Of a stretch of DNA of 64,000 bases, positions 1 through 64,000 are shown piece after piece. Where the stretch lies: contig NZ_JAOVAM010000006.1 in assembly GCF_029850875.1 (NCBI RefSeq), forward strand, positions 62,001 to 126,000, written 5' to 3'. The stretch comes from Rothia similimucilaginosa (GTDB taxonomy: Bacteria; Actinomycetota; Actinomycetes; Actinomycetales; Micrococcaceae). The notes beneath the pieces were generated by a model, which did not search any database, was not told where the DNA came from, and worked only from the letters and a program-made list of their open reading frames with translations. Within the stretch, counting starts at the first letter, position 1; every line of letters begins with the position of its first letter. Made by a program: the position numbers and the translations under genes.

Positions 1-2034
1 ATTAGTTCGGCGATGTACGGTTGGGCGAGCCCGCATCCGCAGCCTCTTCATGCGTTGAATGCTGCCCTGGTGCCTTTGGGTATTGTGGTGGCTGGTCTGA
101 TGTGGGGCGGCTACCGTGAGGCGCGTTCGCTCTCGCGCATGGTGGGGGTTGATACCGCGGAACAGATTTCGCAGATGAGTCAGTATTCGCGTTGGGCGGG
201 TTCGTACGCCTGGGCTGTGGTGCGTGCTGCGGTGGTTGCTTTTGTTGCGCTGATTGGTCTGGGTGCGGTGCTTTTGGGCATCGGTATTTTGGCGGGTTGG
301 TCGCAGATTATTGCCACCTACCAGGAGCTGCACGCGGGTGCTGTGGGTGATACTGCGGTGACTCTGCTGCAGCTGGGTTTCTTGCCAAACCTGGTGATTT
401 ATGCGATGGCATGGTCGACCGGTGCCGGTTTCTCTTTTGGTGCGGGCACCTCGGTTGGTTTGACCAGTAGTGATGCTGGTACTTTGCCGATCCTTCCGAT
501 TTTGGGTGCTGTGCCCGAGTCGATGGGTGCATTCGGTCTGGTGGGTCTGCTGGTGCCGCTGGGTGCCGGTGCGATTGCTGGCTGGTGGTTCTTGCGTGAG
601 GGTGAGGATCACCTGGATGAGTGGGTTGCTCTGAAGGTTCCGTTCCGCCCGCTGTCTGCGCTGATTTCTGCCGTGGTGCTGGGCGTGATGACCGGTATTC
701 TGACCTCGTTTGGTGCCCTATGGTTGGGCTGGATTTCGTACGGTTCTCTGGGTATTGGCCGTTTTACGGAGGTTGGTGCTGAGCCGCTGACCTTTGCGGT
801 GCATACCGCGTTGACTGTGGGTGCAGGCGTGACTTTCGGTATGTTGCTGAGCCGCGCCCTGGTGCCGGATAGCAGTCGTGAGCTGCCTCGTTTTGCGGAT
901 GAGAGCCCGAACCTGGGTGAGCGTCTGATGAGTTTTACTGCCTCGACCCGTGAGCATTTTGCACGGGGTCGTGAGCGTTTTGCGCAGCGTCGTGAGCAGC
1001 GTGCCCAGGAGCGCGCGGAGCGTGCGCAGCGTGAGGCTGAGGAAGCCGCCGAACGTGAAGCTGCAGAGCGTGAAGCTGAGGAGGTGGCACGCGTGCAGAC
1101 TTCTGAGAACGTTGTTGAGGCCGAGCTGTCTATGGTATCTGAGCAGTCTGTTGTATCTGAGGTGGCGACCGGTCATGTTCCGGTGCATCCGCAGGAGCCT
1201 GTGGTTGCCGTCCCGGTGGAGGCAACTGAGCAGCTAGCGCAGCGTGCGGCGGCGGACGCTTTCGCTGAGATTATTGCAGAGCGCGAAGAGGCAGCTGAAG
1301 AGCCTGTAGAAGCAGAATCCACTGCGAACGCTGCACAGGATTCTGTCTCCGAAGAAGCTACTACTGAAGAGAGCTCCGCTGAGGAGTACGAGCCTATTGA
1401 GGCCGTTCAGCAGGTCGGTGACCTGGACTCTGCGCATGCTGAGGATTACGAGAGTATCGAAGCATCTGTTGAGCCTGCCTCCAGCGAGCACGCTACTTAT
1501 GAACACACTGCCTATGATTCCGCTCTGTACGCTCATGACCCCTCCGATGAGGAGACCCGCGAGCTGATTCAGGAGCCCGTCTACGAGGCTACTGAACCTG
1601 TAGTAGTTGAGCGTGAGGGCGCTGTCGAAGAGCCCGCAGAGCAGGCGCCGCGTTCGAAGGGTCGCGCGAGCCGCATCATGGCGTACTTCGGCTTTGGTCT
1701 TGAGCAGCCCGCCGCAGCGCAGGATTCTGCTCGGGATCGTGCCGGCGACCACCGTGCGTATGAGCGTGAGCAGAAGCGCGAGGCGAAGAAGGCAGCTAAG
1801 GCGGCACGCAAGAAGCAGAAGAATGATTCAGAGCGCGACTTTGTGGATCGCGAGCTGGATGTTCTCTCTGCTGATCAGGCGATGAAGCGCATCTTTGGGG
1901 TCCGTAGCCAGACCGGCGTGCTTCCGCTGGTGACCGATGAGGCGTCTACCGTGGAGCTGTCCCCGCTGGATGTCAGCTCCTCGAAGTCCCAGGACTCTAG
2001 CGGCCATGGTTCTAACGCGCGCGAGAAGAACTAG
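1..2034 (+). CDS. DUF6350 family membrane protein, 5' end outside the window
   Basis: The frame is open to the left edge, so the ATG at 13 is probably internal and the true start lies upstream. Roughly the first 290 visible residues are a run of hydrophobic, Gly-rich membrane segments, as in the actinobacterial DUF6350 family, which normally sits just before purN and purH as it does here. No function is established for the family to my knowledge. From about residue 310 the protein changes into an Arg/Glu/Ala-rich, then strongly acidic, probably disordered cytoplasmic tail of about 350 residues, followed by a Lys-rich stretch near residue 600. This tail makes the protein much longer than the membrane domain needs. 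The family call rests on the hydrophobic part and the gene order. Confidence 0.75.
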
Positions 2035-2046
2035 CGCACTGCATTC

Positions 2047-2619
2047 TTAGCGCGCGGAATAAGGACTGGACGCGCCGGTGAGCTTGTCCATCGTGCCCTG
2101 GAACTTCTCATCGCAGGTGTACCTGTCGGTTTGGGTTAGTGCGGAGGCTCGGCACTCACGGTATTCCTGCGCGCCGGGTATGAAGGCGAGGCCCATGCCG
2201 CCGAGCAGAGTCATGGCGCCGTAGATGATACTGACGCCCGCGGCAATGTAGAAGAACCAGGGGCCGCGGTAGACTGCGGTGCGCACGATCGCAATAATGC
2301 TCAAGGTGATGCCGGCGAGCGCGAAGAGGAAGAGCGCCAAGAAAAGCGGCATCGTGGAGAGCACGAAGGAAGACGCCGCAAAAATCACCAGCGCGGCAAC
2401 AATGAGCATGAACGCGGTGCGAATATTTGCTCTCTGCTGTTCACCCGGGTCGATGGGCTTGCGCGGCTTCTTGCCCTGAGGTCCCCGAGGCTGCGGCATC
2501 ATGTTCTGCGGTGCCTGCTGAGGCGCTCGCGGCGGAACATGTTGGTTCTGGGGTGCACCGTTGTTCGGGGTGGGCTGCTGCGGGGTGTCGTTCGGAGTGT
2601 TCTGCGGGGGAGTAGACAT
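2047..2619 (-). CDS. Small membrane protein with Pro/Gln-rich N-terminus, unknown function
   Basis: A 190-residue protein. The first 65 residues are Pro, Gln and Asn rich and end in a basic stretch; three hydrophobic segments follow (about residues 68-90, 92-113 and 122-147), then a short polar tail with two Cys that could form a disulfide outside the cell. It resembles the DUF4190-type small membrane proteins of actinobacteria in layout, but I do not recognise a specific family. It converges on the DUF6350 gene and diverges from purN. On the minus strand a TACCCT box lies 7 nt before the ATG, so it may be transcribed as a leaderless message. Confidence 0.65.
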   Translation of the reverse strand: MSTPPQNTPNDTPQQPTPNNGAPQNQHVPPRAPQQAPQNMMPQPRGPQGKKPRKPIDPGEQQRANIRTAFMLIVAALVIFAASSFVLSTMPLFLALFLFALAGITLSIIAIVRTAVYRGPWFFYIAAGVSIIYGAMTLLGGMGLAFIPGAQEYRECRASALTQTDRYTCDEKFQGTMDKLTGASSPYSAR

Positions 2620-2771
2620 ACCTATAAGGGTACCGCCCCGTCTGCCCGTGACCTATTGAGTTAGCGACCTGTTGAGTTTGCGCCCGGTGAACCCCTGTGA
2701 GGATTTGTCCCGCCGGGGTTTCTTTGTGCTCGCCTTTGGGCTTTGGGTGTGTTGTGAACCTCTTACTCCCT

Positions 2772-2806
2772 TTGGATAAGAGTGTGAGACGGGTTATACT
2801 AGTGGG
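2772..2806 (+). promoter_or_regulatory. purN promoter giving a leaderless mRNA
   Basis: TTGGAT at 2772-2777 and TATACT at 2795-2800 are separated by exactly 17 nt. The GTG start of purN begins 7 nt after the end of the -10 box, so the predicted transcription start coincides with the start codon. There is no Shine-Dalgarno sequence. This is the best-formed example of a pattern seen at many genes here. Confidence 0.75.
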
Positions 2807-3388
2807 GTGCGAATTGTGGTTATGGTATCCGGATCCGGAACGAATCTTCAGTCCATCCTCGACGCTGTAGCAGCGGGCGAGCTTCCCCTCGACATTGCGG
2901 CAGTGGGTGCCGACAAGCCCTGTCTGGGCATTGAACGTGCCCAGGCGGCGGGTGTACCCACCTTCCTGGTGCAACCCGGCAACTACGCCGACCGCCCCTC
3001 CTGGAACCGCGCGCTGGAAGAAAAGATCGCTTCCTACACCCCCGATTACATTGTGTTCGCTGGCTTCATGCGCATTGTTGACGCGCAGCTGGTCGAGCGT
3101 TTTAGCAACCGCATTATTAACACCCACCCCGCTCTGCTACCCTCCTTCCCGGGTGCGCACGGCGTGCGTGATGCCTTGGCGCACGGTGTGAAGATTACCG
3201 GCCTGACCGTCCACTTTGTGGATGCGGGCGTTGACACCGGCCCCATCCTCGCCCAGGCGGCAGTGCCCGTTCTGGATGACGACACCGAAGAGACCCTGCA
3301 CGAACGCATTAAGGTGCAGGAGCGCCGCCTGCTTGTGCAGACCATCGCATCCCTGGCTGAATCCCATAGCGCTGCATCCGACAGCTAA
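2807..3388 (+). CDS. purN: Phosphoribosylglycinamide formyltransferase
   Basis: Transfers a formyl group from 10-formyl-tetrahydrofolate to GAR, the third step of purine synthesis. The 193 residues match the usual length. Visible motifs are the N-terminal SGSGTNLQ phosphate-binding loop, the catalytic stretch INTHPALLPSFPGAHG around residue 105 (with the conserved Asn and His), and the Asp of DTGPILAQ near residue 145. The start is GTG at 2807, fixed by the promoter immediately upstream. It is followed 212 bp later by purH, and the cofactor source genes glyA and folD are 3-5 kb downstream on the same strand. Confidence 0.95.
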   Translation: MRIVVMVSGSGTNLQSILDAVAAGELPLDIAAVGADKPCLGIERAQAAGVPTFLVQPGNYADRPSWNRALEEKIASYTPDYIVFAGFMRIVDAQLVERFSNRIINTHPALLPSFPGAHGVRDALAHGVKITGLTVHFVDAGVDTGPILAQAAVPVLDDDTEETLHERIKVQERRLLVQTIASLAESHSAASDS

Positions 3389-3452
3389 ATCCGCCTACTC
3401 AATAATCCGCGGCGGAATGAGCCGAGCTCAAACCCCGCTGCCCACACACGTT

Positions 3453-3496
3453 CCGTTGTGGCACCCGAGTACCCATGAGGGGAAGGTGCACAACGG
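3453..3496 (+). promoter_or_regulatory. Long hairpin in the purN-purH spacer
   Basis: CCGTTGTGGCACC (3453-3465) pairs with GGTGCACAACGG (3485-3496) with a single bulged base, and flanking CCCGC and GCGGG can extend it. No T-tract follows. It could terminate purN transcripts or be part of the purH leader; the remaining bases up to 3600 show no clear -10 box. Confidence 0.5.
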
Positions 3497-3600
3497 CGGG
3501 GAATACCCCCACACATATCCTGTCTATTCTGGCAGGCTACGTCCATCCACCAGCTGTGCCGCCGAGATCCGGCGTGCACGTCTAAAGCATCGGAGTATTT

Positions 3601-5211
3601 GTGTCTCTCATTGAGCTCAATCGCGTGCCCCTGCGCCGCGCCCTCATTTCCGTCTACGACAAGACCGGTCTGGAGGAGTTCGCCCGCGGCCTGCACGAGG
3701 CTGGCGTCGCGCTGGTCTCCACCGGCTCCACCGCATCCACTATCGCGGCAGCAGGCGTACCCGTCACCGAGGTCACCGAAGTCACCGGTTTCCCCGAGTG
3801 CCTCGAAGGCCGCGTGAAGACCCTGCACCCGCGCATCCACGCCGGTATTCTGGCTGACCGCCGCAAGCAGGAGCACATTGACACCCTCAACGAGCTGGAT
3901 GTTGAGGCATTCGACCTGGTGGTCGTGAACCTGTACCCCTTCGTTGAGACAGTTGCTTCAGGTGCCGGTCAGGACGCCATCATTGAGAAGATCGATATTG
4001 GTGGCCCTTCGATGGTTCGCGCTGCGGCGAAGAACCACGACGCTGTGGCCATTGTGGTGGACCCCGCCGACTACGCGCGCACCGTTGAGGCTGCTAAGAA
4101 CGGTGGCTTCTGCCTGGATGAGCGCCGCCGCCTTGCTGCTGGCGCATTCGCCCACACCGCCGCATACGATACCGCTGTGGCTACCTGGACTGCATCCCAG
4201 TTCCTGCAGGATGAGGACGCTAACTTCTGGCCCCCGTACGCCGGCCTGGGCTTCGAGCGCAGCGAGACCCTGCGTTACGGCGAGAACCCGCACCAGCGTG
4301 CTGCCCTGTACTCTTACCCCGCTGCTGCCCCCGGCATTGCTCAGGCAGAGCAGCTGCACGGTAAGGCGATGAGCTACAACAACTACGTTGATGCTGACGC
4401 TGCTCTGCGTGCCGCTTACGACTTCGACGAGCCTGCTGTTGCCGTTATCAAGCACAATAACCCCTGCGGTATTGCCGTGGCAACCCCCGGTGCGGCTGAC
4501 CCGATTGCGGACGCTCACGCGAAGGCGCATGCTTGCGACCCGCTGTCCGCATACGGCGGCGTGATTGCTGCTAACCGCCCGGTGACTGCCGCTATGGCTC
4601 AGACCGTCAAGGGCATCTTCACCGAGGTGATTGTGGCTCCCGACTTTGAGCCCGAGGCGCTGGAGATTCTGCGCAAGAAGAAGAACCTGCGCCTGCTGGT
4701 TCTGCCCGAGGACTTTGCCCGCGAGGCCATCGAGTACCGCCCCATTTCCGGTGGCGCACTCTTCCAGGAAGCTGACCGCCTGCAGGCTGAGGGCGACGAC
4801 CCGAAGAACTGGACCCTGGTTGCCGGTGAGGCAGCTGATGAGGCAACCCTGCGCGACCTCGAGTTCGCGTGGCGTGCACTGCGTTCGCCCAAGTCCAACG
4901 CTATTCTGCTTGCCGATAATGGTGCCGCTGTGGGCATCGGCATGGGTCAGGTGAACCGCGTGGATTCCTGCAAGCTCTCGGTGGAGCGTGCGAACACTCT
5001 TGGCGGTGAAGGTAACGAGCGTGCCCGCGGTGCGGTTGCCGCATCCGATGCGTTCTTCCCCTTCGCTGACGGCCTGCAGGTGCTGCTGGACGCTGGCGTG
5101 CGTGCCGTTGTGCACCCGGGCGGTTCGATCCGCGACGAGGAAGTTATCGAAGCGGCTAAGGATGCTGGCGTGACCATGTACCTGACCGGTACCCGCCACT
5201 TCTTCCACTAA
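3601..5211 (+). CDS. purH: Bifunctional AICAR formyltransferase/IMP cyclohydrolase
   Basis: Catalyses the last two steps of IMP synthesis. The 536 residues have the N-terminal MGS-like cyclohydrolase domain (first about 200 residues, with STGSTAS and the [13 protein letters not shown] motif) and the C-terminal AICAR transformylase domain with KHNNPCG near residue 283 carrying the catalytic Lys-His. The end, [27 protein letters not shown], is typical of the family. The start is GTG at 3601 with GGAG 5 nt upstream. It uses the same folate cofactor as PurN, and glyA and folD lie downstream. Confidence 0.96.
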
Positions 5212-5219
5212 AAATGTGT

Positions 5220-5250
5220 AGCGGGCTCAGCATGCGCTGAGCTACCCGCT
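5220..5250 (+). terminator. Hairpin after purH
   Basis: AGCGGG-CTCAGC, loop ATGC, then GCTGAG and CCCGCT with a 3-nt bulge (CTA) on the 3' arm. No T-tract follows. The rest of the spacer to 5478 shows nothing else that I can support. Confidence 0.5.
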
Positions 5251-5478
5251 GTGAGCGGGGTATTCTGGGGTGAACCTTCGGGGAGCCTGGGATGCCCCGC
5301 TTTTTCATGCTCTCCACCTGGGATATTCGTGTTGGGGCATCCGCGATGGTGCATCCGTATTATGTGCAACCGTATTTATAGAATTTTTGCTCTATTTTGC
5401 ACGGGATTTGCGCATAAGAGTGCGTCAATGGTGACCATGATACGTATGGATTGGCCAAAAGTTCGCTAGGATTAGGGT

Positions 5479-6060
5479 GTGCCTAAAGTCAGCGAAGAAT
5501 ACAAAAAGAACAGGCGTTCTCAGATTGTAGAGACCGCCCGCGAATGCTTCATCAAGCACGGTTATCAGAAGGCTTCGATGAGCGACATTATTGCGGCCAC
5601 CGGCCTGTCTGCTGGAGCGATTTATAACCACTTCTCCTCCAAGGATGAGATTATCCTGGCGGCAGCCCGCATGGACATGGCGCCTTTCGACCGCATCCGC
5701 GCCGAACAACCCTGGGACTACGTGTTCGGGTGCCTGAAGGTGCTGGACACCCCCAAGATTCGCCGTCACCTGCTCGTCACCTGGGGCGAGGCTGTGGCAA
5801 TGCCGCAGCTGGCGACCGTGGTGTCTGAACAGCTGAGCTACCTGCGCGATCAGTCCCTGGAACGCTACCGCGCCTGGGGTGCCGCTGAGCTGGACTTCGC
5901 CGAAGAGGAACTTGAAGAGTGGCTGACCGTTATCGGTGCCGCGGTGCTGTCCGTGCTGACCGGTTACGTGGTGCAGACCCAGCTGGTGGCTGGCGGTAAG
6001 AAGGAGAGCGCTCGTGAGGCGTACCTGGAGTATGCTTCTGCTATCCTGCGTCAGGCATAG
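5479..6060 (+). CDS. TetR family transcriptional regulator
   Basis: A 193-residue regulator. Residues 10-55 form the TetR N-terminal helix-turn-helix: RRSQIVETARECFIKHGYQK, then SMSDIIAATGLSAGAIYNHF and SSKDEI. The C-terminal ligand domain is not recognisable. The GTG start at 5479 lies 7 nt after a TAGGAT box (5467-5472) without a Shine-Dalgarno, which suggests a leaderless mRNA. It sits alone between purH and glyA, so a role in purine or one-carbon control is possible but only by position; regulators of this type often control a neighbouring gene or themselves. Confidence 0.9.
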   Translation: MPKVSEEYKKNRRSQIVETARECFIKHGYQKASMSDIIAATGLSAGAIYNHFSSKDEIILAAARMDMAPFDRIRAEQPWDYVFGCLKVLDTPKIRRHLLVTWGEAVAMPQLATVVSEQLSYLRDQSLERYRAWGAAELDFAEEELEEWLTVIGAAVLSVLTGYVVQTQLVAGGKKESAREAYLEYASAILRQA

Positions 6061-6154
6061 GGCGTGTAGGCCCTCTTAGCTGTCGCCGATAAGCCTAAAG
6101 GGCGGTTTATATGCCCTGCTGTGGCGGCGTAAAAACTTCATCGTGATGCTTTGT

Positions 6155-6190
6155 AAAGCCCGTTTTCCTTCTCGAAGGAAAGCGGGCTTT
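6155..6190 (+). terminator. Terminator after the TetR gene
   Basis: AAAGCCCG and TTTCCTTC pair across the loop TCG with GAAGGAAAG and GGGCTTT. The stem is near perfect and the transcript ends in TTT. A weaker GGGC/GCCC hairpin precedes it near 6098. Confidence 0.6.
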
Positions 6191-6337
6191 ACGGTATTAT
6201 GAGGTGTAGCTCATATTTTTTCATTCAGGGTTTTCAACTGGAGGCGCCCGACGCCTCCTGAAGACCGCCCGGCGTACGCCGCGGCAGCCTCAATGATGAG
6301 CGACCAAAGATAACGCAAAAACACTCCCAGGAGCGTA
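6191..6337 (+). promoter_or_regulatory. glyA promoter and hairpin-containing leader
   Basis: TATTAT at 6195-6200 is a good -10 box, though no -35 box is obvious. The predicted leader of about 130 nt contains a perfect stem, GGAGGCG (6240-6246) with CGCCTCC (6252-6258), and further GC-rich inverted repeats around 6265-6285. The Shine-Dalgarno AGGAG lies before the ATG at 6338. I could not match the leader to a known riboswitch. Confidence 0.45.
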
Positions 6338-7612
6338 ATGTCCGAGCAGAAGATCCTCGAGATGCCCCTCGCCGACCTCGACCACGAGGTTGCAGAAGCC
6401 ATTGAGCTGGAGCGCAAGCGCCAGCAGAACACCCTCGAGATGATTGCATCCGAGAACTTCGTCCCCCGTGCCGTCCTCGAAAGCCAGGGCTCGGTACTGA
6501 CCAACAAGTACGCTGAGGGTTACCCAGGCCGCCGCTACTACGGTGGTTGTGAATACGTCGATATTGTTGAGTCTCTCGCTATTTCCCGCGTGAAGGAACT
6601 CTTCGGCGCCGAGCACGCCAACGTTCAGCCCCATTCCGGTGCGCAGGCGAACAACGCCGTCATGCACGCACTGCTGACTCCCGGCGACACCATCATGGGT
6701 CTGTCCCTGGCACACGGTGGCCACCTGACCCACGGAATGAAGCTGAACGTCTCCGGCAAGCTGTACAACGTTGTGGCGTACGGTGTGGATGAGTCCGGCC
6801 GCGTTGACATGGAGCAGGTGCGTGAACTGGCTCTGGCTGAGCGCCCCAAGGTCATTATTGCCGGCTGGTCCGCATACCCCCGTCAGCTGGACTTCGCTGC
6901 GTTCCGCGCGATTGCTGACGAAATCGGCGCGTACCTGTGGGTGGACATGGCTCACTTTGCCGGCCTGGTGGCTGCGGGGCTGCACCCGAACCCCGTCCCG
7001 CACGCACACGTGGTCTCCTCCACCGTGCACAAGACCCTGGGCGGTCCCCGCTCCGGCTTCATCCTCTGCACCGAGGAGCTGAAGAAGAAGATTGACTCCG
7101 CAGTGTTCCCCGGTCAGCAGGGCGGCCCGCTCATGCACGTGATCGCTGCGAAGGCTACCGCGTTCAAGGTTGCCGCATCTGACGCGTTCAAGGACCGTCA
7201 GAAGCGTACCGTTGAGGGCGCACAGATCCTGGCGAACCGCCTGCTACAGCAGGACATGAAGGACGCAGGCGTTGCGATCGCCTCCGGCGGTACCGACGTT
7301 CACCTGGTGCTCGTTGACCTGCGCGACCATGCCCTCAATGGCAAGGAAGCAGAAGATCTGCTGCATGATGCCGGTATTACCGTTAACCGTAACGCTGTGC
7401 CGAACGACCCGCGCCCGCCGATGGTGACCTCCGGTCTGCGTATCGGTACCCCCGCGCTGGCAACCCGCGGCTTTGATGCTGAGGGCTTCACCGAGGTAGC
7501 TGACATTATCGCTTCGGTGCTGTTGCCGAACCCGGATATTGCCGCTCTGCGTGCCCGTGTTGATGCACTCTGCGCTAAGTACCCCCTCTACCAGGGCAGC
7601 GAGAACTGGTAG
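6338..7612 (+). CDS. glyA: Serine hydroxymethyltransferase
   Basis: Converts serine and tetrahydrofolate to glycine and 5,10-methylene-tetrahydrofolate, with PLP as cofactor. The 424 residues are full length. Motifs seen: the N-terminal [25 protein letters not shown], the [11 protein letters not shown] loop, and [15 protein letters not shown] near residue 225 with the PLP lysine. A clear AGGAG precedes the ATG. FolD, encoded 200 bp downstream, interconverts its one-carbon product to the 10-formyl form that PurN and PurH need. Confidence 0.97.
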
Positions 7613-7623
7613 ACCCATGAATG

Positions 7624-7674
7624 ACCCCGTTCGCTTAATATTCCCAATGGATGCTGAGCGGACGGGGTTATTTC
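7624..7674 (+). terminator. Terminator after glyA
   Basis: ACCCCGTTCGCT (7624-7635) pairs with AGCGGACGGGGT (7657-7668) with one G-T wobble, followed by TATTT. Confidence 0.65.
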
Positions 7675-7689
7675 GCCCTCTTACTTTTG

Positions 7690-7734
7690 CCGCTCTACCT
7701 GCTACATCCATTGAAGGATGTAGCAGGGGAGCGG
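7690..7734 (+). promoter_or_regulatory. Long near-perfect hairpin upstream of folD
   Basis: CCGCTC and CCTGCTACATCC (7690-7709) pair with GGATGTAGCAGG and GAGCGG (7716-7734) around the loop ATTGAA: 12 uninterrupted pairs plus 6 outer pairs with a small internal loop. No T-tract follows. It may be part of the folD leader or a second terminator. Confidence 0.5.
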
Positions 7735-7816
7735 TACCTGCTAGGTACACACCCTAGAACCCAACACATAGATCGTCCGTTTCGGCGAACCCGCCACAAC
7801 CTATGGAAGGAAAACA

Positions 7817-8695
7817 ATGCCTCAGATTCTAGACGGTAACACAACCGCCGCAGCCATTAAGGCGGAGCTGAAGGAGCGCGTCGAGGCGCTCAAGGCTAAG
7901 GGTATTACTCCCGGCCTGGGTACCGTCCTGGTCGGTGACGACCCGGCATCTCGCTCGTACGTGGGCGCTAAGCACCGCGACTGTGCAGAGATCGGTATTA
8001 ACTCCATCCGCCTGGACCTGCCCGGTGACATCACCCAGGAGGAGCTCGACGCAGAGATCGATAAGCTCAATAATGACCCGGCGTGCACCAGCTACATTGT
8101 GCAGCTGCCCTTGCCCAAGCACCTGGACACGAACCGCGTGCTGGAGCGTATCGCCCCTGAGAAGGACGCTGACGGCCTGCACCCGACCAACCTCGGCAAG
8201 CTTGTGCTGAACGTTTCTGAGCCGCTCGATTCCCCGCTACCCTGCACCCCTAACGGTGTCATTGAGCTGGTCAAGCGCCACGGTATCGACTGGAACGGTA
8301 AGAACGTTGTGGTGCTCGGCCGCGGCATTACCGTGGGCCGCCCGCTGGGTCTGCTACTGACCCGCCGCGAGGTGAATGCGACCGCAACCCTGGCGCATAC
8401 CGGTACCGAGAACCTGGACGAGGTACTGCGCGAGGCTGACGTCATTGTCGCTGCTGTGGGTGTTCCGCACGTGCTGAAGGCTCACCAGGTCAAGGACGGC
8501 GCAATCCTGCTGGACGTTGGTGTTTCCCGCGCTGAGGACCCGGAGACCGGCAAAAAGAAGCTCTTCGGCGACGTCTCCCCGGAGGCTGCGCAGAAGGCAT
8601 CCTGGGTTTCTCCGAACCCCGGCGGTGTGGGTCCGATGACCCGCGCGGAGCTGCTGGTGAACGTGGTTGAGACTGCGGAGCGTCAGGCGGCATAA
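7817..8695 (+). CDS. folD: Bifunctional methylene-tetrahydrofolate dehydrogenase/cyclohydrolase
   Basis: Oxidises 5,10-methylene-THF with NADP and hydrolyses the product to 10-formyl-THF. The 292 residues are standard. The catalytic region is [15 protein letters not shown] (Tyr and Lys near residues 48-52), followed by [23 protein letters not shown], and the Rossmann loop [12 protein letters not shown] near residue 170. The Shine-Dalgarno GGAAGGA lies 6 nt before the ATG. With glyA it supplies formyl-THF for the two formyltransferases upstream. Confidence 0.97.
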
Positions 8696-8726
8696 GGCTC
8701 GCAGTATTTCAGAGCTGATATCTCAA

Positions 8727-8770
8727 AAGGGCGGTGCCCCGGTAGAACAATCTACTGGGGCACCGCCCTT
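8727..8770. terminator. Bidirectional terminator between folD and the GntR gene
   Basis: AAGGGCGGTGCCCC (8727-8740) pairs perfectly with GGGGCACCGCCCTT (8757-8770), and the inner GGTAGA/TCTACT extends the stem. It serves two convergent genes. Confidence 0.75.
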
Positions 8771-8802
8771 CACACTATCATCACAAGAGAAAAAGGCAGA
8801 TG

Positions 8803-9636
8803 CTAGAGAATCATCTCGTAGAAGTAGGCATCGGCAAGATACAGGGTCTCTGAGTACTCGACTGGGCTACCTTCTTCGGCGTAGCCGGTCGTGCAGACCT
8901 TGAACGCCGCCTCGCCCACGGGAACCTGGTGGTTGAACGCCTCGGCGTCGGCGTCGGTGAAGAGTGCTGCACTGATGCGTACGCGGGCGTGCTTAATGGC
9001 GTTGGGGATGCCAGCAAGCTGGTCGAAGGAGCTTGAAGCGCCGGACATTTCCGCCATCATAGTGTCCAGGGTGCTGCTTGCAGCAGCCTTCACAAAGTAG
9101 GAACGCTCAAAGCCAATAACTTCGCGGTCGGCAAGACGCAGACGGCACACGAACAGCACCTGCTCGCCCACCGGCACGGACAGATGGGTGGAGATTTCTT
9201 CGGTGGCGTCCATCCAGCGGGTCGCAATCATGCGGGTGGAGCCCCCAAAACCGCGGCGGCGCATATCATCAACGAAGGTGCCCACGCGCGGAATGTAGGT
9301 GGCGTCGGTGCGCTCGGCAACATAGGTGCCGGAGCCCTGCAGGTTGTAGAGCAGGCCGCGTTCAATCAGAACCTTTAGAGCGCTACGAACCGTCTGGCGG
9401 CTCACCCCAAAGTTCTGCTGAATCATGCGCTCGGTGGGCAGCTTATCGCCGGGCTTGCCGGGAATAATATAGCGCTGCTCAATGTAGTGGATAACCTGCT
9501 CGTACTTAGGGCCGGGAATCGGGGGTAGCTCGTAGCGGCTCTCAGCGTTGTGAGCAGTACTTTCGGATGAGGTGGTGCCTGCAGAATGTGAGGGGGCACC
9601 GTGGTCGGTGGTCTGTGAAGAGTGTGAATTCATCAC
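8803..9636 (-). CDS. GntR family regulator with UTRA domain
   Basis: A 277-residue repressor of the HutC type. After a low-complexity N-terminus of about 38 residues comes the winged helix (KYEQVIHYIEQRYIIPGKPG, LPTERMIQQNFGVSRQTVRSA, ending GSGTYVAE near residue 108), then a UTRA-like effector domain (VCRLRLADREVIGFERSY ... EYSETLYLADAYFYEMIL). Such domains usually bind sugar phosphates or amino acids; the ligand here is unknown. On the minus strand a TAAACT box stands 6 nt before GTG-ATG, so the message may be leaderless. It is divergent from xth with a short shared promoter region. Confidence 0.9.
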   Translation of the reverse strand: MMNSHSSQTTDHGAPSHSAGTTSSESTAHNAESRYELPPIPGPKYEQVIHYIEQRYIIPGKPGDKLPTERMIQQNFGVSRQTVRSALKVLIERGLLYNLQGSGTYVAERTDATYIPRVGTFVDDMRRRGFGGSTRMIATRWMDATEEISTHLSVPVGEQVLFVCRLRLADREVIGFERSYFVKAAASSTLDTMMAEMSGASSSFDQLAGIPNAIKHARVRISAALFTDADAEAFNHQVPVGEAAFKVCTTGYAEEGSPVEYSETLYLADAYFYEMIL

Positions 9637-9700
9637 CCAATAGTTTACTGTTCAGCCAGATAAAAAACGCGTACAAGTGAAAAATTCTCTTCCCTCAAAC

Positions 9701-9716
9701 TGGCATAATTAAGACT
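9701..9716 (+). promoter_or_regulatory. xth promoter, extended -10, leaderless
   Basis: TGG-CATAAT (9701-9709) is an extended -10 box. It ends 7 nt before the ATG at 9717, and no Shine-Dalgarno is present. Confidence 0.6.
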
Positions 9717-10592
9717 ATGCATTTTTCTAACACCCCTGCACCACGCCCGAGCGGTCTGCTTCGCGTGGCAAGCGTGAATGTGAACGGTATCCGAGCCGCC
9801 TATAAGAAGGACATGGCGGCGTGGTTGGCGAGCCGTGACATCGATATCCTCTGTCTGCAGGAGGTGCGCGCCCCCGACGCTATCGTGCGTGAGCTGCTGG
9901 ACGAATCCCAGTGGCATATTCTGCACGCGGAGGCTGCTGCGAAGGGCCGTGCCGGCGTGCTGGTGGCGACCCGCCGCACCCCGAACTCAGCCGGTGAAGT
10001 CCTAGAGAACCAGCCGGTAGCAACCCGCTCGAATATTGGCGAAGAGTACTTTGATGATTCGGGCCGCTGGGTTGAGGCAGACTATGTTCTACCCAACGGT
10101 AAGACCCTGACGGTGGTCAGCGCCTACGTTCACTCCGGTGAGGTCGGCACCCAGAAGCAGGACGATAAGTACCGCTTCCTGGAGCGCATGCTGGTGCGCA
10201 TGCCTGAGCTGGCAAAGCACTCGGACCACGTGCTCATCGTGGGCGATTTGAATGTGGGCCACACTGAGCTGGACATTAAGAACTGGAAGGCTAACCAGAA
10301 GCGTGCCGGCTTCCTGCCGGAGGAACGCGCTTACTTTGACCGTTTCTTCGGTGATATCGGCTACCGCGATGTGGCTCGTGAGCTGGCGGGTCAGGTGCCC
10401 GGTCCCTACACCTGGTGGTCTTACCGCGGTAAGGCGTTCGATAATGACGCAGGCTGGCGTATTGACTACCATATGGCGACCCCGGCGCTTGCCGAAAGCG
10501 CCGTGGAAGCGGTCGTGGATCGCGCGGCAAGCTACGATGAGCGTTTCAGCGACCACGCGCCGCTGGTGGTTGACTACCGTATCGGTGAGTAA
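9717..10592 (+). CDS. xth: Exodeoxyribonuclease III (AP endonuclease)
   Basis: DNA repair nuclease of the exonuclease-endonuclease-phosphatase fold. All key blocks are present in the 291 residues: VNVNGIRAA near the N-terminus, ILCLQEVRA with the metal-binding Glu, VGDLNVGHTELD near residue 175 with the catalytic Asp and Asn, RIDYHMATP, and SDHAPLVVDY with the catalytic Asp-His at the C-terminus. It lies upstream of trpS, 86 bp away, and may be co-transcribed with it. Confidence 0.95.
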   Translation: MHFSNTPAPRPSGLLRVASVNVNGIRAAYKKDMAAWLASRDIDILCLQEVRAPDAIVRELLDESQWHILHAEAAAKGRAGVLVATRRTPNSAGEVLENQPVATRSNIGEEYFDDSGRWVEADYVLPNGKTLTVVSAYVHSGEVGTQKQDDKYRFLERMLVRMPELAKHSDHVLIVGDLNVGHTELDIKNWKANQKRAGFLPEERAYFDRFFGDIGYRDVARELAGQVPGPYTWWSYRGKAFDNDAGWRIDYHMATPALAESAVEAVVDRAASYDERFSDHAPLVVDYRIGE

Positions 10593-10645
10593 GACGTGTA
10601 CCCACGTACAGATAAGTTTTTGAAGATGTGCTGCACCGTCCGTAG

Positions 10646-11743
<1,098 letters not shown>

Positions 11744-11776
11744 CGCGCTGTTCAGCCAGTTTGGCTGAGGCGCTGC

Positions 11777-12373
11777 ATGACCTGCACGATTGAGATGACA
11801 GCACAAGAGAACTCTTCGAGCCCCACGACGGCTCCTGTATCCCCGACCCTGAAACCTGGCCGCCGCTACCTGAGCGTTATTGCGCACGTGAGCGGTGAGA
11901 ATGTTCAGCGCCTGGAAGAGTGGAAGCGCGCGGTAGCCGGTGGTGCGGTGGCGCCTATCAGCACCCACGTGACCGTGTACCTGACGGAGCTGAACGAGTC
12001 TCTACTGGTTGCGGTGCAGTCCCCGCAGTTCCGCGAGGCGCTGGACATGCCGCGTTTTGAGGCACGCTGGGGTTCGGTACACTCCTTCCGGCCGGTAACC
12101 GAGGTGGAGTACCTGAACCTGGAGGCGGGTAAGGCCGAGTTCGAGCAGATTCACCAGAAGCTGGTTGAGCTATTCGGTACCGGTGCGGCGTCATTCCCCT
12201 ATGTGCCGCACGTGACCTTAGGCCACGGGCTCACGCAGGAGCAGGTGGCGAACGCCCTTGAGGTGTTTGACGCTCTGCCCGCTGAGCAGCGTACTTTCAC
12301 TGTGGATCACCTGCACTGCTACTCCTACGACGGGCAGGACTGGGAAGAGATGAGGGTCCTGCCGCTGCGTTAG
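11777..12373 (+). CDS. 2'-5' RNA ligase superfamily (2H phosphoesterase) protein
   Basis: The 198-residue protein has the two H-x-T motifs of the 2H fold: ISTHVTVYL near residue 60 and VPHVTLGHG near residue 144, separated by the expected distance. Members hydrolyse or form 2'-5' or cyclic phosphodiester bonds; the substrate here is not known. The start at 11777 has GAGG 6 nt upstream; a second in-frame ATG lies 18 nt later. It is 33 bp behind trpS and ends before a strong terminator, so it is probably in the same transcript. Confidence 0.8.
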   Translation: MTCTIEMTAQENSSSPTTAPVSPTLKPGRRYLSVIAHVSGENVQRLEEWKRAVAGGAVAPISTHVTVYLTELNESLLVAVQSPQFREALDMPRFEARWGSVHSFRPVTEVEYLNLEAGKAEFEQIHQKLVELFGTGAASFPYVPHVTLGHGLTQEQVANALEVFDALPAEQRTFTVDHLHCYSYDGQDWEEMRVLPLR

Positions 12374-12401
12374 TAGCTGGCGTATAAACCTGATATACAT
12401 T

Positions 12402-12450
12402 AAGAGAGATGCGACCGATAAGTTATCGGTCGCATCTCTCTTAATATTTT
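12402..12450. terminator. Strong bidirectional terminator
   Basis: A perfect 19-bp stem, AAGAGAGATGCGACCGATA (12402-12420), loop AGT, then its exact complement to 12442, followed by AATATTTT. It separates the convergent 2H phosphoesterase and zinc lipoprotein genes. Confidence 0.9.
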
Positions 12451-12477
12451 CGCTAGGTTTATCTCAGCGTGAGAGCC

Positions 12478-13873
12478 CTAGTGGGAGTGGCCCTCGTGAG
12501 CCTCGCCGGACTCGTGCGTGTCAGCTGAAGCCGAGGAGGAAGCAGCGCCGTGCGCCTCAGACTCAACCGGTGCAGCGTGCGAGGAAGAGACACCCAGAAT
12601 CTCGTTCGGGGTCTTCGGAAGCTCCACGCTCATCAGCTCCTTTGGCGCTACTGGGTTCGACAGGGATACCGCAATGAGCTTCTTGGCCGCCGGGTCGGTC
12701 ACGTAGGCGGTCTTACCGTCCACCCACAGAGCCGGACGCTCGTCCTGCCATGTCTCAGACTCGGTCCACGCCTCCATGAGCTGTACAGAGCCCAGTTCAG
12801 CGCCGGTTGCCGGATCGAAGATACGCAGCTTGCCGTCAGTGGTCAGCAACAGAGCCTCACCCTGAGGGCCGCGAGCCAGCGAACGGAAGGTGTAGCTCAC
12901 ACCAGAAGGCAGGGCATAGACGGTACGGGTTGCCGCAACAGTGTCAATAATGGAGAACTTCTCGGGGCGCTCCAGCTTAGCGTCCTTGTCGGTCTTGTAG
13001 TCCGCCAGAACGTACTGGGAGTCAGCCTTGCCAGACTGGTTGCCGGAACGCGAGTACGGGTCCTCGGGGTTAGTGATCTTGGTGAACTTGCCATCCTTAT
13101 AAATGAGCGCGCCGTCGGAGCAGCCGATGGAGAATGCGCCGTCCTTGGCGATGGCTTCACCGTGAACGCCGGGGCAAGCGGGGCTCTCGGTGACGGTCTT
13201 GCCCTGAGCGTCCACAACAGCGGCACCAGTGCGGGTCTTCGAGTCGCCAACCGCTACCAGGTACTGGTCGTTGGGTAGCGGGATTGCGAAGCCGTGGTGC
13301 GGCTGCGGCAGGGTGACGGTGGTGGTCTCCAGCGAGGAAACTGTGCGCTTATCATGGGTCAGCTTTGCCGGGTCGTATACCGCGAAGGAACCGGTGCCGT
13401 CAGCGAATGCCGTGACCTTGCCGTTGTCCTTGATGACGTGACTGGTATGGTCAGCCACAAGAGACAGTGAAGACAGGGATGGGGACGTGGTGTAGTAGTG
13501 TGAATGGTCGCCGTGCGCTACGGACCATACGCCGGTGTCCAGGAAGGTGTAGCTGTTACCGTCTGCAACGACGAGGTGGCGATTATTGCCAGCATCGGAG
13601 AGGCGCAGAAAGCCTTCCTTAGGGATGTCTGCGAGCAGCTTCATGTCCTTGGCGTCGTAGACGAACACGCCGCCGTCGTAGGTGATAGCGACGCGGCTTG
13701 CCGCCCCCTTGCCTTCGGTGATGGGTGCGGGGGTAGTACTCGTGGAGGGTGGAGGCGCTGGGGCTGGTCTGTGCGTTCTGGGTGGTTTGGGCACCGCATG
13801 CGGTCAGGGTGAGTGTAGCTACTGCGCCGAATGTGCCGGCGCGGGTGAGGAAAAACTTACGGGTCATGTGCAT
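12478..13873 (-). pseudogene. aztD: AztD-like zinc-binding lipoprotein, frameshifted by a 7-bp duplication
   Basis: Two overlapping frames make one protein. The first gives a lipoprotein signal peptide (MTRKFFLTRAGTFGAVATL then the lipobox LTAC) and a short linker ending SPSAST. The second gives the rest, from STTPAPITEGKG to a His-rich end (THESGEAHEGHSH). They are out of register because GTGGAGG is present twice in tandem at 13742-13755 (plus strand). Removing one copy restores a single 463-codon frame. The body has motifs I associate with the AztD periplasmic zinc metallochaperone: YDGGVFVYDAK, HGDHSHYY, HHGFAIPLPN, ACPGVHGEA and IGCSDGALIYKDG. A Zur-like box lies just upstream. No AztABC transporter genes are in the window. 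In this state the gene should be off, unless the duplication reverts or is an assembly error. Confidence 0.8.
13742..13755. repeat. 7-bp tandem duplication causing the aztD frameshift
   Basis: GTGGAGG occurs twice head to tail (13742-13748 and 13749-13755). Seven is 1 modulo 3, and deletion of one unit joins the signal-peptide frame to the body frame as SPSAST-STTPAPITEG without any loss of sense. Confidence 0.9.
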
Positions 13874-13888
13874 CTACCAAGAGTAACA

Positions 13889-13903
13889 TGAGAATGATTC
13901 TCT
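13889..13903. promoter_or_regulatory. Zur/Fur-type operator upstream of the aztD-like gene
   Basis: TGAGAATGATTCTCT holds the palindrome GAGAATGATTCTC and closely resembles actinobacterial Zur boxes of the TGAAAATGATTTTCA kind. It lies 16 bp upstream of the start codon and next to a TACTCT -10 box on the minus strand, which itself stands 6 nt before the ATG. A bound repressor would cover the promoter. Confidence 0.65.
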
Positions 13904-14073
13904 ATATGGGGTGGTTCTTGGTGTGTCAGAGTCTGGAAGTGTAGTCTATGCGGGATGCGTAAGGCATTCTGTTGCTCCCACCCGGTTACAGAGAGCGTTC
14001 TTTCGTGCCCCACTAGGTAAATGCCTTGAACCCACCTGCGAAATGACCCAACGGGGCATAGTCATCGAGGCAT

Positions 14074-14117
14074 AAGAAAACCGGCTCCCCTCCGAAAAGA
14101 AGAGAGCCGGTTTCTTA
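14074..14117. terminator. Terminator after the mannose-1-phosphate guanylyltransferase gene
   Basis: AAGAAAACCGGCTC pairs with GAGCCGGTTTCTT across a 16-nt loop, followed on the minus strand by TTTTCTTA. The stretch from 13904 to 14073 shows no gene. Confidence 0.7.
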
Positions 14118-14168
14118 GAGGTATCTTTTGCTCGAGCAGGGTTTAAGTATCTGCGCGGGGGCAAAAAT

Positions 14169-15278
14169 TTAGAGGAGGTTGTTCAGGCCTCGCGCCTTGA
14201 CCTCACCCACTGCATCCTTGACAGCCTGTGCCTTGGAGCGGGGAGCGACCAACAGTGCGTCGGGGGTATCCACCACAACGATATCGTCGAGGCCAATGAT
14301 AGAGATCTTGCGGTCGGTGTTCGCGACAATAATTCCGGAGCAACCGTGGTTGATAACGTTATCCTTCTCGCCGAGAATGGTCAGCTCTTCGCCGCTCTTC
14401 TCGGTGTTCAGGCGTGCCACAGCATCGAAGTCTCCCACATCATCCCAGCTGAAGGAGCCGGGAACCATGGCAACGTCGCCTGCTGCTGCTGCGGGCTCAG
14501 CCACGGCGTAGTCGATAGCAGTCTTGGGCAGGGTCTCCCAGACGCGGTCCATAATAGCCTCACGCTCGGGGGTGTCCCAAGCGTTAGCAATTTCCATGAT
14601 GCCCGCGTACAGCTCGGGCTCGTTCGCCTCGAGGTGCTTGAGCATCAGGGCCGCCGGTGCTACGAACATGCCTGCGTTCCAGGTATACTCACCGGAATCC
14701 AGGTACTTCTGTGCGGTAGTGGCATCGGGCTTCTCCACGAAGGTGTCCACAGCCTGAGCATTGGGGGCGTCCTCAATGCCCAGGGACTCGCTGGCGTGGA
14801 TGTAGCCAAACGCGCTGGAGGGCTCGGTGGGAGTAATGCCGATGGTAACAATCTTGCCGGTTGCTGCGGTGATGACAGCTTCGGTCACCACACGGTGGAA
14901 TTCATCCACGGGGCTGATCACATGGTCAGCGGCGAAGGAGCCGATGATGGCGTCCGGTTCGCGGCGATGGATGATAGCGCAAGCCAGGCCGATAGCGGCG
15001 GCCGAATCCTTGGGGGAGGGCTCCAGTACCAGGTCAGCGGCACGCAGTTCAGGAATCTGCTGGGTGACCGCATTGGTGTGCGAAGTGCCGGTAACTACCA
15101 TGACGGAGCCGTTGCTGAGATTGGTGAGACGGTCGTAGGTATCACGCAGCAGGGAATTGCCCGACGAAGTGAGGTCGAGCAGGAATTTCGGGGCATGTGC
15201 GCGGGATAGAGGCCACAAACGCGAGCCAACACCGCCGGCGGGAATGAGCGGGCGGAATCGAGTGAGTGCAGTATTCAT
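14169..15278 (-). CDS. manC: Mannose-1-phosphate guanylyltransferase (GDP-mannose pyrophosphorylase)
   Basis: Makes GDP-mannose from GTP and mannose-1-phosphate. The N-terminal nucleotide-binding loop IPAGGVGSRLWPLSRAHAPK, then FAADHVIS, VDTFVEKPDATTAQKYL and YTWNAGMFV are diagnostic of the sugar-nucleotide transferase. The length is about 369 residues without the isomerase domain of bifunctional forms. The start chosen is the ATG at 15278, where a TATTCT box lies 7 nt upstream (leaderless); an in-frame ATG at 15308 is the alternative. GDP-mannose would feed mannosylation of lipids and, through polyprenyl-phosphomannose, the protein mannosyltransferase at 60-62 kb. Confidence 0.93.
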   Translation of the reverse strand: MNTALTRFRPLIPAGGVGSRLWPLSRAHAPKFLLDLTSSGNSLLRDTYDRLTNLSNGSVMVVTGTSHTNAVTQQIPELRAADLVLEPSPKDSAAAIGLACAIIHRREPDAIIGSFAADHVISPVDEFHRVVTEAVITAATGKIVTIGITPTEPSSAFGYIHASESLGIEDAPNAQAVDTFVEKPDATTAQKYLDSGEYTWNAGMFVAPAALMLKHLEANEPELYAGIMEIANAWDTPEREAIMDRVWETLPKTAIDYAVAEPAAAAGDVAMVPGSFSWDDVGDFDAVARLNTEKSGEELTILGEKDNVINHGCSGIIVANTDRKISIIGLDDIVVVDTPDALLVAPRSKAQAVKDAVGEVKARGLNNLL

Positions 15279-15308
15279 CGATTCAAGAATAGCTTGTGAA
15301 TTTGTCAT

Positions 15309-15535
15309 ATATCGAATTCTTTTACGTTTTGGCAGAAAGTGTCAGGGGACTCTCAGTGTTGTGATGTTTGAGGTTAGGATAAGGTAAGTTCCGCACAAAC
15401 AGAGGGGAGTAGACGGTATCGCAAGAAAAATATGCCCTAATTCACTTTTAGAAGCTGTAAAAAAACCCCGAACAGGGTGTCAATAAGCTGTGAATTTACC
15501 TGATATCTTGGAAGTAACAGACGAACAAAAGCAGT
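15309..15535 (+). other. Intergenic region upstream of the sdh operon
   Basis: No gene is visible. The stretch contains the divergent promoter regions, an A-run followed by CCCCG and AGGGTG near 15464-15479, and a TATCTT box at 15504-15509 that could be the sdh -10 element, although no good -35 box is seen. Confidence 0.4.
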
Positions 15536-15604
15536 CGGTGAGCACACAGCTGTGCCTGGAAGCTGGGGTCTAAAATTGCGGCACCAGAACCCAGACGCTC
15601 ACCG
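15536..15604 (+). promoter_or_regulatory. Structured leader element directly before the sdhC ribosome binding site
   Basis: CGGTGAGC (15536-15543) and GCTCACCG (15597-15604) form a perfect 8-bp closing stem. Inside are the palindrome CACAGCTGTG and a hairpin of CTGGG with CCCAG. The element ends 7 nt before the CAGGAGG Shine-Dalgarno. The layout suggests a cis-regulatory RNA or a ribosome-site control element. Confidence 0.5.
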
Positions 15605-15624
15605 TCGCAGCAGGAGGTTATTCA

Positions 15625-16083
15625 GTGTTGAATGGTTCTAAAGGAACCCTTTACCGCGGCCGCTGGGGCATGTGGTCCTGGGTTGCTCATCGCATTACCG
15701 GTATCGCGATTTTCTTCTTCCTTCTTGTACATATCCTGGATACTGCCGTCGTGCGTATCTCTCCGGAGGCCTACAATGGCGTACTGAGCCTGTACAAGAA
15801 CCCCATCATGGGTCTGGGTGAGACCGCCCTTGTCGCCGCCATCGTCTACCACGCGTTCAACGGTATTCGTATTATCCTCATTGACTTCTGGAGTAAGGCA
15901 ACCAACTCGCACGTGGAGCACATTCAGGCGAAGAACAAGGACGGCAACGTCGAAATCAGCCAGAAGGCAACCTACACGCACATCAAGATTCTTTGGGTTG
16001 TGCTTTTCCTCTGGGCAATTACCGTTGCTGGCTTCGCCGCACGCCACCTGCCGATCGTTTTCTCGCACATGGGAGGTCACTAA
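15625..16083 (+). CDS. sdhC: Succinate dehydrogenase cytochrome b subunit
   Basis: Membrane anchor of complex II. The 152 residues contain the SdhC signature (YRGRWGMWSWVAHRITGIAIF, Ser/Arg/His pattern) and three membrane helices, with the haem-ligand type His in VYHAFNGIRIILID. The GTG start has CAGGAGG 8 nt upstream. It begins the sdhCDAB operon; sdhD follows after 3 bp. Confidence 0.93.
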   Translation: MLNGSKGTLYRGRWGMWSWVAHRITGIAIFFFLLVHILDTAVVRISPEAYNGVLSLYKNPIMGLGETALVAAIVYHAFNGIRIILIDFWSKATNSHVEHIQAKNKDGNVEISQKATYTHIKILWVVLFLWAITVAGFAARHLPIVFSHMGGH

Positions 16084-16086
16084 ACA

Positions 16087-16572
16087 ATGGCTACTCCGCT
16101 CAAGCCCCGCACCTATGTACCCCGTCTGCGTGATAACCGCATCGACGGCGTAAAATACAACCGCTCCTCCTCCAAGCGCAATAACTTTGAGATGTTCGCT
16201 TGGCTCGGTATGCGCCTGTCCGGCATCGTACTCGTCGTGCTAATTTTCGGCCACCTCTTCTCCAACCTTATGGTCGGCGACGGCATCCACGCCATCGACT
16301 TCGGCTTCGTGGGCGGTAAGTGGGCTAACCCCTTCTGGCAGGTCTGGGATCTGTTGCTGCTCTGGCTGGCTATGCTGCACGGTGCAAACGGCATCCGAGT
16401 CATCATTGATGACTACGCTGAGAAGGACCGCCTGCGCGTTTGGCTGAAGGTTATCCTTTTCGCAGCATGCGCATTCGTCCTGCTGGTTGGTACCCTCACC
16501 ATCTTCGCGTTCGATCCCTGCCCCTCCGGCGCAGCGGCTGAACTGCTCCCCAGCTTCTGCTCGGCACGCTAA
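16087..16572 (+). CDS. sdhD: Succinate dehydrogenase hydrophobic membrane anchor
   Basis: Second membrane subunit of complex II, 161 residues with three predicted helices after a basic 40-residue N-terminus. LGMRLSGIVLVVLIFGHLF and MLHGANGIRVIIDDYAEKD repeat the fold seen in SdhC and carry the quinone/haem-side His residues. The short spacing from sdhC (3 bp) indicates translational linkage. Confidence 0.92.
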   Translation: MATPLKPRTYVPRLRDNRIDGVKYNRSSSKRNNFEMFAWLGMRLSGIVLVVLIFGHLFSNLMVGDGIHAIDFGFVGGKWANPFWQVWDLLLLWLAMLHGANGIRVIIDDYAEKDRLRVWLKVILFAACAFVLLVGTLTIFAFDPCPSGAAAELLPSFCSAR

Positions 16573-16623
16573 CGGCGACGTATTCGAGACAAACGAAAAC
16601 ATCTAAAACACAGAAAGAACATC

Positions 16624-18387
16624 ATGCAGGTACATAAGTACGATGTAGTGATCGTCGGTGCCGGTGGCGCAGGTATGCGTGCCGCCATTGAGGCCGGCCA
16701 GCGAGTTCGCACCGCGGTACTGACTAAGCTATACCCCACCCGCTCCCACACCGGCGCAGCACAGGGTGGCATGTGCGCAGCTCTGGCTAACGTTGAGGAG
16801 GACAACTGGGAGTGGCACACCTTTGACACCGTTAAGGGCGGCGACTACCTGGTTGACCAGGACGCAGCAGAAATCATGGCTAAGGAAGCTATTGACGCTG
16901 TGCTCGACCTGGAAAAGATGGGTCTTCCCTTCAACCGAACCCCCGAAGGCCGCATTGACCAGCGCCGCTTCGGCGGTCACACCCGTGATCACGGTAAGGC
17001 TGCTGTGCGCCGCGCGTGCTACGCAGCTGACCGTACCGGCCACATGATTCTGCAGACCCTCTACCAGAACTGCGTTCGCCACAATGTGGAGTTCTACAAC
17101 GAGTTCTACGTTCTCGACCTAATCCTGGTCAAGGACGAAGAGGGTAAGCCCCGCCCTGCTGGCGTCGTCTCCTACGACCTGGCAACCGGCGAGGTTCACG
17201 TCTTCCAGGCTAAGTCCGTAATCTTCGCATCCGGCGGCTGTGGCAAGATTTTCAAGACCACCTCCAACGCACACACCCTCACCGGTGACGGCATGGCTAT
17301 CGCACTGCGTGCAGGCCTGCCCCTGGAGGACATGGAATTCGTTCAGTTCCACCCGACCGGCCTGGCTGGCCTGGGCATTCTCGTCACCGAGGGTGCTCGT
17401 GGTGAAGGCGGTATTCTCCGTAACGCTGACGGTGAGCGCTTCATGGAGCGCTACGCACCCACCATTAAGGACCTCGCACCCCGCGATATCGTGGCACGTG
17501 CAATGGCAAACGAGGTGCGTGAAGGCCGCGGCTGCGGTCCTCACAAGGACTACGTGCTGCTGGATCTGACCCACCTGGAGCCTTCGCACATCGATGAGAA
17601 GTTACCGGACATCACCGAGTTCGCTCGTACCTACCTGGCAGTGGAACCGCACCACCAGCCCATCCCGGTGTTCCCCACCGCGCACTACGCAATGGGCGGT
17701 ATCCCCACCAACAACGAGACCGAGGTCTACCGCAACAGCGAAGAGACCATCCCCGGTCTCTACGCAGCTGGTGAGGTTGCTTGTGTGTCCGTCCACGGTG
17801 CAAACCGTCTGGGTACCAACTCCTTGCTGGACATCAACGTGTTCGGTAAGCGTGCAGGTCGCAAGGCAGCAGAGTACGCAGCATCCGCTGAGTTTGTACC
17901 CGTTCCGGACGATGCAGCAGATCGCGTTCTCAATATGCTCAACGGCATCCTCGAGGGCAAGGGCACCGAGAAGGTCGGCGCTATCCGTGCAGACCTGCAG
18001 AAGGCTATGGAAGCTGACATGCAGGTGTTCCGTACCGATGAGACCATCCGCGCAGCACTGGCAACCATCGCTGAACTGGAAGAGCGTTACCAGAACATCT
18101 CCATCCAGGACAAGGGTAAGCGCTTTAACCTCGACCTGCTCGAGGCTGTTGAGCTCGGCTTCCTGATTGAGCTGGCAAAGGTCATGTCCGTTGGCGCACT
18201 GCACCGTAAGGAATCCCGTGGTGGTCACTACCGCGAGGACTTCCCTAAGCGTGACGACGTCAACTTCATGAAGCACTCGATGGTCTACCTCGACCCCGAA
18301 TCCGAGTTTGAGGGTGTCAAGGGCCTGCGATTCGAAACCAAGCCCGTTGTCTACACCCGCTACGAGCCGAAGGAGCGTAAGTACTAA
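16624..18387 (+). CDS. sdhA: Succinate dehydrogenase flavoprotein subunit
   Basis: Catalytic subunit, 587 residues. The FAD site is VVIVGAGGAGMRAAIEAG near the N-terminus. SHTGAAQGGMCAAL carries the His that binds FAD covalently. HPTGLAGLGILVTEGARGEGG and NRLGTNSLLDINVFG are the substrate and second FAD regions. Oxidation of succinate links the citric acid cycle to the quinone pool. AGAAAG lies about 6 nt before the ATG. It overlaps nothing and is followed within 1 bp by sdhB. Confidence 0.97.
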   Translation: MQVHKYDVVIVGAGGAGMRAAIEAGQRVRTAVLTKLYPTRSHTGAAQGGMCAALANVEEDNWEWHTFDTVKGGDYLVDQDAAEIMAKEAIDAVLDLEKMGLPFNRTPEGRIDQRRFGGHTRDHGKAAVRRACYAADRTGHMILQTLYQNCVRHNVEFYNEFYVLDLILVKDEEGKPRPAGVVSYDLATGEVHVFQAKSVIFASGGCGKIFKTTSNAHTLTGDGMAIALRAGLPLEDMEFVQFHPTGLAGLGILVTEGARGEGGILRNADGERFMERYAPTIKDLAPRDIVARAMANEVREGRGCGPHKDYVLLDLTHLEPSHIDEKLPDITEFARTYLAVEPHHQPIPVFPTAHYAMGGIPTNNETEVYRNSEETIPGLYAAGEVACVSVHGANRLGTNSLLDINVFGKRAGRKAAEYAASAEFVPVPDDAADRVLNMLNGILEGKGTEKVGAIRADLQKAMEADMQVFRTDETIRAALATIAELEERYQNISIQDKGKRFNLDLLEAVELGFLIELAKVMSVGALHRKESRGGHYREDFPKRDDVNFMKHSMVYLDPESEFEGVKGLRFETKPVVYTRYEPKERKY

Positions 18388-18388
18388 A

Positions 18389-19177
18389 ATGGCTGAAAAC
18401 GAACTCCCCGAACCGGAATCCGTCAAGCTGTTTGAGGGTATGGCCGGCGGCGACTCCGATTCCATCCCCACGTACGATGTGGTCATCAAGATTCGTCGCT
18501 ACAATCCGGAAGTTTCTTCCGAGGCGTACTGGGATGAATTCCCGCTGACCATGTACCGCACCGACCGCGTGCTGGATGCTCTGCACAAGATCAAGTGGGA
18601 GGTAGACGGCTCCGTCTCCTTCCGCCGCTCCTGTGCACACGGTATCTGTGGCTCAGACGCGATGCGCATCAACGGCCGTAACCGCCTGGCTTGCAAGACC
18701 CTGCTCAAGGACCTTGACCTGTCCAAGCCGATTACCGTTGAGCCTATTAAGGGTCTGCCCTGCGAAAAGGACCTCATCGTTGACATGGAGCCCTTCTTCC
18801 AGGCATACCGCGAAATCATGCCGTTCTTCATCAACGACTCGAATGAGCCTGAGCGTGAGCGCCTGCAGACCATTGAGGACCGTGCACGTTTCGATGACAC
18901 CACCAAGTGCATCCTCTGTGCAGCATGTACCTCGTCCTGCCCGGTCTTCTGGACTGACGGTCAGTACTTCGGCCCCTCCGCTATCGTGAACGCACACCGC
19001 TTCATCTTCGACTCGCGCGATGATGCAGGCGACCTGCGTCTGGAGATCCTCAACGACAAGGAAGGCGTATGGCGTTGCCGTACCACCTTCAACTGCACCG
19101 AGGCTTGCCCCCGTGGCATCCAGATCACCAAGGCTATTGCCGAGGTGAAGCAGGCAATCCTGAGCCGCTCGCTCTAA
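18389..19177 (+). CDS. sdhB: Succinate dehydrogenase iron-sulfur subunit
   Basis: Electron-transfer subunit of about 262 residues. The cysteines for the three clusters are visible: RRSCAHGICGSDAMRINGRN with LACKT for 2Fe-2S, then CILCAACTSSCP and CTEACPRGI for the 4Fe-4S and 3Fe-4S centres. The ATG at 18389 begins 2 bp after the sdhA stop codon and is preceded by AAGGAGCG inside sdhA. An upstream in-frame ATG at 18308 lies deep inside sdhA and is less likely. Confidence 0.95.
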   Translation: MAENELPEPESVKLFEGMAGGDSDSIPTYDVVIKIRRYNPEVSSEAYWDEFPLTMYRTDRVLDALHKIKWEVDGSVSFRRSCAHGICGSDAMRINGRNRLACKTLLKDLDLSKPITVEPIKGLPCEKDLIVDMEPFFQAYREIMPFFINDSNEPERERLQTIEDRARFDDTTKCILCAACTSSCPVFWTDGQYFGPSAIVNAHRFIFDSRDDAGDLRLEILNDKEGVWRCRTTFNCTEACPRGIQITKAIAEVKQAILSRSL

Positions 19178-19213
19178 TCTGAGTACACGGTATCAGCTGA
19201 TACAGCATTGACG

Positions 19214-19257
19214 ATTCAAGCCGTCACCCACACCGGGTGGCGGCTTGAATATTTTTA
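19214..19257 (+). terminator. Terminator of the sdh operon
   Basis: ATTCAAGCCGTCACCC (19214-19229) pairs with GGGTGGCGGCTTGAAT (19235-19250), one G-T pair, followed by ATTTTT. Confidence 0.9.
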
Positions 19258-19421
19258 ACAGAAAAGGACCTGCTTCAAATCGTGGGGCAGAGCATTGAAC
19301 GGTGCTTCGGCGGGCAGGAGCACTCTTCACAATCTGTCATAAAGTCATAGATATTCTCGAGAGCTGTCAGAAAGGGGCAGCGGGTAGGTAAACCTTGGCG
19401 GGCGGCGTTATTCTACTGTGT

Positions 19422-20672
19422 ATGGTTTTCGCTAATTCTCGCTACGATTTGTCCACCCCCGTCTTCGACGACTGGGTGGGGCGCATGATGGGTACCCTCG
19501 TGCAGTTCCGCCGCGAAGTGCACGCCAACCCGGAACTTTCCTTCCGTGAAATTGCAACCACTGAGCGTCTCATGAACCGACTGCGAGAAGCCGGCATGAA
19601 CCCCGTCGCCTGCGAAGGCAACGGCTGCTACGTCGATATTGGAAGCGGCCCCTTCGCTGTGGCTCTGCGCGCCGATATTGATGCTCTGCCCATTGTTGAG
19701 CAGACCGGTCTGCCCTACGCTTCCACCGTCCCCGGCGTGATGCACGCCTGCGGTCACGATATTCACCAGACCGTTATGCTCGGTGTGGCGCTGGCACTGC
19801 ACGAGCTGAACGAGAAGACCCCGCTGGGCCGTAGCGTCCGCATTCTCTTCCAGCCCGCTGAGGAGCAGCTTCCCGGTGGTGCCGTACAGATGATTGCTCA
19901 GGGTCTGCTCAAGGACATTCCGCGTGCTTTTGCTCTGCACTGCGATCCGAAGGTGGACCTGGGGCAGATTGGTACCCGCATCGGCGCGATTACTAGCGCA
20001 TCTGACACCATCAAGATTCATCTGAGCGGTCACGGTGGCCATACTTCCCGCCCGCACCTGACAGAGGACCTCATCTACGCCATGAGCCAGATTGCTGTGC
20101 AGGTTCCCGCAGTCTTGACCCGCCGTACCGACGTGCGTTCGGGCGTGCTGGTCGCCTGGGGTCAGGTCAGTGCTGGTGTTGCTCCCAACGCTATCCCCGC
20201 CGAGGGCTACCTCGCAGGCACCATGCGTTGCCTAGATGTTGAGGTTTGGCGTCAGGCAGGCAACATGCTGGATGAAGTCATCGAACAGGTTGCTGTCCCC
20301 TTCGGCGTGAGGGCGCGAGTGGAGCACATCCGCGGTGTGCCCCCGGTCGTCAATACCGACCTGGAAACCACTATGCTGGAGAACGCGGCTCGCGCCGAGC
20401 TGGGCGAAGACTCCATTGTGCTGGTTGAACAGTCCATGGGCGGCGAAGACTTCGCCTGGATGCTGCAGGAAGTTCCCGGCTCCATGTTCCGTCTGGGTAC
20501 CCGTGCCCCCGGTGACCCCACCTATGATCTGCATCAGGGCGATTACGCCCCGAGTGAGCAGGCAATCGGTATCGGTGTGCGTGTTATGGCGGCAACCGCA
20601 CTGCGCGCTGTCCGTTTTGAGTTGGCGAAGGCGGCGAAGGCGGCAAACCCCATCCGCGATGAGGCACGCTAA
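19422..20672 (+). CDS. M20 family metallo-amidohydrolase
   Basis: Hydrolyses an amide bond of an N-acyl amino acid or a related compound; hippurate- and IAA-amino-acid-hydrolase-like. From the ATG at 19422 the protein has 416 residues. It shows RREVHANPELSFRE at the N-terminus, ALRADIDALPI, the metal site HACGHDIHQT near residue 115, FQPAEE with the catalytic Glu, HGGHTSRPH and EDFAWM. The ATG follows a TATTCT box (19409-19414) by 7 nt without a Shine-Dalgarno, which favours this start over the upstream TTG at 19395. The exact substrate cannot be told from sequence. Confidence 0.9.
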   Translation: MVFANSRYDLSTPVFDDWVGRMMGTLVQFRREVHANPELSFREIATTERLMNRLREAGMNPVACEGNGCYVDIGSGPFAVALRADIDALPIVEQTGLPYASTVPGVMHACGHDIHQTVMLGVALALHELNEKTPLGRSVRILFQPAEEQLPGGAVQMIAQGLLKDIPRAFALHCDPKVDLGQIGTRIGAITSASDTIKIHLSGHGGHTSRPHLTEDLIYAMSQIAVQVPAVLTRRTDVRSGVLVAWGQVSAGVAPNAIPAEGYLAGTMRCLDVEVWRQAGNMLDEVIEQVAVPFGVRARVEHIRGVPPVVNTDLETTMLENAARAELGEDSIVLVEQSMGGEDFAWMLQEVPGSMFRLGTRAPGDPTYDLHQGDYAPSEQAIGIGVRVMAATALRAVRFELAKAAKAANPIRDEAR

Positions 20673-20919
20673 AGAGCTTTTGAAAGCTTATGCTGCAGTC
20701 TTGAAAGCGCAGCTCTATAACCGCGTTATGCCTTGAAAACTGTACAAGTTTCACCCCGTTACCTCTCACCGAGTAGCGGGGTGAAACTCTATGTACGCGA
20801 TAGAATTAAAAGGATTATGAGGACATCTGCGTCATGTTCCCGCCCCCGTGCCCACACACCTGCGGAGGTTGAAGGAAATGGCGCATCATCACACGGCGCA
20901 CGCCGGAGGAGGACACCCA

Positions 20920-23900
20920 ATGAGCTTCTTTGGAATCGGCAAGAAGAAGTTGGATGAACAGTCGCGCGAAGAACAGAGCGCCGAAACTGCTAAGGTCCAG
21001 AAGGAACAGGCAAGCGAAGATGCTCCCAAGAACGCGCGACTGAGCCAGAAGATTATGGAACAGCAGCAGTGGGAGGACTCCCTGCGCCGCTTCGTGAAGT
21101 CTGAAAGCGCACGCCACCAGAACCACGACGAAGAGCAGAACGAAGAGCACCGCGCTGTTGAGGACCTCAAGCGTGCCCTCTTGCACGGCGATGAGAAGGT
21201 TGAAGAATCTTCCGCTGCTGATGAGCTGACTGAGGAACAGGAACGTCGTAGCATGCTGGCTGCGCTTGGTACTTTCCCCCAGGAATCTGAGGAGCCTGTT
21301 GAAGCTGAGCAGGTAGCTGAGGGCCAGGATGTTGAAGAAGACGCCGCCCCGGTTGCTGAGGCTGCTCAGCCCGCTACCCCCGCGTTCCTGCGCGATGACG
21401 AAGAAACCGAAGCTGAGGGCGCATCTGTCGAGGCTAAGGAATCATCATCGGCCGATGTCGAGGAACCGAAGGACGCAGCAGAGAACGCCCATTCCCAGTT
21501 TGAGGAGCATCTGCGTGCTCTGCGTGCACAGAACACCGAAGATACTGCTGCTGAGGTCGCTGAAGCGACTGCAAGTGAGGCAGAGGGAGGCGAAGAGCTT
21601 GAGGTTGTTGAGGCTGTTGGAGAGGCTGCCGACAACAAGTCCAAGAGCGATTATTCTGCATCTGAATCTGTAGCTGAGGACTCCTTGACCGTAGAAGACC
21701 TGAAGACTGCCCGCACCCGCGCAGCTGTCACCGAGGCGCAGAACGCCGGTTTGGATGATTTGGCTGCCGCCTACGCTGCTCGACTGGGCATTACCCTCGA
21801 CAGCGATGAGGAGACTTTCGGCGAGGTCGCTTCCGATGAGGTAATCGCTGAAGAAGCTACTGCTGATACACCCGAAATTTTTGAGGTTGCTGAAACTGAA
21901 GAAACCGTTGACCTCACCGCTGCTTTAGCAGAAGATACAGAGCCTGTTACCGCCGCTGAGGAAGAGCAGATTGAGGCCGTCGTTGAGGCGCCCGAGTTGC
22001 TGGCATCTGAACTTACTGAGGAAGAAAACAGCGCTGAGGAGCCCGTTGAGAGTGCTGTAACCCTGCCCGTTCCACCCAAGGAACGCGCTCTCTACAGCCT
22101 GACGGAGCTCATGCACACCCGCGGTTCGGGCACCATGAGCCTGGAACTGCGCCATGTTGATGAGGATATGCACTACCGTCTGCTGCACCGCGGCCGTGAA
22201 GTTGAAACCGGCATTGTCGTGCCCGGCGTTGACTGGTTCGCACCCGTTGCGGCGCTGTACACCGAGGCTCAGCAGGCAGGCGCAACCTGGAACCGCGCGG
22301 CTGTTTCTCTGAAGCCTCATCTGGGCGACGGCCTGGAGGTTCACGCATCCTACCTGGGCGCTGCGGACGGTCAGACTATCAGTGAAAGCTTCCTGCTGGA
22401 AGGCTCCGCTGTCGAGGCTAAATCCGTTGCGACCGCTGAGGTTACCTCGCAGGATGAGCCTCAGGAAGCTGCTGTTCAGAGCGTTGACTCGGTTGAGGCT
22501 GAACGTGAAGCTATTGAGCGTAAGCTTGAGGCGGAGCGCGCCGAGAAGCAGGCTGCGAACGAGGCTGAGGCTACTGTTGAAGTCGCTGAAGAGCCTGTAA
22601 TTGAGGCTGCTGAAGAGGATATCTCTTCGGGTCTGCTGACCGCCGCTGGTCTTGCTGCTGCGGCTGGTTCTGCCGTCGCTGCTTCTGTGCAGGAGAAGGA
22701 AGACGCAGAGGAAGCTGTTGAAGCTTCTGACGAGCCTGCCCAGACTGAGTTTGCGCCGGTTGAAGCTGACTTTGAGTATGACTACGAGAATGACCCTGTA
22801 TTTGGCGCGGCTACCGTAGAATCCGAAACTGAGCAGGCTGAAGAGCTCACCGCCGAACCATCTGAGATTTCTGAGGCCTCTGTCCACGAGTCTGATGAGT
22901 CTGGTGAAGATATGGAAGCTGCTCTGGCCGCCATCGTTGCCAACGCTCAGAAGAAGCTGAACACTGAGGATGCAGCAGCCCCCGCAGTTGCTGAGGAAAC
23001 ACCCGCTGAGGATGTTTCGGCTGAGGACGTTTCGGCTGTCGCCCCCCTGGCCGCAGAGTCCTTCATCGTGGACCGTACCCAGCCCGTTGAAGAAGCTGCA
23101 GAAGAACCGGCCGTAGAGCAGACCGAAGAGCCCGCCCTGCCCGCGTTCCTGGACGATTCTGAACTGCTGCCTGAGCCCGAGGCCTCCGTTGCATCTGCTG
23201 AAGCGTACGCTGAGGAACCTGCCCTCGAAAATGTTGAGTCTGCCGATGAGAGTGCATCTGTGGCTCCCGGCTTGGCTGGTGCTCTTGCTGCAGCTGCCGC
23301 AGTGGGTACCGCCGGTGCTGCTGCGAAGGCTACCGAGGCAAAGGCTGCTGGCGTTCAGGAAGAGCCCGCTGAGAAGGTTGCTGAGCTCAAGACCGTTGAG
23401 GTGACCCCCGCAGCCAAGATTGCTGAGGCTCCCGCAACGGTTGCATCCGCCTCCGAGGCCACCGCTCAGGCTACCCCTGCAGCACCGGTTGCAGATGCGG
23501 CACCCGCTGTGGGGACCATCCCGGTTGCCCTGCAGGAGAGCACCCCGGCAGGTATCTCCTCCAGCATCTCGGCATCCGCGCTAAGCGAGCACAACCAGTT
23601 GCCCACCATCGTGGCTGAGCCGGACACCCCCTCCGTGGCGGTACAGAGCCCGCTGGCTCCCTCGGAGACTCAGCTGGCATCCGGCAATCTGGTGCTGACT
23701 CAGACTCAGGTCGCTCAGCGTCTGGCACCGGTCGTCGAGCATCTCTTCGGTGAGAACGGCACCGCAAAGGATGCCACCACCGTGCTGATTCGTGTGCGTG
23801 CTCTCGGCTCCTATTACGATGCCCTAACCCACGTGCGCCGCAACGGCTTCTGGGAGCAAGTCCGTACTTTCGAGCTGATTCCTGAGACGCTGATGGATAT

Positions 23901-24141
23901 CCCGGCACTAAAGACTGACTCGTACAGCGAGGGTGAGGGCTCGCCGCTAGCTATGAGCCTGACCTTCACCCCGGGTGTGCCAGTTCAGGCGGCATTCGAT
24001 TATGCGAATGAGCAGGCGTTTGTTACCTACCCGCGTCCGCTGGATGCTGAGCGTTATGTCGAGGAGCTGCGTATGTTCCCGCGTCTGGGTTCGAAGATCC
24101 CGGCTCATATGACGAGTGCGCTTTCGCACTGGAACCTCTAA
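20920..24141 (+). CDS. Very long acidic Ala/Glu-rich protein, unknown function
   Basis: About 1073 residues from the ATG at 20920, which has GGAGGAGG 7 nt upstream; an in-frame ATG at 20878 with its own GGAGG is the alternative. Most of the chain is low-complexity Glu/Ala/Val/Ser sequence, expected to be disordered and very acidic. Two islands look folded: about residues 385-490 (LYSLTELMHTRGSGTMSLEL ... DWFAPVAALYTEAQQAGATW) and the last 150 residues (AQRLAPVVEHLFGENG ... YVEELRMFPRLGSKIPAHM). The two may be related, each pairing a short beta-rich stretch with a tryptophan- or phenylalanine-rich helix; the last one recalls DUF600/YezG-type immunity domains, but weakly. Two Ala-rich hydrophobic stretches lie near residues 570 and 782. 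No signal peptide is seen. I do not recognise the family. Confidence 0.75.
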   Translation: MSFFGIGKKKLDEQSREEQSAETAKVQKEQASEDAPKNARLSQKIMEQQQWEDSLRRFVKSESARHQNHDEEQNEEHRAVEDLKRALLHGDEKVEESSAADELTEEQERRSMLAALGTFPQESEEPVEAEQVAEGQDVEEDAAPVAEAAQPATPAFLRDDEETEAEGASVEAKESSSADVEEPKDAAENAHSQFEEHLRALRAQNTEDTAAEVAEATASEAEGGEELEVVEAVGEAADNKSKSDYSASESVAEDSLTVEDLKTARTRAAVTEAQNAGLDDLAAAYAARLGITLDSDEETFGEVASDEVIAEEATADTPEIFEVAETEETVDLTAALAEDTEPVTAAEEEQIEAVVEAPELLASELTEEENSAEEPVESAVTLPVPPKERALYSLTELMHTRGSGTMSLELRHVDEDMHYRLLHRGREVETGIVVPGVDWFAPVAALYTEAQQAGATWNRAAVSLKPHLGDGLEVHASYLGAADGQTISESFLLEGSAVEAKSVATAEVTSQDEPQEAAVQSVDSVEAEREAIERKLEAERAEKQAANEAEATVEVAEEPVIEAAEEDISSGLLTAAGLAAAAGSAVAASVQEKEDAEEAVEASDEPAQTEFAPVEADFEYDYENDPVFGAATVESETEQAEELTAEPSEISEASVHESDESGEDMEAALAAIVANAQKKLNTEDAAAPAVAEETPAEDVSAEDVSAVAPLAAESFIVDRTQPVEEAAEEPAVEQTEEPALPAFLDDSELLPEPEASVASAEAYAEEPALENVESADESASVAPGLAGALAAAAAVGTAGAAAKATEAKAAGVQEEPAEKVAELKTVEVTPAAKIAEAPATVASASEATAQATPAAPVADAAPAVGTIPVALQESTPAGISSSISASALSEHNQLPTIVAEPDTPSVAVQSPLAPSETQLASGNLVLTQTQVAQRLAPVVEHLFGENGTAKDATTVLIRVRALGSYYDALTHVRRNGFWEQVRTFELIPETLMDIPALKTDSYSEGEGSPLAMSLTFTPGVPVQAAFDYANEQAFVTYPRPLDAERYVEELRMFPRLGSKIPAHMTSALSHWNL

Positions 24142-24228
24142 CCCCGTGTAAAGTGCGGCGCGCCGGCTCTCCGTGTGGGGGTCGGCGCGGCGTGCTATGT
24201 TTGTCTTTTTTCGATGAGGAAGGTTGTT

Positions 24229-24981
24229 ATGGCTGAGATTCCTGGTACTCCTAATCCTGAGACTTCTGCGGCGCAGAATATTCATGACACTGCTGCCCGT
24301 GCCGCTGAGGTCTTCGGTGCCCTGGTGGAAACTATGGCGCTGCTGCGCGCCCCGGGTGGTTGCCCGTGGGACGCTGAGCAGACTCACGTCTCCCTCATCC
24401 GCTACCTGGTGGAGGAAACCTACGAGGTTGTTGAGGCCGTAGAAACCGGTGGTGAGCCTAATATGCCGTTGCTGTGCGAAGAGCTGGGTGACGTGCTGCT
24501 GCAGGTGGTGTTCCACTCCGATATTGCTGCGGCGAACCCGCAGGGCTTCGATATTGTGCAGGTCGTTGAAGGTCTGGTGCAGAAGCTTCGTTCGCGCCAC
24601 CCGGATGTGTTCGAGGCTGGGTTTGAGGGTTCTTCGGAGGCGCCCCGTACCGCGGCTGAACAGCAGGCGGCCTGGGACGCGTTGAAGAAGAAGGAAAAGA
24701 GCGAGCGCGGCGCGTTGGATGGTGTGCCGCCGCATCTGCCGGCGCTTGCTATGGCGGAGAAGACTGCGTCGAAGGCACGTAAGGCAGGTATTATTTTGCC
24801 GCCGGAGCCGACGAGCATGGATGATGACCTGCGCTATATGCACACTGAGGAGGAGTTCGGTGAGTTGCTGTTTGCGTTGGTGAGCCGTGCTCAGCGTAAC
24901 GGCCTGGATGCTGAGCGCGCCCTGCGTTCGTACACTCGCCGCTATATTGCTCAGCATACTCATGATGAGCCGAGCTACTAG
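24229..24981 (+). CDS. mazG: Nucleoside triphosphate pyrophosphohydrolase MazG
   Basis: House-cleaning enzyme that hydrolyses NTPs and (p)ppGpp-related nucleotides to monophosphates. The MazG core is present: LRAPGGCPWDAEQTH near residue 40, YLVEETYEVVEAVE and EELGDVLLQVVFHS with the EExxE and ExxD metal residues. The 250-residue chain has one full MazG domain and a diverged second half, normal for actinobacteria. The ATG at 24229 follows GAGGAAGG; TG-C-TATGTT at 24193-24201 is a good extended -10 box. It lies upstream of eno as in relatives. Confidence 0.93.
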   Translation: MAEIPGTPNPETSAAQNIHDTAARAAEVFGALVETMALLRAPGGCPWDAEQTHVSLIRYLVEETYEVVEAVETGGEPNMPLLCEELGDVLLQVVFHSDIAAANPQGFDIVQVVEGLVQKLRSRHPDVFEAGFEGSSEAPRTAAEQQAAWDALKKKEKSERGALDGVPPHLPALAMAEKTASKARKAGIILPPEPTSMDDDLRYMHTEEEFGELLFALVSRAQRNGLDAERALRSYTRRYIAQHTHDEPSY

Positions 24982-25004
24982 ACACGCTGGTCGAGTTCTT
25001 CTCG

Positions 25005-25060
25005 AGGTGCTTTGAAACCTGTCCTCTGAGGGAATAAGAGGTTTCAAAGCACCTTCTATT
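25005..25060 (+). terminator. Terminator after mazG
   Basis: AGGTGCTTTGAAACCT (25005-25020) pairs perfectly with AGGTTTCAAAGCACCT (25039-25054), then TCTATT. The remaining bases up to 25299 hold the eno promoter region; TAAAAT at 25223-25228 is the likely -10 box. Confidence 0.85.
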
Positions 25061-25260
25061 TGTTTGGGCTCATGTTGTGCTTTGAGCGGGTACCCACACT
25101 CTCTTTCTGTGGGGAAGCGTAGGTCTTGTTCCGCTTTGTAGCGCACGACTAATGGTTATTGAGACCTTCATTAAGGCAGCAAAAAAGCGGTGGCAACTAG
25201 TGTGTTTGTGTGGGACTTTTGCTAAAATTTAGGGGACGCGACTTGTCCACTACCGGGTGA

Positions 25261-26580
<1,320 letters not shown>

Positions 26581-26627
26581 TAACGCTTGAAGGTTGCGGG
26601 ATGTTCTGCTGAACGTCCCTGAACAGG

Positions 26628-26695
26628 CCGGGTCGAACCCGATACATCGTGATGTAATTCATCACGTCATGTATTGTGGGTCGGCCCGGTTTTTC
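26628..26695 (+). terminator. Long terminator after eno
   Basis: A nested stem: CCGGGTCG-CCC with GGGTCGGCCCGG on the outside, ATACAT with ATGTAT, and a perfect CGTGATG/CATCACG tip around TAATT. The 3' arm runs into TTTTT. Confidence 0.85.
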
Positions 26696-26753
26696 CTTGT
26701 CAGCGCCATATAATCAGCCATATACGTTCACTCACGCATCACATAGGAAAATC

Positions 26754-27665
26754 ATGACTGTCTGCTATCTCATCCTCGCCCATAAGTACCCGGAGCAGTT
26801 TAAGAAAATTGCTCGACATATTCTGAATTCTGGTGGGGTATGCGTTGCCCACATTGATAAGAAGGCCAATCTTGACGACTTCTACGTCGAGGGTGTGTCT
26901 TACGTTCGTGAGCGTGAGAACGTGCGTTGGGCCGGTTACTCTGCGGTGAAGGCAACTCAAAAAATGCTTGCCCAGGCTTTAAAGGAGTATCCGGAGGCAA
27001 CTCATTACGCATCTATTACGGGGCAGTGCTATCCTGTGCGTCCTCTTCGCGAATACGCTGATTTTCTTGCCCGGCCCGAAAATCTGGAGCGCTCCTGGGT
27101 AAGCTTCTACGCTCTGGCTCCCGGTATGCGAAACTACAAGCTGGTTCAGTACCGCGAATACAAAGACTTTGAAGGCCTGCTGCCTGAAGGGATTATCCGC
27201 AGGGGCGTACGCAAAGTGTATTACAAGATTTCGAAGATGTTCCCCCGCAAGAATTTGCCCGTCCAGTTTTATCAGGGCTCGGCCTATTGGACGATTTCTC
27301 GTTCGGCTGCACTTCAGGTGATGGACTTTTTGAAAACTCCGAAGGGCCGAGAGGTTACCAAGATTTTCCGTTCTGCCCCTATGCCTGACGAGATGTGGAT
27401 GCAGAGTGTACTCCTCAATACGCCCGCTCGTGAGAGTGTTGAGGCATGGGCAACCGATGGTCAGCTGGCACCGGGCACAAAGCATTCGGAGAACCACGCA
27501 AATCACCATTACATCGACTGGAGCGGGATGGGAGCTCACCCTGAGGTGCTCACCGAGAAAGATCTCCCTGTCATCCTAGAATCAGGAAAGTGGTTTACGC
27601 GTAAGGTTGAGCCCCAGGCATCTGCCCAGCTCATTGATGCTCTGGATGCCATCCAGCGCGGATAA
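26754..27665 (+). CDS. Core-2/I-branching (beta-1,6-N-acetylglucosaminyltransferase) family glycosyltransferase
   Basis: From the ATG at 26754 (AGGAAA upstream) the protein has 303 residues. The family blocks are visible: CYLILAHKYPEQFKKIARHI at the start, VAHIDKKANLDDFY, RWAGYSAVKATQKML, HYASITGQCYPVRPL near residue 90, QFYQGSAYWTISRSAAL and MPDEMWMQSVLLN with the acidic catalytic residues. It probably adds a sugar branch to a surface glycan; donor and acceptor are unknown. A perfect TATAAT lies at 26709-26714. It sits between eno and the ftsB-like gene, which are often adjacent in relatives, and is visibly A+T-richer than both. Confidence 0.85.
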   Translation: MTVCYLILAHKYPEQFKKIARHILNSGGVCVAHIDKKANLDDFYVEGVSYVRERENVRWAGYSAVKATQKMLAQALKEYPEATHYASITGQCYPVRPLREYADFLARPENLERSWVSFYALAPGMRNYKLVQYREYKDFEGLLPEGIIRRGVRKVYYKISKMFPRKNLPVQFYQGSAYWTISRSAALQVMDFLKTPKGREVTKIFRSAPMPDEMWMQSVLLNTPARESVEAWATDGQLAPGTKHSENHANHHYIDWSGMGAHPEVLTEKDLPVILESGKWFTRKVEPQASAQLIDALDAIQRG

Positions 27666-27707
27666 TGATGGGTTCTCCCCTTCAATTCAGGGGTGCTTTT
27701 AACGAGG

Positions 27708-27744
27708 GGCGACGCTATCTCCGTTGGGGGTAGCGTCGCCTTTT
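27708..27744 (+). terminator. Terminator after the glycosyltransferase
   Basis: GGCGACGCTA (27708-27717) pairs perfectly with TAGCGTCGCC (27731-27740), followed by TTTT. Confidence 0.85.
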
Positions 27745-27917
27745 GCTCTACCTGGGTGGATGTCAGCACCCCACCCGAACACATAGCGAAAAAGCCCGAA
27801 GGTCTTTCAAAACGGCCCCGGAAGTAGCTCCAGAGGGAACGCTCAGGTGAGTGTACAAACCCGGGTAGAATATGAAGGAAGCGTTTAGCGGTACAGAACG
27901 GAACGAAGGATAGAGCA

Positions 27918-28562
27918 ATGAGCCAGCGAGCAAACCAGCAGCCCCGGTCGCACTCAAAGAGTTCCACCGGACCCGCTCAGGGCACTGTCTCCTCCAATGC
28001 GCCCCGTGGTGCCGCGAAGCAAGCCCGCCCCTCCCTGGTGAAGAAGGTAAGCGCTCTTTTCTTCGGTGTGGGTTTGAACAGGCGTCACCCTGAGCGTGAA
28101 CGTCAGGCTCAAGCTCGTCGTGAGGAGCGTGCCCGCCGCCGCGCCGCTGAGCAGCAGGGCCGTGAAGAAGACGGATACGACGCCCCCGTGGCAGCTCACA
28201 TGTTCTCTGGACGTAGCTTCCTCACTACTGTTGTGGTGGGTGTGATTGCGCTCGGTACCGCATACCCGGTGGTTACATACATTGAGCAGGACCGGGAAAT
28301 CAAGCAGATCAACGCGCACATTTCTCAGCTACAGCAGGAGAACGCTCAGCTGAAGGCAGAACAGACCTGGTGGAATGACGAGAACTATGTTCGCCAGCAG
28401 GCACGCAGTCGTCTCTACTATGTGAACCCTGGCGATACCCCGTACGTTGTCACCGGCATTACCGAGGATTCTTCGAAGGCGGACGGTACTTCTGCGAACG
28501 CGAAGGACGCCCCTGAGGAAGCCTGGACCACGAAGGTTTGGAATTCTCTCGAGAAGAACTAG
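27918..28562 (+). CDS. ftsB: FtsB/DivIC-like septum formation initiator protein
   Basis: Bitopic division protein that works with FtsL and FtsQ at the septum. The 214 residues have a basic, disordered cytoplasmic N-terminus of about 90 residues (Arg/Glu/Ala-rich near 55-80), one membrane helix (SFLTTVVVGVIALGTAYPVV near residue 103), a coiled coil (IKQINAHISQLQQENAQLKA), and the DivIC end WWNDENYVRQQARSRLYYVNPGD. The order eno, ftsB, DUF501, ppx is the actinobacterial standard. GC-tail length is longer than in E. coli FtsB but normal for the phylum. Confidence 0.9.
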   Translation: MSQRANQQPRSHSKSSTGPAQGTVSSNAPRGAAKQARPSLVKKVSALFFGVGLNRRHPERERQAQARREERARRRAAEQQGREEDGYDAPVAAHMFSGRSFLTTVVVGVIALGTAYPVVTYIEQDREIKQINAHISQLQQENAQLKAEQTWWNDENYVRQQARSRLYYVNPGDTPYVVTGITEDSSKADGTSANAKDAPEEAWTTKVWNSLEKN

Positions 28563-28647
28563 CCCCAGTCACCGGCAGGAACCCTGCCCCTGGAAAACAC
28601 CCAGTATAAGCGGACGAGGCGACCCCTCGTTCCAGAAACTTAGGAAT

Positions 28648-29247
28648 ATGAGCACCGAAAACACTATTGAAGAGCTGAAAGCACGCACCCCCCGCGGCTT
28701 CGGCGTAACTGTTGAAACCCTGACCCCCACCGGGCAGGACATCCGTGTTCTCTCAGCACAACTGGGCCGCAGGGTCCGCGACGTGGTTGAGATCCCGGCA
28801 CGTTGCGTGTGCGGTAACCCGCTCGTGGCTGCGACCGCGCCGCGCCTGAGTAACGGCACCCCCTTCCCGACCGTGTTCTACCTCGCGCATCCGGTGATTA
28901 CCGCTGCGGCTTCCCGTCTGGAAGCGGGCGGCCTGATGTACGAGATGACCGACTCGCTGGCTGAGGACGCAGACCTAGCGGCACAGTACGCTGCCGCGCA
29001 CGAAAACTACCTGGCTGAGCGTGAGCGAATCCGCCTGATCAGCGGCACCGAAGAGGTCCCGGAGATTGACGGCATCTCTGCCGGCGGCATGCCGACCCGC
29101 GTGAAGTGCCTGCACGCCGTTATCGGCCACACCCTGTCGGTGGGTCGCGGCGTGAACCCGATGGGTGACCGCGGCTTGGACGCTATCGCCGCGTGGTGGA
29201 CCCCTGAGATCTGCTCCTGTGACCCCGCATGGCGTGAAGAAGCCTAA
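28648..29247 (+). CDS. DUF501 family protein
   Basis: From the ATG at 28648 (TTAGGAAT upstream) the protein has 199 residues. The conserved DUF501 features are seen: VLSAQLGRRVRDVVEIPARCVCGNP near residue 30-55, PTVFYLAHPVITAAASRLEAGG, and VKCLHAVIGHTLSVGRGVNPMGD with conserved Cys and His, then ICSCDPAW. The Cys/His set could bind a metal. The function is unknown; it is always linked to ftsB and ppx. Confidence 0.9.
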   Translation: MSTENTIEELKARTPRGFGVTVETLTPTGQDIRVLSAQLGRRVRDVVEIPARCVCGNPLVAATAPRLSNGTPFPTVFYLAHPVITAAASRLEAGGLMYEMTDSLAEDADLAAQYAAAHENYLAERERIRLISGTEEVPEIDGISAGGMPTRVKCLHAVIGHTLSVGRGVNPMGDRGLDAIAAWWTPEICSCDPAWREEA

Positions 29248-29260
29248 ATACTGATTCTGG

Positions 29261-29350
29261 TGCGCCCGCATCGTCTTGAGGGACGGTGCGGGCGCATAAT
29301 AGATAGAAGAAAGAGCGCCGAAAAGCGAAAATTTTTCGCCTGCGGCGCTC
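29261..29350 (+). terminator. Two consecutive hairpins between DUF501 and ppx
   Basis: First, TGCGCCCGCATCGTC (29261-29275) pairs with GACGGTGCGGGCGCA (29282-29296). Second, GAGCGCCG and GCGAAAA (29313-29331) pair with TTTTTCGC and CGGCGCTC (29332-29350). The first could terminate the ftsB-DUF501 transcript. The second lies in the leader of ppx, 50 nt before its start codon. Confidence 0.6.
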
Positions 29351-29400
29351 GCTGTGCCTTTGGCGCTGAATGTTTATTGAAGACCTGAAAGGAACACACC

Positions 29401-30357
29401 GTGCGCGTTGGTGCCATTGACTGCGGTACGAACTCTATTCGCCTGCTGATTGCTGATTCCATTACTGAGGTAGTGGACGGGGCTGAGAAGACCGTCCTGA
29501 AGGATGTTGTGCGTGAGATGCGCATTGTGCGTCTGGGTCAGGGTGTGGACGCGACCGGCTGGCTGGCGCAGGAAGCGCTGGACCGTACTTTCGGTGCGGC
29601 TCGTGAGTACGCGCAGTTGCTGAAGGAGCACGGCGCTGATTCGGTGCGTTTCGTGGCGACCAGCGCGACTCGCGATGCGGGTAACCGCCAGGTGTTCGTG
29701 GACGGAATCCGCGAGATTTTGGGTACTGAGCCTGAGGTCATTAGCGGTGATGAGGAAGCTGCACTGTCCTTTGCGGGTGCGGTGCGTGCTGTCGGTTACG
29801 GTGATGGCGACACTCTGGTGTTCGATCTGGGCGGTGGTTCGACTGAGTTCGTGCTCGGTGACGACGAGTTGGGCGTGAAGGCTTCCCGTAGTGTCAATAT
29901 TGGTTGTGTGCGCTTGACTGAGCGTCACATGCTCAGCGCCCCGGCGACCGAGTCTCAGATTGCTCGCGTTGAGGCTGATACTGACGAGGCTCTCGATGTT
30001 GCGCGTAAGACGGTTCCCCTACAGAATGCGCGCCGCGTGGTGGCAGTGGCTGGCACCGCGACCACTGTGGCTGCCGCTGCGCTGGGTCTGGACCGCTACG
30101 ATTCTGAGGCTATTAACGCTCAGAGCTTCTCAGTAGAGACCGTTCAGAAGACTGCCCGCTGGTTGGCTTCGCTGAACCGTACCGAGCGTGAGGAGCTCGG
30201 TTACATGCACCCCGGTCGGGTGGATGTGATTGGTGCCGGCGCGACGATTTACGCCCGCATCCTGACCCGTCTGAACGAGATGACTGATGGCGCCGTGGAT
30301 TCGGTGACCGTCAGTGAGCACGACATTCTGGACGGTATTGCTCTGTCCCAGCTGTAG
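29401..30357 (+). CDS. ppx: Exopolyphosphatase / guanosine pentaphosphate phosphohydrolase
   Basis: Ppx/GppA family of the ASKHA fold, which releases phosphate from polyphosphate or converts pppGpp to ppGpp. The 318 residues give the short actinobacterial Ppx1/Ppx2 form. Motifs: AIDCGTNSIRLLIADS at the N-terminus, FVATSATRDAGNRQVF, ISGDEEAALSFAGA and VFDLGGGSTEFVLG near residue 140, then VAGTATTVAAAALG. The GTG start has GAAAGGA upstream. Confidence 0.93.
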   Translation: MRVGAIDCGTNSIRLLIADSITEVVDGAEKTVLKDVVREMRIVRLGQGVDATGWLAQEALDRTFGAAREYAQLLKEHGADSVRFVATSATRDAGNRQVFVDGIREILGTEPEVISGDEEAALSFAGAVRAVGYGDGDTLVFDLGGGSTEFVLGDDELGVKASRSVNIGCVRLTERHMLSAPATESQIARVEADTDEALDVARKTVPLQNARRVVAVAGTATTVAAAALGLDRYDSEAINAQSFSVETVQKTARWLASLNRTEREELGYMHPGRVDVIGAGATIYARILTRLNEMTDGAVDSVTVSEHDILDGIALSQL

Positions 30358-30369
30358 GCGTGAGCGCTC

Positions 30370-30399
30370 GCGCCGTGAACCGATGGTGGTTCACGGCGC
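30370..30399 (+). terminator. Hairpin between ppx and the protease gene
   Basis: GCGCCGTGAACC (30370-30381) and GGTTCACGGCGC (30388-30399) form a perfect 12-bp stem around GATGGT. There is no T-tract; TTGAGGAG just downstream is the Shine-Dalgarno of the next gene. Confidence 0.6.
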
Positions 30400-30420
30400 A
30401 GCTCAGCTTGAGGAGTTTTA

Positions 30421-32055
30421 ATGTTTCATTCTGAGCGTCGGCGAGGTATGCCCCTGACCGGCTGGTCTCTTGTGCTGTTTTTCGCCTGTGTGTCTCGTGT
30501 ATTTGGTGTGTGCGTCTCGGTTGGTTCTGACCGAGGCGCTACTCGCCGCATCCGTAAGGATGCAGCTTTGGGTGCCAGTGCCGCGTTGACTCTTCTGCCG
30601 TTGTGGATCCCGCTGGCGCCTGCCGCCTGGGCTACAGACCCGACTCCTTCCGCTTCTGCGTCGCCGAGCCCGAAGAGGGAGGTGACGGCGACTCCTTCGC
30701 CGTCGGGTACTGCGGTGCTGAAGACTTCTGCGACTCCGAGTCAGGGCACGTCGACTAAGAATGGTGATGATGTTCGTCAGCGTGAGTATTGGCTGAATGA
30801 GTACGGTATTACGTCCTTGTGGTCGCAGGCTACGGGTAAGGGTGTAACGGTTGCTGTGATTGATACGGGCGTGGACGGTACTCACCCGGATCTTGAGGGT
30901 AATGTTCTGCGCGGTTATGACGCTTCGGGCGTCGGTAGCGAGGACGGCTGGAAGGGCCTGGGCGCTGAGCCGATGCACGGCACGGAGGTCGCTTCTCTGA
31001 TTGCCGGTCACGGTCACGATACGCAGGGTTATTCTGCGATTGCGGGTCAGCCGGGGAAGCCGACCGGTGTGATTGGTGTAGCTCCCGATGCGAAAATTCT
31101 GCCGATTTCGCTGAATATGGGTACGACCGGCGGTAAGAGCATTGATGAGCAGATCCCGGCGGCGGTGCGTTATGCGGTCGATAATGGGGCTCAGATTATT
31201 AACATGTCCATCGGCTCGAATAAGACGAGTTGGCCGCAGAGCTGGGATGAGGCGTTTGCCTACGCTGAGCAGAAAGGCGTGCTGATTGTCGCGGCTGCAG
31301 GTAACCGCGGTAGCGGCTTGACGCAGGTTGGTGCTCCGGCGACGATTCCTGGCGTGCTGACCGTGGGTGGTATTGACCGGAATAAGCAGGTTTCTGAGGG
31401 GTCGTCTACTCAGGGTATTTCGATTGCCGTGGTTGCTCCGAGTACCGATATGATTGCGGCTGCCCCGGGTAACGGGTACATGATTTGGTCTGGTTCTTCG
31501 GCTGCTGCCCCGCTGGTGACGGGTGTTGCAGCGTTGTTGAAGCAGAAGTATCCGAAAGAGTCGGCGGCTCAGTTGGCTCAGCGGTTAATTGCTTCGGCTG
31601 ATGATGCTGGTGCGACGGGTCGTGACCCTTTGTATGGTTACGGTATTTTCAATCCGCAGGATGCGATGGCTCTAGCGTCACCTGCGGTGACGGCTAATCC
31701 CTTGGGTTCGATTTCTGAGTGGATTGCTGTGCACCGCAAGCAGCAGGTGAGCGTTCCGACTCCTAACGATGCTGCGCCAGTCCATGAGGAGGGTGAGAGC
31801 ATTGTGAAGGCGGCTGCGCCGGATGCGCGTCGCCCTCCGGAGGATCGTGGCTGGTTGCCGCCGGTGATTTTGGCGGCGCTGGTGTTGTGGCTGACGATTA
31901 TTACGGCTGGTTCGGTGCATCGTTTGCACAGGATGCATGTGAGCGCGGGGCAGGTTGCGCAGATGGCTCGTGCGGCGGCGCATCATCAGGGGTCTCACCG
32001 GGGTACTCGCCGGGGTACTCGCCGGGGTACTCGCCGTGTGTCGAAGAAGTCTTAA
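30421..32055 (+). CDS. Subtilisin-like (S8) serine protease, mycosin-like, membrane anchored
   Basis: A 544-residue protease exported and held in the membrane. A hydrophobic signal region lies within residues 45-75 (ALTLLPLWIPLAPAAWA), followed by a Pro/Ser/Thr linker. The catalytic triad is clear: Asp in VAVIDTGVDGTHPD near residue 145, His in MHGTEVASLIAG near 185, Ser in SGSSAAAPLVTGVAALL near 360. A C-terminal membrane helix (PPVILAALVLWLTIITAGSV) and a basic tail follow. The layout is that of mycosins, but no type VII secretion genes are nearby, so the target is unknown. The tail holds three copies of a 12-nt repeat. Confidence 0.92.
   Translation: MFHSERRRGMPLTGWSLVLFFACVSRVFGVCVSVGSDRGATRRIRKDAALGASAALTLLPLWIPLAPAAWATDPTPSASASPSPKREVTATPSPSGTAVLKTSATPSQGTSTKNGDDVRQREYWLNEYGITSLWSQATGKGVTVAVIDTGVDGTHPDLEGNVLRGYDASGVGSEDGWKGLGAEPMHGTEVASLIAGHGHDTQGYSAIAGQPGKPTGVIGVAPDAKILPISLNMGTTGGKSIDEQIPAAVRYAVDNGAQIINMSIGSNKTSWPQSWDEAFAYAEQKGVLIVAAAGNRGSGLTQVGAPATIPGVLTVGGIDRNKQVSEGSSTQGISIAVVAPSTDMIAAAPGNGYMIWSGSSAAAPLVTGVAALLKQKYPKESAAQLAQRLIASADDAGATGRDPLYGYGIFNPQDAMALASPAVTANPLGSISEWIAVHRKQQVSVPTPNDAAPVHEEGESIVKAAAPDARRPPEDRGWLPPVILAALVLWLTIITAGSVHRLHRMHVSAGQVAQMARAAAHHQGSHRGTRRGTRRGTRRVSKKS
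31998..32033 (+). repeat. 12-nt tandem repeat in the protease tail
   Basis: CCGGGGTACTCG occurs three times without change, with a diverged copy just before. It encodes repeated Arg-Gly-Thr-Arg in the cytoplasmic tail. The unit is a multiple of three, so copy-number change would keep the frame. Confidence 0.9.
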
Positions 32056-32384
32056 GAAACTGCACGGAAGAGTGCTCGCCGGACCCCTCGTTAGCACTGT
32101 TTGATGACGTTTTTCTGTTGTACAGGGGCTTTTCTGTTCGCCTGGGGCTGACTTTTGAGTTGGCCCCAGGTTTTATTGTTTGGGATGGGATTTCTGGCGG
32201 GACAGGCAGTAGTAAACGAAAATATCGAACACACCGCACAAAAATTAGAAAGGGTATTTTTGACCGTAACCAGCATCAAGGGGTGAACCCAGTTCAGATG
32301 CGCAAAACTTTTAACTTAGGGTCAGCCCAAAAGGGGCCATAGGTGCGAAATTACCTAAACAAAGGCGTAAAATAGAAGACAACA
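32056..32384 (+). other. Intergenic region with ndh promoter
   Basis: No gene is visible. The stretch is less G+C-rich than its surroundings. TAAAAT at 32368-32373 is a likely -10 box for the downstream ndh leader; a matching -35 box is not obvious. Confidence 0.4.
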
Positions 32385-32530
32385 GGTATGTGATAGACAG
32401 GCTCGTGCTGCTAGCCACTTCGCGTTGCGTAAGGACTTCCAGAGCGGGCCGCTTTGTTCGTCAGGGGAGCTTTCGGAACGAGCCGAAAGTTGCACATACC
32501 ACCCTACCGGGGCTACCGAACCTCGGTACC
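32385..32530 (+). promoter_or_regulatory. Structured leader RNA upstream of ndh
   Basis: GGTATGTG (32385-32392) and CACATACC (32493-32500) close a domain of about 100 nt. It contains the perfect hairpin CTTTCGG-AACGAG-CCGAAAG (32470-32489) and other short helices. A second hairpin follows, TACCGGGG with CCTCGGTA (32505-32528). The -10 box places the transcription start about 5 nt before the closing stem, which fits a folded 5' leader of about 170 nt. Confidence 0.5.
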
Positions 32531-32551
32531 TAAAGACTAGGAAGTAACAAA

Positions 32552-33937
32552 ATGGCATTCACTAAGGTGGTACAGGACCGTCCTCGCGTCCTGATTGTCG
32601 GTGGCGGCTACGTCGGCTTCACCGTTGCTAAGAAGATCCAGAAGGCTATCAAGGAGACCGGTGGCGTTGTCACCATCGTTGAGCCGAACCCCTACATGAC
32701 TTACCAGCCCTTCCTCCCCGAGGTTGCAGCAGGTTCAATGGAAGGCCGTAACGCAACTGTGCCGCTGCGCCAGCACCTGAGCGACACCGAGCTGATTCCG
32801 GGCCGTATTACCTCCGTCAACCATGCAAACCGCACCGCTATCGTGGAGCCCACCGACAACGGTGAGCCCTTCGAGCTGAAGTACGATGAGATTGTTCTGG
32901 GTGCAGGTGCTGTGACCCGTGCATTCCCGATTCCGGGTCTGGCAGAGGTTGCTATCGGTCTGAAGACTATTGAAGAGGCAGTTTCTGTTCGTAACTGGGT
33001 TCTGGATCGCATCGAGGTTGCATCCATGCTCAATGATGCTGAAGCACGTCGTCGTGCCCTGACCTTCGTCATTGTTGGTGGTGGCTTCGCTGGCGTTGAG
33101 ACTATCTCCGAGCTCGAGGACATGGCACGCGTTGCTGTTGAGCGCAATGAGCGTCTCTCTGTTTCTGACCTGCACTTCGTCATGGTTGAGGCTGCACCGC
33201 GCATCATGCCCGAGGTTCCCGCAGACCGTGCAGAGAAGGTTGTTGCAGAGCTGCGTGCACGCGGCATCGAGATCCTGCTGAACACCTCCCTCTCCGACGC
33301 AACCGACGGTAACCTGCAGTTGATCAACATGGCTGACAAGTCCCCCGCAGGCGAGGTCAAGACCGACACCCTGATCTGGACCGCAGGCGTGGCAGCATCC
33401 CCGATGCTGAAGAACACCGACTTCCCGATCGACGAGCGTGGCCGCGTTCGTGTGAGCGCAGACCTGCGTGTTACCGGTGATGATGGCGTGCTCGAGGGTG
33501 CTTGGGCTGCAGGCGACAACGCGGCTGTTCCGGATCTTTCCGGTGGCGGCGTGGGCGGCTTCTGCGTTCCCAACGCTCAGCACGCTTCCCGCCAGGCTGT
33601 TGTTCTGGCTAAGAACCTGCTGGCTGCTCGCCGCGGCGAGCCCCTGACCGACTACTACCACGAGACTATTGGTGTTGTGGCAGGTCTGGGCCTGTGGAAG
33701 GGTGTTGCAAACTTCAAGGGTAAGACCATTGGCGGTCCGCTGGCGTGGATTATGCACCGCGGCTACCACGGCTCTGCAATCCCCACCACCGAGCGTACCG
33801 TTCGCGTGATGACCACCTGGGCTCTGAACCAGATTTTCGGTCGCGACACCTCCTCGATTCGCCACCAGCGTTCCCCGCGTCTGGCATTCCAGGAGGCAAC
33901 CGGTACTGCACCGGCACGCCAGAAGGCAAAGCTCTAA
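32552..33937 (+). CDS. ndh: Type II NADH dehydrogenase (NADH:quinone oxidoreductase, non-proton-pumping)
   Basis: A 461-residue flavoprotein bound to the inner face of the membrane that passes electrons from NADH to quinone. Two dinucleotide folds are seen: RVLIVGGGYVGFTVAKKI at the N-terminus for FAD and TFVIVGGGFAGVETISEL near residue 170 for NADH. Also typical are the YDEIVLGAGAVT block, LIWTAGVAASPML and the FAD-contact stretch WAAGDNAAVPD, then VPNAQHASRQ. Codon use is strongly biased. The Shine-Dalgarno AGGAAG precedes the ATG. Confidence 0.96.
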   Translation: MAFTKVVQDRPRVLIVGGGYVGFTVAKKIQKAIKETGGVVTIVEPNPYMTYQPFLPEVAAGSMEGRNATVPLRQHLSDTELIPGRITSVNHANRTAIVEPTDNGEPFELKYDEIVLGAGAVTRAFPIPGLAEVAIGLKTIEEAVSVRNWVLDRIEVASMLNDAEARRRALTFVIVGGGFAGVETISELEDMARVAVERNERLSVSDLHFVMVEAAPRIMPEVPADRAEKVVAELRARGIEILLNTSLSDATDGNLQLINMADKSPAGEVKTDTLIWTAGVAASPMLKNTDFPIDERGRVRVSADLRVTGDDGVLEGAWAAGDNAAVPDLSGGGVGGFCVPNAQHASRQAVVLAKNLLAARRGEPLTDYYHETIGVVAGLGLWKGVANFKGKTIGGPLAWIMHRGYHGSAIPTTERTVRVMTTWALNQIFGRDTSSIRHQRSPRLAFQEATGTAPARQKAKL

Positions 33938-33990
33938 AATAGCCTGACTTAGGGGTATTCCCCTGGGATAGCGCACTTGAGATAAAAAGC

Positions 33991-34035
33991 AATGGGTGGT
34001 GTGGAAGACTTTGGTCTTCTGCACCGCCCATTTTT
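33991..34035 (+). terminator. Terminator after ndh
   Basis: AATGGGTGGTG and GAAGAC pair across TTTG with GTCTTC and CACCGCCCATT, followed by TTT. An uninterrupted run of 11 G begins 7 nt downstream. Confidence 0.9.
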
Positions 34036-34041
34036 GTGCCC

Positions 34042-34052
34042 GGGGGGGGGGG
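34042..34052 (+). repeat. Homopolymer of 11 G
   Basis: Eleven consecutive G in the spacer between the ndh terminator and the tRNA gene. Tracts of this length are prone to slippage and to sequencing error. Confidence 0.9.
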
Positions 34053-34203
34053 AGTATCTGCTGTGTGCAGTCGCTCACCGGTATGTGCTGTTGCGATTTC
34101 TTGTAGTTAGAGCGTGGGGAACTCATTGAAATATGCTTCCGCTTAGGTGTGGGTGCGTTTTCGTGGAATAATAGGTATTCGTACCCCTAACTATGCGGGG
34201 TGC

Positions 34204-34277
34204 GCCCTCATAGTCCAATTGGCAGAGACAGAGGACTTAAAATCCTTGTGTTCTGGGTTCGAGTCCCAGTGGGGGCA
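34204..34277 (+). tRNA. tRNA with UAA anticodon (Leu) on a short-variable-loop body
   Basis: The 74-nt cloverleaf folds fully. Acceptor GCCCTCA pairs with TGGGGGC (one G-T), discriminator A. D-arm GTC/GAC with GG in the loop. Anticodon arm GAGGA-CTTAAAA-TCCTT gives anticodon TAA. T-arm CTGGG-TTCGAGT-CCCAG. The variable loop is only 5 nt, unlike class II leucine tRNAs, and the body resembles tRNA-Lys. No CCA is encoded. By anticodon it would read UUA (Leu), but charging cannot be judged from sequence. Confidence 0.85.
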
Positions 34278-34312
34278 CTGCATAGAGACGCGTAGATGCG
34301 CGGTATAGAGAT

Positions 34313-34415
34313 AAGCGGCGGCTCTTCCCGTAGGGGAGGAGCCGCCGCTTGCGTGTCTGGGGTTTTGTGGGGTTCAAAAAGGCGATGCCCCCGGACCAAT
34401 GCTATCGGGGCATCG
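34313..34415 (+). terminator. Two hairpins downstream of the tRNA
   Basis: AAGCGGCGGCTC (34313-34324) pairs with GAGCCGCCGCTT (34339-34350), with TTCCC/GGGGA extending it. CGATGCCCC (34383-34391) pairs with GGGGCATCG (34407-34415). The region to 34580 has no gene I can support. Confidence 0.75.
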
Positions 34416-34580
34416 TGGAGTGGCGGTGCGGGCTGTCGCATTCCGCGCTCTCTCTTCACTGCGGGTAGATGCAGTCGTTCTCTGCCGGAATCAGGGCGGC
34501 CGGTGGTGAAGCCTGAGTGAACCTATCGGCAATTATCTGCCTTCGGGAATTGTGTGTGGAGGCAAGAAACGGTTCAAAGC

Positions 34581-34994
34581 TTACTTGCGGTGCGCGGTAA
34601 TCAGTGCATCGATGGAGAACTTGCCTGCGCCGGTGAGAGTGAGGGCTGCTGCCACTGCGGCGAGGGTAAGGACGTATTCGTAACCGCCCTTAGATGCGGA
34701 GAAACCTGCTGGGAGGTGGACGAAGAAGAGTGCGCCGCTCATGGATATGACGGATGCGGCTGCCGCGATGCGGGTGCCTGCACCTAGGATAATCATGATG
34801 CCGCCGACTAGTTCGGTTACCATAGCGAAGTATGCTGCTGCGGCTGCCATGGGGATACTCATCTGCTCGAAGGAGGCGATGGTACCCGCGGGAGTCCATT
34901 CGAATGCTTTCTGGGTTCCGTGCATGATCATGACAAAGCCGAAGACGAGTCGGAGGATGAGCAGACCAGTGGATTTCGTGGTGGTGTTGTTCAT
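34581..34994 (-). CDS. DoxX family membrane protein
   Basis: From the ATG at 34994 the protein has 137 residues with four membrane helices. The DoxX signature is present: LLILRLVFGFVMIMHGTQKAF at the start, then FAMVTELVGGIMIILGAGTR, and ALFFVHLPAGFSASKGGYEY. Family members are linked to thiol and oxidative stress and to membrane respiratory functions. A 28-bp palindrome overlaps the promoter region just upstream, suggesting its own repressor, whose gene is not adjacent. It stands alone between the tRNA and the HAD gene. Confidence 0.9.
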   Translation of the reverse strand: MNNTTTKSTGLLILRLVFGFVMIMHGTQKAFEWTPAGTIASFEQMSIPMAAAAAYFAMVTELVGGIMIILGAGTRIAAAASVISMSGALFFVHLPAGFSASKGGYEYVLTLAAVAAALTLTGAGKFSIDALITAHRK

Positions 34995-35003
34995 ACCTTT
35001 AAG

Positions 35004-35031
35004 CTTGACAAGTAAAGTTTTACAATTCAAG
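35004..35031. promoter_or_regulatory. Palindromic operator upstream of doxX
   Basis: CTTGACAAGTAAA (35004-35016), centre GT, TTTACAATTCAAG (35019-35031) form an inverted repeat with half-site CTTGA-N3-GTAAA. It lies 10-37 bp upstream of the DoxX start. Size and symmetry fit a dimeric repressor of the HxlR or MarR kind (inference). Confidence 0.65.
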
Positions 35032-35259
35032 TGAATTTAGCTCGCAGAGGGAAATAGGGTGCAAAAAGCAGTGAAAATGGGGCTAAAAAGTGACTTGCGC
35101 CCTAAGAATGGGGGTTTAGATGACGTTTTGTGACGGCGCTCAACTCTCAAGAACGCCCGCATACCATCTTTCGGAGCTGAAAAACATGAGACCCTAGAAG
35201 AGACACAGCCACAGATGCACCCCCGCCTGAATGGGGTAGCAGGGGCAGAAAGGCATCGC

Positions 35260-36144
35260 ATGCAGACTAGACCCTCCATTATTGCTGTCGATATGGACGG
35301 CACATTCCTCACCGACTCCAAAACTTTTGACACCGAACGTTTCTCACGCATCCTGCCCCGCCTGCAGGCGCTGGGAATCCATTTTGTCGTGGCGAGCGGA
35401 AACACCTACGCCAAGCTACAGGACTATATGCGCGGCTTTGAGAACCAGAGCCTCATCTACATTGCAGAGAATGGTGCGTACCTGGCCGATGAGAGCGGTC
35501 AGCTTGCCGTGCATCCCTTTGAAGAAGAGGATGTACCGCGCATCATTGAAGTAGTCCAGGGGCTGAACCACATCGGTCTGCTGGTCTGCACCACCGAAGG
35601 TATCTACCTTCCCAAGGACCGTTGTGACCAGATTGTGCACATGATTCGCGGCTATTTTGAAGATACCGGTCAGGATCTTCCCGAAACCCTCACCCTGGAG
35701 GACTTTGCGGCGTTCTTCTTCCCTGGCTCGGTCATGGTTGACTCTATTGAAGATTTTGAGGGTGCACCCATTAAGTTCCCGCTGCTGACCCCGCCGAAGC
35801 AGACGCAGCAGCTGAGCATCTACCTGCGTGAGGCTCTTCCGCAGACCGTCACCCCGATGGTGAGTGGCTTCGGCGCCATTGACCTAGTGCGTACCGGTGT
35901 CAATAAGGCGACCGGTCTGAAGGACCTATGCGAGCGTCTGGACGCTGATCCGGCGGGTATTCTTGCCTTCGGTGACGGTGAGAACGACATGGAGATGCTC
36001 AGCTACGCAGGCTGGGGTGTTGCTATGTCTAACGCCCCGGAGATTGTGCGAGATGTTGCTGACGAGGTGATTGGTTCGAACGAGGAACAGGCCGTTCTGG
36101 AGTACCTGGAGCAACTCCTTGATTGTTTGGAAGCTTCGCAATAG
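35260..36144 (+). CDS. HAD superfamily (Cof-type) hydrolase
   Basis: A phosphatase of the Cof/YbiV subfamily, 294 residues from the ATG at 35260 (AAAGG upstream). Motif I is AVDMDGTFLTDSKTF with the nucleophilic Asp, motif II VASGNTYAKL, motif III the Lys of VNKATGLKDL, and motif IV FGDGENDMEMLSYAGWGVAMSNA. A C2-type cap domain fills the middle. Substrates are usually sugar phosphates or flavin mononucleotides. An upstream in-frame ATG at 35215 is possible but lacks a Shine-Dalgarno. Confidence 0.92.
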   Translation: MQTRPSIIAVDMDGTFLTDSKTFDTERFSRILPRLQALGIHFVVASGNTYAKLQDYMRGFENQSLIYIAENGAYLADESGQLAVHPFEEEDVPRIIEVVQGLNHIGLLVCTTEGIYLPKDRCDQIVHMIRGYFEDTGQDLPETLTLEDFAAFFFPGSVMVDSIEDFEGAPIKFPLLTPPKQTQQLSIYLREALPQTVTPMVSGFGAIDLVRTGVNKATGLKDLCERLDADPAGILAFGDGENDMEMLSYAGWGVAMSNAPEIVRDVADEVIGSNEEQAVLEYLEQLLDCLEASQ

Positions 36145-36182
36145 ACGCTTCACAAAGAGACGCGCAGAAGTGTTTGTCTGCG

Positions 36183-36223
36183 GGGCGGTGCGGACCTGGG
36201 TGAACCTCAGGTAAACACCGCCC
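36183..36223 (+). terminator. Hairpin after the HAD gene
   Basis: GGGCGGTG (36183-36190) pairs with CACCGCCC (36216-36223); inside, CCTG can pair with CAGG. No T-tract. Confidence 0.55.
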
Positions 36224-36341
36224 TGAAATATTCTGGCAAGGTTGCTAGAAACCCTTGCTGGTAGCGAACAGCACCCGTGAGCGCAGAATCTATCCGATAG
36301 AATTAACAGAATTAGTTTTGTACCCGTTTAAGGAGAGTATG

Positions 36342-37244
36342 ATGGCAGGAAACCCGCTTCTGAATTCAATGACGAAGAATGTCACTCAGGGTGACTCTCG
36401 TTTCGGTCGCTTTGGTGCACAGCCTCAGCAGGCCAGCCAGCAGGCGCAGTACGGTCAGCAGCCCTATAATCAGCAGTATGGCCAGCCCCAGTACGGCCAG
36501 CAGGCACAGTACGGCCAGCCGTACGGTGAGGTTGAATACGGCGTAGCAGCCCCCACCTACTCGGAGCCCATCCCTGCTGGTGAGCGTCTGACTATGAACG
36601 ATGTCATGGTGAAGACCGGCATCAACCTGGGCCTGGTCGCTGTCGGTGCCGCTGTTGCATGGTTCATGCCAGTGTTGCTGCTCCTGGGCATGATTGGCGG
36701 TCTAGTCCTGGGTCTGGTGAACTCCTTCAAGAAGAAGGTTTCCCCGATTCTGGTCATGACCTACGCGTTCATGGAAGGTCTGTTGCTCGGCGGCCTGTCC
36801 GCTGTTGTGGATATGCGCTACCCCGGCGTGGCTGTCCAGGCTGTTCTGGCAACCCTAGTGGTCGCAGGTACCACCCTGGCGCTGTTTGCGAACGGGAAGT
36901 TGCGCGCAACTCCTAAGCTCAACAAGATCTTCATGATCGGCGCTATTGGTTACCTTGTGTACGGCCTCATCTCGATCCTGGGTGCGGGTATCTTCGGTTC
37001 CGCACTGGGTAGTGTGAGCCTCTTCGGTATTCCCCTGGGTCTGATTGTTGGCCTGTTTGCTGTTGCGTTGGCAACCTACTCTCTGCTGCTGGACTTCACC
37101 ACCACCTCCGAGGCTGTGGAGGCTGGCCTGCCCGAGCGTGAGTCCTGGCGTCTTGCATTCGGCCTGACCGCTTCTCTCGTCTGGTTGTACGTCGAGATTC
37201 TGCGTGTTCTCATGTACCTGGCAAGCATCTTTAGCAACGACTAA
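36342..37244 (+). CDS. Bax inhibitor-1/YccA family membrane protein
   Basis: From the ATG at 36342 (AAGGAG 6 nt upstream) the protein has 300 residues. The first 75 are a Gln/Tyr/Gly-rich tail with repeated QYGQ, cytoplasmic and probably disordered. Seven hydrophobic helices follow (MVKTGINLGLVAVGAAVAWF onward), as in the actinobacterial Bax1-I family. These proteins are thought to be pH-dependent ion leak channels; the function in actinobacteria is unknown. It stands alone between hairpins. Confidence 0.92.
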   Translation: MAGNPLLNSMTKNVTQGDSRFGRFGAQPQQASQQAQYGQQPYNQQYGQPQYGQQAQYGQPYGEVEYGVAAPTYSEPIPAGERLTMNDVMVKTGINLGLVAVGAAVAWFMPVLLLLGMIGGLVLGLVNSFKKKVSPILVMTYAFMEGLLLGGLSAVVDMRYPGVAVQAVLATLVVAGTTLALFANGKLRATPKLNKIFMIGAIGYLVYGLISILGAGIFGSALGSVSLFGIPLGLIVGLFAVALATYSLLLDFTTTSEAVEAGLPERESWRLAFGLTASLVWLYVEILRVLMYLASIFSND

Positions 37245-37256
37245 AGCTCGTTATGA

Positions 37257-37288
37257 GGCGGCGGTACCGTGATGGTGCCGCCGCCTTT
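37257..37288 (+). terminator. Terminator after the Bax-inhibitor gene
   Basis: GGCGGCGGTACC (37257-37268) pairs with GGTGCCGCCGCC (37274-37285), followed by TTT. Confidence 0.8.
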
Positions 37289-37414
37289 GCCGCTTTACTT
37301 CCCCGATGTATCGAGGCGCAGGGGAGGGGCCACAACATCACCACATACTACCTCCGCTGGGGTAGCCGAAGCTGCCCCGCGCGGGCGCGATACCGATAAC
37401 GATTTGGAGACACC

Positions 37415-38641
37415 GTGAAAATTACACCTATTGCAGAAGAACAAGTAGCCGAGGAGGAGCGCGGCTACCGGGTGCCTTTTGCTATGGAAGTTGCCGGTGC
37501 TTGGGCGTGGCGCATCATTATGATTGCCGGTGCCGGTTGGGTCCTTTGGAAAAGCCTGGGACACGTCTCCCTGCTGGTTATTTCTCTTCTGGTGGCTCTG
37601 CTGTTGGCGGCTCTGCTGAGCCCCGCCGTGATGCTTCTGCGTAAGAAGGGTGTTCGTGCCGGTGGCGCGGCGGCTATTGCCGAAATCGGTATGATTCTGG
37701 TGCTCGCCGGTATTATTTCGCTGACCGGTCAGCAGATTCTACGCGGTTTTGTGTCCATGGCGGATAATGCAATGCAGGGCTACCAGCGGCTGATTGGTTG
37801 GCTGAAGAACCTCGGCTACGAGTTCGGTGCAGACCAGCTGAACCAGCTGTTGAATCAGGCAGAAAATGCCGTCAGCAATAATCCCAGTTCTGTGTTGCAC
37901 GGTGTATCCCAGGTGGGCTCGACCGCCGCTGAGGTTGCGACCGGTACCCTGCTGACCCTGTTTACCCTGGTCTTCTTCCTGATGGAGGGCGAGCGTATCT
38001 GGCTGTTCGTGACCCGCCTCTTCCCGAAGGATGCGCGTGCCGCTGTCAACGGTGCGGGTCGTGCGGGTTGGAAGTCCCTGGGTGCCTACGTGCGCGTTCA
38101 GATTCTGGTGGCGGCTATCGACGCTATCGGCATCGGTGTTGGTGCCGCAATCCTGGGTGTTCCGCTGGCTATCCCGCTGGGTGTACTGGTCTTCCTCGGC
38201 TCCTTCGTTCCGGTGATTGGTGCTCTCATTTCCGGTGCTGTGGCTGTGCTGCTGGCGCTGGTTGCTCTGGGCCCGGTGCAGGCGCTGATTATGCTCGGTA
38301 TTGTTCTGCTGGTTCAGCAGCTCGAATCCCACATTCTGCAGCCGCTCATTATGGGTAAGGCTGTCTCCTTGCACCCGCTGGCGGTTATTTTCTCGGTGGC
38401 TGGTGGCTCCATTATTTTTGGTGCGGTGGGTGCTCTGTTCGCTGTGCCGACTCTGTCTGTGGTCAACACGGTGGTGCGTTACCTGGCGAATCGTGACTGG
38501 GAGAAGGAGGCACCTCGTGAGGAGGAGTTCCTCTTCCCGCATGAGCTAGAGCGCCGTAAAAAGGCTGAAGAGTCTGAAAAGGAGATAGAAGCTAAAGAGT
38601 CTGAAAGCTCTGAAGAATCTAAGGAATCTGAGAAGGCTTAG
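37415..38641 (+). CDS. AI-2E family transporter
   Basis: A 408-residue membrane protein with about eight helices of the AI-2E/PerM family (VSLLVISLLVALLLAALLSP, the long periplasmic helix region, GVPLAIPLGVLVFLGSFVPVIGALISG and LESHILQPLIMGKAVSLHPLAVI). Homologues export small molecules or act as Na/H antiporters; the name does not prove autoinducer export. The last 45 residues are highly charged Glu/Ser/Lys repeats. The GTG start has TTGGAG 6 nt upstream. Confidence 0.92.
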   Translation: MKITPIAEEQVAEEERGYRVPFAMEVAGAWAWRIIMIAGAGWVLWKSLGHVSLLVISLLVALLLAALLSPAVMLLRKKGVRAGGAAAIAEIGMILVLAGIISLTGQQILRGFVSMADNAMQGYQRLIGWLKNLGYEFGADQLNQLLNQAENAVSNNPSSVLHGVSQVGSTAAEVATGTLLTLFTLVFFLMEGERIWLFVTRLFPKDARAAVNGAGRAGWKSLGAYVRVQILVAAIDAIGIGVGAAILGVPLAIPLGVLVFLGSFVPVIGALISGAVAVLLALVALGPVQALIMLGIVLLVQQLESHILQPLIMGKAVSLHPLAVIFSVAGGSIIFGAVGALFAVPTLSVVNTVVRYLANRDWEKEAPREEEFLFPHELERRKKAEESEKEIEAKESESSEESKESEKA

Positions 38642-38696
38642 AACTCAGTTCATTGTGACTAACCGCGGGCTAGATGCTCGCACATAACCTAGAACG

Positions 38697-38740
38697 GGGG
38701 TCGTTCTTGCACTATCTGCTGAGAGTGCGGGGACGGCCCC
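38697..38740 (+). terminator. Hairpin after the AI-2E gene
   Basis: GGGGTCGTTCTTGCACT pairs imperfectly with AGTGCGGGGACGGCCCC around ATCTGCTGAG. A TAGAAT box at 38763-38768 then probably drives ilvA. Confidence 0.6.
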
Positions 38741-38852
38741 TGATTTATGCCGGTTCATCCTCTAGAATGGAATGTGCACTGTGCCACCGCGCACCTTTAA
38801 ACGTATGGGGCTAGGTGCCGCCCAGAATACGTACCCCCAGAATGGAAACCTC

Positions 38853-40106
38853 GTGAGCGTAGATCTCGACTCCCTGCCCGTGACCATCACCGACATTGAA
38901 CGTGCCGCAGAGCTACTCGAAGGCGTTATTGAACGCACCCCTGTCGCTCATTCGCGTGCGCTGAGCCAGCGGCTCGGTTCCGAGGTTTTCTTCAAGTGCG
39001 AGAACCTGCAGCGTGCCGGTTCCTTCAAGGTGCGCGGTGCGTACGTGCGTATGGCGAAGCTTTCCGAGGAGGAGAAGAAACGCGGCGTCGTGGCGGCGAG
39101 CGCGGGTAACCACGCTCAGGGTGTGGCTCTGGCGGCTGATCGTTTGGGCATTAAGGCTCGTATTTACATGCCGCTGGGTGCGGCACTGCCGAAGATTACC
39201 GCGACCCGTGATCACGGCGCTGAGGTTGAGCTGCACGGTGTGACTGTGGACGAGGCTCTGGCGGAGGCGAAGCGCTACGCCGAAGAGACCGGCGCGGTGT
39301 TTGTGCACCCCTTCGACAATGAAGACATTATTGCCGGTCAGGGCACTATCGGTCTGGAAATCCTGGAGCAGGTTCCGGACGTTGACACCGTGATTGTGGG
39401 TGTTGGCGGCGGCGGTCTGCTCGCTGGTCTGTCCGCTGCTATCCGCGCGAAGGAGCAGAAGCTCGGTAAGAAGATTAATATTATTGGTGTTCAGGCAGAG
39501 CACGCGGCGGCGTACCCGCTGTCGCTCGCCGCGGATGCTCTGGTGCCGCTGAAGAAGGTTTCCACCATTGCGGATGGTATTGCGGTGGGTCGCCCCGGCC
39601 AGATGCCCTTCTCCATCATCAAGGAGCTGGTGAACGATGTGGCGACTGTGAGCGAAGATGATATCGCTCGGGCTTTGATCTTCCTGATGGAACGTAACAA
39701 GCTTGTGGTGGAGCCTGCTGGTTCGGTACCCGTGGCGGCGCTGATGAACGGCAAGTTGAAGGAAGAGTACGGCGACCTGGGTACGGTCGTGTGTGTGCTC
39801 TCCGGCGGCAATATTGATCCGATGCTGATGCTGAAGGTGATTCAGCGTGGTCTGTCTGCGGCTGGCCGCTATATGACTGTGAAGATGATGCTGTCTGATC
39901 GTCCGGGTGAGCTGGCGACCATTTCCCGCATTATTTCTGAGAACGACGCGAACGTGACCGGTGTGGATCATACCCGTGTGGGTGGTTCGCTGTCCATGGG
40001 CGATGTGTCGATTACCATCGACATGGAAACCAAGGGTGTGGAGCATTGCCGCCAGGTGATTTCTGCCCTGGAGGATGAGGGTTTCAAGCCCATCATCGTC
40101 TACTAA
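38853..40106 (+). CDS. ilvA: Threonine ammonia-lyase with ACT domain
   Basis: Deaminates threonine to 2-oxobutyrate with PLP. From the GTG at 38853 the protein has 417 residues. SFKVRGAYVRM near residue 58 holds the PLP lysine; ASAGNHAQGVALAA, VGVGGGGLLAGLSAAI for the phosphate and VLSGGNIDP near residue 320 complete the fold II core. The C-terminal 80 residues (VKMMLSDRPGELATISRIIS) are a single ACT domain, as in the shorter catabolic-type or actinobacterial enzymes. The upstream ATG at 38772 is in frame but gives a non-conserved extension. Confidence 0.94.
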   Translation: MSVDLDSLPVTITDIERAAELLEGVIERTPVAHSRALSQRLGSEVFFKCENLQRAGSFKVRGAYVRMAKLSEEEKKRGVVAASAGNHAQGVALAADRLGIKARIYMPLGAALPKITATRDHGAEVELHGVTVDEALAEAKRYAEETGAVFVHPFDNEDIIAGQGTIGLEILEQVPDVDTVIVGVGGGGLLAGLSAAIRAKEQKLGKKINIIGVQAEHAAAYPLSLAADALVPLKKVSTIADGIAVGRPGQMPFSIIKELVNDVATVSEDDIARALIFLMERNKLVVEPAGSVPVAALMNGKLKEEYGDLGTVVCVLSGGNIDPMLMLKVIQRGLSAAGRYMTVKMMLSDRPGELATISRIISENDANVTGVDHTRVGGSLSMGDVSITIDMETKGVEHCRQVISALEDEGFKPIIVY

Positions 40107-40194
40107 GCAGATATATTTATTAGCCGACGAGCTATAGCGTTGCCTCAAATCAGATGATTGGAAGCAACCAGATAGACGCAAGCAAGCAGAAAAA

Positions 40195-40236
40195 CAGTGT
40201 GGGGTCCTGAACTTAAACGGTCAGCACCCCACACTG
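40195..40236. terminator. Bidirectional terminator between ilvA and greA
   Basis: CAGTGTGGGGTCCTGA (40195-40210) pairs with TCAGCACCCCACACTG (40221-40236), one mismatch, with TTTGTTTT after it. Confidence 0.85.
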
Positions 40237-40275
40237 TTTGTTTTAAGTCTAGCGTTGTCTCTTAGCTCTAACTTC

Positions 40276-40773
40276 TCAGCCCAGGTAGGGGGTTGCGGAG
40301 ATAATCTTGGCGCTCAGTTCCTTACCGTTCGGAGCGGTGTAGGTGACTTCGTCACCCTGCTTAGCGCCCATAATTGCTGCGCCGAGGGGGGACTTCTCAG
40401 AGAAGACCTTCAGGTCGCTACCTGCAGGCAGAGTGTCCTCAATTTCGCGGGAGCCGAGTAGGAACTTCAGGGTGCGGCCGGCAACCTCAGCTTCGATAAC
40501 CATGCCGTGTTCTACCACGCCGTCGTCAGCGGGAGTATCGCCGATGTGTGCAGTTTCCAGCAGATGCTTGAGCTGCTTGATGCGTGCCTCGTTCTTAGCC
40601 TGCTCGTCACGTGCAGCGTGGTAGCCGCCGTTCTCGCGGAGGTCACCCTCATCGCGTGCCTGCGCGATGCGGTCAACAATTTCCTGGCGGTACGGGCCGG
40701 AGAGGTGCTCCAGCTCCTCGGTGAGGCGGTCGAAGGCGTCCTGAGTGAGCCATGCACCGGTGTTTTCAGCCAT
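40276..40773 (-). CDS. greA: Transcription elongation factor GreA
   Basis: Rescues backtracked RNA polymerase by stimulating transcript cleavage. From the ATG at 40773 (AAAGGA upstream on the minus strand) it has 165 residues: the N-terminal coiled coil (LTQDAFDRLTEELEHL ... ARDEGDLRENGGYHAARDEQ, with the acidic tip residues) and the C-terminal FKBP-like domain (FLLGSREIEDTL ... SEKSPLGAAIMGAKQGDEVTY). Divergent from mca, as greA and mca lie together in mycobacteria. Confidence 0.96.
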   Translation of the reverse strand: MAENTGAWLTQDAFDRLTEELEHLSGPYRQEIVDRIAQARDEGDLRENGGYHAARDEQAKNEARIKQLKHLLETAHIGDTPADDGVVEHGMVIEAEVAGRTLKFLLGSREIEDTLPAGSDLKVFSEKSPLGAAIMGAKQGDEVTYTAPNGKELSAKIISATPYLG

Positions 40774-41190
40774 GTGTGTCCTTTGCTTATGCGCCGGCTC
40801 TGCCGGTGCGAAACGAATAAACCCGCTACCGTGCGCCATAGAAAAAGGCGGGGAGGCGGTAACGGAATGAATCAACAGACCTATTCTAGAGCACTGGAGG
40901 ATTTTCGGCTGTTACGCCGGTCGTATCTTCCCCTCTGAGCGCATCTTCATCGGTACGCATGCCGGTAGCTGAACGTTCTGCCAGCATCAGCCTGTTTCTT
41001 GCCCGTGAATCTGCTGATAAGGTGGGGTATTTCAGGATGTCACACGGTGTCATTTGCGCTAGTGCACTGGCGCTATCCTTGGGTATCATACGAGAAGCTA
41101 CAGCCGTAAAATTTCTGCCGCGTAGTGCTCGCATTTGCGAGTCACAGACATATTATCCGCATCCTGGCGCATCACATAAAGGAGACCACC
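40774..41190. other. Divergent intergenic region between greA and mca
   Basis: No gene is convincing here. An 82-codon open frame at 40959-41207 overlaps the mca start and has no coding character. TATCCT (41074-41079) and TATCAT (41084-41089) are possible -10 boxes for mca, without clear -35 partners. Confidence 0.4.
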
Positions 41191-42159
41191 GTGAGCGAAG
41201 CCATTGAACAGCTGAAGGCAAACCTGCCGACTCACCCTCCCGTGGACTCCCTCAAACCGCTGGATGAGAACTACACTGGTCTGCGCATCCTCGCGGTGCA
41301 CGCGCACCCGGATGACGAGTCCTCCAAGGGCGCCGGTACTGCTTCGGCGTATATTGCCCGTGGTGCCCGCTTCATGGTGGCGACGATGACCGGCGGCGAG
41401 CGTGGTGACATCCTGAATGAGGAGATTGCTAAGAGCCCGCGTGCGCACCGTGACCTGCCGGGTCTGCGCCGCGCTGAGATGGCGGTTGCCCGCGAGATTA
41501 TGGGTATTGAACACCGTTGGATTGGCTTCTTTGACTCTGGTCTGCCCGAGGGTGACCCCATGCCGCCTCTGCCCTTCGGTAGCTTTGGTACCATGCCCCT
41601 GGACCGTGCCGCTGCGCCGCTTGTGCGTTTAGTGCGTGAGTACCGCCCGCACATCATCATCACCTATGACGAGATTGGCGGCTACCCGCACCCCGACCAC
41701 ATCATGACCCACAAGGTTGCCGTGGAAGCATTCGAGAAGGCGGGCGACCCCGAGGCGTATGTGGGTGAGGGCGAGCCCTGGACCCCGATGAAGCTCTACT
41801 ATGACCGCGCGTTCAACCCCGAACGCACCCTCATCCTGCACGAGCATCTGCTCGATACGCACGGTGAGAGCCTGCTGAGTGGCTGGATTGAGAACATCGC
41901 GTACCATGCAACGTCGGGGGCGCCTCGCCATGAGACTACGACCCGCATTCTGGTTCACGAGCACTTTGAGCAGCGCGATCAGGCGCTGCTGGCGCACGCC
42001 TCGCAGGTGGATCCGAACGGCGTGTTCTTCGCCGTTCCTAGCGAACAACTGAAGGATATCTGGCCTTGGGAGGACTACACGCTGGCTGCCTCACATGCTG
42101 AAGTTCAGCTACCCGAATCTAGCCTGGATGAGGGCCTGAGCGACTACTACGTTATCTAG
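41191..42159 (+). CDS. mca: Mycothiol S-conjugate amidase
   Basis: Cleaves mycothiol conjugates of toxic electrophiles, releasing a mercapturic acid for export. From the GTG at 41191 (AAAGGAG upstream) it has 322 residues. The zinc site is LAVHAHPDDESSKGAGT near residue 35 and GYPHPDHIMTH near residue 160, the MshB/Mca pattern; GEPWTPMKLYY is typical of Mca rather than MshB. It marks the organism as a mycothiol-producing actinobacterium. Confidence 0.95.
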   Translation: MSEAIEQLKANLPTHPPVDSLKPLDENYTGLRILAVHAHPDDESSKGAGTASAYIARGARFMVATMTGGERGDILNEEIAKSPRAHRDLPGLRRAEMAVAREIMGIEHRWIGFFDSGLPEGDPMPPLPFGSFGTMPLDRAAAPLVRLVREYRPHIIITYDEIGGYPHPDHIMTHKVAVEAFEKAGDPEAYVGEGEPWTPMKLYYDRAFNPERTLILHEHLLDTHGESLLSGWIENIAYHATSGAPRHETTTRILVHEHFEQRDQALLAHASQVDPNGVFFAVPSEQLKDIWPWEDYTLAASHAEVQLPESSLDEGLSDYYVI

Positions 42160-42189
42160 CGTGGGACGCATCGCCCCACGTTAGCCAAT

Positions 42190-42231
42190 GATGCCTTTCA
42201 CTCACGATACGAGTCGTGGGTGAAGGGCATC
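42190..42231 (+). terminator. Terminator after mca
   Basis: GATGCCTTTCACTCACGA (42190-42207) pairs with TCGTGGGTGAAGGGCATC (42214-42231) with two G-T wobbles. A smaller GCGTGGG/CCCACGT hairpin precedes it. Confidence 0.75.
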
Positions 42232-42438
42232 AACCATTCTTAGGTACGCGATGTGCGCAACCCCTTCACACACCCCCGCATGCCACCACTAGCCACCACA
42301 AATTTTGAGCCGATTCTCAGCCCAACCGTGATGCCGATTGCCGCGAAGGTACGGCGCGGCGGAGTAGAATAGGAGCTTGGGCTCTTTCGTTATGAGCCTG
42401 CTGAATTATCGCCACGACAGCCGAATGAGGTATGAGCT

Positions 42439-43248
42439 ATGAGCGCCAATGCCCTGCCTGTGATTACTGTGCACGGCCACGCCAGCAACCCCGGCACTGT
42501 CACTGAGCCTACCGTCTATGAGCAGGCTCTGGCGCGCTCGCTGAGCCCCGAATCCCTGCCTGCACATATTGGAGTGCTGGTGGACGGTAACCGCCGCTGG
42601 GCGGCTCAGCGCGGTTTGAGCACCCGTGAGGGCCACGCCGCCGGTGCGGAGCGAATTATTGATTTTCTGGCGTGGTGTACTGAGCTGTCGATTCCGCAGG
42701 TGAGCCTGTACATGCTCTCCACCGAGAACCTGAAGCGTCCTGAGAAGGAGCTGACCGGTCTGGTCGCGGTGATTGATGCCTTCCTGGTGCGTCTGGTGGA
42801 CTCCGCCTGCGGTCCGGTGCGCGCCATCGGCAATATTGACCTGATTCCTCGTCAACTGCACGAGCGCTTAGATTGGGCGATTGAGCAGACGGCGCACCTG
42901 CCCGGTGTTCGTGTGAACATTGCGGTCGGCTACGGCGGTCGCCAGGAGATTGTGGACGCGGTCCGTTCGGTTCTGCGTGAGGCCGCCGCCGAGGGTGCAT
43001 CCTTGGAATTGCTTGCTGAACAGCTGAGCGTAGAGGATATTTCTTCGCATCTGTACACCGCCGATATGCCCGACCCGGACCTGCTGATTCGCACTTCGGG
43101 CGAGCAACGCCTGTCCGGTTTCATGACCTGGCAGAGCGCGTATTCTGAGTTTTATTTCTGCCCCGCTTTATGGCCGGATTTTACTCGCGTTGATTTTCTG
43201 CGTGCCTTGCGGGATTACGCGAACCGTTCCCGCCGCTTCGGTTCCTAG
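42439..43248 (+). CDS. uppS: Z-isoprenyl diphosphate synthase (undecaprenyl/short-chain type)
   Basis: cis-Prenyltransferase of 269 residues that builds polyprenyl carriers for cell wall and glycan synthesis. Motifs: HIGVLVDGNRRWAAQRG near residue 43 with the catalytic Asp, REGHAAGAERI, VSLYMLSTENLKRP, NIAVGYGGRQEI and DLLIRTSGEQRLSGFMTWQSAYSEFYF. The position next to mca and greA matches the mycobacterial Z-farnesyl synthase Rv1086, so the product may be short-chain; the sequence alone does not settle chain length. Confidence 0.92.
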   Translation: MSANALPVITVHGHASNPGTVTEPTVYEQALARSLSPESLPAHIGVLVDGNRRWAAQRGLSTREGHAAGAERIIDFLAWCTELSIPQVSLYMLSTENLKRPEKELTGLVAVIDAFLVRLVDSACGPVRAIGNIDLIPRQLHERLDWAIEQTAHLPGVRVNIAVGYGGRQEIVDAVRSVLREAAAEGASLELLAEQLSVEDISSHLYTADMPDPDLLIRTSGEQRLSGFMTWQSAYSEFYFCPALWPDFTRVDFLRALRDYANRSRRFGS

Positions 43249-43352
43249 AACTTAGATGCTCTAGCGCCTATGCGCTCTAGCACCGCTGGCTCGTATTTCT
43301 TGGCTAGCAGGTTTCGGTAGTACCGCCTCCAGCAATACAGAATGGACGTTCT

Positions 43353-43880
43353 ATGCCCGCTGAGCTTTCCCGCCTCTATAACGCAGGCGGCGCTTCCGTT
43401 ATTGCCGCTCTGGTGCTCGGCAGCTACCTGCTGTATTTTTTGTGGTGCGCCCTGCGGCTGTGGCGTATTGACGTGCGGGAACACCGTCTGCCCCACCGCA
43501 TCCTGATCCCTCTGGCTATTGCCACCTATACGGCGTTGCCTGTGTCTTTGCTTTTTGCCGGTCGCCCCGCCGATATTTGGCGCGTGATGGGTGCCGGTCT
43601 GGCGCTGTGGTTCTGCTACGGGCTTCTGCGTATTCTGTCTTTCGGCGCGCTGGGCCGCGGGGATGTGAAACTTGCCGGCATTCTGGGCGGCGCGCTCGGG
43701 TACCTGTCCTGGGCAAATCTGGGCTGGGCGTCGCTGGTGACGTTCCTTGCCGGTGGTCTGGTGTCTTTGGCTCTGGTGCTGTTCACGAAGGCGCGCGGTA
43801 GCACCCGTATTGCCTTCGGTCCGTTTATGCTTCTGGGCGCGCTGGTGGCGTTGGCGGCTCCGGCGTATTCTCTGTGGTAG
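43353..43880 (+). CDS. Prepilin peptidase (A24 family)
   Basis: A small 175-residue membrane protease. It has the two catalytic Asp: IDVREHRLPHRIL near residue 34 and FGALGRGDVKLAGILGG near residue 100 (GxGD-K), with six hydrophobic segments. Such a short form without the methylase domain is usual for Tad/Flp or competence pilins in actinobacteria. No pilin or pilus genes are in the window, so its substrate is encoded elsewhere. The ATG has only a weak TGGA upstream. Confidence 0.9.
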   Translation: MPAELSRLYNAGGASVIAALVLGSYLLYFLWCALRLWRIDVREHRLPHRILIPLAIATYTALPVSLLFAGRPADIWRVMGAGLALWFCYGLLRILSFGALGRGDVKLAGILGGALGYLSWANLGWASLVTFLAGGLVSLALVLFTKARGSTRIAFGPFMLLGALVALAAPAYSLW

Positions 43881-44006
43881 ATTCCGAAGTAGGGTGACCG
43901 TCCGGCTAAGTGGCGGGCTTGTTCTGTGTGCGGCTCGCCGCTGTTTGCTCTGCTCTCTAGCACCTATTTCCGGTAGATTTGCCGGGGCTTTTGAAAGGTT
44001 AATGTT

Positions 44007-44513
44007 ATGCCTACTCCTCCCTATATCCGTAAGCTGCGTGAGCAGATTGGACCGGATTACCTGTGGCTCTCCGGTGCGACGGCTGTGGTGTACCGTGAGC
44101 AGGATTCTAAGGTGCTGCTGGTGCGCCGTAGCGATAACGGGGCGTGGACCCCGATCACGGGTATTGTAGACCCGGGGGAGAGCCCCGCACTGACCTGCCT
44201 GCGTGAGGCGCAGGAGGAAGCGAACGTGCAGATTGAGGTGTTGGAGTTGGCGCAGGTGAAGGCTGACCCGCCGATGCAGTTCGGTAATGGTGACCGCTGC
44301 CAGTTCTTGGACCATACGTTCTTGTGCCGCTGGGTTTCTGGTGAGGCGAAGGTGAACGACGAGGAATCTTCGCAGGTGCGTTGGGTGGATGTGTCTGACC
44401 CGGCGGAGCGTGCGTTGCTTTCTGAGCGGATGCTGGACCGTATTGATGCGGCGCTGAACTATGACGGCCACTGCCGTTTTGGGTTGGAATCGGTGCCGCC
44501 GGAAGAACTCTAA
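44007..44513 (+). CDS. Nudix hydrolase
   Basis: A 168-residue pyrophosphohydrolase. The Nudix box reads GIVDPGESPALTCLREAQEEANV near residues 52-74: the catalytic REAQEE is intact but Asn replaces the usual Gly near its end. NGAWTPITGIVDPGE precedes it and FLDHTFLCRWVSGEAKVNDEES follows, as in NADH- or ADP-ribose-type members; the substrate is not clear. AAAGG precedes the ATG. A terminator that is duplicated on the far side of the island lies directly after it. Confidence 0.9.
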   Translation: MPTPPYIRKLREQIGPDYLWLSGATAVVYREQDSKVLLVRRSDNGAWTPITGIVDPGESPALTCLREAQEEANVQIEVLELAQVKADPPMQFGNGDRCQFLDHTFLCRWVSGEAKVNDEESSQVRWVDVSDPAERALLSERMLDRIDAALNYDGHCRFGLESVPPEEL

Positions 44514-44560
44514 ACCGGCTGCTGGGACTGAGCAAAAGCCGCCGGATGAGGCGTGTAGAT

Positions 44561-44604
44561 ACAGAGGGAGGGGCGACCCGCCGTCATGGCGAGTCGCCCC
44601 TCCC
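44561..44604 (+). repeat. Left copy of the island-flanking terminator repeat
   Basis: This 44-nt stretch matches 48258-48301 with one mismatch, and the last 38 nt (44567-44604) are identical. It forms GGGAGGGGCGAC-CGCC, loop GTCAT, GGCG-GTCGCCCCTCCC, followed by AGCATTTTT, so it is also the terminator of the Nudix gene. Confidence 0.95.
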
Positions 44605-44612
44605 AGCATTTT
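44566..44612 (+). terminator. Terminator after the Nudix gene
   Basis: A 12-bp stem (44566-44577 with 44593-44604), extended by an inner CGCC/GGCG, then a TTTTT tract. Confidence 0.9.
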
Positions 44613-44777
44613 TACAACAGTTTGTTACATGTTATTGGGTGGTTCTTCCTGCTTTTCTGTGGGAGTGAGGGGCTGGAGGCCTAAAATTTGCCGTGGCTTT
44701 ATTTTGTTTTTGTCTTTTTTACTTTAAGTTGTGCCTGTGTGTCGAGTTATGAGTGGTACACATGAGATGCTTTATAT

Positions 44778-45323
44778 ATGACACAGGTTACATCGGGAGT
44801 GGTGACCCCATATCAGTCACCCGAGAAAATTCGTTCACGTGATGTTCAGATGACTGCAGTTGCTTTCCTTGAGACTCGAACAATTCTTGTCTCTGGAACT
44901 CTGGAAACCAGTGACCGGGCGGTCATGGTTACCTATGATTTGCCTTCAGAAGGTGAGTGGACCTTCATTAAGGTGGAGACAAACCTGTCTAATCAATCAT
45001 GGAGCAGCTGGATTATGAGCGTGGACGATGATGGTGAATTTGTGGAGGATGCTGCTCGCCCAGCTATCTCGCAACAGTTCTCACAGGTCGTCTATAGCGC
45101 TGATCATCGGAGGCTAGGATTCTTTGATGGAGAGGTTCGACCGGGAGAGGCAGTCCTGAAGCAGTTTACCGTTCGAGCTCCGTCGCGTCGGTTTTACATG
45201 AGCCACGGACGCAGGCATCGCCCTCAGGGAACTCCTGTTGATGAGATTTTCTCTGAAATTCTAGAGGGGTACACTCTGGATTCTTCTTACGAAATTTTTG
45301 TTCCAGTTGAAATTCGCTATTAG
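44778..45323 (+). CDS. Orphan 181-residue protein, first gene of the island
   Basis: A soluble protein with no signal peptide or membrane helix. It is rich in beta-prone and acidic stretches (VAFLETRTILVSGTLETSD, EGEWTFIKVETNLSNQSWSS) and ends in a basic loop (RRFYMSHGRRHRPQG) and EIFVPVEIRY. I recognise no family. The ATG has only a weak GAGATG upstream. Base use is intermediate between the host and the A+T-rich genes that follow. A perfect hairpin separates it from the flavoprotein gene, so it may be its own unit or the first gene of an attenuated operon. Confidence 0.7.
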   Translation: MTQVTSGVVTPYQSPEKIRSRDVQMTAVAFLETRTILVSGTLETSDRAVMVTYDLPSEGEWTFIKVETNLSNQSWSSWIMSVDDDGEFVEDAARPAISQQFSQVVYSADHRRLGFFDGEVRPGEAVLKQFTVRAPSRRFYMSHGRRHRPQGTPVDEIFSEILEGYTLDSSYEIFVPVEIRY

Positions 45324-45324
45324 T

Positions 45325-45359
45325 AAAATGCCTACCTATTTGTAATAGGTAGGCATTTT
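45325..45359 (+). terminator. Perfect 16-bp hairpin abutting the next Shine-Dalgarno
   Basis: AAAATGCCTACCTATT (45325-45340), loop TGT, AATAGGTAGGCATTTT (45344-45359), then A and GGAGGT (45361-45366), the ribosome site of the next gene. It can terminate the upstream gene or act as an attenuator. Confidence 0.8.
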
Positions 45360-45370
45360 AGGAGGTAAGT

Positions 45371-46627
45371 ATGGGTAACTATAAAAATTACTTTTTTGTG
45401 CCACCTGGATATTTGTTGGATAGTCCCAGGGGGAGGCAGGAAATTTTAAAAAATGTAGTTGATTTGCAGGAGATGCCCTCATTTCATGACTATATCGATT
45501 CTGAAGGTTATTTGGATGTGGTTATAGTCGGGGGAGGTTTGTCTGGAATCAATCTTGCCTCATCTATCTTTCATGTTGATGGATTAAAGTATGTAATTGT
45601 TGATCCACATAAAAGGTTGGGCGACAAATTTTTGTCCATGTGTAATTCAATTGGTCAAAATGTAATGAGGTCTCCATATGAACATCATCCAGGTTGCCAA
45701 TTTGTTCACGATTGTGAATTAGTGGATTTTGCTCGAATTAAATACAGTTTCCTCACTGTGACGGAAAGGGAACAAGTTAAAATGTCAATCATGGGGCATC
45801 GATCCATAGTTCCTATGGATGTTTTTGAAGGGTTCGTGCGTCATGTGATTGAATTGCATGAACTCGAAAAAAGGCACATTGAGGATGAAGTGAAAAATAT
45901 TTCCAAGATAGGTGGATATTATACTGTTTCGCTTAAATCTGGAATTATGCTTAAATCTCGCAATGTTGTTTTTTGCACTGGTCAAGAATCTATTGAAGTA
46001 CCAGATGGGTATAGTACCCCCTGGGACTTGAATACTCTCCAGGAGGCAAAGCCAGGAGATAAGTTTGCGGTATTTGGAGGTGGGCAAACAGCTGCTACTT
46101 TGACTTATGCGCTCTTGAAATTAGGTGCTAACGTTGATTTATATCATAGAGGCGAGTCTATTACTTTTCGTTGCGCAGATGTTCCTGCTGAGTTTTTCAG
46201 GCCTGAAGGGCGAGAAAAATACAGAAAAAGTTCATCTTTAGGATTTAAAAAATCTTCAGTTATGCATGAGTATTTAGATATATTTAATGCTTATAGGGCT
46301 AAGGGATTCCTAAATATTTATCCAATGGCTCACCTGAAAGACCGTTCTATCTATGTGGATGGAATTAGGGTTGATGGTGAAGGAATGGGTTATAAAAAAA
46401 TTATTCTCTGTTTTGGTTTGGTGCCGAAGAGTTTTCGTTGCCTTATTGATGAGAGTATAGATATCTGGGATGTGGATTATTGGTGTGCTATTCATGATGG
46501 ATTGTATGTATTGGGGGCAGGGGCTGAGGCCGCCTTGGGTCCTGCGGCTAAGAATATTGATGGGCATAGAGTTGGCGTGATTAGAATTTTGGATTCTATT
46601 ACAAGGAAGAGCGAAAAACTAAAATGA
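45371..46627 (+). CDS. FAD/NAD(P)-dependent oxidoreductase, possible flavin monooxygenase
   Basis: A 418-residue flavoprotein. After a 48-residue lead comes a classic FAD loop, VVIVGGGLSGINLASSIF (about residues 51-68), and near residue 235 a second, NAD(P)-type loop, FAVFGGGQTAATLTYALLKLG. The block NVMRSPYEHHPGCQF near residue 95 and LYVLGAGAEAALGPAAKNIDG near the end, which should contact FAD, are striking. The order of folds fits lysine/ornithine N-hydroxylases or related flavin monooxygenases, but I cannot name the substrate. The gene is markedly A+T-rich and uses A/T-ending codons, unlike its neighbours. A strong GGAGGT precedes the ATG. It overlaps the next gene by 4 bp (ATGA). Confidence 0.8.
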   Translation: MGNYKNYFFVPPGYLLDSPRGRQEILKNVVDLQEMPSFHDYIDSEGYLDVVIVGGGLSGINLASSIFHVDGLKYVIVDPHKRLGDKFLSMCNSIGQNVMRSPYEHHPGCQFVHDCELVDFARIKYSFLTVTEREQVKMSIMGHRSIVPMDVFEGFVRHVIELHELEKRHIEDEVKNISKIGGYYTVSLKSGIMLKSRNVVFCTGQESIEVPDGYSTPWDLNTLQEAKPGDKFAVFGGGQTAATLTYALLKLGANVDLYHRGESITFRCADVPAEFFRPEGREKYRKSSSLGFKKSSVMHEYLDIFNAYRAKGFLNIYPMAHLKDRSIYVDGIRVDGEGMGYKKIILCFGLVPKSFRCLIDESIDIWDVDYWCAIHDGLYVLGAGAEAALGPAAKNIDGHRVGVIRILDSITRKSEKLK

Positions 46628-47001
46628 AATATTTTGATTTAGTTAAGAGTTTGCCTGATGACTATCCAGGTATTTCTCAATGTGAAATTGTTATGATGTC
46701 TTTGGGAAATGAAGTTTTGTATGCTTCTCTTCAAGATTCATTAAACTCCTGCAGGGATACAATGTGTTTGGGGGAGCATATTTTAAGAGGCGAAATCCTA
46801 TCTCATAGGAATTGGCCTGTATGTAAGGAGGTGGAGGATACTGTCAATATTGTCTCTAGCAAAGTTCAGATTCCTAGGACAACATTTCATTATTCTGCCT
46901 ATAAATCTTTAAGGCATGCCATTTTTTGTGAACTAGGATCATCGTGTTCATCACAATTGTTAGCAGCTATTTTGATGCGTGCTGGAAGGAATAAAGCATG
47001 A
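46624..47001 (+). CDS. Orphan 125-residue protein between the flavoprotein and the exporter
   Basis: A small soluble protein, again A+T-rich, with six Cys (including NSCRDTMCLGEH and ELGSSCSS) and a C-terminal helical stretch (YKSLRHAIFCELG ... LLAAILMRAG). I recognise no family. It overlaps both neighbours by 4 bp (ATGA at 46624 and 46998), so translation is coupled, and the three proteins are probably made in fixed proportion for one task. It could be a partner subunit, a small transferase or a carrier; none of these is shown by sequence. Confidence 0.7.
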   Translation: MKYFDLVKSLPDDYPGISQCEIVMMSLGNEVLYASLQDSLNSCRDTMCLGEHILRGEILSHRNWPVCKEVEDTVNIVSSKVQIPRTTFHYSAYKSLRHAIFCELGSSCSSQLLAAILMRAGRNKA

Positions 47002-48215
47002 CAACACATAAAATACCGTGGAGAATCTACGTAGCCCTTATCGGCTCTCTGGTAGGTACAGGAATATATTCCTTCGCCCTACCCATCGCGATTCTCGCTA
47101 GTACAGGCGAAATTGGGTTAGCTGGCGTGATGGCAGTAGCCATGCAAATCCCCAATATCGCCTTGGCATATCCACTAGCAACCCTATCTGATAGTCTGCC
47201 TCGAAAACCTATGATCGTGATTGCCGGGGCAGTAAACATCCTCAGCATCCTTACCTTGGCGTTGATGATTGAGCAGCATATGCTGTCATGGTTCACCATC
47301 GCCGCACTAGGATTTGTGAGCGGTGTCTTCTCCGAACTGGCTGCTGCCTCAGAAGCGGGATATATTCCGCAGCTTCTCGGACGAGAAAACCTTCTTTCGT
47401 ACAACGCACGTCGTGAAATTTGCGAGGGAATATCCGCAATCATTGCGCCCCCTACAGCAGGATTTATTGTTCTTGTCGCGGGTGCAACGGTCGGTCTTAT
47501 CGTCCCGGTGCTCCTTTTCGGAGCGGCAACTATTTCATACGCAACGTTGCCATCTGTAGAGATGGAAACTAAAACTGAGCAACGCGAAACCGCACAACAT
47601 GGGTTTATCCACCGGATGTTTGACGGTATCCAATACATGTTCTCCGGTGCCCCGCAGAGACTTATCCTTGTCTACACGTTCTTCTTGGCGGCAGCTACGG
47701 CATCGTATTCACTCATCATTATTTACCGCCTGTACGAGGAACTCACCTTTGAAGCCTCAGTGGTAGGCATGATTATGGCCTGCAGCGGTATCGGTGGTAT
47801 CGTCGCGGCGCTCATCATCGATCGTTTCCTCTCTTTCGAGAACACACGAGGAATGCTGCTGGTCGCCAACGTCGTATCCCTGCTCGGAATACCGCTCGTC
47901 ACCATCAGCAATAACCCCGTAGTGCTCGGAGCCTTGCTCTTCATCCTGGACGTAGGATGGGCATCAGCTTTCATCTTCTCCAACAATCTGCGTGACTGCA
48001 TTACACCGAATGAGCTACTGGGGCGTGCCAGCTCTCTTGACGGTGCCGTGTTTGGGCTAGGAACGCTGTACTCCATGGGTGCGGTAGCACTGATGCTTGA
48101 CCATCTAGGCTCCTTCAACGCTGCACTCGTCGTCAGTATCCCGGCTGTACTCTGCCTCATCTACACGCTGGTCCACTATAAACAGTTCAAAGTGTTCAAC
48201 ATCGTTGAACAATAG
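46998..48215 (+). CDS. Major facilitator superfamily exporter
   Basis: A 405-residue transporter with twelve hydrophobic helices and no signal peptide. The loop between helices 2 and 3 reads YPLATLSDSLPRKPMIVIAGA, the MFS motif A form, and the family is the MFS_3/EntS-like group of drug and siderophore exporters. It overlaps the upstream orphan by 4 bp. Its base use is closer to the host than the two genes before it, which suggests a composite origin. The likely role is to export the product of the island, or to give resistance to it. Confidence 0.88.
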   Translation: MTTHKIPWRIYVALIGSLVGTGIYSFALPIAILASTGEIGLAGVMAVAMQIPNIALAYPLATLSDSLPRKPMIVIAGAVNILSILTLALMIEQHMLSWFTIAALGFVSGVFSELAAASEAGYIPQLLGRENLLSYNARREICEGISAIIAPPTAGFIVLVAGATVGLIVPVLLFGAATISYATLPSVEMETKTEQRETAQHGFIHRMFDGIQYMFSGAPQRLILVYTFFLAAATASYSLIIIYRLYEELTFEASVVGMIMACSGIGGIVAALIIDRFLSFENTRGMLLVANVVSLLGIPLVTISNNPVVLGALLFILDVGWASAFIFSNNLRDCITPNELLGRASSLDGAVFGLGTLYSMGAVALMLDHLGSFNAALVVSIPAVLCLIYTLVHYKQFKVFNIVEQ

Positions 48216-48257
48216 TGAGAACCCGCTACCCACTTAATGACGGGGCGGAGAACATAC

Positions 48258-48301
48258 ACAGAAGGAGGGGCGACCCGCCGTCATGGCGAGTCGCCCCTCC
48301 C
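48258..48301 (+). repeat. Right copy of the island-flanking terminator repeat
   Basis: Direct repeat of 44561-44604 with one mismatch (A for G); 48264-48301 is identical to 44567-44604. It forms the same hairpin, here after the MFS gene, between it and the convergent fumC. Confidence 0.95.
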
Positions 48302-48346
48302 TCTATGGTTAAGCCGCGAACCTCAGAGGAGGTTCAGGCGGTGAGA

Positions 48347-49753
48347 TTAGAAGTTGCCCAGCATCTTGGTGACGTCCAGAGCCGCATCCAGCTGCTCCTC
48401 AGTCACTTCGCCGCGCTCCACATAACCCAGAGCCACAACTGCCTCACGGACAGTCACCTTGTGAGCCACCGAGTACTTAGCAATCTTCGCAGCAGCCTCG
48501 TAACCAATCAGCTTGTTCAGCGGGGTCACGGTCGACGGCGAAGCCTCAGCCAGGAAGCGGCAACGCTCAACGTTAGCGGTCAGACCGTCAATCATCTTCT
48601 CAGCCGAAACGCGAGAAACATTAGCGAGCAGGCGGATCGACTGCAGCAGGTTAGCAGCCATCACCGGGATACCCACGTTCAGCTCAAACGCGCCGTTAGT
48701 GGAAGACAGAGCAATGGTTGCGTCGTTACCGATAACCTGAGCGGCAACCATGATGGTAGCCTCACAAATCACGGGATTGACCTTACCGGGCATAATCGAG
48801 GAGCCGGGCTGCAAATCGGGGATATGTAGCTCGCCCAGACCGGTGTTCGGGCCCGAACCCATCCAGCGGATGTCGTTGCTGATCTTCATCAGGCCGTACG
48901 CCAGGGTGCGCAGCTGACCGGAAACCTCAATCAGACCGTCACGGTTAGCCTGAGCCTCGAAGTGGTTACGAGCCTCGGTCAGGGGCAGGCCGGTCTCCTC
49001 AGCGAGTAGCTCAATCACGCGAGCGGAGAAGCCGTCCGGGGTATTAATGCCGGTACCCACAGCGGTACCGCCGAGGGGAACCTCAGCTACGCGGGGCAGG
49101 GAAGCGTTCACACGCTCAATGCCGTAACGTACGGTTGCGGCGTAACCGGAGAACTCCTGGCCCAGAGTGATGGGGGTTGCGTCCATCAGGTGGGTACGAC
49201 CGGACTTCACAACGTCCCTGAACTCTGCGGACTTGCGCTCCAGGGACTCAGCGAGCACCTCGAGAGCAGGAATCAGGTCCTTTACCAGAGCCTCGGTCAC
49301 AGCAACGTGCACGGAGGTGGGGAAGACGTCGTTAGAGGACTGGGATGCGTTCACGTGGTCGTTGGGGTGAACCTCAATGCCCTTGGACTCCAGGGAACGG
49401 GTTGCCAGGGTTGCCAGGACCTCGTTCGCGTTCATATTCGAGGAGGTACCGGAACCGGTCTGGAAGACGTCAATGGGGAAGTGGGCGTCGTAGTCACCGG
49501 TTGCTACCAGATCCGCTGCGTCGCGGATAGCCTGGGCGCGCTCAGCGTCGAGCACCTTGAGTTCCTCATTGGCGGTCGCGGCTGCCTTCTTCACGAGGGC
49601 AAGCGCACGAATATGGGCGGATTCGAGGGTCTGACCCGAAATCGGGAAGTTCTCGACTGCGCGCTGGGTCTGTGCACGGTAAAGTGCATCAGCCGGAACG
49701 CGAACTTCGCCCATGGTGTCATGTTCAATGCGGTATTCAATGTTTTCAGCCAT
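48347..49753 (-). CDS. fumC: Fumarate hydratase, class II
   Basis: Converts fumarate to malate, the step after succinate dehydrogenase. From the ATG at 49753 it has 468 residues. Diagnostic blocks: [13 protein letters not shown] near residue 98, [38 protein letters not shown] and the signature [15 protein letters not shown] near residue 320. On the minus strand TATCCT lies 6 nt before this ATG (leaderless, although AGAGG in the gap could also act as a Shine-Dalgarno). The in-frame ATG at 49774 lies upstream of the predicted transcription start. Confidence 0.97.
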
Positions 49754-49852
49754 ACCTCTAGGATAGGCGTTCAAAGTGGCTTACGTCGCCTCGAAAAGGT
49801 GTCAAATGAGGAAAAACGCTTATAAATTTTGCGGCGTGAGAAGGCGTGTAAA

Positions 49853-49897
49853 ACCCCCGCCCCGGCAGATATGTGAACACTCTACCGTGGCGGGGGT
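49853..49897 (-). terminator. Hairpin between carbonic anhydrase and fumC
   Basis: ACCCCCGCC pairs with GGCGGGGGT across a 27-nt loop in which CGG/CCG extends the stem. Confidence 0.55.
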
Positions 49898-49974
49898 ATC
49901 CCATAGAAAAATCTGTTCTTTAGTGTGAGTATGTGGGTTCTCGCTCTACGGCTCGTAACGAGTGAAGAAGAAAT

Positions 49975-50694
49975 CTAGTCCAGATTCTCAGCAACCACAA
50001 CGCGCGGGGGGGTCTTCACGACCACCGGAAGCGCCTGAGTCAGCGGGTTCTGCGCGCCGTTCTTCTCCTCAGGCAAGGTTAGGTCCTGTGAAGTGAACAC
50101 CAGCTCCGCCTTACCCTCCTTCAGATGGTAGAAGACACCAATCACGGCGACCTTGCCCTCAACCACTGCATCCGAAATGATGTGGGACTGCTCAATAATG
50201 CGGATAGCGGTCTGGCGGGTATGTTCACGCACCATGTCGTTGACGGTCGGGTTCTCCGGCAGCTTCGGAGACATTGCCGAAGGCAGGATGTGCTGCACCA
50301 GGTTACGGATGAAGCCGTGTGGCATCCTACCGGAGTCTAGGGCATTGCTAGCAGCAGTGACCGCACCACAGGAGTCGTGGCCAAGAACCATCACGACAGG
50401 GGTCTCAAACTCATCGACCGCATACTCGAGCGAACCAAGAGCAGCATTCTCCAGCACATGGCCGGCGGTACGCACCACGAATGCGTCGCCCAGACCCAGA
50501 TCAAAAATAATCTCCGCGGCCAGACGAGAGTCACCGCAACCAAAAATTGAGGCAAATGGGAACTGCCCCGACGCCAAATCGGTACGGCGAATCGTGTCCT
50601 GGTTGGGGTGCTCGTTACTGCCCTCAATAAAACGACGGTTGCCGTCTCGAAGACGCCTCCACGCCTCAGCGGGAGTCGGTTGAATGCCAGCCAT
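49975..50694 (-). CDS. can: Beta-class carbonic anhydrase
   Basis: Hydrates CO2 to bicarbonate for carboxylation reactions. From the ATG at 50694 (AAGGAG upstream on the minus strand) it has 239 residues. Zinc and catalytic residues: Cys-Asp-Arg in IFGCGDSRLAAE near residue 52, then VRTAGHV and MVLGHDSCGAVTAA with the His and second Cys near residue 110. There is no signal peptide, so it acts in the cytoplasm. A C-terminal extension of about 30 residues (PEEKNGAQNPLTQALPVVVK) goes beyond the fold. Confidence 0.94.
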   Translation of the reverse strand: MAGIQPTPAEAWRRLRDGNRRFIEGSNEHPNQDTIRRTDLASGQFPFASIFGCGDSRLAAEIIFDLGLGDAFVVRTAGHVLENAALGSLEYAVDEFETPVVMVLGHDSCGAVTAASNALDSGRMPHGFIRNLVQHILPSAMSPKLPENPTVNDMVREHTRQTAIRIIEQSHIISDAVVEGKVAVIGVFYHLKEGKAELVFTSQDLTLPEEKNGAQNPLTQALPVVVKTPPRVVVAENLD

Positions 50695-51096
50695 GTGATG
50701 CTCCTTAGCGGACAGGGATAGGAACTCGTATATGCTCACCCGCTCGTTTCTGTGAGCGGTAGTGGGGAAGCTTCAATCGCTCATACTGAAGCTCAGGTTG
50801 GTTCCGGGGTCCCGTGAAATAACCTATCTCAAATATGCCTTAAAAATGCAAAAAATAGCTAGTTCGGCACACCTTCCCGTGCCCAAGAGTACAAAAAGAT
50901 GCATAAAGAGAGATGAAGCCCTCACAGATTTGCCGCATCTGCTCACCTTAAAGTCAACACGCACGCAAACTCGTTCAGAACAAGAAAAACGAAGCGCCCG
51001 CGCGCTATCCTGAAAGGAGCACTACTGCGTCGGCGACTTCGTGCTGGAAAGAACTAGCCAGCCGACGGTGTATTCAGAAATCTCGAAGGTGAGTCT
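50695..51096 (+). other. Intergenic region and glpX leader
   Basis: No gene is visible. TATCCT at 51012-51017 region and AAAGGAG follow one another near 51006-51022. GTCGGC near 51031 pairs with GCCGAC near 51060 across 26 nt, forming a hairpin about 30 nt before the glpX start. The first 250 bases are A+T-richer and show nothing I can name. Confidence 0.35.
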
Positions 51097-52104
51097 ATGA
51101 CTACGAACAACAACCACGGCGATCGCAACCTCGCAATGGAACTGGTCCGCGCGACTGAAGCAGCAGCAATTGCTGCAGGCCCCTGGGTCGGCGCAGGCGA
51201 AAAGAATCTCGCAGATGGCGCAGCCGTAGACGCAATGCGTTACCGCCTCTCCACCGTCAACTTCAACGGCACCGTTGTCATCGGTGAAGGCGAGAAGGAC
51301 AAGGCTCCCATGCTGTACAACGGCGAGAAAGTCGGCGACGGCTCCGGTCCCTCCCTCGACGTGGCGGTTGACCCCATCGACGGTACCCGCCTGACCGCAC
51401 TCGGCATGGACAATGCCCTCTCCGTGATTGCTGTGGCAGACGGCGGCACTATGTTCGACCCCTCCGCAGTGTTCTACATGGAGAAGCTGGTCACCGGCCC
51501 CGACGCCGCAGAATTTGTCGACCTGCGCCTGCCCGTCAAGCAGAACCTGCACCTGGTCGCTAAGGCTAAGGGCAAGAAGGTTAGCGAGCTGACCGTATGC
51601 GTGCTGGACCGCCCCCGCCACGCCAAGCTGATCCAGGAGATTCGCGAGGCAGGTGCCCGTACCCGCATCATCCTCGACGGTGACGTCGCTGGCGCTATCG
51701 CAGCCTGCCGCGAAAACACCGGCGTGGACCTCATGCTCGGCACCGGCGGCACCCCCGAAGGCGTTGTCGCAGCATGCGCTATCAAGGCAACCGGTGGCGT
51801 CATCCAGGGCCGCCTGGCACCGACCGACGAGGCAGAACGCGAAAAGGCACTGGAAGCTGGCCACGACCTCGACCGCGTGCTGACCACCAACGACCTGGTC
51901 ACCAGCGACAACTGCTTCTTCGCCGCAACCGGTATCACTGACGGCAAGCTGCTGCGCGGCGTGCGCTACAGCAAGAACCTTGTGACCACCCAGTCGCTGG
52001 TTATGCGTTCCTCCTCGGGCACCGTGCGTACCGTCGAGGCGGAGCACCGCCTCTCCCGCCTGCGCGAGATTCTCTCGCACACCAAGAGCCCCGAAGAACA
52101 GTAA
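51097..52104 (+). CDS. glpX: Fructose-1,6-bisphosphatase, class II
   Basis: Gluconeogenic phosphatase of 335 residues. The metal-binding blocks are [20 protein letters not shown] near residue 55 and [20 protein letters not shown] near residue 90; [20 protein letters not shown] and [20 protein letters not shown] near residue 205 follow as expected for GlpX. CGAAGGTGAG lies before the ATG. With enolase and the other central genes in this window it completes the reverse glycolytic route. Confidence 0.96.
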
Positions 52105-52183
52105 TCTGCGAAGAACAGTAACCTCGCCCCGCAAGGGCTGAGGAGCCGCACTAAGACTCCTCGAATATTGGACATACATACAC

Positions 52184-52226
52184 AGGGAGCCGTCCTCACC
52201 GAGTTCTTCGGTGAGGACGGCTCCCT
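52184..52226. terminator. Strong bidirectional terminator between glpX and the FemAB gene
   Basis: A perfect 19-bp stem: AGGGAGCCGTCCTCACCGA (52184-52202), loop GTTCT, then its complement to 52226. Confidence 0.9.
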
Positions 52227-52283
52227 CATATATTTAGCTTTTAGTTCTCAGGATACGCCCGAGTAAGGACGAGCCTGAACCCG

Positions 52284-53285
52284 TTAGCGAGAGCGGAAAG
52301 ACTGAACCTTCGCCTTCGCCTTCGACACAGCATCACGAACAGCGGGACGAGCCTTGTACGCCAGCGTGTAGGCGCGGTAACCCAACGAAGTTACCGGAAC
52401 ATCCCAGGTACCCGGGTACTCCACCGACTCGCCACCGAAGGACTTCTTGAACTTCGTGAAGCCAGCCCACTCGTGATCCGGCTGATCCTCCGGCGCAATA
52501 CCGAAGAGGTCAACGTACTTCAGACCCTTGCGCTTAGCGTCCAGGATAAAGTTCGTCACCACCACAACACCTGCACTAAGGTTGCGGTGCTCGAAGGAAG
52601 CCGCAGCGTGCGCGTAGGTGCGGGTGTCATCCGAATCGTACACAAACGCCGCCGCAATCGGGGTGCTCTCACCGTTCTCATCGGTCAGCTTCGCAATGTA
52701 CAGGGACGCCGCACCGGCGGGCATCAGCACGCGAGCAACCTGCATCAGGTACTCATCCTGCTGACGGTTAAAACCGTTACGGTCCGCGGTTTCCTCGAGG
52801 AAGCCGAAGAGAATCGTCATATCCGAGGGATTGGTCGACACCTCAATGGTCACGCCCTTTTTGTGGAGATTACGATGACGATTACGGTAACTGGAGCTCA
52901 TTCCCTTGAGGATTTCGTCCTCGGTGCCCGAAAGATCAATAATCTGCGTATGCGAAGGCTGCACCTGGCGAGGAGCCAGAACCGCACCGCGACGAGCCAA
53001 GAAAGCAGCCGCATCCTGATCGCCCCAAATAGCGGATTCAGTAGGCTCAATGCGCACAAACAGGCAACGAAGCTTCGCGGCCTCTTCCTTCAACGATGTG
53101 AGAGCCTCATCAAAAGCCACAGCGCTGGAGGCGACCGGTCCGTACGGGCTGTACAGGTAGCGGCCGGTAGCGCCGCCCTCAACGGTCGCAAGGTACGACC
53201 AACCATTACCGCTCTTACGAATCACGGTGTGACCATTAGATTCCTGGAAACGTGCCCAAATATCGGACTGAAGAATATTGCTCAT
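52284..53285 (-). CDS. FemAB-type peptidoglycan bridge aminoacyltransferase
   Basis: Adds amino acids from aminoacyl-tRNA to the lysine of the peptidoglycan stem, building the interpeptide bridge. The 333 residues contain the two GNAT-like halves: LQSDIWARFQESNGH and YLYSPYGPV at the N-terminus, MSSSYRNRHRNLHKKGVTIE near residue 130, and GLKYVDLFGIAPEDQPDHEWAGFTKFKKSFGG near residue 260, the FemX-like end. Rothia has L-Lys with Ala-containing bridges (established knowledge), so alanine is a likely substrate (inference). TACACT stands 6 nt before the ATG on the minus strand. Confidence 0.9.
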   Translation of the reverse strand: MSNILQSDIWARFQESNGHTVIRKSGNGWSYLATVEGGATGRYLYSPYGPVASSAVAFDEALTSLKEEAAKLRCLFVRIEPTESAIWGDQDAAAFLARRGAVLAPRQVQPSHTQIIDLSGTEDEILKGMSSSYRNRHRNLHKKGVTIEVSTNPSDMTILFGFLEETADRNGFNRQQDEYLMQVARVLMPAGAASLYIAKLTDENGESTPIAAAFVYDSDDTRTYAHAAASFEHRNLSAGVVVVTNFILDAKRKGLKYVDLFGIAPEDQPDHEWAGFTKFKKSFGGESVEYPGTWDVPVTSLGYRAYTLAYKARPAVRDAVSKAKAKVQSFRSR

Positions 53286-53304
53286 CCTTCTAGTGTATCC
53301 GAGC

Positions 53305-53943
53305 TTAGGGAACGTAAGCCTGGGGCTCGGACGACGCTTCGGGAGCGGGAGTGGGCCGGGGTGCAGAGGAGCTATCCTCCGCCTCGCGCTCAGCTACTGC
53401 CTTAGTCTTAGCCTCAGCAAGACGGGTGCGCAGAGCAGCGCCCTTATCCATAGCGGTCTGGCGCAGATCCTGAGAGAATTCACGCAGGTCAGTATGAACC
53501 TGCTGAGCGAATGCATCAGTACCCGAACCCAGAATACGCAGAGCCAGCAGACCTGCATTGCGAGCACCGTTAATGGAGACGGTAGCTACAGGAACACCGG
53601 CGGGCATCTGAACGATTGACAGCAGCGAGTCCATGCCCTCGAGGTTCTTCAGACGCACCGGAACACCAATCACGGGTAGTGCGGTGACGGAAGCGAGCAT
53701 ACCGGGCAGGTGAGCAGCACCTCCAGCACCAGCAATAATCACGCGGATACCGCGGCTGTGAGCCTTCTTGCCGTACTCAATCATGTCTTCGGGCATGCGG
53801 TGAGCAGAAACAACATCGGCCTCGTAAGGGATGCCGAACTCGTCAAGAACCGTGGCGGCAGCCTCCATAACTGACCAGTCCGAATCCGAACCCATCACAA
53901 TGCCAACAATCGGCTGGGAAGAATCATAGGGAGACTGAGACAT
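53305..53943 (-). CDS. purE: N5-carboxyaminoimidazole ribonucleotide mutase
   Basis: Class I PurE, which moves the carboxyl group of N5-CAIR to C4. [17 protein letters not shown] near the N-terminus, [11 protein letters not shown] with the catalytic His, and [16 protein letters not shown] are intact. The first 160 residues are the whole enzyme; a tail of about 50 residues follows, basic then Pro/Glu/Ser-rich. The ATG at 53943 has AAAGGA 10 nt upstream; an ATG at 53952 is too close to that site. It follows purK by about 100 bp on the same strand. Confidence 0.95.
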
Positions 53944-54042
53944 AATCCTCATATCCTTTCAGAATGCGGTGGCGAACCACCATTAATAGGGTGCGTCGGA
54001 TACGCAGGATGTGCTCACCCCACGCACCGGCTAAAACAGGGA

Positions 54043-55233
54043 CTACAGGGGGCGGCCGTCACGCAAAATGGAAGCGGCATTCGCGGCGCTATGGCGCAGC
54101 GCCTCAAGCTCAGCCACCGTACCGGAAATATTCACATGACCAATCTTGCGGCCTGGACGAGTTTCCTTGCCGTAGAAGTGGATCTTTGCGCGCGGTTCAG
54201 CCGAAAGCGCCAGCGGGTAGACACCGAAAATGTCTTCGTTCTCGCCGCCCAGATAGTTCTTCATCACGGCAACACCCTCCAACACGGAGGTATCACCCAG
54301 CGGCAGATCCAGCACAGCACGTAGATGCTGCTCAAACTGGCTGGTCACCGAGCCGTCCTGAGTCCAGTGGCCAGTATTGTGCGGGCGCATCGCCAGCTCA
54401 TTGATGTAGAAGCCGGCGGGGGAGCCGGGCACCTCAAACATCTCAACAGCCATGACACCGGTCACGCCCAGCTCGGAGGCAATAGTGACTGCGGTGGCGG
54501 CAGCGGCTTCAGCAACCTCGGGGTCTAGATCCTGAGCGGGGGCAATGACCTCGTCACAGATGGAGTTCACCTGAATGGTCTCAACAACCGGCCAGGGGCG
54601 TACCTCGCCGCTTTCACGGCGAGCCACCAATGCGGAGAGTTCACGGGTGAAGGGTACCTTCTCCTCGGCAAGCAGAGCCGAGAAATCGGTGCGGGAAGGT
54701 AACTGCTCAAACCATGCAGCACTGCGCTCGCGAGCCTCCTCTGGGGAATCCAGAACGAGTACGCCCTTGCCGTCGTAGCCGCCGCGCGGGGTCTTCAGAA
54801 CCACGGGCCAGCCAATCTCATCACCGAAAGCAAGCAGCTCATCCAAAGTGCTCACTTGAGCCCAGCGAGGGTTCGGCAAACCCAGACGCTCGACAGCCTG
54901 GCGCATGAGGAGTTTATCCTGTGCGTACTGCAGAGCCTCCGGGTGGGGTTGTACATTTACGCCCTCTGCCATGAGGGTATGCAGAAAATCGGTGGGCACA
55001 TGCTCATGGTCGAAAGTGATGACATCCTTGCCGCGAGCAAATTCGCGGAGGGTGTCCAAATCCTTGTAGTCCCCGACGGGGGCGGTACGTACCGCTGCCA
55101 CGGCGCCGACGGTGGGCGCCTCCGCGAGAATCTGCAGGTTAAGGCCAAGGTTAGTTGCTGCGGGAGCCATCATGCGGGCCAGCTGGCCACCGCCGATGAC
55201 ACCAATTACGGGTCCAGTCACAGGGTAAGTCAC
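54043..55233 (-). CDS. purK: N5-carboxyaminoimidazole ribonucleotide synthase
   Basis: ATP-grasp enzyme of 396 residues that carboxylates AIR with bicarbonate, the step before PurE. VIGVIGGGQLARMMAPAATNLGL at the N-terminus, ITFDHEHVPTDFLH, PVVLKTPRGGYDGKGVLVL near residue 145 and YINELAMRPHNTGHWTQDG near residue 285 are all typical. The GTG start at 55233 has AGGTGAT just upstream, and TACACT stands 8 nt before it. The nearby carbonic anhydrase could supply the bicarbonate. Confidence 0.96.
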   Translation of the reverse strand: MTYPVTGPVIGVIGGGQLARMMAPAATNLGLNLQILAEAPTVGAVAAVRTAPVGDYKDLDTLREFARGKDVITFDHEHVPTDFLHTLMAEGVNVQPHPEALQYAQDKLLMRQAVERLGLPNPRWAQVSTLDELLAFGDEIGWPVVLKTPRGGYDGKGVLVLDSPEEARERSAAWFEQLPSRTDFSALLAEEKVPFTRELSALVARRESGEVRPWPVVETIQVNSICDEVIAPAQDLDPEVAEAAAATAVTIASELGVTGVMAVEMFEVPGSPAGFYINELAMRPHNTGHWTQDGSVTSQFEQHLRAVLDLPLGDTSVLEGVAVMKNYLGGENEDIFGVYPLALSAEPRAKIHFYGKETRPGRKIGHVNISGTVAELEALRHSAANAASILRDGRPL

Positions 55234-55595
55234 ATCACCTAAGTGTACCTGGTTCGGAGTGCTTATGGGAGTAAGACCACATTAAGTCGCAGATTGGGGT
55301 CAACGGGGCTTCAGAGCCCAATATTTGGGCGTGAATACCGGAAGAAATCGTAAAAACCTGCCTTCTGCACGGTCAGGCAGAGACGAAACTATCAGCGCAT
55401 GATGAAAAGAGTCATTCGGTGGCTGAGAGATCTATGGAAAAACTCCCCGAGGGACAAACAACGCACCGGAACTGTATTAACATGGAAGAGCTTGTAAAAG
55501 AGACCGAAGCACCATGCAGTGACAACGTAACCAACGCTCACCGTTGCAGCATCGGCACCTTTTTCTTTGATAAAATCCCGCTAGATAGGCCACGC
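55234..55595 (+). other. Divergent region between purK and the GtrA gene
   Basis: No separate gene is supported. The frame of the GtrA gene stays open upstream to 55419, so a longer start is possible. TAAAAT at 55571-55576 and TAGATA at 55582-55587 are candidate -10 boxes, which favour the downstream ATG. Confidence 0.35.
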
Positions 55596-56213
55596 ATGAG
55601 TGCACAGACGAAACTGACCATTACCGAACGCTTGAAATCCCTCTGGGACAGCTACGGTATTGAGGTACTCAAATTCGGTACCGTGGGCGGTGCCGCCTTC
55701 ATCGTCAACTCTGTGACGGTGTGGGTGCTGATGATGACCATCATGTCGGAGTCCCACACCAAGGCGAAAATTGTAGCGAGTGTTGTCGCAACCATCTTCT
55801 CCTGGCTCATGAACCGCCTGTGGACCTTCCGCGACTCCCGCTCCGAAAACTGGAAGCGCGAAGCACTCGAATTTGGTCTGGTGAACCTGCTCGGTATTCT
55901 CGTCGAAGCCGGCTGTGTGGCATTCAGTACCTACGTGCTGAACCTTCGTACCCCCGAGGCGTCCTTCATCTCCGGTACGATTATCGGTACCATACTGGGT
56001 ACCATTCTTCGCTACTTCCTCTACCGATTCTGGGTGTACGGATCGCACCGCAAGCAGGTTGAAAAGGGCGAAGGCACCGATCACGAAGAGCTCGGCCGCA
56101 TGTTTGATGAGGCTGCTGCCATTCTCGAAGGCGAAGAACCCACCAAGCAGAAGGCACGCCTTGAGACGTCTGCATCCGAGGCGCAGCCGAAGCCCGGCTT
56201 GCAGAACTACTAA
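55596..56213 (+). CDS. GtrA family membrane protein
   Basis: From the ATG at 55596 the protein has 205 residues with four membrane helices: FGTVGGAAFIVNSVTVWVLM, IVASVVATIFSWLMNRLWTF, FGLVNLLGILVEAGCVAFST and IIGTILGTILRYFLYRFWVY. The NRLWTF and RYFLYRFWVY ends are the GtrA signature. Such proteins are thought to flip or handle prenyl-linked sugars for surface glycans. A charged tail of 50 residues follows. GtrA next to purK and purE is common in actinobacteria. Confidence 0.9.
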   Translation: MSAQTKLTITERLKSLWDSYGIEVLKFGTVGGAAFIVNSVTVWVLMMTIMSESHTKAKIVASVVATIFSWLMNRLWTFRDSRSENWKREALEFGLVNLLGILVEAGCVAFSTYVLNLRTPEASFISGTIIGTILGTILRYFLYRFWVYGSHRKQVEKGEGTDHEELGRMFDEAAAILEGEEPTKQKARLETSASEAQPKPGLQNY

Positions 56214-56258
56214 GCTCCTCGGAATGTAGAAACAGCATAGTTAGAACGTTACATAACA

Positions 56259-56295
56259 ATCCATCCCCCGATACGAACGGTATCGGGGGATGGAT
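56259..56295. terminator. Bidirectional terminator between GtrA and TIGR03089 genes
   Basis: ATCCATCCCCCGATAC (56259-56274) pairs perfectly with GTATCGGGGGATGGAT (56280-56295). Confidence 0.9.
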
Positions 56296-56377
56296 CATTT
56301 AAAGTCCTATGTGCATGTTGGTGATCCGGGCGGTCGTTAGCCATCCGTGCGATTTTTCGGGTAACAGTGGAGGAGTA

Positions 56378-57178
56378 CTACGCGCGGGGAAGCTCGACCG
56401 CACGCTCGGCAACCATCAGAGACGCCAGCTGCCCATCCTGCCAGTTGACGCTCGGATCAGCCACAAACACCGCATGCCCCGAAACCAAAATAGCTAGCAT
56501 CTCCAGCAGAGCGCTCAGAGCCGCCTCCGAAGCATCAAAACCGTAGTCGGGGCTCAACTCCAGTGCGAGCGCCCGCTGCCCCGAAGGTAGCATGTATCCC
56601 GCCGTGCGATAGGTCTGTGCCTGCGTAAGAACCTGCTCGTAGGCTTCCGCGTAGCTGAAACCCTCAATGATTTCTGCCGAATCATTGGGAAGCAGACCCG
56701 AGTACTGGTCGCCAAAGCTGCGCACCAGGGCGCAGTAATCGAGCACCTCCTCGGCGTGCGGAGCCAGTGCCTGCAGATTGTCGGTGTAGGAAAGAGCCAG
56801 CGGTGCACGGTCGACCGCCAGAAGGTACGCGGGGTCATTCGTGTAGCCCGCCTCCTGCTCGGTGCAGACCGCGGCAACCAGAGGCTCATCCTGATCAAGG
56901 ATCGCGCCCACGCGTAGCGCCGCCAGACCCAGAACAATAGTGCGCCAGTGCAGGGGAGCCTGCAGGTCAAAACCTTCATCGGGCGCCAGTTCACATTCTT
57001 CAACCAGCAGGTTTGCGCTCTTGTCTACCCAGTTCATGAGGACCCTGCCGGAGAGCTCAATGCGCTCGCCTGCCGCCGAATACCAGATCAGGGCGGGGGT
57101 CTGCTGAGCACTGAGTTTCTCGAAGAAACGGTTCAGAGTCGTGGGTGCGGAAGCGCTGGTGGGGGAGAGAATAACCAT
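56378..57178 (-). CDS. TIGR03089 family protein
   Basis: A 266-residue protein found throughout actinobacteria near purK and whiB2. It looks like the N-terminal part of an acyl-CoA synthetase/AMP-binding enzyme (TPALIWYSAAGERIELSGRVL ... NLLVEECELAPDEGFDLQAP) but lacks the ATP-binding and catalytic motifs and the C-terminal domain. Its function is unknown. The ATG at 57178 has TAGAGT 7 nt upstream on the minus strand (leaderless); a GTG at 57187 is the alternative. Confidence 0.88.
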   Translation of the reverse strand: MVILSPTSASAPTTLNRFFEKLSAQQTPALIWYSAAGERIELSGRVLMNWVDKSANLLVEECELAPDEGFDLQAPLHWRTIVLGLAALRVGAILDQDEPLVAAVCTEQEAGYTNDPAYLLAVDRAPLALSYTDNLQALAPHAEEVLDYCALVRSFGDQYSGLLPNDSAEIIEGFSYAEAYEQVLTQAQTYRTAGYMLPSGQRALALELSPDYGFDASEAALSALLEMLAILVSGHAVFVADPSVNWQDGQLASLMVAERAVELPRA

Positions 57179-57191
57179 GGGTTTCACTCTA

Positions 57192-57690
57192 CCTCACGGT
57201 TCAGAGGGAGCGGAGGTAGAGGGGTGGTTCTGCGGGGAGGGGAGTACCCGTTACCGGGCTAGAAAAGTACAGAAGTAAAGTAAAAACTTCTAAGGGGTGC
57301 TTGAAAAACCTAATGATGAAAAACCTTTGCACCACCTAAGGTCCTATTTTGAAATATGGCATGCAGATAAATTGGAAATATAAATGTTTCGCAATAAGCC
57401 TGGAAAAAATATGCAGAGCATGGGTATCGAAAAGATAAACTTTTCTTTTTGAATGTCCTGAAAATTTCTGGGAGTGGGGTTTGGGGGATTCCTGCAGGGG
57501 TAACTTTCCTTATATTTGGAGTCAAGATACTGAATTTGCATGCAGTGGTAACTGGTCCTAAAAAGGGGAAACTTGAGGCTGACTCAAGATGTGACTGGGG
57601 GCAAGTGAAGGGGTGAAAAATATATAAAGGTCAAATTCACATTAAATATGAAGATTGTAACAAGTACATCTAAACATTGATTAAGTCTAG
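57192..57690. other. A+T-rich region without a gene
   Basis: About 500 bp of clearly A+T-rich DNA with only short random frames. It holds the hairpin CTTGAG-GCTGA-CTCAAG (57572-57588), two copies each of GCATGCAG and GGTCCTA, and runs such as AAATATATAAA. It may be an extended control region for whiB or relic DNA. Confidence 0.5.
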
Positions 57691-57691
57691 T

Positions 57692-57720
57692 TTGACGAAG
57701 CGGCGTGTCGCACGTCTAAT
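57692..57720 (+). promoter_or_regulatory. whiB promoter
   Basis: TTGACG (57692-57697) and TCTAAT (57715-57720) are separated by 17 nt. The predicted leader of the whiB gene is then about 130 nt. Confidence 0.65.
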
Positions 57721-57858
57721 AGATATATAAGCGTGTTTTGCTCCGGAAGGGACCGTAGAGGCCAGAGCAAACCATGCCACACCATACACATGAAGATTCC
57801 GTCTACGACGGATCCGCAGACTCATTATGCTCACAATGAGAACACGGAAGGAAAACCC

Positions 57859-58287
57859 ATGGGCTCCTACATTGCATCCGACCGCTCCGTCGCGGCCGCG
57901 CGCGCATCAGGCGCTCAGCACCGTAGCATGAATCCCACTCCACCCCTCGAAAAAATCGCCGATGTCTTTCTCTCAGAAGCAGAACGAGCCAAGCAGCTCA
58001 ACCCCCCTCCCTGCGCCGACGTGTGGACCGCCGCGGCAGGGCTCTACGGAACCGAAGGCGAAGACGGAGAACTCGCCTGGCAAGCTGAAGCGCTCTGCGC
58101 CCAAACTGACCCCGAGGCCTTCTTCCCTGAGAAAGGAGGCTCCACCCGAGACGCCAAAAGGGTATGCGGCGTATGCCCCGTGCGCGAAGAATGTCTACAA
58201 TATGCAATGGACAATGACGAGCGCTTCGGAATCTGGGGCGGGCTGTCAGAACGTGAACGCCGCCGACTGCGCAAGCAGACGAGCTAA
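57859..58287 (+). CDS. whiB: WhiB family iron-sulfur regulator, WhiB2/WhmD-like
   Basis: A 142-residue transcription factor from the ATG at 57859 (GGAAGGAAAA upstream). The four cluster cysteines are in EALCAQTDPEAFF and VCGVCPVREECLQYA (C-x2-C-x5-C), then the turn GIWGGLSERERRRLRK with the basic DNA-binding tail. The N-terminal extension of about 65 residues and the neighbour DUF3499 point to WhiB2/WhmD, which controls septation in mycobacteria and sporulation in streptomycetes. An in-frame ATG at 57733 would add 42 unconserved residues. Confidence 0.93.
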   Translation: MGSYIASDRSVAAARASGAQHRSMNPTPPLEKIADVFLSEAERAKQLNPPPCADVWTAAAGLYGTEGEDGELAWQAEALCAQTDPEAFFPEKGGSTRDAKRVCGVCPVREECLQYAMDNDERFGIWGGLSERERRRLRKQTS

Positions 58288-58307
58288 GCCAGGAAGGTAC
58301 CACCTAC

Positions 58308-58529
58308 ATGCAGACTGCACGACTATGCTCCCGCCAGACCTGCCAACGAGAGGCGACTGTTACTCTCCACTACTCCTATGCAGACTCCACGGCACTTATC
58401 GATGCACTCTCTGAATTCCGCGAACCCCACGCCTATGACCTCTGCGACCATCACGCTGCACGGCTGACTGCACCCCAGGGTTGGCGAGTGGTCTACAAGG
58501 TACCCGTTCAAGACACCACCGAATCCTAG
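58308..58529 (+). CDS. DUF3499 family protein
   Basis: A 73-residue protein of the family that follows whiB2 in actinobacteria (mycobacterial Rv3259 type). Two Cys pairs, ARLCSRQTCQREA near residue 7 and YDLCDHHAARL near residue 45, with His, suggest a small zinc site. RVVYKVPV ends the conserved part. It is 20 bp behind whiB with GGAAGG in the gap, so the two are almost certainly co-transcribed. Function unknown. Confidence 0.9.
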   Translation: MQTARLCSRQTCQREATVTLHYSYADSTALIDALSEFREPHAYDLCDHHAARLTAPQGWRVVYKVPVQDTTES

Positions 58530-58561
58530 AATTCAAAACCAAGAATTAAACACCCGAATGT

Positions 58562-58597
58562 AAAGAACCTTCCGCGAATTCATGCGGAAGGTTCTTT
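58562..58597 (+). terminator. Terminator after whiB-DUF3499
   Basis: AAAGAACCTTCCGC (58562-58575) pairs perfectly with GCGGAAGGTTCTTT (58584-58597) around GAATTCAT. Confidence 0.9.
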
Positions 58598-58675
58598 GCA
58601 TATGAGAAACTGGCAGATAGCATAGACACCCGCAACTCACCCAAACACCGACCACTCGAAAAGAACGCGAGATCC

Positions 58676-59992
58676 ATGACCAAAGAAACACACCGAGGGA
58701 TGTGGGGCGCACTGCGCCCGGCCATCCGTCGCACCAGTGCCGAAGAACTACTCCACGCCCGACGCGCTGAAATTAAAGCCAGTGAACCGACTCCGTACAC
58801 CGGCGCCTTCGGACGCATTGCAGCAGACGTACCCACCGTCGCCGAAGAACCCGACCTGCCCACCGGGAGCGTACCCGTCGTCCCTGCACGCAGCAAACTA
58901 CGCGAACAGGGCGTCGGCACCCGCGTGCGCACCCGCACGAACGTCTCCACCGGTTTCGTGCCCCTCGTACGAGACTCGAAGACCACCCCCAAAAACCCGA
59001 CGCTCAGCGACCTCAATCGCGAAACCATGCAGAAGGCCGCTGAAGCAGAAGCCAAAAATGCGGTCGAAGCACAAACCATCGATACCGCGGAGGCGGCAAG
59101 CGCCTCCACCGCCGGACGTAAGTACCGCACCGAAACCACCCGTACAGGTCACACTCACACGGTCGCAGACCCCAACGCGCCGCTGTCCTCCCTGGCGGCC
59201 TCACCCGAAGCAGCAGAACGTGCCGCAGCCCGCGAAGATGCCGTGGAAGACACCCCGCGCTTCCTCAAGCTCCGCGCAACCCTCATCGCGCTCACAGTAC
59301 CGCTGACCGTACTCATGATTGCGATCCGCACCGTAGCCTCCGCCCCCTTCCTCTGGTTTGAATACCACCGCCCCGGATTCCCCGAAGACAGCTACGGCTA
59401 CTACCTCATCGAGAGGATGCGCCTGGGCTCCTACGGCGTGGACTACATCAACAACTTCGCGCCGCGAGAATACCTCGCCCGCGTCACCACCGGTGCCGAC
59501 AATACCCTCGCCTTCACCGAAGCAGAAGTGAACCACATGCACGACGTGAAGTGGGTACTGCTTGTCGCCATCATAGCTGTTGCCGCGCTCTTCCTACTGA
59601 CGCTCTTTAGTAGCATCTCCCTGCGCGAGCGCTCCCCCGGAACCATCCGCCGTAGCCTCTTCTCTGGTGCTTGGATTACCCTGGGACTCATCGCGGTGCT
59701 CGGCGTTATGGGCTCCTTCAATTGGGAATGGCTGTTCACCACCTTCCATCAGGTGTTCTTCCCGCAGGGCAACTGGGAGTTTTCCGTACGAAGCTCGCTC
59801 ATCCGCCTCTACCCGCCGCAATTCTGGATCGATGCAGCAATCGCTGTAGCGGTCCTCATGGCAGCGCAGATTACCCTCCTGCTCGTGGCCACCTGGCCCA
59901 CCAAATACCGCAAGCTCAAGGCAGAACGCCGCCGCCAGGAACGCCAGGAGCTGCGCGTCAAGCTTGCTTCCGCACGAGTCGGTGACAACTAG
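58676..59992 (+). CDS. DUF1461/TIGR01906 (Lit-like) membrane protein with long N-terminal extension
   Basis: A 438-residue protein. The last 240 residues form a five-helix DUF1461 domain: LIALTVPLTVLMIAIRTVAS, the extracellular YHRPGFPEDSYGY, then EAEVNHMHDVKWVL near residue 285 carrying the conserved His, and later FNWEWLFTTFHQVFFPQGNWEF. Firmicute members (Lit) move an acyl chain within lipoproteins. Whether actinobacterial members do so is unknown. The first 195 residues are a charged, Ala/Thr/Pro-rich cytoplasmic region without known domains. The ATG at 58676 has no strong Shine-Dalgarno. Confidence 0.85.
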   Translation: MTKETHRGMWGALRPAIRRTSAEELLHARRAEIKASEPTPYTGAFGRIAADVPTVAEEPDLPTGSVPVVPARSKLREQGVGTRVRTRTNVSTGFVPLVRDSKTTPKNPTLSDLNRETMQKAAEAEAKNAVEAQTIDTAEAASASTAGRKYRTETTRTGHTHTVADPNAPLSSLAASPEAAERAAAREDAVEDTPRFLKLRATLIALTVPLTVLMIAIRTVASAPFLWFEYHRPGFPEDSYGYYLIERMRLGSYGVDYINNFAPREYLARVTTGADNTLAFTEAEVNHMHDVKWVLLVAIIAVAALFLLTLFSSISLRERSPGTIRRSLFSGAWITLGLIAVLGVMGSFNWEWLFTTFHQVFFPQGNWEFSVRSSLIRLYPPQFWIDAAIAVAVLMAAQITLLLVATWPTKYRKLKAERRRQERQELRVKLASARVGDN

Positions 59993-60041
59993 AAATCATC
60001 AGCCACTTCACCGTGCAAGCCAGCGCGGAAAGGGCATGACA

Positions 60042-60079
60042 GGGGGGGGCTGGGCTCTACCACACGGTAGAACCCAGCC
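60042..60079. terminator. G8 tract running into a bidirectional terminator
   Basis: Eight G (60042-60049) lead into GGCTGGGCTCTACC (60048-60061), loop ACAC, GGTAGAACCCAGCC (60066-60079), one mismatch. It lies between the convergent Lit-like and pmt genes. Confidence 0.75.
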
Positions 60080-60116
60080 TCCTTCGTTATACCTAAGCTC
60101 GCATCGCTCGCGCTGC

Positions 60117-60212
60117 GACCCAGGTCTAAAACCAGGACTAAAACCTCAGCCTAGATCCCCAGCCTAAAACCCAAGCCCAAAAGCCGAGCTATCCTAAATC
60201 CAGGACTTAAAC
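60117..60212. repeat. Degenerate short repeats at the pmt 3' end
   Basis: About seven imperfect copies of a 12-14-nt unit around CCAGnCCTAAAA run head to tail and reach into the last codons of pmt. Confidence 0.5.
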
Positions 60213-61831
60213 CACATATGCGAATACCACTGCTCATACGGAATCACCTGAGCAGTCCACAACGGCATAAAGTACGCGCTCAACACCAGCACACCCACCA
60301 GGTAGATCGCCACCAGCGTCACGCCCAAACGAGCACGCAACACCGAACCGCGAGAACCCGACAGAGCCAGACCCAAAACACCCGCCAACAGTAGAATCAG
60401 GAACGGCTCAAAGGACAGCGCATAGAAATAGAACATCGTGCGAGTCGGGTACATAAACCACGGGAAATAGCCCGCACCGAATACAACCAGCAGCGCACCA
60501 AAACGCCAATCCCGCTTCAGCAGCAGAATCAGAAGCGCCACAATAATCGCCGGAATAAAAGCCCACCAAATCGCCGGGTTACCGATATTCAAAATAGCCT
60601 CGGAACACGACTTCACGGTACAACCCGAAGAACCCAACTGCGGCGACTCATAGTAGTACGAGGTTGGGCGACCCAAAACCAGCCACTGCCACGCCTGCGA
60701 AGAATATGTATGCGGGCTGCTCAAACCAGAATGGAACTTAAACGCCGAGACATGGTACTCCCACAGGGAACGCAAATCCTCAGGAAGCCACATGACACCC
60801 TTACCCGGGTTCTCAACCGCCCAGCGACGGAAATACGCATTCGACGACTGGAACCAGCCCGCCCAGGTACTCAGATACACCAGCAGACCCATACCAATCA
60901 TCTGGAAGAACGCGGGGATGCCATCACGCACCAGCGCCGTCAAACCCCACTTGTTCAGACCCACAATACGGCGAGCATTAATATCCCAGAACACCGTCAG
61001 CAGACCCATCGCCGCAATAAAGAACAACGAATTCCACTTCACGCCCACCGCAGCGCCGGCACATACACCGGCAGCGAAACGCCACAGACGCAGACCCATA
61101 CTCGGGCCCCATGGCGTTGGTGGAAGCACACCGCTATTTTGGCGTGCTGCTTCCGCAATATGGTGCGCCAACACACGCCGTGCCTGAATACGGTCAAGCA
61201 CCAGACACACAAAAGTCGCCAAAATCCAGAACATCTGGAAAATATCCAGCAGAGCCAGACGAGACTCCACCAGCATCAGACCATCAACAGCAGCCAGTAG
61301 CGCCGCAATAGTCGCCACAGTCATCGAACGGAACAGCAACCAGCCAGAATAGGCAATCAACGCCACCGACAGGGTGCCAACCACCGCAGCAGAAACACGC
61401 CAACCAAAGGGATTATTATCACCAAAAATCGCCATGCCCGCAGCAATCATCCACTTACCCAACGGCGGATGCACCACATACTCCGGCGAATCCGTCAACA
61501 GACCCGACGGGTGACCGGCAGCGAAGGAAGCGTTAGCCTCCTTTGACCAGCTCAGCTCATAGCCGTAATGCACATACGAATAGGCATCCTTGGCGTAGTA
61601 GGTCTCATCAAAAACAATGGCATTCGGATGCGCCAAATTATAAAAACGCAGAATGCCGGCAACCAGCACAATCAATGCAGGCGCCAACCAACCCCAACGC
61701 GGGGCACGAATATAGGCAACAGCGAGCGCATCCAGCAGAGAATCGAGGCTGTAACGACCATGTTCAGACGAAGAACGGGTCGAATCAGCCGGAGCGGCAG
61801 ATGCGGGAGAAAGTAGCTTAGGTATCTTCAC
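60194..61831 (-). CDS. pmt: Dolichyl-phosphate-mannose (polyprenyl) protein mannosyltransferase
   Basis: O-mannosylates secreted proteins from polyprenyl-phosphomannose at the outer membrane face. The 545 residues have about eleven helices and the GT-C signature: FDETYYAKDAYSYVHYGYE near residue 75 with the catalytic Asp-Glu, VHPPLGKWMIAAG near residue 120, ESRLALLDIFQMFW and VGVKWNSLFF. It ends YSHMWFKSWI. The gene order pmt/rsmI/tatD is that of Rv1002c-Rv1003-Rv1008. The GTG start at 61831 has TAGGAT 7 nt upstream on the minus strand (leaderless). Confidence 0.95.
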   Translation of the reverse strand: MKIPKLLSPASAAPADSTRSSSEHGRYSLDSLLDALAVAYIRAPRWGWLAPALIVLVAGILRFYNLAHPNAIVFDETYYAKDAYSYVHYGYELSWSKEANASFAAGHPSGLLTDSPEYVVHPPLGKWMIAAGMAIFGDNNPFGWRVSAAVVGTLSVALIAYSGWLLFRSMTVATIAALLAAVDGLMLVESRLALLDIFQMFWILATFVCLVLDRIQARRVLAHHIAEAARQNSGVLPPTPWGPSMGLRLWRFAAGVCAGAAVGVKWNSLFFIAAMGLLTVFWDINARRIVGLNKWGLTALVRDGIPAFFQMIGMGLLVYLSTWAGWFQSSNAYFRRWAVENPGKGVMWLPEDLRSLWEYHVSAFKFHSGLSSPHTYSSQAWQWLVLGRPTSYYYESPQLGSSGCTVKSCSEAILNIGNPAIWWAFIPAIIVALLILLLKRDWRFGALLVVFGAGYFPWFMYPTRTMFYFYALSFEPFLILLLAGVLGLALSGSRGSVLRARLGVTLVAIYLVGVLVLSAYFMPLWTAQVIPYEQWYSHMWFKSWI

Positions 61832-61905
61832 CCCATCAATCCTAAAGGGTCAGAAGGTACGATGCACCATTTCAGCACGTGAACGGCATATATGACGCAC
61901 TCGGA

Positions 61906-61913
61906 CCCCCCCC
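61906..61913. repeat. Homopolymer of 8 C between pmt and rsmI
   Basis: Eight C in the divergent promoter region, about 68 bp upstream of the pmt -10 box. Confidence 0.9.
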
Positions 61914-62031
61914 ACTCGCACTAGCTACTTCTATCCTCTACCTCGCCTAGTAAGCCCACCCGGCATCCGACAGAGCGCGGGCGTTACACTTAGTGGGTAC
62001 ACGAAGACCAGACACAGACACGAGGCCTGCC

Positions 62032-62979
62032 ATGACTGCATCCGCAGAATACACTGAAGCAACCACCGACCCCTTAGAAACGGTCCAGGGACCCCAGCCT
62101 GACATCGCTGATACCGCTGACACCGCCGTCACTTCCGAAGAAGGCGGCGTGCTCATCCTCGGCGGTACCCCCATCGGCAACCTTGCCGATGCCTCCGACC
62201 GACTGCGCTCAGCCCTCGCCACCGCAGACCTCATCGCCGTTGAAGACACCCGTAAGCTACGAACCCTCGCCTCCGGGCTTGGCGTGCGCACGCGCGGCCG
62301 CATCATCGTCAACCACGACCACAACGAAGCCGAACGCAGCGAAACCATCGTGCAAGCGGTACAGGACGGCCAGCGCGTGCTACTGCTCTCGGATGCGGGC
62401 ATGCCCACCATCTCCGACCCCGGTTACGTTGCCGCCGCAGCCGTCGCGGAAGCCGACCTGCCCGTCACCGTGGTGCCCGGTCCCTCCGCGGCGTTGACCG
62501 CGCTCGCGCTCTCCGGTCTGCCCACCGGACGATTCACCTTTGAAGGCTTCCTCGCCCGCAAGGGCTCCGAGCGCACCCGCCGTCTTGCATCGTTGGTGGG
62601 GGAGGAGCGTACCATGGTCTTCTACGAATCCCCGCACCGCACCGCCGCAACCCTGGCAGACTTCGTGCAGACCTTCGGCGCCGACCGCCGCGGAACGGTC
62701 AGCCGTGAGCTAACCAAGCTCCACGAAGAAGTCCGACGCGGTACCCTGGCTGAGCTTGCCGAATGGGCCGAACGAGAACGTGTCCGTGGCGAAATCGTTA
62801 TTATTGTCGAGGGTGCACAAGCCCCCGAAACCCCCGAAGCGCAGGACGTAGTGCAACTGGTCCTCGACCGTGTGGCGGGCGGCGAGCGGCTCAAGAGCGC
62901 CTGCGCCGCGGTCGCCGCTGAGACCGGCACCTCCAAGCGTGACTTGTACGAGGCGGCACTGGCTGCTCGCTCTGAATAA
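62032..62979 (+). CDS. rsmI: 16S rRNA (cytidine-1402-2'-O)-methyltransferase
   Basis: Uses SAM to methylate the ribosomal decoding centre. From the ATG at 62032 (GAGG upstream) it has 315 residues. The tetrapyrrole-methylase fold is clear: LILGGTPIGNLADAS, LIAVEDTRKLRTLAS, VLLLSDAGMPTISDPGYVA, VVPGPSAALTALALSG and TMVFYESPHRTAATL. TACACT at 61985-61990 is the likely -10 box, giving a leader of about 35 nt. An upstream GTG at 61993 would precede the predicted transcription start. Confidence 0.95.
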   Translation: MTASAEYTEATTDPLETVQGPQPDIADTADTAVTSEEGGVLILGGTPIGNLADASDRLRSALATADLIAVEDTRKLRTLASGLGVRTRGRIIVNHDHNEAERSETIVQAVQDGQRVLLLSDAGMPTISDPGYVAAAAVAEADLPVTVVPGPSAALTALALSGLPTGRFTFEGFLARKGSERTRRLASLVGEERTMVFYESPHRTAATLADFVQTFGADRRGTVSRELTKLHEEVRRGTLAELAEWAERERVRGEIVIIVEGAQAPETPEAQDVVQLVLDRVAGGERLKSACAAVAAETGTSKRDLYEAALAARSE

Positions 62980-63002
62980 CATAGAATCACCGCGCAGCTT
63001 TA

Positions 63003-63011
63003 CCCCCCCCC
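63003..63011. repeat. Homopolymer of 9 C before tatD
   Basis: Nine C in the rsmI-tatD spacer, 36 bp upstream of the tatD start codon. Confidence 0.9.
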
Positions 63012-63047
63012 AGTTTTACCCTGCAGTTTTATCCCGAGGATTTATCA

Positions 63048-64000
63048 ATGTGTCAGAGCCATCCCGGTCCTGAAATCACCCAGGAGTACCTGAACTCCCT
63101 CGCTGCCCTGGCGAACTACACCCTGCCTACCCCCGCGGCACTCCAGGCAACCGCCCTGCCTAACGGCTGGGCGCCTGTCCCCGGTGAAGTACCCGCACCC
63201 TATAAGGCGGAACTCTACACCGGCATCAGCGACGCCGAAGGAGGAGAAGGAACCCGCCGCCGCTCCACCACCGGCGAGAACGGCCGTAGCCGCAATCTGG
63301 TCTTCCCGCCTGCCCCCGAGCCGCTGCCGTACCCCATCGTGGATAACCACACCCACATGGACCTGCTCGACGGCGAAGTAGAAATCAGCGCCCGCGACGC
63401 ACTCGACGCCGGTGAAAAGCTCGGCATTGCCGCCATCGTGCAGGTCGGATGCGATATCCCCTCCTCCCTATACGCGGTCGCCGCCGCGCAGTCTGATGAG
63501 CGTGTCCTCGCCGCTATTGCGATTCACCCCAACACCGCCCCCGAGCTGGCTGCAGCCGGTCAGCTGGATGCGGCGCTCGCCACCCTCGACGAGCTCGCCA
63601 CCGCTGACCGTGTGCGCGCTATTGGTGAGACCGGCCTGGACTATTTCCGCACAGGTGAGGAAGGCATGGATGCGCAGCACTACAGCTTCCGTGAGCATAT
63701 TCGCATTGCGAAGAAGCACAACCTGGCGCTGCAGATTCATGACCGTGACGCGCACGAGGACGTTGTAGGCATCCTGGATGAAGAGGGTGCGCCGGAACGT
63801 ACCGTGTTCCACTGCTATTCGGGTGGCCCGGAGCTTGCGGCGATCTGCAATGAGCGCGGCTGGTATATGAGCTTTGCCGGCACGGTGACTTTCAAGAATT
63901 CGAAGGGTATTCAGGAGTCGTTGGCGATGGCTCGTCCGGAGCTGATGCTGGCTGAGACTGATGCCCCGTTCTTGACCCCGCATCCGTTCCGTGGTCGCCC
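63048..64000 (+). CDS. tatD: TatD family DNase, 3' end outside the window
   Basis: Metal-dependent 3'-5' DNA exonuclease/hydrolase of the TIM-barrel type, read from the sequence because the frame runs off the right edge. The ATG at 63048 has GAGGA 7 nt upstream. After an N-terminal extension of about 95 residues come the metal ligands IVDNHTHMDLL, IGETGLDYFR, ALQIHDRDAHED, VFHCYSG, and near the edge MLAETDAPFLTPHPFRG. The extension, Ala/Pro-rich, is longer than in E. coli TatD but occurs in actinobacteria. At least 317 codons are visible. Confidence 0.95.
   Translation, partial: MCQSHPGPEITQEYLNSLAALANYTLPTPAALQATALPNGWAPVPGEVPAPYKAELYTGISDAEGGEGTRRRSTTGENGRSRNLVFPPAPEPLPYPIVDNHTHMDLLDGEVEISARDALDAGEKLGIAAIVQVGCDIPSSLYAVAAAQSDERVLAAIAIHPNTAPELAAAGQLDAALATLDELATADRVRAIGETGLDYFRTGEEGMDAQHYSFREHIRIAKKHNLALQIHDRDAHEDVVGILDEEGAPERTVFHCYSGGPELAAICNERGWYMSFAGTVTFKNSKGIQESLAMARPELMLAETDAPFLTPHPFRGR

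Follow-up and report, generated by a model that had tools for sequence, protein, structure and literature searches.

Minimal mobile elements, reportedly the subject of work on Neisseria by Saunders and Snyder in 2002 and by Snyder et al. in 2007, are recognised in part by the absence of a mobility gene from the cassette. Integron gene cassettes are small units, each with its own attC hairpin, on which the integron integrase acts. Integrative elements at gene 3' ends, which are often targeted by integrases, duplicate tens of bases of their target as attL and attR. In the available text of PMC3082526 and PMC3898611, minimal mobile elements are whole-gene cassettes that vary from strain to strain and lie between the same two conserved genes; that of PMC3898611 describes Neisseria uptake-sequence terminators as inverted copies of one 12-bp sequence, nearly 2000 per genome.

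The interval between a Nudix hydrolase gene and fumC in Rothia resembles minimal mobile elements in that variable cassettes occupy the space between the same two conserved genes. Differing whole-gene cassettes were found there among related species (one genome each), and a scan of the four proteins of one four-gene cassette revealed no mobility gene. It differs in that the recipient's own terminator (T) is present on both sides of the insert (X) and empty sites hold a single copy, neither of which appears in the available text of PMC3082526 and PMC3898611. This terminator-insert-terminator arrangement (T-X-T) resembles the Neisseria uptake terminators, as far as they are described in that text, in linking hairpin terminators to DNA exchange, whereas the two Rothia terminators that were counted genome-wide are private to their own loci. 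T-X-T units and integron cassettes are both small gene units followed by a hairpin site, but in T-X-T both hairpins are the local terminator of the host, and the inserts that were scanned showed no integrase domain. A duplicated target flanking the insert is shared with integrative elements, the insertions at glnA in genomes G021 and G030 being the closest likeness; T-X-T units differ in being very small, in having another target sequence each time and in carrying no recognised integrase. Compared with attL/attR islands, direct repeats were present at both ends and an own integrase was not; compared with insertion sequences (IS) and composite transposons, a transposase domain was absent and the only inverted repeats at the insert ends were the hairpins themselves. 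A literature search, with subscription journals mostly outside its scope, retrieved no paper on point for terminator-bracketed insertion and nothing on point for Rothia islands.

The Nudix-fumC cassette and its terminator repeat

The window (the whole 64-kb stretch of DNA that was analysed, from genome G000) contains the following features at this locus:

44007 to 44513, + strand: Nudix hydrolase, flanking core gene, found in all 35 genus genomes
44561 to 44604, no strand assigned: left T copy (terminator hairpin), 3' of the Nudix gene, then AGCATTTTT
44778 to 45323, + strand: DUF6423 protein, 181 aa (Pfam PF19987, E 9e-37)
45324 to 45360, + strand: perfect 17-bp inverted repeat in the gap between the DUF6423 and oxidoreductase genes, candidate attenuator or operator
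45371 to 46627, + strand: FAD/NAD(P)-binding oxidoreductase (flavin monooxygenase-like), 418 aa (Pfam Pyr_redox_2, 8e-9; Pyr_redox_3, 4e-8)
46624 to 47001, + strand: small protein, 125 aa, without a match in Pfam and NCBIfam
46998 to 48215, + strand: predicted MFS exporter, 405 aa (Pfam MFS_1, 1e-30)
48258 to 48301, no strand assigned: right T copy, adjoining fumC, 43/44 identical to the left copy
48347 to 49753, - strand: fumarate hydratase fumC, flanking core gene (name from an earlier reading; ATG start at 49753 chosen, mechanical ORF extending to 49774)

An earlier note on this DNA had described a 44-nt terminator duplicated with one mismatch about 3.7 kb apart, and this direct repeat (44 nt, one mismatch, spacing 3697) was recovered. 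It was the strongest of three families detected when the window was scanned for direct repeats of at least 28 nt; the other two were 76-83% alike. Both T copies form strong hairpins (-37.8 to -49.3 kcal/mol depending on strand, z -7 to -10). A minor correction concerns the right copy: it has no T-run on the + strand, and the terminator scan identified a 20-pair terminator-like site there on the - strand, the direction of fumC. The 31-nt core of T was found in 2 of 35 Rothia genomes and occurs only twice in the whole 2.05-Mb assembly at up to three mismatches, in contrast to the dispersed hairpin that the earlier note had named as evidence against its reading.

As claimed, four ORFs lie between the T copies and two are A+T-rich: GC contents in gene order are 0.49, 0.39 (oxidoreductase), 0.37 (small protein) and 0.51, against 0.59 in the flanks. 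The DUF6423 protein passed the Pfam gathering score (126.7 bits vs 29.7). The 125-aa protein matches in position DUF6187 or small ORFs of related modules. The exporter was similar to the EntS and 2A0121 models of NCBIfam, but under cutoff, and a comparison of G000 with G014 indicated purifying selection (dN/dS 0.037). AlphaFold models of the DUF6423 protein and the oxidoreductase were of low confidence (pLDDT 47 and 33), and comparison of the latter with solved structures yielded weak matches only (best E 0.03). The cassette would make and export an oxidised small molecule. It represents a rare module that also occurs in Streptomyces and, on a plasmid, in Salimicrobium; a G030 contig was the sole match in a scan of genome contigs, and neither a DUF6423 relative nor the T hairpin was present in the viral contigs searched. 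A literature search found no paper on this DUF6423 module, which, as a gene set kept across two phyla, constitutes a separate lead.

Pfam and NCBIfam scans of the four cassette proteins detected no transposase or integrase domain, in agreement with the earlier note. The cassette is AT-rich and without a recognised mobility gene, and its host genomes encode a ComEC-family protein. This family (PF03772) was found in 4/4 genomes and also in 10/14 control genomes, and is therefore weak evidence for competence.

The Nudix-fumC interval across Rothia

The interval was compared in the 32 of 35 genomes (one genome per species) that had both genes on the fetched stretch. Its contents varied, including empty sites, a DUF6423 cassette, a decayed cassette and others; an ORF that we take to be poxB-like was present in 16/32 intervals, this name, like MarR-like and thiolase-like for other ORFs of the interval, being our assumption from sequence. 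In the near relative G015 the site was empty with a single T copy, in G014 both T copies enclosed a decayed cassette, and in G013 a different gene occupied the site. A full match to the oxidoreductase occurred only in G000 among the 35 genus genomes; G030 had a split match (46%/38%). Both observations that the earlier note had called for, an empty site with one terminator copy (exactly the state of G015) and different cassettes at the same place (common within the genus), were thus made. Relatives differed in carriage of the four genes, whereas carriage by all close relatives had been named as evidence against acquisition. The interpretation as an accessory cassette at a duplicated terminator is supported.

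The history that the earlier note proposed was retained in part. A single ancestral terminator, duplicated or used when the cassette entered, agrees with the single-T empty site of G015, but the state of G015 fits entry and loss alike. The order of G000, G014 and G015 is near-star, and a sister relationship of G014 and G015 is favoured slightly (437 vs 366 vs 350 sites), in which case cassette absence in G015 would be a loss. Gain and loss in G015 were not separable at this locus. The ancestral content need not have been a bare terminator, as a deeper ancestor may have had another gene, such as the poxB-like ORF. Direct-repeat recombination, the route favoured in the earlier note, explains exit and exchange of the cassette but not the first origin of the second T copy.

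A flanking direct repeat was found in 2/32 intervals. Generic hotspot duplication was ruled out because the other 30 had no flanking repeat above background. Also rejected were IS- or MITE-driven entry, the IS end of G021 and G030 having no match in the window with one mismatch allowed, and a diverged second junction, in which part of the Nudix 3' flank would survive ahead of the right T but for which the alignment was not significant (best p 0.054).

Terminator-bracketed inserts at other loci

T-X-T is recurrent in this species group, which we take to be Rothia mucilaginosa-like, and the Nudix-fumC cassette is not a one-off. Self-comparison of four close genomes (1.41 Mb) for near-identical hairpin repeats of 28-200 nt yielded 11 pairs within 12 kb, with spacing under 4 kb, and none beyond. 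One far identical hairpin pair, in G015, is part of an IS-like element, whose identical repeat of 1473 bp exceeds the 200-nt limit of this count. Seven loci were polymorphic for T-X-T vs single T, and the units comprised accessory inserts of 0.8-3.7 kb. Between G014 and G015, 27 indels of at least 300 bp were found, 4 of which had a duplicated flank of at least 20 nt; these four flanks measured 36-50 nt and lay on terminator hairpins, while in a run that gave 25 indels the remaining 21 had overlaps of 0-8 nt. The duplicated stretch ended near the hairpin edges at the six loci examined for this, and the terminators of different loci had no common sequence by eye. Uniqueness of T to its own locus was tested for two loci and held in both.

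The cargo, often of defence type, included a PycTM effector gene, AbiD, an AlbA_2 protein and a glycosyltransferase, and the insert proteins that were scanned had no recognised mobility, transposase or integrase domain. The glycosyltransferase gene is also present in the window:

26676 to 27665, + strand: Core-2/I-Branching glycosyltransferase, accessory gene of the T-X-T class (from comparison of homologue loci)

Its homologue in G014 lies between duplicated terminators and the site in G015 is empty with one copy; in G000 the two bracketing hairpins are unlike each other. At the PycTM locus, G000, G015 and the outgroup G013 were empty with one T, which was single-copy in these three genomes and double only in G014. 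Since three empty single-T genomes include the outgroup, parsimony at this locus favours a gain accompanied by duplication. Tandem copying of a gene together with its terminator was rejected: of the 11 pairs, 10 had a testable insert ORF, and none of these showed similarity between inserts and neighbouring mechanical ORFs.

A genus-wide process was not supported, as no near hairpin pair (and one far pair) was found in 400 kb of G005, from another Rothia clade, and no near pair in 175 kb of G013. Duplicated flanks also occurred away from terminators: 15-20 nt for G000 vs G014 and G015, and 25 and 86 nt, or 139 nt with another chaining, for G014 vs G013. In two further insertions, in G030 and G021, the duplicated part is the 3' end of a gene and not a terminator alone, with IS or MITE-like sequences inside or adjoining.

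Origin and fate of terminator-bracketed inserts

Insertion at the hairpin with re-copying, followed by exchange through the repeats, fits best as a proposed origin of the second T copy. Foreign DNA, of which natural transformation is a plausible source, would enter the cell and be joined at the terminator of a core gene. The hairpin may stall or re-prime copying, and T would for that reason be copied before and after the insert. The two copies would insulate the insert, and repeats of about 44 nt would permit loss of the unit or its strain-to-strain exchange by homologous recombination, with the neighbours unharmed. For the complete account, in which a cassette without a recognised mobility gene, whose presence tracks terminator duplication, belongs to a recurrent class formed and later lost or exchanged in this way, we consider the balance to be about even.

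It is rather unlikely that T-X-T instead came first and that empty sites arose from it by deletion, through recombination or slippage between T copies, so that indels appear at these sites because the repeats make them deletable. Deletion is known to act on flanking repeats of 36-50 nt, the G014 cassette is decaying in place, and G014 is slightly nearer to G015 than either is to G000, so that absence in G015 could be loss. Deletion does not, however, account for the origin of two near-identical terminators around foreign genes, and the PycTM locus, empty in three genomes including the outgroup, would need several losses.

Site-specific integration by a recombinase that acts in trans or was later lost, with the hairpin as attachment site and its duplicate as attL/attR, is improbable. 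The palindromic border sites of 36-50 nt and the resemblance of the duplicated glnA 3' ends of G021 and G030 to integrase targeting speak for it, but the absence of a common sequence by eye among terminators of different loci is unlike the att sites of one enzyme, and no recombinase domain was present in the insert proteins scanned. Less probable again is ordinary replacement via the flanking core genes Nudix and fumC, as in a minimal mobile element, with later homogenisation of the second terminator by gene conversion. This would agree with whole-gene contents that differ at one spot across the genus and with the presence of the ComEC family; against it, unlike terminators offer no homology for conversion to begin, the duplications end near hairpin edges at the six loci examined for this, and 30/32 Nudix-fumC intervals have no duplicated flank although their content is variable. 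A chance or dispersed terminator repeat can be dismissed, being refuted by the two genomic copies of T at up to three mismatches and by 11 near vs 0 far pairs of 28-200 nt.

The recurrence of the T-X-T pattern at further loci of close relatives, often around defence-type genes, suggests that new genes use terminators as landing pads. More tentatively, and with some doubt, intrinsic terminator hairpins in the Rothia mucilaginosa-like group may be general insertion points, at which a structure-guided, sequence-independent event (e.g. stalled-fork re-copying) would put genes 3' of a host terminator and duplicate it, the units, often of anti-phage defence, being insulated and removable by recombination. 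Many bacterial accessory genes have no visible vehicle, and their mode of entry is a long-standing question; if true, the present proposal would mean that genes can be acquired without an integrase, by a route that leaves its own sequence signature. Duplication of the terminator marks the insert borders to a few bases, and recurrent duplication of a private local terminator is a footprint for which any group of related genomes can be screened. Being flanked by two terminators and removable by recombination between them, accessory genes acquired in this manner would neither be read through into adjacent genes nor become trapped.

The cassette between the Nudix gene and fumC

The earlier note had reported that a terminator after the Nudix gene recurs, with one mismatch, about 3.7 kb further on, before fumC. 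This was confirmed as a 44-nt direct repeat whose copies start 3697 bases apart, each forming a strong hairpin of 16–20 pairs. Four ORFs, all in the same direction, lie between the copies (window coordinates):

44561–44604, first copy of the terminator hairpin
first ORF, DUF6423 protein (PF19987, E 9e-37), GC 0.49
second ORF, FAD/NAD(P)-binding oxidoreductase, GC 0.39
third ORF, 125-aa protein (orf125) with no family match, GC 0.37
fourth ORF, MFS exporter, GC 0.51
48258–48301, second copy of the terminator hairpin

With a GC content of 0.59 in the flanks, two of the four genes were indeed strikingly A+T-rich, as had been noticed from the sequence. Directly after the DUF6423 stop codon, before the oxidoreductase gene, a perfect 17-bp inverted repeat with AT-rich ends (45324–45360) may be involved in attenuation or regulation of the downstream genes.

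A hairpin scattered throughout the genome as a common terminator repeat was named in the earlier note as a refutation; this failed on counting, as the 31-nt core occurred only twice in the 2.05-Mb assembly (≤3 mismatches). Among 35 genus genomes, an ungapped search found this core in two, R. similimucilaginosa (G000) and its close relative G014, with two copies each; the single copy in the other close relative, G015, is one base shorter, escapes this search and was read directly instead.

The Nudix gene was found in all 35 genus genomes, and the interval was compared in the 32 that carried it with fumC on one stretch (fumC was not found there in G033, G024, and G004). Interval length ranged from 145 bp to 8.8 kb. 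Both predicted kinds of variation, empty sites with a single terminator copy and different contents at the same place, were observed. G015 has an empty site, in which a single hairpin stands between the Nudix flank and the fumC flank. G014 has both hairpins but lacks 2.0 kb of the interior, starting early in DUF6423 and ending late in orf125; the MFS proteins of G014 and G000 share 99% identity (dN/dS 0.037). The outgroup G013 carries a thiamine-enzyme ORF, presumably poxB-like, without such a hairpin. The ORF cluster of this enzyme was present in 16 of the 32 intervals, and clusters that we named from sequence as thiolase-like and MarR-like in 9 and 8, respectively. A flanking duplicated repeat above background was detected in only two intervals, those of G000 and G014. 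The largest interval, in another Rothia genome, G021 (stretch L054, 998–9765, turned orientation), holds genes that resemble those of a homogentisate pathway.

Over the 64-kb window, identities were 92.5% (G000–G014), 93.0% (G000–G015), and 94.9% (G014–G015), and 85.5–87.0% between G013 and these three. Since informative sites were divided near-star over the three topologies (437, 366, and 350) and shifted along the window, absence of the cassette from G015 from the outset and its loss were not separable.

Terminator-bracketed inserts at other loci

An insert between two copies of the same local terminator in one genome, and a single terminator in another, was found at seven loci, with neighbours that are presumptive names from sequence:

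Nudix/fumC, four-gene cassette
PLP-enzyme neighbour, AbiD protein (Abi_2 3e-24; PADLOC AbiD 3e-22)
MerR neighbour, two-gene unit with a membrane protein matching PycTM (PADLOC 6e-19) and a partner ORF matching nothing searched
enolase neighbour, glycosyltransferase
superoxide-dismutase/ABC neighbour pair, AlbA_2 protein
NAD(P)-binding protein
lipoprotein-like ORF

Letter-by-letter reading of the borders at six of these loci placed the left flank of the empty allele at the left terminator and its right flank at the right terminator, the exceptions being the AbiD, glycosyltransferase, and AlbA_2 loci, whose right flank had diverged. Two further loci, with an AbiEii-like gene (weak, 5e-4) and with lipoprotein-like ORFs (no Pfam match), were bracketed in both G014 and G015, and a locus with a ParE/Phd pair was variable in part only. 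In agreement with the absence of transposase or integrase noted earlier for the cassette, Pfam found neither domain in the insert proteins scanned, a set outside which some small mechanically called ORFs fell.

By simple listing, phage-defence-type genes seem frequent in the inserts (AbiD, PycTM with its unmatched partner, AlbA_2, weak AbiEii, ParE/Phd). Defence-type inserts are located at L157 217–1266 and G014:C1 627208–629126.

Self-comparison of 187 kb of G000, 527 kb of G014, 525 kb of G015, and 175 kb of G013 for hairpin direct repeats (28–200 nt, ≥88% identity) yielded 11 pairs within 12 kb (one, six, four, and none, respectively) and none beyond, whereas random placement would put merely 4.5–13% of pairs within that distance. 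Spacings were 0.8–3.7 kb. The pairs represent nine distinct loci, two of them common to two genomes; the lipoprotein-like ORF in the G015–G000 indel comparison added an extra locus. A stricter first scan had found an identical hairpin pair 141 kb apart in G015, which sits in a 1473-bp identical repeat beside two IS-like ORFs and was left out by the 200-nt limit. A testable insert ORF was available in 10 of the 11 pairs, and in each of these the insert was unrelated to the neighbouring mechanically called ORFs. In G005, from another Rothia clade, 400 kb contained no near hairpin pair and one far pair.

Non-hairpin direct repeats of 28–200 nt were also mostly near (2, 15, 22, and 3 near; 5, 9, 14, and 0 far, in G000, G014, G015, and G013), so nearness itself is not special to hairpins. 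What is special to the hairpin pairs is their association with presence or absence of an insert.

The first 64-kb comparison contained a second indel with this signature, a glycosyltransferase gene between two near-identical terminators in G014. G015 has one terminator copy at this locus and G013 a similar single hairpin; the G000 homologue, which matches PF02485, is bracketed by two unlike hairpins. Over approximately 0.5 Mb of G014 and G015, a first run found 25 indels of at least 300 bp, with flank overlaps of 0–8 nt in 21 and 36–50 nt in four. A longer run found 27, of which the identical four had overlaps of at least 20 nt, and all four were on terminator hairpins. Non-terminator overlaps comprised 15–20 nt of coding sequence (G000 against G014 and G015), 25 and 86 nt (G014–G013) and, with other chaining of the latter pair, 139 nt at a gene start.

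The DUF6423 module and insertions at glnA

Of 396 genomes sampled across the phylum, one, G000, carried DUF6423, which was also found in 7 of 343 Streptomyces; an oxidoreductase homologue (E ≤1e-20) occurred in 2 of 395 family genomes, G000 and another Rothia, G030. Ten DUF6423 loci were compared (G000, G030, a Salimicrobium plasmid, and seven Streptomyces, two of them plasmid records). All ten had the oxidoreductase in the same gene group and five an MFS gene alongside. Six of the seven Streptomyces loci had a DUF6187-like ORF by similarity, which the small Rothia ORF matches by position only. Between the two Rothia modules (L056 12415–15836 of G030 and window 44778–48215), DUF6423 was 66% identical, the small protein and MFS 28–30%, and the oxidoreductase 35–46%, in two pieces. 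Such uneven identity implies parts of unequal history; apparently DUF6423 was either swapped on its own or is under much stronger constraint than the other three genes.

A literature search found no paper naming DUF6423, DUF6187, or PF19987. The pairing of a flavin oxidoreductase with an exporter weakly similar to EntS suggests that the cassette would make and export a small oxidised molecule. On a Streptomyces sp. NBC_01237 plasmid (L073 12000–16500), apparent L33, L31, and CobW paralogues lie downstream of the module. This paralogue set is often zinc-controlled, a hint that the module might be tied to metal supply.

In G030 the module (L056 12415–16540) is located at the glnE–glnA junction. 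An intact glnE borders it on one side and the decayed 3' end of a second glnE on the other, and a 31-nt repeat of the glnA 3' end (87%) lies to its left. It is accompanied by a 161-bp MITE-like element with 17-bp perfect inverted ends (L056 16017–16177), and its oxidoreductase frame is broken by a frame change. None of eight relatives examined had DUF6423 at this site, and in seven of them no insert separated glnA from the adjacent gene. The eighth, G021, has a different type of cassette at this end of glnA: 75-nt direct repeats of the glnA 3' end (95%; L144 4266–4340 and 9001–9075) enclose genes for an MFS-like protein, a YcaO cyclodehydratase, and a DDE transposase. Both insertions contain or adjoin IS or MITE-like sequences, and they resemble either the process at the duplicated terminators or classical 3'-end integration.

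Origin of the duplicated terminators

The site of the PycTM unit has one terminator in each of G000, G015, and the outgroup G013; in G014 alone there are two, flanking the insert. This hairpin was single-copy in G000, G015, and G013 and absent from the other 31 genomes (≤3 mismatches); for this locus, gain with duplication is the parsimonious reading.

Because the repeated terminator is the host's own and differs at each locus, it is unlikely that one enzyme recognising a fixed sequence was at work, and a terminator brought in with the insert would not match. We infer that the hairpin would be re-copied during insertion, making the insert borders coincide with it, and that later loss or exchange via the approximately 44-nt repeats would generate the polymorphism. 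DNA uptake is a plausible source: the ComEC family was present in 4 of 4 genomes, although 10 of 14 control genomes had it as well. A Micrococcus luteus paper lists Rothia with other genera that have a similar gene cluster; the legend to one of its figures gives comEA and comEC for all representatives (PMC8467076). Minimal mobile elements, the whole-gene cassettes of Neisseria exchanged between two conserved genes, are defined without terminator duplication in PMC3082526 and PMC3898611, whereas such duplication is a feature of the Rothia inserts.
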